A model generated the notes under the pieces. It did no database searches. It was not told where the DNA came from and was given only the letters and a program-made list of their open reading frames with translations. This document shows positions 1 through 35,373 of a stretch of DNA of 35,373 nucleotides, one piece after another; within the stretch, counting starts at the first letter, position 1, and every line of letters starts with the position of its first letter. This DNA comes from a virus. Made by a program: the position numbers and the translations under genes. The stretch covers positions 1 through 35,373 of the IMG/VR virus record IMGVR_UViG_3300013102_000024; one strand, written 5' to 3'.

Positions 1-7
1 ACACGCA

Positions 8-30
8 AACTGTCACCGGAACTGTCACCA
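8..30 (+). promoter_or_regulatory. Integrase arm-type site pair, left copy
   Basis: Two tandem copies of AACTGTCACC start at 8 and 20, 12 bp apart. The same motif is paired again at 250-273 and, through the att repeat, at 35258-35280. Short tandem repeats flanking a tRNA core are the usual form of tyrosine-integrase arm sites. The function is inferred. Confidence 0.5.
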
Positions 31-76
31 AACACGCTGAGGCCCAAACTGGCACGTCTGGAGCCCTTGAAAATAG

Positions 77-123
77 TGGAGCGGGTGAAGGGAATCGAAC
101 CCTCGTTATCAGCTTGGGAAGCT
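77..123 (-). tRNA. tRNA-Gly(CCC) 3' fragment at attL
   Basis: The minus strand reads from the anticodon loop (TTCCCAA, anticodon CCC) through the T-arm GGTTCGATTCC to the acceptor end CACCCGCTCCA. The 5' half is absent because phage DNA starts at 124, so this is a non-functional remnant left by integration. The identification rests on resemblance to bacterial glyU-type tRNA-Gly(CCC). Confidence 0.85.
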
Positions 124-180
124 TTTACTAGTGCAGTCTCAGTACATCACAGGGGATATCAATTTCTGTCTGTGGCCCAG

Positions 181-224
181 TAGAATCGCGGCTTACAGAG
201 GGTGGTGTTCAATCGTGTTGTTTC
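181..224 (+). promoter_or_regulatory. Integrase leader: possible -10 and repressor operator
   Basis: GTGTTCAATCGTGTTGT at 205-221 is a perfect 17-bp copy of the operator at 7587-7603. It contains two GTGTT units starting 10 bp apart (205, 215). TAGAAT at 181-186 could be a -10 box, but its -35 is poor. The placement suggests the lysogeny regulator that binds the CI/Cro region also controls integrase expression. The operator copy is seen; the regulation is inferred. Confidence 0.55.
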
Positions 225-249
225 ACGCGCTATCACCTTAGATCTGGCC

Positions 250-273
250 GACTGTCACCAGGAACTGTCACCA
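250..273 (+). promoter_or_regulatory. Integrase arm-type site pair, phage side
   Basis: ACTGTCACCA occurs twice, starting at 251 and 264 (13 bp apart), immediately before the integrase ATG at 274. It matches the pair inside the att repeat. Together the two pairs would flank the core in the excised attP, as integrase P and P' arms do. Their position also means bound integrase could repress its own translation start region. Confidence 0.5.
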
Positions 274-1503
274 ATGCTCACGGAAAAGCAGATTCAGGCG
301 CTGAAGCCTCGCGAAAGGGACTACGTCATGTCCGACGGCCGCACCGCCAAAGGCGAAGGGGTGCTCGTTCTCAAAGTCCGCCCTAGCGGGACGAAAGAGT
401 TTTATTTTCAGCGGCATGTCGCTGGTAAAAAGAAGATGGCCAAGCTCGGTACATGGCCTGAGATGAAACTCACGATCGCCCGGGACAAGTGCCGTAACGA
501 AAAGGGGGTACAAGCTTCACCAGGTACATTTCAGGATCTGCTTGATCTGTATGTGAAGAAGCTCGAAACCGAGGAGGCTGCATCGGCTGGCGATGTTAAG
601 TGGTCGCTCAAGCATTACGTCAGTGACCCATTCTCCGACCTGGTCAGCAAACCCGCCTCGCTCATCGGCCCGGTTCAGATTCGCAACATCATTGTCAAAA
701 TGATCGATGCCGGCATTACCACATATTGCAATCGCGTCCGTTCTCAGCTCCATGCAGCATTTCAGGTCGGGCTGGAGCAGGAGTACAACCCACGCAGTTA
801 CCTGGACGTTCAAGTGCGGTTCGGCTTAGTCAGTAACCCGGTGGCAAGTGTGCCGGTCCAGGACGACTGGGAACAACCTGGTGATCGAGCCCTTTCAACT
901 GAGGAACTGGCGACACTTTGGCAGCTACTACCTGAGCATTTGAGTCTGGTGACATCCGAGCTGCTGAAATTTCTCATCGCCTCCGGTGGCCAGCGACCGG
1001 AGCAGGTCCTGGCAACTGAGCGGCGCCACTACCTGAACGATCATTTGATAATCCGAAATAGGAAGGGGAAAAGCGGGGGCAAGGGTATTGAGGGGGAGCG
1101 GTCATTACACGTCGTCCCGTTCAACAAGTTGATGCGCCAAAGCCTGAAGGTGATGGATGAAGTCAGTGAGTCCAGCGCTTATCCCTTTATGGGCAAGGCC
1201 GACGGCAAGTCGCTGCACACGCAGTCGCTGTCCCGAGCAGTGACAAAGCTCTACGGCCGACACACGAAGAAATTCAACGGACCTTTTACACTTCGCGACA
1301 TTCGCCGGACGTGCAAAACGTTGATGGGCGTAGCGGGGCTCGATAAGGAAATGAAGGACCGAATTCAAGGGCATGCGTTCGGCGATGTTGGATCTAAACA
1401 TTATGACCGGTACACCTACTTCAAAGAGAAAAAGTCCGGTCTACAGCGGTGGTCAGTTTGGTTGCAGAAGAACGTGATCACGGCAACGCTGACAAATAAA
1501 TAA
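274..1503 (+). CDS. int: Tyrosine-type site-specific integrase
   Basis: This 409-aa phage integrase should catalyse recombination between attP and the tRNA-Gly site. An N-terminal MLTEKQIQALKPRE...SDG segment resembles the DUF4102/arm-binding domain of P4-like integrases. The C-terminal catalytic domain shows R241 (GGQRPEQV), R344 in LRDIRRT, H367 (QGH) and the likely nucleophile Y377 (SKHYDRY). The usual His of HxLRR is replaced by Arg341. I chose ATG 274, preceded by AGGA at 260-263. The frame is open to a GTG at 202, but that extension would translate the operator and arm sites. The gene sits next to attL and converges on alpA, with 6 bp between the stop codons. Confidence 0.93.
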   Translation: MLTEKQIQALKPRERDYVMSDGRTAKGEGVLVLKVRPSGTKEFYFQRHVAGKKKMAKLGTWPEMKLTIARDKCRNEKGVQASPGTFQDLLDLYVKKLETEEAASAGDVKWSLKHYVSDPFSDLVSKPASLIGPVQIRNIIVKMIDAGITTYCNRVRSQLHAAFQVGLEQEYNPRSYLDVQVRFGLVSNPVASVPVQDDWEQPGDRALSTEELATLWQLLPEHLSLVTSELLKFLIASGGQRPEQVLATERRHYLNDHLIIRNRKGKSGGKGIEGERSLHVVPFNKLMRQSLKVMDEVSESSAYPFMGKADGKSLHTQSLSRAVTKLYGRHTKKFNGPFTLRDIRRTCKTLMGVAGLDKEMKDRIQGHAFGDVGSKHYDRYTYFKEKKSGLQRWSVWLQKNVITATLTNK

Positions 1504-1519
1504 GGCCGCTTACGCGGCC
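1504..1519. terminator. Hairpin between convergent int and alpA
   Basis: GGCCGC-TTAC-GCGGCC is a perfect 6-bp GC stem with a 4-nt loop. It begins just after the int stop and overlaps the alpA stop codon. No strong U tract follows on either strand, so it is a weak intrinsic terminator at best; it could work in both directions. Confidence 0.4.
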
Positions 1520-1713
1520 TCGGTTGGTCTCCATGCTGCAGGGTTTTGCTGCCAGGCGACGATTGCAGACTCTCGCCATCCGACTCGGCCGGGTGAAATC
1601 GAAACCGGGCGTGGGAACCGCCCGCTTTTCATTGCCCGCCACAGCGTTGCGTGTGACAGGGATGTAACGGCGATAACGTCCCGTTCCCTCATAAAACGAT
1701 CCAGCTTACTCAC
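1510..1713 (-). CDS. alpA: AlpA-family transcriptional regulator / excisionase-like
   Basis: A 67-aa winged-helix/MerR-like DNA-binding protein. The pattern SLSHATLWRAMKSGRFPRPV followed by GRVGWRESAIVAW is the AlpA-family signature: a helix-turn-helix, then FPxPV, then a W-x-x-S-x-I-x-x-W helix. The start is GTG at 1713. AlpA-type proteins of P4-like elements act as regulators or excisionases, and the position at the end of the early operon facing the integrase suits a role in excision control. Family assignment is firm; the exact role is inferred. Confidence 0.85.
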   Translation of the reverse strand: MSKLDRFMRERDVIAVTSLSHATLWRAMKSGRFPRPVSISPGRVGWRESAIVAWQQNPAAWRPTEAA

Positions 1714-1748
1714 CTTTAACTATCTCCCCTGCAGCGCTGGTCAAGGTC

Positions 1749-1958
1749 TTAGCGCGCATACCGACGCCCTTTTGTCAGTCTCGCGGCAAGCTTTTCAGCC
1801 ATCAATGTCGCCCATTCTTCGGTTTTTCGTTTCTGCCTTAACTTGCTGCAGCTCTGGTGTCGACGTGTCGAGCGAGCAAAGCCACAGATATCGCAAACGC
1901 TGGGCAGATCAAGGCGCTTGCTGGCCATCGCGGGCCGAATTCGTTCTAGCTGCGACAT
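1749..1958 (-). CDS. Small basic phage protein with CxxC motif
   Basis: A 69-aa basic protein of unknown function. It has CDICGFARSTRRHQSCS near residues 22-38, which could be part of a small metal site, and a very basic tail. It starts 2 nt after the preceding gene's stop with GGAGAAA as ribosome site, so it is part of the early operon. I do not recognise a function. Confidence 0.6.
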   Translation of the reverse strand: MSQLERIRPAMASKRLDLPSVCDICGFARSTRRHQSCSKLRQKRKTEEWATLMAEKLAARLTKGRRYAR

Positions 1959-1960
1959 AG

Positions 1961-2440
1961 TCAGGCTTTCTCCGCGACTGGTAATTCAGTCAGATCGACT
2001 TCAAAAAAGCCGGGTACGTCGACGTCGGCGCCGATCACCCGCATACCGCACCAACCATACGGCTGCTCGTCCGCTTCGCAGCCGCCAAATCCCTCGCAGC
2101 TGTGCAGGTCGTGCGTCCAGCTGGTGCCCGGATTGTCACCGAAGACGTTTTTGAAGGTTGGGGTGAATCCTGCTCCGCCTTGCTCGAGCATGATCCTGAT
2201 CATGGTGGAGCCGGCCAGGCGGATCGCGACGCGCACTACATCGTCGCTCTCATCCAACAGGCGCGTCTTATCGTCTGAGAAATACTGGTTGATCATGGCT
2301 GCGCGCTCCTGGGTCAACACGTCCAGATTCACCTCAAGCTGAACCTCGTAGTCTTTCCAGGACTCCGCAACGCGATATCGCTTCAGATTTGCCTGGGTGG
2401 TAGCCTCGGCGACGTTGCCGCTATTGGTTTGAGCTTGCAT
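1961..2440 (-). CDS. DUF2528-like phage protein
   Basis: A 159-aa acidic protein. The run LKRYRVAESWKDYEVQLEV followed by ...VVRVAIRLAGSTMIRIM and a C-terminal RVIGADVDVPGFFEVDL resembles the DUF2528 family seen in Pseudomonas phages; this is from memory and unverified. A clear ribosome site GAAAGGAGAGAACC precedes the ATG. No catalytic motif is visible. It lies in the leftward early operon behind a perfect 12-bp stem-loop at 2465-2494. Confidence 0.7.
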   Translation of the reverse strand: MQAQTNSGNVAEATTQANLKRYRVAESWKDYEVQLEVNLDVLTQERAAMINQYFSDDKTRLLDESDDVVRVAIRLAGSTMIRIMLEQGGAGFTPTFKNVFGDNPGTSWTHDLHSCEGFGGCEADEQPYGWCGMRVIGADVDVPGFFEVDLTELPVAEKA

Positions 2441-2464
2441 GGTTCTCTCCTTTCAGGGGTGGCG

Positions 2465-2494
2465 GGTGCCATGGGGTTGCAGCCCCATGGCACC
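2465..2494 (-). promoter_or_regulatory. Perfect 12-bp stem-loop in early-operon leader
   Basis: GGTGCCATGGGG and CCCCATGGCACC pair perfectly around a 6-nt loop. The structure lies between a 45-aa gene and the ribosome site of the DUF2528-like gene. No U tract follows, so it is more likely an RNA-processing, stability or translational element than a terminator. The sequence GGTTGCAGCC at its core recurs in the next two intergenic gaps. Confidence 0.5.
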
Positions 2495-2510
2495 AACTTC
2501 TTTCGGATTC

Positions 2511-2648
2511 TCAGCTGAGGATCCAGATCATCAAATCCGGCACCCGGACCGCGACGATGGCGATTAACGCCACCGTCACAACTGCGCCGGTCAATTGCCC
2601 AAGCAGGGCACCACGTTCGGTTTGTTCAAGTTGCTCTGTGTTACGCAT
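2511..2648 (-). CDS. 45-aa small membrane protein
   Basis: The frame runs from ATG 2648 to TGA 2511 behind the strong ribosome site GAAAGGAGAGAACC. The short polar N-terminus (MRNTEQLEQTERG) is followed by one hydrophobic helix (GAVVTVALIAIVAVRVPDLM, about residues 21-40), so it is a predicted single-pass membrane peptide. The identical leader style to both neighbours supports translation. Function is unknown. Confidence 0.6.
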   Translation of the reverse strand: MRNTEQLEQTERGALLGQLTGAVVTVALIAIVAVRVPDLMIWILS

Positions 2649-2685
2649 GGTTCTCTCCTTTCAAAAGTGCCGGTTGCAGCCAGCG

Positions 2686-2994
2686 TTACAGGTTGCTGTC
2701 TGGCAGTCGCACCAGGTGCAGCACCAGTTGTTCAAATTCGTTCGTGTCTTCGGTGCATGACTGCCAGTCCAAAACCGCCTGGATCTGCAGCCGTGAGCAA
2801 TTGAGCACCAGGATCTCGCGCTGACCGTCCGTGGCGCGTACCTCCAAAATATCGACTAGGCCGTTGGCCCCGTAGGCCTCGGCCTGCACAGTTTTGCGGT
2901 GATCGTTTCCAAGCTCACTGAGCAGCTGGGAGACGCGTTCCTGCAGGCTTTTGGCATCACTGCGATCAGTGCCGGCAACAACTTGAATCTGCAT
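2686..2994 (-). CDS. Phage early protein of unknown function
   Basis: A 102-aa protein starting MQIQVVAGTDRSDAK behind CTGAAAGGAGAGAGCC, a strong ribosome site. The N-terminal half looks helical (LQERVSQLLSELG), followed by a beta-rich segment (GLVDILEVRATDGQREILVLNC). No family is recognised. It sits directly downstream of the primase-helicase in the early operon and is probably cotranscribed with it. Confidence 0.65.
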   Translation of the reverse strand: MQIQVVAGTDRSDAKSLQERVSQLLSELGNDHRKTVQAEAYGANGLVDILEVRATDGQREILVLNCSRLQIQAVLDWQSCTEDTNEFEQLVLHLVRLPDSNL

Positions 2995-3034
2995 GGCTCT
3001 CTCCTTTCAGGGCTGTTCGACGTGGGTTGCAGCC

Positions 3035-5845
3035 CTACGCCTGGAACATCCAGCACTTGACGGTGGGTGACTTGGTGATCGTGTTGTTATGGCGTGTGGC
3101 CTGATGGGCGCGAACTGCGCTGTCGACAGCCTTGTTCGATTCCAGGAATTTGCGGCAGCGGGATTCCTTCAGGCGATCGCGCAGCTCGCTGACGTCGGCC
3201 AGCTTCTGCCGGTGTTCTGCGGCGCGCTCGACGAACTCGTTGAGGTTGATGGCGATGACGTTGTCTTTTTTGCTGTGGTTGACCACTGGGCCATCGGCGT
3301 CGAGGCCTTGGAGGTAGTCGTAGACTTCCCAGAATTCAGCGACGACAGGGTGGTCTGCGCTGATCGAGCTTTGGCGCTCGATCGCCATTGAAACGATGCA
3401 ACGCTGGGTGGCGCTGATCTGGGCGTCACTCAGCGGTACCAGTGAGCGAATGCAGTCGACCAGGCCGAGCAGTTGGGCGTGGTTTTTAACGATGCGTTCG
3501 ACGCGGATATACCCTCTCAGCTGATTGCCGCAGTGTTGGCATGCGGCCTTTTCGTTGTTGGCTGGGTACTCGGTATCGCAGCTAATGCAATGAGTGTGCA
3601 GCCGACGAAGGCGAGCCTCATGAGCCGGAATCTTGTCGGCAAGCGTTGCCATGACGTCGCCTTCACGCTTCACCGCCTGCAGCAGGAAGTGGCTGAGCTT
3701 GGACCCATCTAAGGCTGTCAGCCGATCAGCCGCGGCTCGGCTCTCTGGTGTCACGTTGGGTCGCACGAAATGCAACTTCACAATCCGCGTCATGATGGCT
3801 TCGGAGGCGATCACAGGCGCGTTCTGGCTGATGGCGATCGTTCCTCGGAACGGTGGCTCGTAGGTTTCGTTGCCGGCGGTTTTCACGCCCTTGGTCGCCA
3901 AGGTACCGCCACCGAAGTAATCCTTCAGCTCGTCCCATTCGAAGTTTTTGGCGTGGGATTTGTCGTCGCCGCTCCGATCGGACTCAAGCAATACCACCGG
4001 CATGCCGGATACCTGGCCCATCAGACGACTACGGCCAGCCTTGGTGGATTTTGACGGGTCGAACCCTTCGTAGCCGGCGCGACCAAGCAGCTTCCACAAC
4101 AGGTTAAGCAGGGTGGTTTTACCGGCACCGGCCTCGCCGGTGGCTTCCAGGAAGGGAAAGGACTGGTAACGAGCGCGGATCTGCTCGGCGAACAGCGATC
4201 CGAACCAGAAAGTCAGTGCGACAACGCCTTGGGCGCCGAAGCACGTCCACAGCAATTTCGCCCATTCGTCGTTGTATTCCTTTGGGTCGCGCTGAATTCG
4301 CACCGGTACCGCGCGCTGCAGTGTTTTCAGACGCAGCTTCCCGAACTCGAAAAATTCCTCGTCATTGACGTCGACCACCTGGCCATCTTTGATCGCTACG
4401 TCGCCGTACACGTAGCAGCCGTATTCCTTGCTGTACCCGACGAAGTCGATCGTCTGAACGGTTTTGATCGCGAACAGCTGGTCCTTCATGATCTTGTCGA
4501 GCTGCTGGCCGCTGCCTGTGAACACTGCACCGGCTGCCATGCCGAGCAGACGCTTCTTGAATTCGCTCGCAGCTGCGACCTGGCCACCGGTGAAGGTGTT
4601 TTTCACCGAACCGCCGTCGTGCGGAAAGTCGACGCGGAAGAAATACCAGGATTCGTCGGTAATCTCGTTGCGCTGGAAGTACAGCGCCTGGGGATAGCAG
4701 TTGGCGATCTCGACCACGCAGCCCGACATGCGCAACGCTTTTTCACGCATCGCTTTATTGTTCAGCTGCTGCTCTTCGTGGTTTTCGCTTGTTTCCAGCG
4801 CCTGCATAGCGTTGTTGAATTTGCTGATGTCCAGCTTCCACCAATACAGGCGGGACTCGAACCCGAAATGAAATTCCTCGCGCTCGCGCCAGTCGTACAT
4901 CAGCAAGGCTTTTTCTGACGCGCTCTCGGCGATAAGCAGGGCGCCATGGTGGCGCGCCTCGTTGAGGTCCGCTTCGGTGCGTCGCCGGCGATCGGCTTCA
5001 TCACTGACAAAGGCCCAACGCTGGTGGAGGTCGTTCCAGTCCACTTTCCGCGCATCGCGCTGCGGAATCTGCGCAGCAGTGCATTCGAAGCCCATCGCGC
5101 GGGCCATGGCGACCCATTTGCGGGTGTATCGGTGCGCGCCAGGCTCGTTGTCCAGTGCCCACACCAGTTTCGGCAAATTGCCCGCTCGAGCAGCGGCAAG
5201 CGCTTTCAGCGAGGCTTCGGGAAAGGCGTTTGACGACATCGCTGCAACAGCGTCGACCTCGTTGTGCTGCAGGGCGATCGCGTCGAAGATCCCCTCAACG
5301 ATCCAAAGCTCCGAGGTCTGCGGCAGGTCAACGTACGGTGAGCACCACCAGTAGCCTTTGTAAGACTCACCCGGCTTGAAGCGTGCCTTCTTTTTCCCGA
5401 AGCGCTGGGGCTGATCGATCAGGCGCTCCCAATAGCCGCCGTGCTCGAGCGGAAACCGGACAGTGGCCGAACCGATATCCAGAACGCGATCGAAATAGTT
5501 CTCCTGTGTAAACAGGCCCGCCACCAGCTCGATTTTGAATCCGCGAGCGAATTCCATATAGGCACGGGCGCTGGCGGTCGGTTGATCGTCAGTCGCCGGC
5601 GCACGTTTGCTCCAGTCGTCAAACAGGTCCGAATAAAGCTCTTTGACGTGCCACTGCTGACCGCACTTGCTCTCGCGGCCGCACTTGATGAACCACGGGT
5701 TTTCGAAGCTGGAATACAGCTCCTTTTTGTTGCAGGCAGGGCAGGTGCCTCCGCGCATGAAGTCGGTGCCTGTGCGGTGCCGCAGGCCGTAGTCGAATTC
5801 GAGTCGGGTAAGTATGTCGCCCCGGATTTGCTGTTCCATCTTCAC
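3035..5845 (-). CDS. Toprim domain primase-helicase (replication protein)
   Basis: This 936-aa protein probably replaces P2 gpA-type replication with primer synthesis and unwinding. Domains in order: a primase-like zinc finger (C35, C38, C55, C61); a toprim fold at about 178-275 with E184 (VEGIFDA) and D232 (ALDNEPG); an ATPase with Walker A GEAGAGKTT at 570-578 and a Walker B-like MPVVLLESD near 615-623; a second C4 zinc knuckle (C753, C756, C769, C772); and a C-terminal domain at about 831-936. That last domain is clearly related to the C-terminus of the antirepressor-like protein at 32837-33670 (shared VVAEFW, NHSK, KAVDS and KCW-x-F). The start is GTG 5845, overlapping the upstream stop as GTGA; ATG 5839 is possible. 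Confidence 0.88.
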   Translation of the reverse strand: MKMEQQIRGDILTRLEFDYGLRHRTGTDFMRGGTCPACNKKELYSSFENPWFIKCGRESKCGQQWHVKELYSDLFDDWSKRAPATDDQPTASARAYMEFARGFKIELVAGLFTQENYFDRVLDIGSATVRFPLEHGGYWERLIDQPQRFGKKKARFKPGESYKGYWWCSPYVDLPQTSELWIVEGIFDAIALQHNEVDAVAAMSSNAFPEASLKALAAARAGNLPKLVWALDNEPGAHRYTRKWVAMARAMGFECTAAQIPQRDARKVDWNDLHQRWAFVSDEADRRRRTEADLNEARHHGALLIAESASEKALLMYDWREREEFHFGFESRLYWWKLDISKFNNAMQALETSENHEEQQLNNKAMREKALRMSGCVVEIANCYPQALYFQRNEITDESWYFFRVDFPHDGGSVKNTFTGGQVAAASEFKKRLLGMAAGAVFTGSGQQLDKIMKDQLFAIKTVQTIDFVGYSKEYGCYVYGDVAIKDGQVVDVNDEEFFEFGKLRLKTLQRAVPVRIQRDPKEYNDEWAKLLWTCFGAQGVVALTFWFGSLFAEQIRARYQSFPFLEATGEAGAGKTTLLNLLWKLLGRAGYEGFDPSKSTKAGRSRLMGQVSGMPVVLLESDRSGDDKSHAKNFEWDELKDYFGGGTLATKGVKTAGNETYEPPFRGTIAISQNAPVIASEAIMTRIVKLHFVRPNVTPESRAAADRLTALDGSKLSHFLLQAVKREGDVMATLADKIPAHEARLRRLHTHCISCDTEYPANNEKAACQHCGNQLRGYIRVERIVKNHAQLLGLVDCIRSLVPLSDAQISATQRCIVSMAIERQSSISADHPVVAEFWEVYDYLQGLDADGPVVNHSKKDNVIAINLNEFVERAAEHRQKLADVSELRDRLKESRCRKFLESNKAVDSAVRAHQATRHNNTITKSPTVKCWMFQA

Positions 5846-6075
5846 GCCTGCTTTCTGATGGCGACCTGGAGGGCGCCGAGAGTTGTCTTTTGGGCCGCCA
5901 GAGCGGGGTAGGCCGAGAGAATCGCGCCGGTGCGCATACCATCAGGGACCCGACGGAATTCGTCTGAGTACCAGTGCTCCTGAATGCCTATGCGCAGGCG
6001 CTCACGGAGCTCCTGCTGCAATGCTTCTGCGAGGCTTTCGCTCAGGTTCATTCGGATGGAAAGTGCTGTACTCAT
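5842..6075 (-). CDS. Phage early protein of unknown function
   Basis: A 77-aa protein with a helical N-terminal half rich in Leu, Glu and Arg (SLAEALQQELRERLRIGIQ). Its TGA overlaps the primase start by 4 nt, so the two are translationally coupled. AGGGAAAAAG precedes the ATG. No known family is recognised; the coupling suggests an accessory replication role, which is only inference. Confidence 0.65.
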   Translation of the reverse strand: MSTALSIRMNLSESLAEALQQELRERLRIGIQEHWYSDEFRRVPDGMRTGAILSAYPALAAQKTTLGALQVAIRKQA

Positions 6076-6139
6076 GGCTTTTTCCCTGATTTCGGGCGCA
6101 ATTCGCCCAAACCCACACGCGAGCGGTGGAGCAGTTCGG

Positions 6140-6514
6140 TCAGTTAAAAGGGGCTTTTTGGCGTGGCCCGGAGGCGTCGACCAGGTATTGAAAGATCAGC
6201 GCGACGGGAATGGCGAAAGACTTGCCGCTGGCTGGGTCGGTCAGAACCGCGACCGATTCACTGCTGTTTTTCAGATCGAGACGTCGCTGGCCAGCGCCTG
6301 AGCGCAGGTCGACGTACGCCAAGCCAGTCAGTATTTCGGCGAGGTAAACCGGCACCTCCAGCGTGGCCTGCAGGTGTGAGACGGTACGGGTGAAAAGCTG
6401 TTGGTCATTGCCCAGGTGTTCCGCCTGGTGGCGTTGCATGTAGGAGAGCGCGGCACTCTGCACGGCGGCGCGGTATTCGCGCTCGGGGTTTTGCTCGTTA
6501 ATCATGATGTTCAT
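6140..6514 (-). CDS. Phage early protein of unknown function
   Basis: A 124-aa protein starting MNIMINEQNPE. The start overlaps the stop of the ogr-like gene by one base (TGATG); an internal Met at residue 4 is an alternative. The sequence is mixed helical (REYRAAVQSAALSYMQRHQAE) with no catalytic signature. It lies between the late activator gene and the replication genes. Confidence 0.65.
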   Translation of the reverse strand: MNIMINEQNPEREYRAAVQSAALSYMQRHQAEHLGNDQQLFTRTVSHLQATLEVPVYLAEILTGLAYVDLRSGAGQRRLDLKNSSESVAVLTDPASGKSFAIPVALIFQYLVDASGPRQKAPFN

Positions 6515-6795
6515 CAGGCCGTCTCCAGTCCAAGTAGGTCCATCTGGTGTTCACCTTCCTTCTTCATCGCTTGCCGGCGAATTGCAACCGGAGCCACTGG
6601 CAAGCAAACGGACGGATTCGGCATCCCCGAAGGGCTCATTTCATGTGTCATTTCGAACTGCGCCCGAACTGACCAACCGCAGGCCTCGTTGATGCATTGC
6701 AGGTAGGCAATACGCAAAAAGATATGCGTGCCTTCACTGGTTCGGATGCGCATTCGCTCCCGGCAGTGCGGACATACCAGCTTGTAAGTGCTCAC
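6514..6795 (-). CDS. ogr: Ogr/Delta-like late transcription activator
   Basis: This 93-aa zinc-finger protein should activate the late promoters by binding TGTA-N11-TACA dyads and recruiting host RNA polymerase, as P2 Ogr and P4 Delta do. The metal site is CPHC at residues 8-11 with C34-x4-C39 (QCINEACGW). The MTHEMSPSGMPNP segment after the finger is typical of the family. The start is GTG 6795, fixed by GGGGAGAAAAA just upstream. In P2 the gene lies near D and int; here it is embedded in the early operon, so late activation follows directly from early transcription. Confidence 0.9.
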   Translation of the reverse strand: MSTYKLVCPHCRERMRIRTSEGTHIFLRIAYLQCINEACGWSVRAQFEMTHEMSPSGMPNPSVCLPVAPVAIRRQAMKKEGEHQMDLLGLETA

Positions 6796-6871
6796 TTTTT
6801 CTCCCCGCCGCTAATCGCGGCCTTCGGCTGACGCCGAAAAATGGCGACGCTTCCAGCGCCTATGTCGATTC

Positions 6872-7345
6872 CTAGCTGCCCGGGTTTTCCCGGTGCAGAA
6901 CGATCACTGCAGTGATCTCTTCATGTCTGGCTGCGACGTGCGCACGGTGCGCTGCGAGAATGGCCTGCACCTCGTCGTCCTGGATGACGCCGTCTTGTAG
7001 TGCTTTGGAAATGATGGCGTCGACGAGCCCACGCTTTACTGCCGTATTGATCGAGCGGGCGTACAGGTCGAGGTTGTCGAGTTGTCCAGCCTCAGCAACC
7101 GGGACGAAAACCCCTCCGTACAGGTTGCAGACGAAGTCGGGGAGGTGAGTGGTCCCGGTCTGTGACTCCAGTAGACAGATCTGCTCATCCGTAAGCGGGC
7201 GGCTGCCAGCGTTTTCATAGGCGTGGTTGTCGAACTTTTTCACCGACATTCCCAATCGCGGAGCGGCGCAATCGCGACCACCCGGATACACGCAAATCAC
7301 TGCGCTTACGACCTGCCTGCGGGTTTCTAGAACGGTGCGTTTCAT
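6872..7345 (-). CDS. Phage regulatory CII-like protein
   Basis: A 157-aa protein from ATG 7345 resembling the phage CII/CP76 regulatory family. It has the leading RTVLETRRQVVSAVICVYPG, the GMSVKKFDNHAYENAG stretch and LTDEQICLLESQTGTTHLPDF, which is typical of that family. The C-terminal half is helical. It could alternatively start at ATG 7375, which overlaps the preceding stop as TAATG. It is the second gene of the early operon and probably tunes lysis-lysogeny or early gene expression. Confidence 0.78.
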   Translation of the reverse strand: MKRTVLETRRQVVSAVICVYPGGRDCAAPRLGMSVKKFDNHAYENAGSRPLTDEQICLLESQTGTTHLPDFVCNLYGGVFVPVAEAGQLDNLDLYARSINTAVKRGLVDAIISKALQDGVIQDDEVQAILAAHRAHVAARHEEITAVIVLHRENPGS

Positions 7346-7374
7346 CTTCTGGTTTCTCGCCGGGCCAACTGCCA

Positions 7375-7584
7375 TTAGTTTGAGATCACACCGTCTTTGA
7401 TTCTCAGGAGCACAGCTGCTCGTCGGGCCTCGCCTCGCACGCCCTTCTTGCGACCGTTCAACAAATCGCTGACCAAATTTTTGTTCAAGCCGTGCTCACG
7501 GCAGAAATGCGCAATGGTGATCCCGTTGCGGTCAAGTTCTGCGCGGGCTTGCTCGGCTGTAAGGAGGACGGGCATAGTGTTCAT
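7375..7584 (-). CDS. BcepMu gp16-family DNA-binding protein (Cro-like)
   Basis: A 69-aa helix-turn-helix protein. LTAEQARAELDRNGITIAHF and the recognition part NKNLVSDLLNGRKKGVRGEA followed by LRIKDGVI match the BcepMu gp16 family. It is the first gene of the leftward early operon and stands opposite the CI-like repressor, so a Cro-type role is likely. The ATG at 7584 lies inside the operator repeats and about 23 nt from the predicted transcript start, with no good ribosome site. ATG 7575 is an alternative. Confidence 0.82.
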   Translation of the reverse strand: MNTMPVLLTAEQARAELDRNGITIAHFCREHGLNKNLVSDLLNGRKKGVRGEARRAAVLLRIKDGVISN

Positions 7585-7606
7585 GTGTGTTCAATCGTGT
7601 TGTATG
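7577..7606 (+). promoter_or_regulatory. Early operator: three GTGTT repeats, 10-bp phase
   Basis: GTGTT starts at 7577, 7587 and 7597, exactly one helical turn apart. The block lies at the start of the predicted early transcript and covers the Cro-like start codon. Positions 7587-7603 are repeated at 205-221 upstream of int. P2-type repressors bind directly repeated half-sites, so this is a good candidate for the CI operator. Confidence 0.65.
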
Positions 7607-7613
7607 TGCCATC

Positions 7614-7641
7614 ATTATGCCCAAGAATTTGGCTGTGTAAA
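7614..7641 (-). promoter_or_regulatory. Early (lytic) promoter
   Basis: On the minus strand TTTACA (7641-7636) and CATAAT (7619-7614) are separated by 16 bp, close to the sigma-70 consensus. The start would fall near 7607, right at the edge of the GTGTT operator. It should drive the whole early operon from the Cro-like gene to alpA. Confidence 0.65.
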
Positions 7642-7678
7642 GCGGCGCATGCCAAAAAATTGTGTAACTGGAGAATCC

Positions 7679-8035
7679 TTGGAAAAAACTTTGGGCGAGC
7701 GGCTCCGGGAAGAGCGCGACCGGCTTGGGATCAATCAGAATGATTTCGCTGACATAGGCGGTGTGAAACGTAACTCCCAAGGCAATTACGAAAACGATCG
7801 ACAGAGACCGGACACGGCTTATCTGTTGGCAATTTCGAAGATTGGTGTGGACGTGATGTATGTGCTTTTCGGCCGGCGGGACACGGCTGCGGGAACGCAG
7901 ACCACTGTCGAAAATGAAGTGCTGAACTGCTTTCGTTCGCTGAGTCCTGGTGATCAGATTGTGGTTCACCGGATTGCAACCGGCCTCGCCGAAATGGAGG
8001 CGAAAGAATCGCAGGGTACGCTTCCGCTGGAATGA
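7679..8035 (+). CDS. CI-like phage repressor (HTH XRE)
   Basis: A 118-aa protein with an N-terminal XRE helix-turn-helix (LGERLREERDRLGINQNDFADIGGV ... NYENDRQRPDTAYLLAI) followed by VDVMYVLFGRR, the typical short repressor layout of Pseudomonas P2-like prophages. No peptidase domain is present, so it is not a LexA-type self-cleaving repressor. I chose TTG 7679 because TGGAGAA lies 6 nt upstream; ATG 7649 has no ribosome site. It is divergent from the Cro-like gene and shares its operator region. It probably maintains lysogeny. Confidence 0.85.
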   Translation: MEKTLGERLREERDRLGINQNDFADIGGVKRNSQGNYENDRQRPDTAYLLAISKIGVDVMYVLFGRRDTAAGTQTTVENEVLNCFRSLSPGDQIVVHRIATGLAEMEAKESQGTLPLE

Positions 8036-8139
8036 AATTGCCTTGCCCCACCTAATGCCACCATACGAAAGAATGCTCACCAGGTGCTTCAGAAAGCCTT
8101 GATTTAGACGATGCTCTGCCGCTTTTAGGAGAATTGAGC

Positions 8140-8313
8140 ATGTTGGATCGAGGCGTTTTTGAGCAACTTGAACAGGACGTTCGGGACAGGGAGTGTTCCG
8201 CACCTCAGCTGACGCAGCTGGAGTGCATTTTGCTGGGCATGTACCGAAAAATGTCGGAGACGGACCAGAGTCATCTACGACGTTTAGCGGAAATGATGGC
8301 CCAAGAGGATTAA
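8140..8313 (+). CDS. 57-aa protein downstream of the repressor
   Basis: The frame runs from ATG 8140 to TAA 8313 behind AGGAG at 8127-8131. The product is acidic and helical (FEQLEQDVRDREC, LTQLECILLGMYRKM, LRRLAEMMAQED) with no recognised family. It follows the CI-like gene on the same strand with a 104-nt gap and converges on gene D. It may be expressed in the lysogen together with the repressor. Confidence 0.62.
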   Translation: MLDRGVFEQLEQDVRDRECSAPQLTQLECILLGMYRKMSETDQSHLRRLAEMMAQED

Positions 8314-8343
8314 CCCGGGGCCAGCTCACCGCACCCTGGCCGA

Positions 8344-9633
8344 TCACGTCGGGGTGCCTGTAGTAGCTGTCCCGTTCCTGGCCTGCAGTCGCTTGTATTC
8401 CCTATCCACTGCACGTTGTGCCGACGCCTTGCTCTCATAAAGGTGCGTCAGTCGCTTAGGCTTGCTCTGATCACCCTCGCTTAGTTTCTGCTGCTGACCG
8501 CTTTTCTCGTCTCGGTACCACGCCAAAATGCCTGTGTGGTCGCCGCTGTCGTCCGCCAGCTCGGCTACCTCGTCTCCGTCAGGCAACATCGACTCAAGCT
8601 CCAGGCTCGTGGTGAACGAATCCGCTGTGAAGCTGTGTTTCACGTTGCCGCCCAGCCAGATCACATCCGCAATTTCTTGCTTGATGCCGGTCAGCGAATA
8701 GGTGAGTTCAGGCGTCAGTTCCGGCCGGCCGCGTGCCAGTGAGTAACTGAGCGTCGCACTTCCCCGCTGCAGCTTGTTCCACTCGGCACGGGCAGCCACC
8801 AGAGCGCTTTTCTGATCCGTGTAGGAATGGCGCAGATCCTTGATGTTGTCGCCGCCCCCGGAGATTGCCTCCTTTTTCTCAGCACTGTTGACGTCGTAAT
8901 AGAACGCCCGCACGCCCGTGTAGCTGTCTCGGTCCGCTTGCAGGAATCGGTGCTGATCGCCGTCCCGGCGGGTGAGGGTGATGTGTGGCAATGTCAGGCC
9001 GCTGGCACTGGTGGCGTTGCCAATCGGCATGAACAGCAGTTTGCCCGCTTTCACCGTGGCGATCGCATCGTGCTCTTGTCCCAAGCGTGAAAGCAGATTC
9101 GCATCTGACTCGTTGGCCTGATCCAGGTGCACCACCTGGATGGCGCTCAGGGCGGCACTGACCAAGGGTCCAAGGCCATAGGCACCGGCAATGGCTTGCA
9201 CGACTGTTTCAAGCGTTTCGTCGTGCCAGCTTCGCTCCCGTTTTACTTTCAGTCCTGCGCTCAGGTCCACGCTGCGTGCCCGGATGTTCAGCTGATCTGG
9301 CGCGCCACTGTGCTCGGTTTCGTCGACCGTGTATGTGCCCTTGTCGACCAGCCCGGTGTCGCTCCAGCCGAGCCATAGGCGCAGGGTCGCGCCTTTGGGC
9401 GGGATTACCAGTCGTCCGTCATGGTCCGAAAGGGTGACATCGAGCTGGTCCGCCGTGAGTCCGCGGTTGTCGGTCAGATCGATGCTCATCAGGCGCTTCT
9501 CGATTGCCGCCGTAATGTCGCGTCCGTCGACCTCCAGTCGACAAATCGGCCGGGGGTAGGCCCTCGCTTCGCGTACGGAGGCCTGCGCGTCGCTCAGATA
9601 GCCGTCAACCCGGCTCAGTGCTTGGTCGATCAC
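8344..9633 (-). CDS. D: Phage late control protein gpD (baseplate/tail hub)
   Basis: A 429-aa protein of the gpD/gp27-like hub family, the tail component that connects tube and baseplate spike. Conserved segments include YPRPICRLEVDGRDIT, DLTDNRGLTADQLDVTLSD, LRLWLGWSD and SDANLLSRLGQEHDA. The C-terminus ends with a LysM-like SKPKRLTHLYESKASAQRAVDREYKR stretch common in this family. It is the last gene of the FI operon. Its ATG overlaps the gpU stop by 4 nt. Confidence 0.94.
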   Translation of the reverse strand: MIDQALSRVDGYLSDAQASVREARAYPRPICRLEVDGRDITAAIEKRLMSIDLTDNRGLTADQLDVTLSDHDGRLVIPPKGATLRLWLGWSDTGLVDKGTYTVDETEHSGAPDQLNIRARSVDLSAGLKVKRERSWHDETLETVVQAIAGAYGLGPLVSAALSAIQVVHLDQANESDANLLSRLGQEHDAIATVKAGKLLFMPIGNATSASGLTLPHITLTRRDGDQHRFLQADRDSYTGVRAFYYDVNSAEKKEAISGGGDNIKDLRHSYTDQKSALVAARAEWNKLQRGSATLSYSLARGRPELTPELTYSLTGIKQEIADVIWLGGNVKHSFTADSFTTSLELESMLPDGDEVAELADDSGDHTGILAWYRDEKSGQQQKLSEGDQSKPKRLTHLYESKASAQRAVDREYKRLQARNGTATTGTPT

Positions 9634-10070
9634 AGGATTTTTCTCAGGATGTTGCCGGCTGTACTCACGCCTGCACCGAGCAGGTCAACGCGGCCGTCAT
9701 CGATCCGTTTGAGCGCGATGGTGAACTCAATGCGACGCGCTGCGCCGTCTTGGAAAAACAGGGTTTTGTTCTCAGTGATGTTGTCGATCACCCAGATACC
9801 CAAGATCCTGCCGGTGCCTTCGATTAACGGCCATGCCTTGCCGGTGTCGGCCATAGCGCGAAGTGTGTCGAGGCTGAGCGGGGTGCCGGCGAGTGCCGGC
9901 AGAAGAATGCCAGGCATGCTGATCGAGTCGTCGCCACGGCCCAGAAACTGGCGTGATGGATTGGTGCCGATACGGGAAGTCGAGCCGTGACGCCATTCTG
10001 TCTGCCGCTGCAGTTCCTGATACGCCAAGGTTTCGAGGCTGAAAATGAACATGCCCAGTGACATCATCAT
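9630..10070 (-). CDS. U: Tail protein gpU (tail terminator)
   Basis: A 146-aa protein of the P2 gpU family, predicted to cap and complete the tail tube. It starts MMMSLGMFIFSLETLAYQEL and contains QRQTEWRHGSTSRIGTNP and GEGTGR/GILGIWVID-like blocks typical of gpU, then FFQDGAARRIEFTIALKRID. It sits between the tape measure and gpD as in P2, with 6 nt after T and a 4-nt overlap with D. Confidence 0.93.
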   Translation of the reverse strand: MMMSLGMFIFSLETLAYQELQRQTEWRHGSTSRIGTNPSRQFLGRGDDSISMPGILLPALAGTPLSLDTLRAMADTGKAWPLIEGTGRILGIWVIDNITENKTLFFQDGAARRIEFTIALKRIDDGRVDLLGAGVSTAGNILRKIL

Positions 10071-10076
10071 GTCCGT

Positions 10077-12899
10077 TTACTCCTGGTCAAAAAGGGCACT
10101 GCGGCCCTTGGCTTGTTTCGCATGTTGGCGCTTGTCGAGCTCTGCAGACACGGCACGCGCGATCGCGGCGGCGTCCAGGCCCGGGGCAGGGTGAATGTTG
10201 ATAACGATCTGTTCGGGCGCCATCTGCATCGCCGCTGGAGCTGCTACAGGGCCAATCGGCGGACGGTTGTCGACTGCGATCGCTTGCTGAGCGCCGCCGA
10301 TACCCACTGCCATCGCGCCTGCCTGGGCGAGTTTTTTGCCCATTCCTAGGATTGATTCGAGCATGCCGCCGTTTTCAGCTTTCGCTCCCGGGATGGATGC
10401 TGCGGGCTTCAGTGCTGCAGCTGCTGCACCGGGCACGGCTGCGGCTGGTGTCAGAGCTGCTGCAGCCACACCAGGTACGGCAGAGGCTGGGTTCAGCAAC
10501 GCTCCAGCATTAGCAATCGCACCGATGGTCACGGTCCCCGCCTGGGTCATCAGTTCGCCCACGGCCTTGACGGCTTCCATAGGTCCGTTCTGACCTTCCG
10601 CAACGCCCTGGGCCAACCCGGCCATGGTGAAGCCGCCGAGCTCGGCGAAAACCCGGGAAGGGCTGTGGATGCCGAGTTTTTCCTTGAACCAGTCGACAGT
10701 GCTGCTGCCAGCGTCGGAAATGGCCGTCTTCACCGAACCCATAGCATTGGTGATGCCGTTAACCAGGCCGGAGATGATCATTCCCCCGAACTCTGTGAAT
10801 CGGGTCGGCAGTTCGACGCCCATGTAATTCATCACCGCCGAGAAAGCCTGGTAGATCAGCCCGATGGGGCTGAAATTGACTAGCGTCTGCAGGATGCCGC
10901 TGATGCCGCTGCTGAAACCCAGCTTGATCTCGGCCCAGGCACTCGCGAAGTAAGCCTTCACCTTGTCCCAGTTGGCATAGATCAAATACGCGGCGGCAGC
11001 GATAGCAGTGATGGCCAGACCGATTGGGTTCGCCATGAACAGCCGGCCAACCCACATGAACGCTTGGCCAACAAAGGGCAGTACCTTCGAGCCGAGGTTG
11101 ACCAATAACCCGATCAAGGAAGGCAGGCGGATCCCGATCAGTGATAGCCCGTAACGGACCGCAAGGAATGGCCCGAGGGTCGTTGCCAGCGCGAGAGCGA
11201 CCGTACTAAAGCCGATCGACAAAGCGGCGATGCCGGCGCCGACCTTCAGGATTCCGAGCACCAATCCTGGGTTAGCGGTCGCCCACGCGTTGACGCGCTC
11301 GAGGACGCCATTAAATCCAGTAATCAGTTGAACCAGTGCTGGCTTAAGGGTCTCGCCCAAGGCGCTGCTTAGATTGAACATGCGGTTTTGAGACATCTCC
11401 CATCGGGCTGACAGTTGGTCCCCACGGATATCCCCTTCGCGCTGCATTGATCCGTCGCGCTTGGGGGCGTTGTCCGCCCCGTTCACCAAATCCAGCTGGC
11501 GCCGATATTCACCCATGTTGGCAGCAAGCTTTGCTGCGTCGTCGCCGTATTCTTTACCGAACAGCTCAGTCATCACACCGAGCTGCTGATTTTTCGGCAA
11601 CTTGTTGACTGCATCTAGCACCTTTTGAATGGTGCCCGTCGCGTCCTTGGCCATGCCGTCCTGCACGGACTGTGCTTCCAGGCCGATCGCTTTCAACCCT
11701 TCGACGAACCGCTTCGGCTGTTTGGTGGCGATCGCCAATTCTCGGATCATGGCGTTTGTAGCGGAGCCCGCGATTTCCGCCGATGCGCCTAGCGTCAGGA
11801 AGGTCGAGCCCAAGGCTGCGGCGTCCTTGAACGACATGCCGACCGACGCCGTGATGCCTGCCGTGCGCTGCATGACGTCAATGATGTCCCCCCCTTTCGA
11901 CATGGCGTTGTCGTCCAGGAAGTTGATCGCGTCGCCGAGCTGATTGACGTTCTTGATGGGCAATTTGTACAGGTTCGCGATCCGCGCCAAGTTCTCGCCT
12001 ACTTCCTGTGCCGGCAGGTCGAAGGCCGTCGCGGCTGTTGCTGCGACGCGGGCAAACTCCAGCAAATCGTCTTTGCCCTGGATGCCCATTCGCGCGCCGC
12101 CTTCCACCAGGGCGGCGATATCGGTCGTCGCCATGGGGATGGTTTCAGACATCTTCTTGATGGCGGTGGCCATCTCGTAATAGGTCTGGGTGAGCTGGCC
12201 GTTTCCGTCCCGGGCGCCTTCGACCTGTTTGGCGACACCCGCCATGGCATCTTCGAAGCGAGAGTAATCTTTGACCATCCCAATGATTGGTAGACCGGTT
12301 GCAGCCCCCACGGCACCTGCGCTCGCGCCGGCGACAGCGGCGTTGCCGGCGAGCTCTTTGCCCTTGGAATAATTCCTCTGCGCCTTCGACACCCGCTCCT
12401 GCTGTTTGGCGAGCGCAGAGAGGCGGTCTCTCTGAGCCTGGATGGCTTTATTCGCCGCCTCGATCTCAGTTTTTAACCGGCGCTCGGTGGTGCCGAGGTT
12501 TCGGGTGTCCGCGCCGGTGGACTTCATGAGGGGAATCAGGCGCTGCAGCTCAGATCGCTGAGCGGTGTGTTTGTTGGTCAGCTTTTCCACGGAGGCGGAG
12601 GCGTTGACGAATGCCTTCTGGAAAGCAGCAGTGGGGGCGTCCATCTTCTGCAGCTGCTCGCGCAGGCCGCGTAGCTTGTCCTGCGCCCGGGCCAGTTCCT
12701 CGGAGGATTGGCGGACGGCTTCCTTCTGGCGGGTATAGCTGGAAATGTTGGACTGCTGGGCGTTGAGTTCCTTCAGCTGGTCCCGCGCCGCTCTCAAGGC
12801 GCGAGACGTAGCATTGCTCCCCGCGCTGATCTGTTTGAGGGGCGCGGTGACCTTGTCGATCGCGGACAGCAGAAATTCCAGCCGCAGCTTGTCAGTCAT
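10077..12899 (-). CDS. T: Tail tape measure protein gpT
   Basis: A 940-aa protein setting tail length. It has an N-terminal coiled-coil region (about 10-170), a TP901-family core (SRFEDAMAGVAKQVEG, LPAQEVGENLARIANLYKL), then hydrophobic segments (about 540-640: VLGILKVGAGIAALSIGFST, GLAITAIAAAAYLIYANWDK). Near residues 802-843 a 14-residue motif LxPAxAVPGxAAAA is repeated three times, an Ala/Pro linker before the C-terminal part. The ATG 12899 overlaps the E' stop in ATGACTGA. An upstream GTG at 12911 is open but unlikely. Confidence 0.95.
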   Translation of the reverse strand: MTDKLRLEFLLSAIDKVTAPLKQISAGSNATSRALRAARDQLKELNAQQSNISSYTRQKEAVRQSSEELARAQDKLRGLREQLQKMDAPTAAFQKAFVNASASVEKLTNKHTAQRSELQRLIPLMKSTGADTRNLGTTERRLKTEIEAANKAIQAQRDRLSALAKQQERVSKAQRNYSKGKELAGNAAVAGASAGAVGAATGLPIIGMVKDYSRFEDAMAGVAKQVEGARDGNGQLTQTYYEMATAIKKMSETIPMATTDIAALVEGGARMGIQGKDDLLEFARVAATAATAFDLPAQEVGENLARIANLYKLPIKNVNQLGDAINFLDDNAMSKGGDIIDVMQRTAGITASVGMSFKDAAALGSTFLTLGASAEIAGSATNAMIRELAIATKQPKRFVEGLKAIGLEAQSVQDGMAKDATGTIQKVLDAVNKLPKNQQLGVMTELFGKEYGDDAAKLAANMGEYRRQLDLVNGADNAPKRDGSMQREGDIRGDQLSARWEMSQNRMFNLSSALGETLKPALVQLITGFNGVLERVNAWATANPGLVLGILKVGAGIAALSIGFSTVALALATTLGPFLAVRYGLSLIGIRLPSLIGLLVNLGSKVLPFVGQAFMWVGRLFMANPIGLAITAIAAAAYLIYANWDKVKAYFASAWAEIKLGFSSGISGILQTLVNFSPIGLIYQAFSAVMNYMGVELPTRFTEFGGMIISGLVNGITNAMGSVKTAISDAGSSTVDWFKEKLGIHSPSRVFAELGGFTMAGLAQGVAEGQNGPMEAVKAVGELMTQAGTVTIGAIANAGALLNPASAVPGVAAAALTPAAAVPGAAAAALKPAASIPGAKAENGGMLESILGMGKKLAQAGAMAVGIGGAQQAIAVDNRPPIGPVAAPAAMQMAPEQIVINIHPAPGLDAAAIARAVSAELDKRQHAKQAKGRSALFDQE
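10371..10496 (-). repeat. Three 42-bp repeats in the tape measure gene
   Basis: The encoded peptide repeats LNPASAVPGVAAAA, LTPAAAVPGAAAAA and LKPAASIPGAKAEN with a 14-residue period. The repeats are diverged at DNA level. Such in-frame repeats can expand or contract and could slightly alter tail length or flexibility. Confidence 0.6.
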
Positions 12900-13364
12900 C
12901 CTTCGCCCCACTTCGTTTACGAGCGCGTTCGCGCCATTCCATCAGTTCGGTCAGAGGGAGCGGATCCATCTCCGCTGGCCCCCAGTGAAAAATCACGGCG
13001 ATATCCGCCATCGCGTCATCTACGCAACGAGGGATGCATCCACCTTCGCCGACTTCGGCAGCAAAAAACCGGCAACCTCGGTGGCCATCTGCACCAGGTC
13101 GGCCGGATCCATCAGGCCAATGTCGTGATCGGTGAGGGTCGGCGTGGTGATGCGCGGAAGGACCTTGCGCAGCGCGAGGACGTCCATCTGCAACAGGTCA
13201 GTCAAAGAAACGCCGCGCAACTCGCCCGAGACGGGTTTGCGCAGCGTCACCTCGGTGATTTCTGTCGAGCCTCGAATAATCGGTGTGTCCAGGGTGATGA
13301 CAGGGCGGTTTGGATTCTTCTCAACTGGTGCGTCTGCAGCTTCGTTTTTTTGGGAGGTGCTCAT
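12892..13364 (-). CDS. E': E-E' frameshift product, tail assembly chaperone
   Basis: A -1 frameshift at T TTT TTG (13068-13062, in the codons GGT TTT TTG) would fuse gpE to the E' frame. The shifted frame stays open through AAEVGEGG and then MADIAVIFHWGPAEMDPL to TGA 12892. The P2 tail operon makes its E+E' chaperone in the same way and at the same gene position. E' also has an internal ATG at 13011 that would give a free 39-aa protein, ending with an 8-nt overlap into T. The slippery site and open frame are seen; frameshifting efficiency is not known. Confidence 0.85.
13020..13364 (-). CDS. E: Tail assembly protein gpE
   Basis: A 114-aa tail assembly chaperone of the P2 gpE family (Phage_TAC_7-like). 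The segment ITLDTPIIRGSTEITEVTLRKPVSGELRG is typical, followed by LTDLLQMDVLALRKVLPRIT and a C-terminal DPADLVQMATEVAGFLLPKS. The slippery heptamer lies within VAGFLLP. The gene is between the tail tube and tape measure genes, as expected. Confidence 0.92.
   Translation of the reverse strand: MSTSQKNEAADAPVEKNPNRPVITLDTPIIRGSTEITEVTLRKPVSGELRGVSLTDLLQMDVLALRKVLPRITTPTLTDHDIGLMDPADLVQMATEVAGFLLPKSAKVDASLVA
13062..13068 (-). other. Programmed -1 frameshift slippery site
   Basis: The minus strand reads TTTTTTG in the frame T TTT TTG, a canonical X XXY YYZ heptamer, 40 nt before the gpE stop. It has the same location and sequence type as in P2 E/E'. Confidence 0.85.
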
Positions 13365-13418
13365 GTCGAAATCCTTTGAAAGAGAGGGTGCCGGACGAGC
13401 CGGCGGGGCAAGCTGGAA

Positions 13419-13934
13419 TTACAGGCCGATCGCCTTACGGTGTTCTGCCAGCATGTCTTTGCCATCAACCTTGAAAATGAAGTTGAGCAAGTCGATCTCG
13501 ATCTCTTCATTGCCGTCGATCGTCAGCTTGTAATAGCTGCAGGTGGTGGTGAACTTGTGCTCGGTGTCTTCACCGCTTTCCGCGTCGCCCATGTCGATTT
13601 CTTCGTGCCGGCCGCGCACGACCACCTCCACGGCTGAAACCTCACCGGTGTCGTCGCGTTGGATCGAGCCGGCCCAGCGCAGCATGACGCCGCTGGCCGA
13701 CACCGCGCCGTACTGGCGCAGCGCTGTCAGGTCCCAGCCACCGAGCGTCCATTCGAGCTGAATGCCGTCGTCGCCGTGTCCCAGGTCGACCTTCACTGCT
13801 CCATCCATACCGCCGCCCCGGAAGGCTTCGAGCTTGCGGGCGAGCTTGGGCAGGGTGACGCTCTTGCACGCACCGACGTAGCTGACGCCGTCGTTGTACA
13901 AGTTCATGTTCTTGAGTTTCTTGGGCAGAGCCAT
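13419..13934 (-). CDS. FII: Major tail tube protein gpFII
   Basis: A 171-aa contractile-tail tube protein of the P2 FII family. It starts MALPKKLKNMNLYNDGVSYVG and has LEWTLGGWDL, the acidic DAESGEDTEHKFTTTCSYYKL stretch and IEIDLLNFIFKVDGKDMLAE. It follows the sheath gene by 49 nt and should be made in large amounts from the FI promoter. Confidence 0.95.
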   Translation of the reverse strand: MALPKKLKNMNLYNDGVSYVGACKSVTLPKLARKLEAFRGGGMDGAVKVDLGHGDDGIQLEWTLGGWDLTALRQYGAVSASGVMLRWAGSIQRDDTGEVSAVEVVVRGRHEEIDMGDAESGEDTEHKFTTTCSYYKLTIDGNEEIEIDLLNFIFKVDGKDMLAEHRKAIGL

Positions 13935-13983
13935 GTGGGCGCTCTCCTAAAGGCGCGGCCAACGCCGCGCGAATGAATGGATA

Positions 13984-15156
13984 TCAGGCGTTGACGCGGC
14001 TGGCGAAGTCGACCAGGTAGCGGTCGGTGATGCGCTGGCGAAGCCCCAGGTTCTCCAGAGGCGGCACCGGCGTGTAGTCGTAGTCCAGGTACAACTTGCC
14101 GGCCTTGAGGGTGTCCTTGTCGTTGGCTGCTTCGTCGTACCAGCACTCGCCACCGATCAGGTATCCAAGGCGAATCAGTTCGCGGAACTTGGCGTTGATA
14201 CCCTCCACGATGTCGCGGACCAGGCTTGGGTGCATCGGCTTGTCGATCGCCCAGAATTGGCCCTCAGCCATGGTGTCGGCCAATACCTGGGCAGTGCGGG
14301 TGTAGTTTTCGAAGGCGAACAGTGGGTCGTCGCTGCAAGTGCGCGAACCCCAGAAGCGGAAGCCTTCGCGACGAATCAGCGTGGTGACATCCGCCGCGTT
14401 CAGCAGGCCGGCGTCGGTGGCTGGGTTCTGCAGATCCCAGTAAATGTCCCTGCTCAGTCCGGACACGCCATTTACTGCCACGTTGGAAAGGGTTTTATGC
14501 CAGCCGACCTGCTCATCGAGCTTGGCGCGCAGGCCCAACGCACGGGCGATCGCCGATGCCGGAGCATCGGCGTTCAGCGTGGTGTCCCAGTTCACGAAGT
14601 CGGGCCAGATGGTCATCAGCTCACGGGCACCGAAGTTTTCACGGTAGGCGATGGCATCGGAGACGGTTTCGCAGTCCCAGGCACTGGCGTAAGCGAACCC
14701 ACGCAGCTTCTGTGCGGTGAGGACAAGTTCGGTAGCCACCGCCAGCGAGTCGAGACCGGGGACGCCGAGGATGCGCGGTCGCACGCCCAGCTGCGCTTCC
14801 GCAGCCAGCAGAGCCTTGAGCCCGGTGTACTGACCGCTGGGAGAAACGCCGCCGATCACATTGGTGGTGGTCGCCGCAGCGTCCGCGCCTTCGGCGACAC
14901 GAACGACGACTGTAATCGGGCTGGCCTGGTCAGCGATGGCATCCAAACTTTTTGCGAGCGTGCCCTGGACACCGGCCTTACCGCTGGCGGTAAGCACGTC
15001 GGTTAGCAGTACTGGACGATTCAGAGGGAACGCGATCGGGTCGGCATCTTCAGCGGTGCAGACCATGCCGACGACGGCGGTTGCGACAGTGCGGATCGGG
15101 CGGGTGCCTTCGTTGATTTCGACAACTCGGACGCCGTGGTGATAATCAGTTGGCAT
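13984..15156 (-). CDS. FI: Tail sheath protein gpFI
   Basis: A 390-aa contractile sheath subunit of the P2 FI family. Family blocks include [64 protein letters not shown] and the C-terminal [20 protein letters not shown]. First gene of the FI-FII-E-T-U-D operon. The ATG lies 84 nt from the centre of the TGTA-N11-TACA dyad at 15231-15249. Confidence 0.96.
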
Positions 15157-15230
15157 GGGGAGAACCTGCGCGTGGGTGGCAATGAAACGCAGGGTGACGC
15201 GCGCGCGTTGGTTGGACGAGCGCGGGGGGT

Positions 15231-15249
15231 TGTACGGAAAGGAGCTACA
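15231..15249 (-). promoter_or_regulatory. Late activator site upstream of FI
   Basis: TGTACGGAAAGGAGCTACA fits TGTA-N11-TACA with exactly 11 bases between the arms, as do the sites before V, before O/P and before the 94-aa gene. It lies between the end of G and the start of FI. In P2 the activator site is centred about 55 bp before the start; that would put this start near 15185. Confidence 0.75.
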
Positions 15250-15282
15250 GGGCGCAGGAACAAAAACGCCCTGGAGAGGACG

Positions 15283-15897
15283 TTAATGGAACAGTTCAGT
15301 CAGCCAAGACGGCGGTAGCGGACGGTGATCAATCAGCGGGAACTCGCCAGCTTCCGGCCAGTTGCGCAGCGCGCGGCGGTACGCCTGAAGCTCGGTGTAT
15401 TGCACGGGAGTCAAGGTAGTTTCCAGACCCTCTTCCAGCTCGTCCCGATGGCGCGAAACAACACCGTCAGTAGCCGCAAGCTGCCCGTCACGCCATGCAC
15501 GCTCAACCTCCACGAAAAACTCAGGGGATGGCAGTGGAGGATCAACCAGTACCGGATAACCATCATCACCCCAGGCAATAACCTTTCCTTCCGACTGCCC
15601 CGCCAGCAGCTCGGCATGGAAGGCAGCAGTGATTTCTACCGCATCCTCAGGAATCAAACAGGCGGGGTTAGCCACCTCCAGCGTGTCCGGCATTGCGTTC
15701 ATGTCGGGAACATCGGTGATGGTTATTGGCGCATCACTCGTGTTCGTCAGCAGCTCGTCGCCAACTCGAACAGACTTGCCCGGCTGTACGACGATATCCG
15801 TCTTTGGTCGGACCCACGCCGGGTCTTGGATAGTGGTTAGGAGGGCCCCATGAATCTCGGTATCGTAGAATCCGCACATAGATTTTGAAGCGAACAT
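15283..15897 (-). CDS. G: Tail fiber assembly / tail assembly chaperone (gpG position)
   Basis: A 204-aa protein in the position of P2 gene G, downstream of the fiber gene. The C-terminal part (RHRDELEEGLETTLTPVQYTELQAYRRALRNWPEAGEFPLIDHRPLPPSWL) has the conserved TELQAYRRALRNWP motif of Phage_tail_APC/fiber-assembly chaperones. The N-terminal half (MCGFYDTEIHGA) is the usual fiber-partner domain. GGAGAAG precedes ATG 15897. It should help fold or attach the fiber encoded by its neighbour. Confidence 0.85.
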   Translation of the reverse strand: MFASKSMCGFYDTEIHGALLTTIQDPAWVRPKTDIVVQPGKSVRVGDELLTNTSDAPITITDVPDMNAMPDTLEVANPACLIPEDAVEITAAFHAELLAGQSEGKVIAWGDDGYPVLVDPPLPSPEFFVEVERAWRDGQLAATDGVVSRHRDELEEGLETTLTPVQYTELQAYRRALRNWPEAGEFPLIDHRPLPPSWLTELFH

Positions 15898-15958
15898 AGA
15901 TCTTCTCCGCAGTAACTAATGATCATCCTGGCAATACATAGACCAGGGGTAGAAAGTT

Positions 15959-15980
15959 CGCTTAGCTGGGAAACTAAGCG
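15959..15980 (-). terminator. Hairpin between fiber gene H and gene G
   Basis: CGCTTAG and CTAAGCG form a perfect 7-bp stem around an 8-nt loop, about 30 bp downstream of the gpH stop. On the minus strand it is followed by AACTTTCT, a poor U tract. It may be a partial terminator or an mRNA-stability hairpin lowering G relative to H. Confidence 0.4.
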
Positions 15981-16010
15981 GAGGGTGGCATCACGACGCT
16001 ATGGTCTGGA

Positions 16011-18002
16011 TTAAGAGCCGAACGCGATGTAGCGACCTTGGACTGATCCCGCCGTCGGGGCTATGACTGGCACGCTGCCGCCCCCTGCAAGAAAAGCATT
16101 CCAGGCGAAAGATGTCAGGCCGTGGCTGTTAAGAACGGCGTAAGCCTGTTGGTTTCCGGCGCCCTGCAACCCGCTAATAACAACCGAGAAGCTTGCGTTT
16201 GGAAACGCTATCGGGAATGTTCCTGTGCTTGTTGTGCCTGCCGCGCATGAAACTGCGCCCCACTGAATAATCAGCCCGTTCGGCTGCTTCATGTAACCAT
16301 TGGTACCCAGCGACGCAAAAAAAACCGGCGAAAACTGTAGGCTCGCATCGCCCCCGCAAACAATCCAAGTCGTTCCGCCATTACCTTGTCTAAGACTGAT
16401 CGCAGTGTTAGCCCTTAATAGGATGCCGTTTACGTTCTGCCCATCATTTCGAGTGATTACATCGGCGCCAGCACGAGTGACTGTTGCGTCGGTCACGCCT
16501 GAAATCAGGATATGCAAAGTCGCACCAGGGGCGACAGAACTGGCGGCAGGAAGGACAACGGTGGTCGCGTTGTTGACGACAATATGCTTGCCAATATCGG
16601 CCGCTGTCAGGGTAATAGTCCCGGCCGCCGTGTACCCAGCAATCCCAGAAAAGCTACCTAATGCCCGCTGCACAAACTCCGTCGTAGAGAGTTTCAGGGT
16701 ACTGTCGAACAGCGGTGGCGTTATCCAGTTTGGGCCAGACATAACGGCGGCATACTTGAGGGCCATGGACCCGCCACGCAAGCGCCAGGTGCCCGACACC
16801 TTAACGAACTCGGCGTTATCCCCCATGCCCAAGACAACAGTTATCACCCCAGCGACCGGAGACGCCAGCACGTCCAACCCGGACGGTAGAACAGTTACTG
16901 CACCGGCCCCAGCGTTCACCACCTCGACCGCAGCCCCCTCAGGCACCCCGGCGGTAGGCGGTAACGTAATATTGATCGGTGTAGCGGATGCGGCGGACAC
17001 CATCCCGCCAACACTTGAAGCGCCCAACGCGGTGCTGGCCGTAAGTGGCGCGAAGCCCGAATATTCAACCCCCACCCGTTTGAGAAACGCAGAATTCACT
17101 AACTTGAGCGAGTGGTCGAACTGGGCCTGCGTTGGCGCCGTCGGAGTACCCAGCAAGGCCGGGGAGTTGATCGGCGCATAGCCCTGAGTGACGTCCTGAA
17201 AATTCAGGGCCGTGGTGCCCAGGACAATCACCCCATCCGTGACCAGCTGCCAACGAGAGTCGGCCAGCGTAGCACCTTGCTCAACCGACACCAGCAGCGC
17301 CGAGGTCACTTCGGCATTGGTGTCTGCATCCGCCGCCCGCGTCCAGACCGGCGCAGCGGCGATCCAAATGCCATTGTCCTTGGCCACGGTCTGGTTTTTC
17401 ACCAGCACCCGAGCGCCCGCCGGCACCGAAACACCGTCGATCACCTGAAGTCCTGCCAGCGCGATGTTGGCCGTGGTCGCGACCAACACCGATTGCTTAC
17501 TGTCGAGCTTGTACAGCTCTTCGAGAATCTTCGTATCGACATATTCGCGCGTCGCCAGCACCACCGACGGGTCAATCTTGAGCGTGATGTTGCCGGTGCT
17601 GGACACAATGAAATTCATCCGCACCACTTGCGTGCGCCCGGACCCTTGCGACAGCACCGGCTTGAAGCTCGGCGCGCAGTTGGCAACCGCTACCAGATCG
17701 CCGTCTGCGTCATACAGTCCGATTTCGCGAATCCACTTACCGCCCTCATCCGCCGGAATCACCTGCTCGGCAATGATCACCGCCGAGTTGGTCGGATCGA
17801 CCTTGAGCTGATTCAGCGGGCGGCGGCGCCACTCACTGATGAGGCTGGTTTGTGCCGCACTGGGGATCGGGTCGGTGCCATTGGCATCACCCACACCCAT
17901 TTCCGTGAGCTTCCAGGGAATGCCGAGCGCGTCGGCGTTCGCCTGCTTGGCCATCCCCACATTTGTGAGGATCGCAAAAAACTGCGAATTCGTATCAATC
18001 AT
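16011..18002 (-). CDS. H: Tail fiber protein gpH
   Basis: A 663-aa receptor-binding fiber. The N-terminal about 150 residues (FFAILTNVGMAKQANADALG, WKLTEMGVGDANGTDPIP, KWIREIGLYDADGDLVAVAN) form the DUF3751-type baseplate-attachment domain. A fiber module follows (about 170-270) with VATTANIALAGLQVIDGVSV and VLVKNQTVAKDNGIWIAAAP, then beta-rich shaft segments. The tip ends with GYMKQPNGLIIQWGAV ... TFPIAFPNASFSVVIS, a Gp53-like C-terminal domain typical of Pseudomonas fibers and pyocins. The start overlaps the gpI stop by 8 nt. Confidence 0.93.
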   Translation of the reverse strand: MIDTNSQFFAILTNVGMAKQANADALGIPWKLTEMGVGDANGTDPIPSAAQTSLISEWRRRPLNQLKVDPTNSAVIIAEQVIPADEGGKWIREIGLYDADGDLVAVANCAPSFKPVLSQGSGRTQVVRMNFIVSSTGNITLKIDPSVVLATREYVDTKILEELYKLDSKQSVLVATTANIALAGLQVIDGVSVPAGARVLVKNQTVAKDNGIWIAAAPVWTRAADADTNAEVTSALLVSVEQGATLADSRWQLVTDGVIVLGTTALNFQDVTQGYAPINSPALLGTPTAPTQAQFDHSLKLVNSAFLKRVGVEYSGFAPLTASTALGASSVGGMVSAASATPINITLPPTAGVPEGAAVEVVNAGAGAVTVLPSGLDVLASPVAGVITVVLGMGDNAEFVKVSGTWRLRGGSMALKYAAVMSGPNWITPPLFDSTLKLSTTEFVQRALGSFSGIAGYTAAGTITLTAADIGKHIVVNNATTVVLPAASSVAPGATLHILISGVTDATVTRAGADVITRNDGQNVNGILLRANTAISLRQGNGGTTWIVCGGDASLQFSPVFFASLGTNGYMKQPNGLIIQWGAVSCAAGTTSTGTFPIAFPNASFSVVISGLQGAGNQQAYAVLNSHGLTSFAWNAFLAGGGSVPVIAPTAGSVQGRYIAFGS

Positions 18003-18609
18003 AATAAACGTCCAAGGTGTCTATGGAGTGTTCGCGGCCAACCACGCCGATGGTTCCGCTGACCTCGATGTCACGCATCACCGGCGGGTAAACGTCGATT
18101 TCATCGCCTTCGTATAAGGCGACGCTGATATTTAAATTTCCGTTTGATTCGAGGCTGATCGCCAAGCCGGTCAGATGGCGGGTGACGGGCTTGGCGTCGT
18201 CGATCAAGCGCTCCAGCTCCTGATACATTTCCTCGGTGATGCCGGTGTCCAACACGCCAACTTTCAGCGCGAAGGTGCCAGGTACTCCTTCGGGCACAGT
18301 GTTGAACCACTCGACAATTTCGATCAGGTAACCCAAAGGCTCGACCACACGCCTCAGCGCTCCGATCGTTCCTTTGCGGGAGTGGATGAAGTAAGACCCT
18401 TTAATGACCTGGCGCTTGGTGGCCTCCGACCAGGTGCTGTCCCAGCGGTCGACGGAGAATGCCCAGGCGAGGTAGGGCAGAAGCTGCACCGGGCATCGAT
18501 CAGGGTTCAGCAAATCCCGGATCGGAACCGGCACACGCTCTATTTGCGCGAGTGCCTCGGCCGCCAGCCGTTCCAGCTGCTTGGCGTTCGGCGGCAAGAG
18601 GTTCGTCAT
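17995..18609 (-). CDS. I: Tail protein gpI
   Basis: A 204-aa baseplate wedge/fiber connector of the P2 gpI family. It starts MTNLLPPNAKQLERLAAEAL and has LPYLAWAFSVDRWDSTWSEA and RKGTIGALRRVVEPLGYLIE, which are family hallmarks. I chose ATG 18609, which overlaps the gpJ stop as ATGA; the open frame extends 12 codons further upstream. Confidence 0.94.
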   Translation of the reverse strand: MTNLLPPNAKQLERLAAEALAQIERVPVPIRDLLNPDRCPVQLLPYLAWAFSVDRWDSTWSEATKRQVIKGSYFIHSRKGTIGALRRVVEPLGYLIEIVEWFNTVPEGVPGTFALKVGVLDTGITEEMYQELERLIDDAKPVTRHLTGLAISLESNGNLNISVALYEGDEIDVYPPVMRDIEVSGTIGVVGREHSIDTLDVYYD

Positions 18610-19520
18610 GACAGCGCACCAACGGCCACGCTGTATCCGGTGCAATACGCTGCCTCGGCTTCGCTCGGCGTGATATCGGTCCAGTTGCTGAGCACCACCT
18701 TGCGCACGCCCTCTACATGCAGCGCGGCATGAATTGCCGACTCGGAGATCTCTACGCCGAGGCGCCGACGCTGAGTGATGAATGTGACGAGGCGGGCTTG
18801 CGCCGCTTCGCGGATGGGCTCCGCTTCCGGCCCCGTTGTGGCGAGATAGATAACCGCATCGACGTGGTAGGGCAGGACGGTCGCCGATTGCACCGTTAGC
18901 CGATCGGCAACCGGACGACGGTCATCGTCGCTGAGGTATCGACTTACGACATCCAGCAACGCCTGGTCGACGCTTCCGTCTCCGACCAACCCCTGAACAG
19001 TGACGACGACCACCGCCGGCGACGGGCTTTCAGCCGTTGCATCGGCAACGCGGCCGTCTGCGCTGCGCGCGTGCAGGATGTAGCTATTACGGGGCCCAGC
19101 GGTGGAAAGGCCCTCCCATGCCATCTGCGCTCGCTCGCGCAGCGAGTCGTCCGACTCCATTACCGCGACGATGGGCGGGACGGCTGCGCTGTTGCCTGGA
19201 GTCACGACCAGGCGCTCGACGTTGACGTTGCCGGCGAGCTGCTCGAGGTCCTTTCCTTTGGCCTTGGCCAGCATGTTGGCTAGCGATGCCTCATTCACGC
19301 GCTGACGCAGCAGCATTTCGCGATAGGCATTCTCCTGCAGGAGCTTGGTCATTGGCTCCGACTCGACGGCCAAGGTCGCGGCGACGGCAGCTTGTTGGTC
19401 GGCGGGCCAAAGGCTGATCGCATAGGCCTTGCGTTCGGCGAGGATCTGCTCGTAGTCGATCTGCTCGACGACGTCAGGATCCGGCAACTGAGCCAAGTCG
19501 ATAGGGGTAAAGGTTTTCAT
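18606..19520 (-). CDS. J: Baseplate assembly protein gpJ
   Basis: A 304-aa baseplate wedge protein of the Baseplate_J family. It contains DLAQLPDPDVVEQIDYEQIL, LLRQRVNEASLANMLAKAKG and DLEQLAGNVNVERLVVTPG, then SLRERAQMAWEGLSTAGPRN and the central YILHARSADGRVADA block. It overlaps W and I by 4 nt on each side, indicating tight translational coupling. Confidence 0.95.
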   Translation of the reverse strand: MKTFTPIDLAQLPDPDVVEQIDYEQILAERKAYAISLWPADQQAAVAATLAVESEPMTKLLQENAYREMLLRQRVNEASLANMLAKAKGKDLEQLAGNVNVERLVVTPGNSAAVPPIVAVMESDDSLRERAQMAWEGLSTAGPRNSYILHARSADGRVADATAESPSPAVVVVTVQGLVGDGSVDQALLDVVSRYLSDDDRRPVADRLTVQSATVLPYHVDAVIYLATTGPEAEPIREAAQARLVTFITQRRRLGVEISESAIHAALHVEGVRKVVLSNWTDITPSEAEAAYCTGYSVAVGALS

Positions 19521-19870
19521 GCAGTTGCTCCCAAGCTGAGAGGCACGCGCAGGCTCAACGGCTCGTTGGTGTCCACCAGGCTGCCCTCGATGTCGAGAAT
19601 CGCCTGGCCAGCAACATCACCCAATGTCAGCTGAACGCGACTCAGGCGAATCCGCGGTTCCCAGCGCATCAGCGCGATGGCCGTGGCCGCGTAAGCCTGC
19701 AGCCGGGTTGCGCTATTGAGCGGCCAATCAATCAGGTCGGCGAGCTGGCTGCCGTATTCGCGCCGCATTACGCGGGTTCCAATAGGTGTGGTCAGGATGT
19801 CGGCGATGGATTGCACCAGGTGATTATTCCCCACGATGCTGCGGCCGGAGCTACTGTTCATGCCGATCAT
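19517..19870 (-). CDS. W: Baseplate assembly protein gpW (gp25-like)
   Basis: A 117-aa GPW/gp25-family baseplate protein. LVQSIADILTTPIGTRVMRREYGSQL is the diagnostic segment, followed by RWEPRIRLSRVQL, the conserved EPR core. It nucleates sheath assembly in related phages. The ATG overlaps the gpV stop as ATGA. Confidence 0.95.
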   Translation of the reverse strand: MIGMNSSSGRSIVGNNHLVQSIADILTTPIGTRVMRREYGSQLADLIDWPLNSATRLQAYAATAIALMRWEPRIRLSRVQLTLGDVAGQAILDIEGSLVDTNEPLSLRVPLSLGATA

Positions 19871-20412
19871 GGGATTGGTCCTTGGGACGTCCCGTTACCT
19901 GCCTGAACGCCGGAGGTGCGGTGATTGATCAGGCTGATGTTTTGCGGGCCTGCGACGAAGTCCTTGGTGGAGGTCACCAGTCCATCTATCACGACGTCGC
20001 CGGTGATATGCGTTCCACCTGGTGTAATCAGCACGGCTTTACCGCCATCCGGCAGCGTGGCGGTCAGGGTGTGACTCGCGGTGTCGTAATCAACAATGGC
20101 GCCATCGCGGTACCGGCGCCGGCGGCGCGTCGGCACGTTGTCCGGAGCAGGAAAGCGATCGCTGTACAGGCCGAAAATGACGAAGCCATGGGCTGGGTTG
20201 CCGGAAGGCGAGAGCACCAGGCACTGCTCTTCGACACTCGGCGGATCCCAGTCACTGTCCTCGCCGGCACGCAGGGCGAAGAATGGCAGCCAGTCAGTCA
20301 GCAGACCGCCGGTTTTCACACGGCAACGCGGCTTCTCCGGATCGAGTTCGGCAATGGTGCCGGCTCGGATCAGATTTTCAAGGCGTCGGGTCAGTTCAGT
20401 AAGAGAGTCCAT
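19867..20412 (-). CDS. V: Baseplate spike protein gpV
   Basis: A 181-aa membrane-piercing spike. It starts MDSLTELTRRLENLIRAGTI and has VKTGGLLTDWLPFFALRAGE, SVEEQCLVLSPSGNPAHGFV and YDTASHTLTATLPDGGKAVL, the OB-fold and beta-helix parts of P2 gpV. The C-terminus is longer than the P2 needle tip and lacks an obvious HxH iron site. ATG 20412 is favoured because the late-activator dyad is centred only 57 nt upstream. First gene of the V-W-J-I-H-G operon. Confidence 0.93.
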   Translation of the reverse strand: MDSLTELTRRLENLIRAGTIAELDPEKPRCRVKTGGLLTDWLPFFALRAGEDSDWDPPSVEEQCLVLSPSGNPAHGFVIFGLYSDRFPAPDNVPTRRRRRYRDGAIVDYDTASHTLTATLPDGGKAVLITPGGTHITGDVVIDGLVTSTKDFVAGPQNISLINHRTSGVQAGNGTSQGPIP

Positions 20413-20459
20413 GCCGCCGATGTTGCAGGTCGCGCGTGCGAGCTGCATCGGCGGTGGGC

Positions 20460-20478
20460 TGTAGCGCGAGTGCGTACA
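20460..20478 (-). promoter_or_regulatory. Late activator site upstream of V
   Basis: TGTAGCGCGAGTGCGTACA fits TGTA-N11-TACA and has further symmetry (CGC...GCG) inside. It lies between the S stop and the V start, the expected place for the P2 V promoter. The dyad centre is 57 nt from the V ATG. Confidence 0.72.
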
Positions 20479-20486
20479 GGAGAAGG

Positions 20487-20939
20487 TCAGCCGGCAAGGT
20501 GATCGATGAACAGATTTCGGATGTTTTCCAGCTCGTCGCCGCTGAATCCCAGCAGCTGCCGTGCTTCGTATTGCACATCCGCTTGGCCGCGTTCTGGTCG
20601 ATCCTTGAGGCCGTACTGGTGAACCCGGGCAATGCGGCTCACACGCCCAACAAATCCGACCGAAATGCCGTTTGCTGTGCTTTCGGTGCGCAGGTAACGG
20701 GCCGTTTTCAACTTGCCGAACATCTTGCCCTTGATCCGGCCTTTTTTTCCACGCAGGTCCTTGGGCTTGCGTGGTGCGAACGCCGAACCATCAGGATTGC
20801 GCTGCGTGGTGATGCGTTTCGACTGACTTCGACGTAGATCCCGGGCGACGGCGCCCAGCAGCTTGCGGCGTTCACCCTCGTCCAGTTTGGCCAACAACAC
20901 TGAAACCCATGTTTCCAGAGCCTGCAGATCATTGCTCAT
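20487..20939 (-). CDS. S: Tail completion protein gpS (virion morphogenesis)
   Basis: A 150-aa phage virion morphogenesis protein of the P2 gpS family. It starts MSNDLQALETWVSVLLAKLD and has ERRKLLGAVARDLRRSQSKR and RNPDGSAFAPRKPKDLR, then RVSRIARVHQYGLKDRP, the conserved VHQYG motif. ATG 20939 overlaps the R stop as ATGA. Last gene of the O operon. Confidence 0.94.
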   Translation of the reverse strand: MSNDLQALETWVSVLLAKLDEGERRKLLGAVARDLRRSQSKRITTQRNPDGSAFAPRKPKDLRGKKGRIKGKMFGKLKTARYLRTESTANGISVGFVGRVSRIARVHQYGLKDRPERGQADVQYEARQLLGFSGDELENIRNLFIDHLAG

Positions 20940-21418
20940 GGTTGATCCCACCGTGCGATGAATTCGCCGCCGGCAGTCCATAGTTCAAGCCCAGGCATGG
21001 TGAACGGATCATCGTCGACCACGGGCTCTGGTGGATGATCGACGACCAGGTTGCCGTCGTCCTGGCGTTTGACGATCACACGTTCAGTGAGCGGCAATTT
21101 GATCGACAGGTCGACCTTGCTGTTGTCCAGGAGATCGGCTTCGAAGGCGACGGCAGTTTTGCTGCGGTCGACGTTCTCCATCAGCTCGCGCTGATTCACC
21201 AGGATCCAAGCGAACAGGGGAATGGCGATGGCGTCGGGATGGCCAGCGTAATCCGTGAAGATCAGGTTCAGCGTGTAGCTGTATTCGAACGACAGACCAA
21301 CGGCAGCGGTACTGCGCATAGTGCCTTTGTCGATGAATACCATCAGGCGGTCGGGGTTTTTCTTTAACTCCGGTACCGAGGCGAGCAGGTGAGCGCGTAG
21401 CGATTCTGGTTTGTTCAT
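20936..21418 (-). CDS. R: Tail completion protein gpR
   Basis: A 160-aa tail completion protein of the P2 gpR family. PESLRAHLLASVPELKKNPD, LMVFIDKGTMRSTAAVGLSF and SYTLNLIFTDYAGHPDAIAI followed by PLFAWILVNQRELM are family blocks. It starts within a 4-nt overlap of LysC and is coupled to S. Confidence 0.94.
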   Translation of the reverse strand: MNKPESLRAHLLASVPELKKNPDRLMVFIDKGTMRSTAAVGLSFEYSYTLNLIFTDYAGHPDAIAIPLFAWILVNQRELMENVDRSKTAVAFEADLLDNSKVDLSIKLPLTERVIVKRQDDGNLVVDHPPEPVVDDDPFTMPGLELWTAGGEFIARWDQP

Positions 21419-21675
21419 GGTTTACCCGCCTGGGTCTGCTGATGCTGGTAAACCATATCGACCTGCGCAGCGCATTGCGCCCAGTCGTTCTCTGTGACGT
21501 CCTGGTCGTTGAGCAGGGCGCCGTTCTTGTCCGGTTTAGTCGCCGACAGGGTGCAAGGCACCACGGCCGGACAACCAGTCGCGATAAGCAGCGGCTCCGG
21601 TGATGGCGGGGCGCTCGCGCATCCGGCGAGCAGCGTCAGGGAGAGGCTGATCAGCCCAAAAGCGAAGTTCGGCAT
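21415..21675 (-). CDS. lysC: LysC / Rz1-like outer-membrane spanin
   Basis: An 86-aa lipoprotein from ATG 21675 (GTG 21681 is also possible). It has a short signal peptide ending in the lipobox LLAGC (Cys about residue 19), then a Pro-rich stretch ASAPPSPEP typical of Rz1. The 5' half overlaps the lysB frame by 140 nt in another register, the classic nested Rz/Rz1 arrangement. With LysB it should fuse inner and outer membranes at the end of lysis. Confidence 0.9.
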   Translation of the reverse strand: MPNFAFGLISLSLTLLAGCASAPPSPEPLLIATGCPAVVPCTLSATKPDKNGALLNDQDVTENDWAQCAAQVDMVYQHQQTQAGKP

Positions 21676-21967
21676 TCTCACGTTTCAAGTCCTCAATGGT
21701 TCGTTGACGGGTGGCGAGCCCTTGGCGCAGTTGGTTTTGAACGCCGCGCAATACGGTTTGGGCGTTCCGCTCTTCCTGCAGCGATGCCTGAAGTTGGTTG
21801 GCCGTCGCCTCGCTGCGCGTTGCTCGTGCAAGCGCTGCATCAGCGGCATCTTGCGCCCGGCCTGTCTTTTGATCTGCGACCTCGATCCGCTGGCTCTGAG
21901 CCCAGATCAGCAGCGCGATCGAGGCGAGCAGGGCGAACCCGAGCAGCGCCTGGCGAAGCGTGCTCAC
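21536..21967 (-). CDS. lysB: LysB / Rz-like inner-membrane spanin
   Basis: A 143-aa protein with an N-terminal membrane anchor (ALLGFALLASIALLIWA, about residues 7-23) and then a long periplasmic coiled coil (AADAALARATRSEATANQLQ onward). This is the layout of an i-spanin. The C-terminus has AARRMRERPAITGAAAYRDW, a motif common to P2/Pseudomonas LysB. It overlaps the upstream 68-aa gene by 4 nt. Confidence 0.9.
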   Translation of the reverse strand: MSTLRQALLGFALLASIALLIWAQSQRIEVADQKTGRAQDAADAALARATRSEATANQLQASLQEERNAQTVLRGVQNQLRQGLATRQRTIEDLKRENAELRFWADQPLPDAARRMRERPAITGAAAYRDWLSGRGALHPVGD

Positions 21968-22170
21968 GCGCGGTACCAGCCGGCTGTATTCATTTCCGCA
22001 ATGGTGAGCCGGCGCACATCGCCTCGGAACACAATGGCTTTTACGCCTGGACTCGCGACAGCAATCGCCTCGGCCAGCGCTTTTGCCAGCTCAACTGGAG
22101 TGTCTTCCGGCACCACGAAAATATCGCCATGGGCAGGGCTGAGTTTGCGGATCTGCTCGTAGTCAATCAT
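21964..22170 (-). CDS. 68-aa protein within the lysis cassette
   Basis: The gene runs from ATG 22170 behind AGGAGGCCGC, one of the best ribosome sites in the window, to a 4-nt overlap with lysB. The product (MIDYEQIRKLSPAHGDIFVV ... GVKAIVFRGDVRRLTIAEM) has no signal peptide or membrane segment and no family I recognise. The strong start and tight packing between endolysin and spanins show it is real. A lysis role is only suggested by location. Confidence 0.75.
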   Translation of the reverse strand: MIDYEQIRKLSPAHGDIFVVPEDTPVELAKALAEAIAVASPGVKAIVFRGDVRRLTIAEMNTAGWYRA

Positions 22171-23006
22171 GCGGCCTCCTGAATTGAGCCGCCCGCAGCG
22201 TGACGCTGATAGGCGCGCTCCAGCTTGGTGTCGTACAGCTTGCGGGCGTAGTTGGGGCCGTTGTAAGCCTTGGCGAACGCTGCCCATTTTTTTCCCTTCA
22301 ACGCCTTAAGCAGCGCCGGGTCAGCCTCGATAAACCGCACGAAGGCCTCGAATTGCTCGCTCTCGTTCCGGGCCATACGATCGGCAAAGTCCGTCACGCT
22401 CGCGTATCCAAGGCGCACCGCGTGATAACCCATCACCTGGAACGCGCCCCAGCTGGCCGACTCCAACGCGCATAGATCGTCAATCAGCCGGGCATTCGCC
22501 AGGCGCTGGTGTTCTGCCGTTCCGCCGGCGTAACCACCTGATTTTGGATTGATCAGGTTGGGCTGGACCACAGCCAGTAGGTCAGCGTGGGCCTTCAAAT
22601 CGGCTGCATCATCACCAGGTGCGCGCGGAGTGCTGAGCTGGCGATACATGATGTGCCGCTCGAAAAGAATCTTCGGCTTGCCGTTGTCCAGGAAACCGCT
22701 GCCTTGGCTTTCGACTTCGTTGACAGCCATAACCGTCGCGAGCTCAACGCCAAGACGTGCAGCCGCCTTCAACAATAGGTCGTGCTGCAGCAGGTTCGAA
22801 CAATCGGCGCCGGCCAGCGCCAGTGCGGTTTTCGCGCCCGCAATACCGTCAATTACCAACCCAACCTGACGCTGGTAATTACGCACTGCGGACTCGGTGG
22901 CGTCACCGAAATCGCCGTCCGGATCTAAGCCGGCGCCGTGCAGGTTAAGGCGCTGTTGCAGTGTGCGGACCTCTTGCCCGCGATCGCCGTGGCGCAAAAC
23001 ACTCAT
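22167..23006 (-). CDS. Endolysin: N-acetylmuramidase with peptidoglycan-binding domain
   Basis: A 279-aa cell-wall hydrolase. Residues 1-70 are a PG_binding_1 domain (RHGDRGQEVRTLQQRLNLHG, DPDGDFGDATESAVRNYQRQ). Residues about 90-265 are an N-acetylmuramidase (PF11860-type) domain with AVNEVESQGSGFL and ILFERHIMYRQL. The Glu in NEVES is the likely catalytic acid. No signal peptide, so release depends on the holin. The start overlaps the holin stop by 4 nt. Confidence 0.93.
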   Translation of the reverse strand: MSVLRHGDRGQEVRTLQQRLNLHGAGLDPDGDFGDATESAVRNYQRQVGLVIDGIAGAKTALALAGADCSNLLQHDLLLKAAARLGVELATVMAVNEVESQGSGFLDNGKPKILFERHIMYRQLSTPRAPGDDAADLKAHADLLAVVQPNLINPKSGGYAGGTAEHQRLANARLIDDLCALESASWGAFQVMGYHAVRLGYASVTDFADRMARNESEQFEAFVRFIEADPALLKALKGKKWAAFAKAYNGPNYARKLYDTKLERAYQRHAAGGSIQEAA

Positions 23007-23317
23007 AGCTGATCCACCTTGCGGTTGAAGAATTGCTTGGCAAGTGCGCGGGTTCCCTCAACTCCGAGGAGTCCGATCACTCCACCGAAGAAAGGGCCGG
23101 TGGTCGCGGGAATGCCCAACAAAAAGAGTCCGTGGCTGGCCGCGAGCGCAAGGGCGCCGCACAGCGGAGCCTCAAGCAAAACCCGGCGCCAAGTGCCGCC
23201 GCCGTAAATGATCCGCAGAGCCGCGATCACACAGGCGAGCCCGCCTGCGTAGAAGGCAGGCCAATTCAGTTCGAGCCAGGCAGCGAACCAGGCCCATGTA
23301 TCCGGTTTGTCAGGCAT
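23003..23317 (-). CDS. Holin, lambda (class) family
   Basis: A 104-aa inner-membrane holin from ATG 23317 (MPDKPDTWAWFAAWLELNWP). Hydrophobic helices lie at about 20-38 (AFYAGGLACVIAALRIIYG), 48-68 (APLCGALALAASHGLFLLGI) and 73-86, with a positive tail (RALAKQFFNRKV). Length and pattern match Phage_holin_3_1. The frame is open to an ATG at 23389 within the gpX stop region, so a longer form is possible. Confidence 0.85.
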   Translation of the reverse strand: MPDKPDTWAWFAAWLELNWPAFYAGGLACVIAALRIIYGGGTWRRVLLEAPLCGALALAASHGLFLLGIPATTGPFFGGVIGLLGVEGTRALAKQFFNRKVDQL

Positions 23318-23379
23318 GCGCGTGATTCCGCTGTCCAAGGTTGAAGGTGATGGTGTGTGTGCTTGCGATTTCGGATGAC

Positions 23380-23592
23380 TCAATCCCATAGGTTCACCAT
23401 TTGCAGCTCCGGGGCTTGCGGCGCGATATCCGGCAGCGCCACAAGGGTGCCGTGCGGAATGATCGTGCCGAAATCCGACAGTCCTGGGTTTGCCTCGAGT
23501 ACCGCCTCTGTGATGCCGGCAGTGCGGCCGTAAACCCGCCAGCAAATGGCGTCAACGGTGTCCCCCTGGGCGGCATAAACAGAGGTCGTCAT
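23380..23592 (-). CDS. X: Tail protein gpX (LysM-like)
   Basis: A 70-aa P2 gpX homologue. AAQGDTVDAICWRVYGRTAG followed by EAVLEANPGLSDFGTIIPHG and LVALPDI is the conserved gpX fold, distantly LysM-like. It is located between L and the holin as in P2. Its start overlaps the preceding stop by 1 nt. Confidence 0.94.
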   Translation of the reverse strand: MTTSVYAAQGDTVDAICWRVYGRTAGITEAVLEANPGLSDFGTIIPHGTLVALPDIAPQAPELQMVNLWD

Positions 23593-23801
23593 CAGCTTTG
23601 GTGTTCCGACGCTGGAACGGGGCCGACGTCTTCGGCGTAAACAAAAGCGCCATCAGGCGAAACAATTGCTCCAAGCGATATGCCTGTTTCAGGAACGCGA
23701 CAAATGGCCAAGCCCAACGGATGCATGATTTCTCGGTTGATCCGCACAAGCAGCCCGCGCCGCGATATTTCGTTCCAATCGATCGTTTCGTATGTGGCCA
23801 T
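23592..23801 (-). CDS. Small protein between gpL and gpX
   Basis: A 69-aa protein (MATYETIDWNEISRRGLLVR, INREIMHPLGLAICRVPETG, then SPDGAFVYAEDV). P2 has no gene at this point, but it is coupled by 1-nt TGATG overlaps to both L and X, so it is certainly translated with them. I recall similar ORFs in Pseudomonas P2-like phages but no defined function. Confidence 0.8.
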   Translation of the reverse strand: MATYETIDWNEISRRGLLVRINREIMHPLGLAICRVPETGISLGAIVSPDGAFVYAEDVGPVPASEHQS

Positions 23802-24265
23802 CAGATCAACTCCACGGTGGAATGGCCGACGCCCAACAGATCGCGAATGGCGAAGCGGGCGTCACGACGGTATTCATCGACCGAAGGTGTCAGTTCGTCT
23901 GCGTTCTTGTTGCCGTCGACGCTGGTGTCGTAGCTGCGATATCGCTCAGCGAGCTCAGCTCCAACGCTGCAATAGATCGAACGGCGGTAAAGGTGGATGA
24001 AGTGGCTTTCGCCATTGACTTCAAACGCCGGCACAGCCGCGATAGTGGTGTATCCGTTCTCCACATGATTCAGCTTCACCTTGGCCAGTTCGCCGTTCAC
24101 CTGGATCAACGCGTTGACGGTCACGACTTCAATTCGTGCGTCAGTGATGCTGCCATCCAGACGGATGGATTCGCGCAGGTGTACGACATCGATGTCAGGC
24201 CAGAACCCGTCATTGGTGATGACAAAGGGTTCGTCGGTGCTGCCGGTGGCAATAAATCCGCTCAT
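23801..24265 (-). CDS. L: Head completion/stabilization protein gpL
   Basis: A 154-aa P2 gpL homologue. It starts MSGFIATGSTDEPFVITNDG, and FWPDIDVVHLRESIRLDGSI, LYRRSIYCSVGAELAERYRS and DEYRRDARFAIRDLLG are family blocks. It forms part of the head-tail connector. ATG 24265 overlaps the stop of the 100-aa ORF as ATGA; the open frame begins 8 codons earlier. Confidence 0.94.
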   Translation of the reverse strand: MSGFIATGSTDEPFVITNDGFWPDIDVVHLRESIRLDGSITDARIEVVTVNALIQVNGELAKVKLNHVENGYTTIAAVPAFEVNGESHFIHLYRRSIYCSVGAELAERYRSYDTSVDGNKNADELTPSVDEYRRDARFAIRDLLGVGHSTVELI

Positions 24266-24564
24266 GTGTGGCCCACTTGAATATTGCAACGACCGATGGC
24301 TTTGCTGATTTCAGAGCGGCTGAATAGATGCGAGTACTCCGCACACAGCTGCTGCATTAGGCGCGTAGCATTTCTGGAACAAAGACTGCGCTCTTGAGCT
24401 GTTGCTGGAAGTATTCCGTCTCGGCCAATCGGGCCGGTGCAAACGGTACGATCGTAGGCTTCCGTTTGCCGAACGTAATTTTCTGCAATTCTGCGCAGTG
24501 TTTGATCCCCGTCCGTTTCGGTGAACTGGCAGAGGTACTGGTCGGCGAACGCGTTGCTGCCCAT
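24262..24564 (-). CDS. Extra ORF between terminase gpM and gpL
   Basis: A 100-aa protein (FADQYLCQFTETDGDQTLRR, IAENYVRQTEAYDRTVCTGP, then SLCSRNATRLMQQLCAEYSH), Cys-rich and mostly helical. P2 has L directly after M, so this is an insertion into the morphogenesis operon. The stop overlaps the gpL start as ATGA, so gpL may depend on its translation. The ribosome site is poor and 104 nt separate it from M. No function is recognised; the YDRTVCTGP stretch looks conserved. Confidence 0.65.
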   Translation of the reverse strand: MGSNAFADQYLCQFTETDGDQTLRRIAENYVRQTEAYDRTVCTGPIGRDGILPATAQERSLCSRNATRLMQQLCAEYSHLFSRSEISKAIGRCNIQVGHT

Positions 24565-24668
24565 GTCGCATGCTCGAATAAGTCGGCGGTGGCCGGGGCG
24601 TCACAGCAAGGAAAGGAGAGAAACCTGCTGTTCAGCCCCGGGCCGCCGGGGTTGCGGGGTACGCTCGG

Positions 24669-25373
24669 TCAGCTCCCTGGTGGGGGAGCAATCTTTTTCA
24701 GGAGGCGTTCAGCGCCTTCCAGATCCTTCTTGCCACCGCAGCTGTTGTTCAGCTCGATGGCGCGTTTCAGCAGTTCAATACCGGCCATTACCTGACCGGG
24801 TTGGCCCGGGTTATCGGCATTCAGACCGGCCACGGTGGCGCGTCCTGTAGCCAGGTACAGCTTGGCCCTGGCTTCGTCCGGCATGTCCTGTTCGGCGGTC
24901 AACTCCATCGTCCGGTGCAAGATAGCCAGGTCGAATCCGCCACCGGTTTTCTGAGAGCTCAACGCCGCTTCGGCGACTTCTTCAGCGACCAGGCAGCCGG
25001 TGGTACGTTCGAAGCGATCGGGCATCAGTAGGTTGTGCCGCAATACATACGCTGCGATATCGAGCGCGCCGTTGTAGTCGGCGGCATCTACACGCCAGAT
25101 CATGATGGTGGTGAGTACTTCGTCCTGGGCGCCGTTGCCCGTTGCCAGAACACCGTCGACGTAAGGCACGTAAGCCGGCAGAAGCTGCAACTTGAGCGCG
25201 GCTTTGCCTTCGTTCGACTGGATCTGTTTCAGACGCAGACGATCCTGCAGCAGCTGGGCCAGCTGCATTTCGTAGGCCGTCCCGCCCGCCATCGAAACGG
25301 CGGGCGAAGCGGCAGCAGCCTCCTGTGAGGCAAGCGCCTTCAGCCGGTGACGTTGAGCGAGGGAGAGGGCCAT
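24669..25373 (-). CDS. M: Terminase endonuclease subunit gpM
   Basis: A 234-aa small terminase/endonuclease subunit of the P2 gpM family. It starts MALSLAQRHRLKALASQEAA and has YEMQLAQLLQDRLRLKQIQS, MIWRVDAADYNGALDIAAYV, LRHNLLMPDRFERTTGCLVA and a C-terminal KKDLEGAERLLKK. ATG 25373 lies 2 nt after the capsid stop. It cuts cos with gpP during packaging. Confidence 0.94.
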   Translation of the reverse strand: MALSLAQRHRLKALASQEAAAASPAVSMAGGTAYEMQLAQLLQDRLRLKQIQSNEGKAALKLQLLPAYVPYVDGVLATGNGAQDEVLTTIMIWRVDAADYNGALDIAAYVLRHNLLMPDRFERTTGCLVAEEVAEAALSSQKTGGGFDLAILHRTMELTAEQDMPDEARAKLYLATGRATVAGLNADNPGQPGQVMAGIELLKRAIELNNSCGGKKDLEGAERLLKKIAPPPGS

Positions 25374-25375
25374 TG

Positions 25376-26380
25376 TTACGCGGCCTCTTCGATGTTTTCG
25401 ACCAGGGCGCCGAGACCGAAGTCTTCGATCACGTAGTCCTCGTTCGACGATTGATAGTCGGCGATGCGATCGCGCTCCGGTTCGTCCTTGGTCATGCGGC
25501 GACGGCTGCTGATCTGGAAGTAGATCGACAGGTTCTTCAGCGTGGTGATCATGATGCCGCCGTCGATGAAGAACGGTGCGTCTTCGATCGGCAAGCCACC
25601 CAGCGTGCCATTCGCAAGGATCCGCGCGGCTGCCAACTCGTTCTCGTTGTCGGCGGCGCCTTCGATATTGGCCAGGAATTTCGCGTGCAGCAGGTTGCGA
25701 TCGACCAGGACGACAAGATCGGGGCGCTTGCGGTGCCATGGGTCCAGCAGCTGGATGGCGTCGTAAACCAGGCCGTCGAGCGTTTTGTAGTCGCCAGTCG
25801 GGCCGATGGTGACTTTGCCAGCGACCTTGCCGCTGCTCAGCACGCGTTCAGGGGCTTTGGTGCGGTATTTCTCCAGCCAGCCCACGTTCACGTCTTCCAG
25901 CAATGGGTGGGTGGCCCGATCTGTAGTCGCGGCAACGCTGGTGCCGTTGAAGCCGATCATGATGCGGTCGAGCGCCTGGCGCTCAACGATTGCGCCGGAC
26001 AGGCGAGCCTGGAAATCCGGAAATTTCGCCCAGGCGTCCAGCAGCGCGTAAGGGATCGCGGTGTCGAAGTCGGTCTTTTTGCAGCTGTAAGTGTCGTTCT
26101 TGAGCGAGCTGACGCCGCGAGGGTTGCGGGCAGCCAGGTTGGTGTCAGTCCGGCCGGCGATGGTCGAGCCGACGCCCAGAACAATGGCTTCACCGTCTTT
26201 CTCGTCGACGCCCAGCACGTTGATTTTTTTCAGGAAGGCGCTGGATTCCTGAATCGCCGTTTCCAGCTTCTGTTGCACAGAAGGGGTGACGGTGAATTTT
26301 TCCGCCACGGATCCGACGGAGTTGATCGTGGCGATCTGTTTGGTGAAGCCGTTGAAGGCAAGCCGTGTTTCGTTACGCAT
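25376..26380 (-). CDS. N: Major capsid protein gpN
   Basis: A 334-aa HK97-fold capsid protein of the P2 gpN family. It has MRNETRLAFNGFTKQIATIN, FTVTPSVQQKLETAIQESSA, FLKKINVLGVDEKDGEAIVL and GRTDTNLAARNPRGVSSL, then a C-terminal PERDRIADYQSSNEDYVIED. The N-terminal part is removed by the gpO protease in P2. It follows the scaffold gene by 38 nt. Confidence 0.96.
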   Translation of the reverse strand: MRNETRLAFNGFTKQIATINSVGSVAEKFTVTPSVQQKLETAIQESSAFLKKINVLGVDEKDGEAIVLGVGSTIAGRTDTNLAARNPRGVSSLKNDTYSCKKTDFDTAIPYALLDAWAKFPDFQARLSGAIVERQALDRIMIGFNGTSVAATTDRATHPLLEDVNVGWLEKYRTKAPERVLSSGKVAGKVTIGPTGDYKTLDGLVYDAIQLLDPWHRKRPDLVVLVDRNLLHAKFLANIEGAADNENELAAARILANGTLGGLPIEDAPFFIDGGIMITTLKNLSIYFQISSRRRMTKDEPERDRIADYQSSNEDYVIEDFGLGALVENIEEAA

Positions 26381-26418
26381 GGTGTTCTCCTGTGGAGCTC
26401 GTTAGGGGGCCGAAGTGA

Positions 26419-27249
26419 TCAGTAGGCGGTCAGCACAGCACCGTCGCCGCCGGTCGCGGCTGGCCGTTTGGTTTGGCTGTGGTCCTGGGTTTCGCCCAGG
26501 CGCTTGATCAGTTCGTTGAAGTCGGTGCTGAGCTTGTCCAGGCTGGTTTTCAGGTCTGCGGAGAATTTTTTCTCAGCGGCCAGCTGATCGGGCAGATCCT
26601 TGACATGCTCGGCGACAGCTTCAACGGCCTGGCTGATCTGGGCGAACTCGCCGTCATCCTTGGCCTGTTTGCCAGAGAGCAGGGCTTGCACCTTGCTGAA
26701 GAGTTGGGCGCCGAGACCGGGCTTTTCTTCGATTTCTTCGAAGGTGAGTTCGGTTTCCACGGCCTCGGTAAACATCGAGCTCGCGGAGTAGTGGCGGTCT
26801 TTGAACGGACTCGCTTCAGGTTTTTGAGCTGAAAACGCGAGTACGTCGGTACCGAGACTCGCCGGGGAATCGGTCACAGCGAGACCGACGATGTAGGCCT
26901 CGCCTGTGTCGGCAAAGCTGTCATCGATTTCGATGGACGTGTAAATCTTCTGTTTCGCCTTGTTCATGGCGATCAGATCAGCGGTTGGCTCGATCTGGGC
27001 AAATAGGGCCAGCTTGGTCTGACCGTTGACCTCCACTTCCTCGGTCTTGACTGCCGTCACGTCGCCGTAGGCTTTGAATGGGCTGTCAGGCAACAAGCTG
27101 CGGAAATGCTCCAGCCAGATCCGGGCGCCGTAGGTGGTCGGGTTGAAGTTTTTTGCAGCCTGTTCCAGCCAGCTGCGTTTGATGGTGCGCTTGTCCGAGG
27201 TAGCGCCCTCAACGGCGACACGGAACCAGTTGCTGCGAAATTTCTTCAT
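26419..27249 (-). CDS. O: Capsid scaffolding protein/protease gpO
   Basis: A 276-aa scaffold with an N-terminal serine protease. Candidate triad residues D19, H48 (WLEHFR) and S105 (YTSIE) sit almost at the P2 gpO positions. VGLAVTDSPASLGTDVLAFS is conserved. The C-terminal half (about 190-260) is the helical scaffold. First gene of the O-N-M-L-X-lysis-R-S operon; its ATG is about 100 nt from the shared dyad at 27340-27358. Confidence 0.95.
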   Translation of the reverse strand: MKKFRSNWFRVAVEGATSDKRTIKRSWLEQAAKNFNPTTYGARIWLEHFRSLLPDSPFKAYGDVTAVKTEEVEVNGQTKLALFAQIEPTADLIAMNKAKQKIYTSIEIDDSFADTGEAYIVGLAVTDSPASLGTDVLAFSAQKPEASPFKDRHYSASSMFTEAVETELTFEEIEEKPGLGAQLFSKVQALLSGKQAKDDGEFAQISQAVEAVAEHVKDLPDQLAAEKKFSADLKTSLDKLSTDFNELIKRLGETQDHSQTKRPAATGGDGAVLTAY

Positions 27250-27339
27250 GTCGGGAAATCCTCAAAGCGATGCTGCTGAATGCAGTTGCGTTGAGGTGCA
27301 TCGTCGGCAGTAGCGTCATTACGAGCAATCAGCGCCAGT

Positions 27340-27358
27340 TGTAGGCCTGTGCGCTACA
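27340..27358. promoter_or_regulatory. Late activator site between divergent O and P
   Basis: TGTAGGCCTGTGCGCTACA fits TGTA-N11-TACA. It is the only such dyad in the 157-bp O/P gap and is centred 100 nt from the O start and 58 nt from the P start. One symmetric site may therefore serve both divergent promoters. Confidence 0.72.
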
Positions 27359-27406
27359 TGGCACATCGCTACGCCTTCACGCGCGCGAGGCGTCAGCATC
27401 GCCGCC

Positions 27407-29167
27407 ATGACGACAACCGAAGCCACTCCCATCCGCGATAACCGCCGTCAGGCCAAGTTCCTTTACTGGACCGGCCTGCGGATCTGTGCGATCGCAGAAA
27501 TGCTGGATGAAAAGGAAAAAACGGTTCACGCCTGGAAAACTCGCGATGAGTGGGATCGGGCCGATAACGTCGAGCGCATAGGCGGTGCCCTGGAAGCGCG
27601 CCTGGTGCAACTGATCCTCAAGGACGGCAAGACCGGTGGTGATTTCAAGGAAATTGATCTGCTGCACCGTCAGTTGGAACGGCAGGCGCGGATCGAGCGA
27701 TACAAGGCCGGCGGTACCGACACTGACCTCAACCCCAACCTGGCCAAACGCAACGAAGGTCCAAAGAAGAAAGCGGCTCGCAACGAATTCAGCGAAGACC
27801 AGATCGAGCTGCTGACCGAGGCATTTAAAGACGGCTGCTTTGGCTATCAGTTGGACTGGTACCGGGCGAGCAATCAGCGCACCAGGGCAATCCTGAAAAG
27901 CCGGCAGATCGGTGCCACCTACTACTTTGCCCGGGAAGCGTTCATAGATGCCCTGGTCACCGGACGCAATCAGATATTCCTGTCAGCGTCGAAGAACCAG
28001 GCGCACATCTTCAAGGCTTACATTCAAGGCTTCGCCCGCGAGGTTTGCGGTGTTGAGCTCACCGGTGATCCGATCATTCTGGCCAACGGTGCCGAGCTGC
28101 ATTTCCTCGGTACCAACGCCCGAACCGCGCAGGGTTACCACGGTAATTTCTACTTCGACGAATTCTTCTGGACCTTCAAGTTCAACGAGTTGAACAAGGT
28201 CGCCAGCGGCATGGCGATGCAGAAGCAATACCGTCGCACCTACTTTTCCACGCCATCGAGCATGGCGCACGAGGCCTACACGTTCTGGACCGGCGAGCGC
28301 TTCAACAAGGGTAAGCCGGTGGCCCAGCGGCTGAAACTCGACGTTTCGCACGATGCGCTGCAGCAGGGCCGACTTTGCGAGGACCGGATCTGGCGCCAGA
28401 TCGTCACCATCCTGGATGCCGAGCAGCGCGGCTGCGACCTGTTCGACCTGGAAGAGCTGCGCCTCGAGTACAACGCGGATGCCTTCGCGAATCTGTTGAT
28501 GTGCCAGTTCGTCGACGATGGGGCGAGCATCTTCCCGCTTAACGTCCTGCAGCCCTGCATGGTCGACAGCTGGGTCGAGTGGTCCGAAGACTACAAACCT
28601 TTCGCCGCGCGGCCGTTTGCCGATCGGCAGGTGTGGATTGGTTACGACCCGGCGGAAACTGGGGACAGTTCTGGCCTGGTTGTCGTGGCGCCGCCGTTGG
28701 TGCCGGGTGGCAAATTCCGCGTGCTCGAGCGTCACCAGTTTCGCGGCATGGATTTCGCGGCGCAGGCCGAGGCGATCCGCCTGGTCACGATGCGCTACTG
28801 GGTGACCTACATCGGCATCGACATCACAGGCATGGGCTCTGGCGTGGCGCAGCTGGTGCGCCAGTTTTTCCCCAATGTGACGACCTTCAGCTATTCCCCC
28901 GAGGTCAAGACGCGCCTGGTGCTCAAGGCCTACGACGTGATTCACAAAGGGCGCCTTGAGTTCGACGCCGGCTGGATCGACATGGCCCAGTCGCTGATGG
29001 CGATTCGCAAAACCATCACGGCCAGCGGCCGGCAGTTCACTTACACGGCAGGCCGCACCGACGAGACCGGCCACGCGGATCTCGCATGGGCGCTTTTCCA
29101 CGCATTACAGAACGAACCGCTTGAGGGCCAAACCTCAACGAATACCGGCTTCATGGAGATTTACTGA
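27407..29167 (+). CDS. P: Terminase large subunit gpP (ATPase)
   Basis: A 586-aa packaging motor of the P2 gpP family. The N-terminal helix-turn-helix (RRQAKFLYWTGLRICAIAEM) is the DNA-recognition part. The ATPase has a variant Walker A near 163-171 (LKSRQIGAT) and Walker B NFYFDEFFW with D251/E252. A C-terminal RNase H-like region begins at VWIGYDPAETGDSSGLVV and includes YIGIDITGMGSGVAQL. It runs rightward, divergent from O, and its TGA overlaps the gpQ start (TGATG). Confidence 0.96.
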   Translation: MTTTEATPIRDNRRQAKFLYWTGLRICAIAEMLDEKEKTVHAWKTRDEWDRADNVERIGGALEARLVQLILKDGKTGGDFKEIDLLHRQLERQARIERYKAGGTDTDLNPNLAKRNEGPKKKAARNEFSEDQIELLTEAFKDGCFGYQLDWYRASNQRTRAILKSRQIGATYYFAREAFIDALVTGRNQIFLSASKNQAHIFKAYIQGFAREVCGVELTGDPIILANGAELHFLGTNARTAQGYHGNFYFDEFFWTFKFNELNKVASGMAMQKQYRRTYFSTPSSMAHEAYTFWTGERFNKGKPVAQRLKLDVSHDALQQGRLCEDRIWRQIVTILDAEQRGCDLFDLEELRLEYNADAFANLLMCQFVDDGASIFPLNVLQPCMVDSWVEWSEDYKPFAARPFADRQVWIGYDPAETGDSSGLVVVAPPLVPGGKFRVLERHQFRGMDFAAQAEAIRLVTMRYWVTYIGIDITGMGSGVAQLVRQFFPNVTTFSYSPEVKTRLVLKAYDVIHKGRLEFDAGWIDMAQSLMAIRKTITASGRQFTYTAGRTDETGHADLAWALFHALQNEPLEGQTSTNTGFMEIY

Positions 29168-30222
29168 TGAGCAACAGCCGCAGCGAAACCACGCAATCGT
29201 CCACTTCAGCCCCGGCTGCGGCCGAGGGACAGGTGCTGCCGGCAACGGGCGGCAAGATGGAAGCCTTCACCTTCGGCGATCCTACGCCAGTACTCGATGA
29301 ACGGGGGATTCTCGATTACTTGGAGTGCTGGCTGAACGGCCGCTGGTACGAGCCGCCGATGTCCCTTGATGGGTTGGCCAAGTCCTCCCGGGCCAGCGTG
29401 TTTTTGCAATCGGGCCTGAATTTCAAACGCAACATGCTGGCCCGCACCTTTATTCCCCACAAGTTGCTGTCACGTCAGACCTTCGAGCAATTCGCCCTGG
29501 ATTTCCTGTGGTGCGGCAACGGCTATCTGGAAAAGCGCGAAAACATGCTGCGCAGCACGCTGGGCCTGCAGCCCGCCCTGGGCAAATACATGCGGCGCGG
29601 GGCTGATCTGGAAACCTACTACCAGGTGCGCGGCTGGCGGGATGAATACGAATTCAAAAAGGGGACCGTCTACCACCAGCGCGAGGCCGACATTAACCAG
29701 GAAATCTACGGCCTACCGGAGTGGCTACCGGCGCTGCAAAGCGCGCTGCTCAATGAGTCCGCCACCTTATTCCGGCGCAAGTACTACAACAACGGCAGCC
29801 ACGCCGGTTTCATCATGTACATGACCGACACCGCGCAGAACGAGACGGACGTTTCCGCGTTGCGCAGTGCGCTGAAGTCCGCAAAGGGACCTGGCAATTT
29901 CCGAAATCTGTTCATGTATGCCCCGGGCGGGAAGAAGGACGGCATCCAGCTGATTCCCGTCAGTGAAGTGGCAGCGAAGGACGAATTCGGCTCGATCAAA
30001 AACATCAGCCGCGACGACATGCTCGCTGCGCTGCGTATCCCCCCTCAGTTGATGGGCATCGTTCCGCAGAACGCCGGCGGCTTCGGCTCGATCAAGGAAG
30101 CGGCGCAGATTTGGGCGATGAACGAACTGGAGCCGATCCAGGCACGCCTGCAACAGGTCAATGAATGGCTGGGCGAGGAGGTTGTTCAATTCAAAACATT
30201 TGAGATAGGCGCTGATAGTTGA
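29167..30222 (+). CDS. Q: Portal protein gpQ
   Basis: A 351-aa portal vertex protein of the PBSX/P2 gpQ family. It has AFTFGDPTPVLDERGILDYL, NFKRNMLARTFIPHKLLSRQ, FALDFLWCGNGYLEKRENM and EIYGLPEWLPALQSALLNES, then LRIPPQLMGIVPQNAGGFGS. Codons and length are normal. It is the last structural gene before the accessory region, meeting the convergent AT-rich gene with only 30 bp between. Confidence 0.96.
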   Translation: MSNSRSETTQSSTSAPAAAEGQVLPATGGKMEAFTFGDPTPVLDERGILDYLECWLNGRWYEPPMSLDGLAKSSRASVFLQSGLNFKRNMLARTFIPHKLLSRQTFEQFALDFLWCGNGYLEKRENMLRSTLGLQPALGKYMRRGADLETYYQVRGWRDEYEFKKGTVYHQREADINQEIYGLPEWLPALQSALLNESATLFRRKYYNNGSHAGFIMYMTDTAQNETDVSALRSALKSAKGPGNFRNLFMYAPGGKKDGIQLIPVSEVAAKDEFGSIKNISRDDMLAALRIPPQLMGIVPQNAGGFGSIKEAAQIWAMNELEPIQARLQQVNEWLGEEVVQFKTFEIGADS

Positions 30223-30252
30223 TCAATAGGGAATCCCTGCCTCTAATATTAG

Positions 30253-31391
30253 TCAGACTTCCTGTCGATGGCTTTGTGTGAGTGCCGCAAAATATTCAAA
30301 TAGTGTTTGGCTGTTTGCTTCAAAAGCGAGTTGAAGAGAGCGCTCATCATCAAGCACTCTCTTTGCGCGCTCATAGTCTTCCGCATCGAAACACTCAATC
30401 AAGATTTGTGTTGCGATTTCGTCATCTAGAAACATTTTCACGTGATGACGAGTAGATACCAAGTGCTTGTGCTGGCCTCGGGACTTATAAAGGTTTCGTA
30501 GTAATCCGTACGCTTTATCTTTGTTGTTTGTCATGTACGTGCAATCCATTTCAAATGACTTGAAGCTGAATATTTGATCTTTCCCTTTTTTTACCCAGGC
30601 GGATGCTAATTTTTTGCACTCCTTGTACGCGCCAGTCGAGTACAGAAAAGACGCCTTCAGCAGTGCGTCACTTTCTGTTCTTGGGTTTCTGGGTAGCAGA
30701 GATGACTGTAGTTTTATATAGCATAGGTACAGTGGGTAATATGCGTGTGCTAAGTATGAGCAGCTAGTAACTAAAGGTCTAAATGGACCGGGATGCAGTT
30801 CGATTTCAATTGTGTACATGTTTAAATAGGTGCGAATCTCTTCAATTAATAATATTTCTTCTGCTGTTGCAAACTCGCTGAGGTTGAATATTTTGTCAAT
30901 AAGCGATACAGATTTATCTGTATGGTTTCGCAAATCACTTCCGATGGGAATAAGGTGCTGTGAAATATTGCGGTCGTACAGGTAGTGTTCGCTGAAGCAC
31001 TTGTTTTGCATTCCTAATTGAAGTTTTTTCTCAGAAAGCTGACCGCTTTGTATTAGTTTTTGATATGAGGCTGCGACATCATATTTGCTGGTTTTCATGG
31101 TTGTGCAAATAAGATGGAATAGTTCTTGTTTTAGGAGTATCAGGTCCCTAATTACTATGGGTCTAAGTTTTTTGCGCTTTCTATTTTCGGGGATTAGATT
31201 GAAAGTGATATAAAAAATGGTGGCTGAGAATAATGAAAAGAGTAGTTGGTAAAAAAGCCGTTTTCCTTGACCCAATCTTGACTTATTTCCAGCAGGGAGT
31301 TGATTCGTTGGGAGCTCCACCCAATAAATAAACTTCCGTTGGTTACCATGAGGTCCATGAAAGCTTTGATGTTCTCGCAGTACTCTTGCAT
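30253..31391 (-). pseudogene. AT-rich accessory membrane-protein gene, apparently frameshifted
   Basis: A long frame (30253-31524, 423 aa if fully read) is clearly AT-richer than the phage genes. Its sound part begins with a membrane helix (LLFSLFSATIFYITFNLIP) followed by the positive ENRKRKKLRPIVIRD and about 290 mostly helical residues without known motifs. Upstream of the helix this frame looks unnatural, while another frame reads plausibly from ATG 31391 (MQEYCENIKAFMDLMVTNGS ... LLEISQDWVKENGFF). One added T in the T6 run (31251-31256) would join the two frames. I therefore suspect a single-base deletion, a sequencing error or a phase-variable tract. It sits where phiCTX has its toxin; function unknown. 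Confidence 0.6.
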
Positions 31392-31523
31392 CCCTGTGCT
31401 CACTATTGTTTCCCGTTTTTTGGTTAATATTTTGTGAGGGTATGGCTTTTGGGGGGCGTAAATTTCCGTGTGGTGAGCTTGGGTGACTGGAATCACACGG
31501 ACACATCGACGGGGTCGATTTCA

Positions 31524-31542
31524 ATAGGGGCCGAGCCCCTAT
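31524..31542 (-). terminator. Hairpin after the 91-aa gene
   Basis: ATAGGGG and CCCCTAT form a perfect 7-bp stem around CCGAG, starting 3 bp after the stop of the 91-aa gene. No clear U tract follows. It separates the two-gene accessory unit from the AT-rich gene and covers the ATG at 31524, making that ATG an unlikely start. Confidence 0.45.
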
Positions 31543-31544
31543 CG

Positions 31545-31820
31545 TTATTCAGATGATTTCTCAGTGCTTAGGGTTGTAAGCAGGCCTGCAGCGCGTAGCA
31601 CACTTTTGCGGGCATCGGCTTTTGAGGTAATGCTCGCTACAACTTCGTTCAGTTCAGCAAGCGTGATTGCTGACTGTTTATTTAGTGCACTTGCATAGCC
31701 GAGCGCACGCCCCTGATAAAAGGCCAGCAATGATCCATTCTCAGCCGAGTCGATATTCCCGACCTGAATTAGAGCATCAGCCAAGGCTCCAATTTTCTCA
31801 TCATCAGTGTATATAGGCAT
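31545..31820 (-). CDS. Accessory protein, 91 aa (second gene of late moron pair)
   Basis: A small helical protein (MPIYTDDEKIGALADALIQV, GSLLAFYQGRALGYASALNK, ITLAELNEVVASITSKADA). No family is recognised. Its middle segment aligns loosely with the 94-aa protein upstream (AF-x-x-G-x-A-x-G pattern, then L...E...L...ADA), suggesting ancient duplication. It is separated from that gene by 26 nt and probably cotranscribed from the dyad-associated promoter at 32214-32232. AAGGAGGACTG precedes the ATG. Confidence 0.68.
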   Translation of the reverse strand: MPIYTDDEKIGALADALIQVGNIDSAENGSLLAFYQGRALGYASALNKQSAITLAELNEVVASITSKADARKSVLRAAGLLTTLSTEKSSE

Positions 31821-31846
31821 TGCAGTCCTCCTTGGATTGGATCGCG

Positions 31847-32131
31847 TTAATCATCACCGTCATAGCCATTATCCTCACCATATGCCTCTTCCATATCGGC
31901 ATCAGCCTCAGCGACCATTACGGCGGACTCCAAGCGACCGAACTCCTTGGCGCTAAGCAGGCCCAGGTGGTGGAGAGTTTCAATAGCTCCCCGCGCGTAA
32001 CCTGCGGCGTGAAATGCCCCGAAGCCTCGATTAGTGTTCGTGATCGCTCGTCGCGCATCGTCCAATACCGACTCGAGCTTCCCAGCGTCTATTTGCTTCC
32101 CACCAAAATCAGACAAGTTTTCAGGCTCCAT
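31847..32131 (-). CDS. Accessory protein, 94 aa (first gene of late moron pair)
   Basis: A 94-aa acidic protein from ATG 32131 (MEPENLSDFGGKQIDAGKLE; ATG 32149 is also in frame). It has GFGAFHAAGYARGAIETLHH and LSAKEFGRLESAVMVAEADA, ending in a strongly acidic tail EEAYGEDNGYDGDD. No family is recognised. The start is 92 nt from the centre of a perfect TGTA-N11-TACA dyad, close to the spacing at FI (84) and O (100), so it is probably turned on by the Ogr-like protein. Confidence 0.68.
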   Translation of the reverse strand: MEPENLSDFGGKQIDAGKLESVLDDARRAITNTNRGFGAFHAAGYARGAIETLHHLGLLSAKEFGRLESAVMVAEADADMEEAYGEDNGYDGDD

Positions 32132-32213
32132 GGTTGTGCGTAAAAACAAGTGATGATCCCAGCACCCTGGCGACTCGTCTACCTTGGCGAACAGGAGACC
32201 ACACTTGGCTAGG

Positions 32214-32232
32214 TGTACCCCCGCGTTTTACA
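32214..32232 (-). promoter_or_regulatory. Late activator site in the accessory region
   Basis: TGTACCCCCGCGTTTTACA fits TGTA-N11-TACA, the same length and arms as the three sites at the structural operons. It sits in the gap after the 83-aa gene and before the 94-aa/91-aa pair. The dyad is seen; Ogr binding is inferred. Confidence 0.62.
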
Positions 32233-32255
32233 TAAGCGGCGTTATGGGTAACGAA

Positions 32256-32507
32256 TCACCGGGGCCGCTGCGCTGGCACATAGCTGGTCAACAACAGAAA
32301 GGTATGCAGGTTAGACAGCGCGACCTTGTAGTCCTCATCAGCGTCAAGCTTGGCGTTCTCGAGAAGCATGTCATTCGACCCAGCATCCCGCGCCGCTCTT
32401 TCCTCCGCCACCAGGGCACTCCAAGCGGCCATTTTATCGCTTGCCTCGGCCATCAGCTCGGCGAACTGGCGGGCATGCTGCTTTTTAGTCAGGGGCTGAC
32501 TGCTCAT
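32256..32507 (-). CDS. Small helical protein of unknown function
   Basis: An 83-aa protein (MSSQPLTKKQHARQFAELMA, SDKMAAWSALVAEERAARDA) that is almost entirely helical and Ala-rich. CTGAAAGGAACCCCC precedes the ATG. It lies 14 nt downstream of the 76-aa gene and ends just before the late-activator dyad, so it belongs to the upstream (antirepressor) transcription unit. No family is recognised. Confidence 0.65.
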   Translation of the reverse strand: MSSQPLTKKQHARQFAELMAEASDKMAAWSALVAEERAARDAGSNDMLLENAKLDADEDYKVALSNLHTFLLLTSYVPAQRPR

Positions 32508-32521
32508 TGCGGGGGTTCCTT

Positions 32522-32752
32522 TCAGTTCTGGCCCGGGGCGGCTTTAGCATCCGCCCAGGGCAGGTGCGCAAACTCGCGCTCGGTGGTCAGGTGCGGATAG
32601 CTGCGCGCGATCCAGCCCAGCAGCTCGTTGGCCTCGGCCGTGTCCGGCAACTGGCCCTCACTAAAGCAGCCCTCCAGCAACTGACAGAACAAGCGGGCCA
32701 TCGGCTCGCCGAGGGACAGCGGCGCCGGAGCGTCTTCGGGGGTGGTGGTCAT
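32522..32752 (-). CDS. Small protein of unknown function
   Basis: A 76-aa protein (LSLGEPMARLFCQLLEGCFS, ANELLGWIARSYPHLTTERE). It is preceded by CGAAAGGAACCCC as ribosome site, the same leader style as its neighbours. It resembles small ORFs common in Pseudomonas accessory islands but I cannot name a family. Its gene lies between the antirepressor-like gene and the 83-aa gene, all on one strand. Confidence 0.65.
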   Translation of the reverse strand: MTTTPEDAPAPLSLGEPMARLFCQLLEGCFSEGQLPDTAEANELLGWIARSYPHLTTEREFAHLPWADAKAAPGQN

Positions 32753-32836
32753 GGCCGGGGTTCCTTTCGGTTCGTTATGAGTCAGGTGGCGGAGGTACCT
32801 TACCGGCTGCTTACCCAGACGGTAAGGCTGCGCTCA

Positions 32837-33670
32837 CTATTGGGCCTGGATTTGTGCCGGCTTCTTGAAGACCCAGCACTTGGTTGTGGTTCTGCGAATG
32901 GTGCTGTCCACTGCCTTTTGCCCCAGGAACTGTGGCTCTGTGCAGCGCTTCAACGCGGTAGTGACCTCGGTACCGATCACGGTCTGGACGCCGTTCGCGG
33001 CAAACAGTTCGCCCAGGTGCGGCATGTTCAGGCCGATCAGTTGCGGATCCTTGGAGTGGTTGTAAGCGATGCCCTTGGAGTCCAGCTGCAGCAGCGCGGC
33101 CCAGAATTCGGCAACGACATCCGCTTGCGGAGGCTCGACAGTGCCTATGGCATCCAGATCAGGAACGCGAAGGCCCATGGATTCAGAAAGACGCGCAATT
33201 TCTTCACCCAATGCATCGCGCACCGCTTTGTTTCGGCTTCGCTGCAGCTCTTTCATCAAGGTCAATCGGCTTCTGGACATGATTGCCATCTGACCGGCTG
33301 GGACGGCTCCAGTCCGAGTGGCCGCGCCCTTGGTCCAGTAGTTCCAGAGCACCTCGTCGCACTCTTCCTGGTACTGGATGATCTTGTCCCGCAGCTCGGG
33401 CGCCACCTTATTCGGGCTGATCGAGTAGAGCCAGGCTGCAAGTTTTCGCAGAGGAAGGCAGGTCATTCCGTACTGTTTGCCATCGGCGCCAGTTGTCACC
33501 ATTTCGGTGACGACTGAACAGAACCGCTCGTTGATCTTTCTGTGCTGCACCTGCCAGGCCAACCCCATGTTTTCGACGATAGACCGCATAGCGACATAGG
33601 GTTCGTTGTCTTTGCCAACCAGCACAACGGTGTCGCCGTGAAACGGAACGGGCATAAGTTGGGTATTCAT
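32837..33670 (-). CDS. P22_AR_N antirepressor-like protein with primase-type C-terminal domain
   Basis: A 277-aa protein. Residues 1-115 match the phage antirepressor N-terminal domain (VPFHGDTVVLVGKDNEPYVA, MRSIVENMGLAWQVQHRKI, MTCLPLRKLAAWLYSISPNK). Residues about 184-270 (DVVAEFW, YNHSKDPQLIGLNM, FLGQKAVDSTIRR, KCWVFKK) are clearly related to the last about 105 residues of this phage's own primase-helicase. It could act as an antirepressor, or bind a target shared with the replication protein. CTGAAAGGACTCAC precedes the ATG. It is placed among accessory genes, not next to the immunity switch. Confidence 0.82.
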   Translation of the reverse strand: MNTQLMPVPFHGDTVVLVGKDNEPYVAMRSIVENMGLAWQVQHRKINERFCSVVTEMVTTGADGKQYGMTCLPLRKLAAWLYSISPNKVAPELRDKIIQYQEECDEVLWNYWTKGAATRTGAVPAGQMAIMSRSRLTLMKELQRSRNKAVRDALGEEIARLSESMGLRVPDLDAIGTVEPPQADVVAEFWAALLQLDSKGIAYNHSKDPQLIGLNMPHLGELFAANGVQTVIGTEVTTALKRCTEPQFLGQKAVDSTIRRTTTKCWVFKKPAQIQAQ

Positions 33671-33690
33671 GATGTGAGTCCTTTCAGTAT

Positions 33691-33897
33691 TTAGGTACGG
33701 GAATAGGAGCTGTTGGCAGAGCGAATTACGCTATCCAGGTCAACGCAGATCCGGTCGAGGAAGCCGGCCAGCATCTGCGGCTGGTACAACCCGGGATGAT
33801 CGGCCTGCTGTGCAAGCGCATGCACCAGGGCCAGCGAATCCCGCACCCGTTCCAAATCAAACAGATCGTTATCGGTGAGACCGTAGGGCTTTCTCAT
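33691..33897 (-). CDS. 68-aa protein of unknown function
   Basis: The gene starts at ATG 33897, overlapping the upstream 52-aa gene's stop as ATGA. The product (MRKPYGLTDNDLFDLERVRD, LALVHALAQQADHPGLYQPQ, MLAGFLDRICVDLDSVIRSA) is helical with no recognised family. It is probably in one operon with the antirepressor-like gene 20 nt downstream. Confidence 0.65.
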   Translation of the reverse strand: MRKPYGLTDNDLFDLERVRDSLALVHALAQQADHPGLYQPQMLAGFLDRICVDLDSVIRSANSSYSRT

Positions 33898-34052
33898 AGG
33901 GCACCGCCGTGCGTTTCCAGAACGCGCACCTGGTGCATGTGATGGTTGTAGCGCTTGAGGCGAGTGGAGAGGGAGGAGTTGGCGTGCAGCGCGGCGAGAG
34001 CCATGCGGCGGTGGGCAAGTGCGCGAATTTTGGACGGAATGAGGGCAGTCAT
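33894..34052 (-). CDS. 52-aa basic protein of unknown function
   Basis: A short gene from ATG 34052 behind AGAAAGGAACTGCAC, a good ribosome site. The product is strongly basic and helical (MTALIPSKIRALAHRRMALA, NSSLSTRLKRYNHHMHQVRV). It appears to be the first gene of the leftward accessory operon. The ATGA overlap with the next gene supports that both are translated. Confidence 0.6.
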   Translation of the reverse strand: MTALIPSKIRALAHRRMALAALHANSSLSTRLKRYNHHMHQVRVLETHGGAL

Positions 34053-34196
34053 GTGCAGTTCCTTTCTGGGTTGGAGCTGCGACCTCGTCGCCAAACGAGG
34101 GTGGCAGCTGTACGCAGGTTGGCGAACCGGGGAAAGGTACCCGGCAGACCCTAAGGTCTCCCACGCACAGCCGCCATAACACGAAACTGCGGGCAC

Positions 34197-34236
34197 AAAA
34201 AAAGCGCCTACTGTCGTGATGGGGCGCTTGTGCGCC
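34197..34236. terminator. Intrinsic terminator upstream of the accessory operon
   Basis: On the minus strand AAGCGCC (34229-34223) pairs with GGCGCTT (34208-34202), followed by seven Ts. On the plus strand GGCGC-TTGT-GCGCC is followed by TTTCT. It may work in both directions and insulate the accessory genes from transcripts crossing cos. Confidence 0.65.
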
Positions 34237-34694
34237 TTTCTATCCGGGTCGCCAAACCCGTTCGCTGAATTGGCAGCGACGACCGCACTTTACGCCCGTC
34301 AACGTCCGGGGATCAAGAGTCCCCGGACAATATTTAATATCACTGTACGTTGTTTACGCCGTAATCACGGCAACCCAGTAGGGCAGGTCGCCAGCAACCT
34401 GGGGAAGAAATCTCCAGGATCGCCAGTGCCCCCTTCGCGCAGATCCTTGACCCTGAAGCCTTGAAGATGTGTCGCGGTACGGCCGAAAATAACCCATCAC
34501 AACATATCATTCGCCTCTAGTCCTGTCCATCGATCAGGGCCTTTCGGCCCAGTAAACACGGGGCGCAGAGGTCGGCGAGGGGGGAGCGAACGCGGGGCGT
34601 CGGCGTCCTGGACGAGCCTCGACCGGGGCGGCAGGCACGCACCGTTTTGGGGCGGCGCCGGTCGGGCTGGGTGGGTCTTCACCTGGCGCGCGCC
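34237..34694. other. Gene-poor stretch before cos
   Basis: No convincing gene is visible: frames are short and lack ribosome sites. It is GC-rich toward 34560-34680 with G-tracts. It includes GGCGAGGGGGGAGCG (from 34574), which resembles the P2 cos but in the opposite orientation. Probably the packaging-recognition region flanking cos. Confidence 0.45.
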
Positions 34695-34713
34695 GTCGTC
34701 CCCCCGCCACGCC
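34695..34713 (-). other. cos: Candidate cos site
   Basis: The minus strand reads GGCGTGGCGGGGGGACGAC, matching the remembered P2 cohesive end GGCGAGGCGGGGAAAGCAC at 14 of 19 positions, with the orientation relative to Q that P2 has. It is bordered by the palindrome GGCGCGCGCC (34685-34694). The place, between the accessory genes and att, fits a phiCTX-like map. Confidence 0.55.
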
Positions 34714-34880
34714 TGCGGGCTAAATCGGTCTTAATTTCTGCACACCTGCAACCCCACCCGCCGCAGCGCCCGGTGGGCCTCTCCTGAGCGAACTGGGGTT
34801 GAGAAAACCCTACAGAACCCTGCACGCACCCCTGTTTTTTCGAGCAGGCAGGAGCGCGATCCGAAGGCCCTTTTTTCAGG
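34714..34880. other. Stretch between cos and the inverted-repeat segment
   Basis: No gene or clear signal is seen. It is moderately GC-rich and contains a T6 run (34871-34876) just before the left inverted repeat. Probably part of the cos-proximal packaging region. Confidence 0.35.
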
Positions 34881-35184
34881 TGACCCATGGGAAACAAGTA
34901 ATTTAGGTATGAGCAGGTGAGGAATCGGCTGCAGCCCGCGTGCGATGCGGTTTTGAGCACTTACTTTGCAGTAGCTTTTTTGAGTAAGGAGGGGAGTAAT
35001 TTTTCTATAACTATATGATTTATATAGATATTTTTTTTGCGATTTCTGACCTAGGTAAAAGGTAATGTTATTTCTAGATATTACTTAAAACTTACCTAAT
35101 CCAATAGCCTAGAAGCCTTGTGTTCTCTGGCTTTCAGAGCGGTCTGAGGAAAACTTACCAAAAATACTGGTTTCCCATGGGTCA
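34881..35184. repeat. AT-rich segment bounded by inverted repeats
   Basis: TGACCCATGGGAAAC at 34881-34895 is the exact reverse complement of 35170-35184. Imperfect complementarity continues inward to about 24 bp. The interior (especially 34975-35100) is very AT-rich and holds several GGTAA/TTACC motifs and a dyad TAGGTAA...TTACCTA (about 35051-35099). It contains no good gene. Possible roles are a replication or partition site, Xis/IHF-bound attachment arm, or relic mobile element. No flanking target duplication is seen. Confidence 0.6.
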
Positions 35185-35250
35185 ACATAAAAACGGAATG
35201 GGCTATAGGGGGAGGGGGCGGCAGGTTCTCGCACCTGTAACAGCACGCTT

Positions 35251-35373
35251 ACACGCAAACTGTCACCGGAACTGTCACCAAACACGCTGAGGCCCAAACT
35301 GGCACGTCTGGAGCCCTTGAAAATAGTGGAGCGGGTGAAGGGAATCGAACCCTCGTTATCAGCTTGGGAAGCT
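35251..35373. repeat. attR: attR: 123-bp direct repeat, right copy
   Basis: Identical to 1-123. The tRNA portion (35327-35373) should continue into the 5' half of tRNA-Gly(CCC) in host DNA beyond the window. The arm-type pair is at 35258-35280. The distance between the copies gives a prophage unit of 35,250 bp. Confidence 0.85.
35327..35373 (-). tRNA. tRNA-Gly(CCC), 3' part, continuing outside the window
   Basis: Same sequence as 77-123 but at the side where host DNA should follow. Because the phage carries the 3' end of the gene, integration restores a full tRNA here. Only the part from the anticodon loop to CCA is visible. Confidence 0.8.

Follow-up and report, generated by a model that had tools for sequence, protein, structure and literature searches.

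The window, meaning the whole 35,373-bp stretch of phage DNA analysed here, begins and ends with the same 123 bases (1-123 and 35251-35373). This exact terminal repeat identifies the record as a circular phage genome whose attP is intact, rather than an integrated prophage. The tail sheath, portal, scaffold and terminase genes are of P2 type, and integrases related to that of the phage, with the same att core, occur in Pseudomonas genomes. A 15-bp inverted repeat, TGACCCATGGGAAAC, is present at 34881 and 35170, in the non-coding right end of the window. The features relevant to this work are:

1-76, no strand: left attP arm, with two arm-type sites ACTGTCACC at 9-17 and 21-29
77-123, minus strand: attP core, corresponding by sequence to an interrupted 3' part of tRNA-Gly
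205-221, plus strand: 17-mer of two GTGTT units with a 10-bp period, inside attP, between the core and the int-side arm sites
218-236, plus strand: TTGTTTCA-N5-TATCACC, TGTYTCA-type direct repeats identified by alignment with the integrase family
251-272, plus strand: two int-side arm-type sites ACTGTCACC
274-1503, plus strand: tyrosine integrase (int; phrog_1, Arm-DNA-bind_3)
1510-1713, minus strand: AlpA-family protein (PF05930), probable excisionase
6872-7375, minus strand: CII-like / YmfL-family regulator
7375-7584, minus strand: 69-aa BcepMu gp16-family HTH protein (phrog_925, TIGR04111), first gene of the early operon, in the Cro position
7577-7606, plus strand: tandem array GTGTTCATGT / GTGTTCAATC / GTGTTGTATG, three units with a 10-bp period, holding the second copy of the 17-mer
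7614-7641, minus strand: predicted early promoter, TTTACA-16-CATAAT, just upstream of the array
7621-7632, no strand: palindrome CCAAGAATTTGG between the -35 and -10 elements of the early promoter, probable CI operator
7682-8035, plus strand: CI-like repressor (HTH_3)

The integration module and the early operon

The pairs of ACTGTCACC sites on both sides of the tRNA-Gly core, at 9-29 and 251-272, indicate that attP is intact, with both a core and arm-type sites. The core reads as the 3' part of tRNA-Gly, the full gene being absent, and ARAGORN detected no tRNA in the window. The same 47-bp core is found in other records of the phage database, and is common to the att regions of relatives; near-matches in this database were limited to the tRNA core. 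Although the open int frame begins at GTG 202, ATG 274 is likely to be the true start codon, because the longer reading would contain the arm sites. The 17-mer at 205-221 therefore lies 52 bp upstream of the ATG that probably starts int, and no sigma-70-type promoter was found around it, in a search of 60-330. Its last bases overlap the first of the TGTYTCA-type repeats, which occur at the same attP position across the whole integrase family in the alignment. The repeats at 218-236 are likely candidates for AlpA or recombination directionality factor (RDF) sites.

At the other locus, the array abuts and overlaps the start of the 69-aa HTH gene. The encoded protein belongs to the BcepMu gp16 family, scoring 77.5 bits against TIGR04111 (curated cut-off 34). 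Its structure model is all-helical, with four helices and zero strands (pLDDT 79), and its best PDB hits, of HipB, 434 Cro and P22 C2 type, are all weak (E 0.09 or worse). The fold is predicted to be XRE-like.

A 17-bp sequence shared by attP and the early operator region

The sequence GTGTTCAATCGTGTTGT occurs exactly, and on the same strand, at 205-221 and 7587-7603, the latter corresponding to units two and three of the array. The 17 bp constitute the maximal exact match, and no further copies with three or fewer mismatches were found in the 35,373 bp. The earlier note reported this identity and judged it very unlikely by chance, and both statements hold. The longest common substring was only 4-11 bp in 4,640 pairs, each combining one of 58 arms from the attP of other integrase relatives with one of 80 operators belonging to the gp16-like regulator family; in 5,000 dinucleotide shuffles of the arm found in the window, matches reached 13 bp at most. 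Hence a 17-bp match between an attP arm and an operator region is far beyond chance, with the caveats that the final 3-4 bases of the attP copy (TTGT) are a motif common in the integrase family, and that the whole window contains one other repeat as long, the 19-bp leader repeat at 2437 and 2645. This latter repeat (2437-2455, 2645-2663, and partly at 2998) comprises an AGGAGAG ribosome-binding site and an ATG, read on the minus strand, and represents a repeated translation-start leader ahead of neighbouring early genes.

Within attP, the 17-mer is 100% invariant in ten relatives with integrases at least 93% identical (nine distinct arms), among which 37 of the 149 arm columns vary, none of them inside the 17-mer (P 0.0056). 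In L012, with an integrase of 83% identity, attP instead contains GTGTTTGAGCGTGTTGT, in which both GTGTT units are kept and the spacer is lost. Both the GTGTT pair and the 17-mer are absent from the attP of integrases less than 80% identical, even those accompanied by a related regulator, and in relatives with integrases below 82% identity an operator resembled the attP of its own phage no more closely than the attP of another (6.4 vs 6.2 bp). Similarly, a clean attP copy was not found in L011 and L017, which have nearly the same regulator alongside other integrases. The attP 17-mer is nevertheless kept in L104, where the regulator is 53% identical and the array is of the GTGTG type, and in L123 (Pseudomonas sp. 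TNT3), a genome without a match to the gp16-like regulator; the arms of these two differ from one another at ~5% of positions, such that the probability of 17 bases remaining unchanged by chance is ~0.4, as estimated from the arms. In L123, the same int, attP and AlpA module is found on a different kind of element, with adjoining ORFs that include ATPase-like sequences.

Any coupling of the early regulator to attP, if real, therefore appears from these comparisons to be confined to one lineage. A more general recurrence of operator copies in attP was also considered, as GTGTT matches before the L025 and L080 integrases looked promising. This was rejected because the repeats in dusA-type attP are independent of the regulator, and those of the L025 type (L025, L329 and L330) do not track the operator. 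The dusA-type attP (L148, L155, L080 and L248-L320) contain 10-11 bp GTGTT/CGTTTT repeats before int, whatever the regulator type, which are possibly arm-type or RDF sites.

Candidate binding proteins and the possible role of the attP copy

The shared sequence had been described as the immunity operator, yet 7587-7603 falls within an array that is probably the operator of the gp16-like protein. This assignment is made because GTGTT pairs cluster at the start of the gp16-like gene (72 of the 80 occurrences of GTGTT-N5-GTGTT in 1.09 Mb, with two occurrences of the reversed pattern in total), because the recognition segment of the protein, NKNLVSDLLNGR, hardly varies among phages with GTGTT-type arrays, and because this segment differs in L104, where NPSTVYAVLNGQ accompanies the GTGTG-type array. 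CI, by comparison, most likely acts through the palindrome at 7621-7632, apart from the shared site. Across 57 non-redundant phages, palindrome similarity tracked CI (partial Mantel r 0.754, p 0.0005), and was not related to the gp16-like protein (r -0.21). Array similarity had weak partial correlations with both proteins (0.32 for CI and 0.16 for the gp16-like protein), the former being as expected from linkage, and the Mantel test alone cannot separate the two as regulators of the array. The palindrome lies outside the 17-mer, and no copy of it is present in attP. CI was rejected as the most likely binder of the 17-mer, since it covaries with the palindrome.

We favour the reading, at a probability of roughly 0.45, that the 17-mer provides two binding units for the gp16-family early regulator, which would act both at its own operon and at attP. 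The three units at 7577-7606, just downstream of the early promoter, would enable the gp16-like protein to repress its own operon. The two units in attP, with the crossover core on one side and the int-side arm sites on the other, would be bound by the same protein, positioning it beside or over the TGTYTCA repeats, the probable binding sites of the AlpA excisionase. Bound there, it may skew Int-mediated recombination, or prevent it, after the lytic programme has begun. The sequence data show the identity of the two copies, the structure of the array, the location in attP and the conservation among close relatives, and from there we infer both which protein binds and its effect on excision. 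The site more probably functions in recombination or excision than in the control of int transcription, because it is located between the core and the arm sites, and a sigma-70-type promoter was not found in 60-330. The earlier description of a site in front of the integrase gene is correct as to its position 5' of int, but only in as much as it forms part of attP.

Another reading, in line with the earlier note, is that CI, the Cro-position protein, or both, repress int transcription from 205-221. The site is 5' of int, the array of the early regulator is copied there, and int promoters near att that are repressed by the RDF are known in KplE1 and P4 (PMC7498355). Nevertheless, the probable CI operator is the palindrome, which was not copied, and with the promoter search of 60-330 also negative, this explanation is improbable. 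Slightly less probable again is that AlpA binds both copies, as an excisionase at attP and a regulator at the early promoter. Nearly all intact attP modules recovered for this integrase family encode AlpA, and AlpA-family RDFs that also act as regulators are known. However, the array operator is conserved in L011, L016 and L017, which have other integrases and in which an AlpA gene was not detected; the attP copy is unchanged in L004, despite its AlpA being 73% identical; and the motif is missing from most integrase relatives that have AlpA. AlpA is consequently unlikely to be the common binder, as the operators persist without it being detectable.

A different type of explanation is that the attP 17-mer is an element of the integrase module, belonging to the architecture of accessory Int, IHF or AlpA binding, with its likeness to the operator being historical or coincidental, and no regulator shared at present. 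This would account for the TTGT part being family-wide attP sequence, for the persistence of the 17-mer with a swapped regulator in L104 and with none in L123, for the lack of enrichment of same-phage pairs in other lineages, and for similar GTGTT repeats in dusA-type attP regardless of regulator. Against this, the match is far above the maximum of 11 bp in the mismatched comparisons, and integrases less than 80% identical lack the GTGTT pair, meaning it is not needed for Int generally. We regard this explanation as possible, if on the doubtful side. The earlier suggestion that one regulator controls both sites is likewise inferred: in L104 and L123 the attP copy fails to follow the regulator, and other phages with this regulator have no such copy in their attP. 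The proposed link between early control and integration survives in a modified form, as the shared site is real and the link plausible, although the site is not the CI operator and control of int transcription is the less likely outcome.

Relationship to known phage switches

The arrangement suggests that the lysis/lysogeny switch also touches the integration of DNA, as in 186 and P2. In phage 186, Apl is encoded by the first gene of the early operon, and binds direct repeats 10-11 bp apart at both pR-pL and att (PMC7498355). The gp16-like gene is likewise first in its operon, in the Cro position and opposite the repressor, relative to the predicted promoter, and direct repeats one helical turn apart are present at both the switch and attP. 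Repeats 10-11 bp apart, as in Apl and Cox systems, are found at the switch, and the same repeats recur in attP between the core and arm sites, albeit as two units, and in the record's lineage only. Unlike 186, the regulator is of the gp16/XRE-like family, one two-unit cluster was detected in attP, AlpA is encoded by a gene of its own, and regulator and int are ~6 kb apart.

P2 Cox is a winged-helix protein. The predicted combination of early regulation and attP binding resembles its dual logic, and the phage itself has P2-type genes, but the gp16-like model has four helices and zero strands, and neither a winged-helix fold nor a sequence relationship to Cox was evident from the model and its PDB matches. 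As with P4 Vis and other AlpA-family RDFs, an AlpA homologue is encoded beside int, although on present evidence the copied operator is not that of AlpA. By sequence, the regulator belongs to the BcepMu gp16 family (TIGR04111), the record of which gives no function, and a limited literature search found no attP role for this family.

It is a tentative proposal that this XRE-like regulator works at attP as an additional and independent directionality or gating factor, alongside a dedicated AlpA excisionase, with the coupling recently acquired in one Pseudomonas phage lineage through the gain of operator units in attP. If true, the Apl/Cox logic of one early protein serving both switch and attP would have arisen independently, from a fold that looks unrelated. 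The close relatives, which have the regulator, lack it or carry a swapped one, would then represent a natural series in which the evolution of such coupling can be tested. It would also provide a predicted function for a widespread, uncharacterised phage protein family. Many of 398 Pseudomonas genomes encode relatives of the gp16-like regulator at ~50% identity (E near 1e-14).
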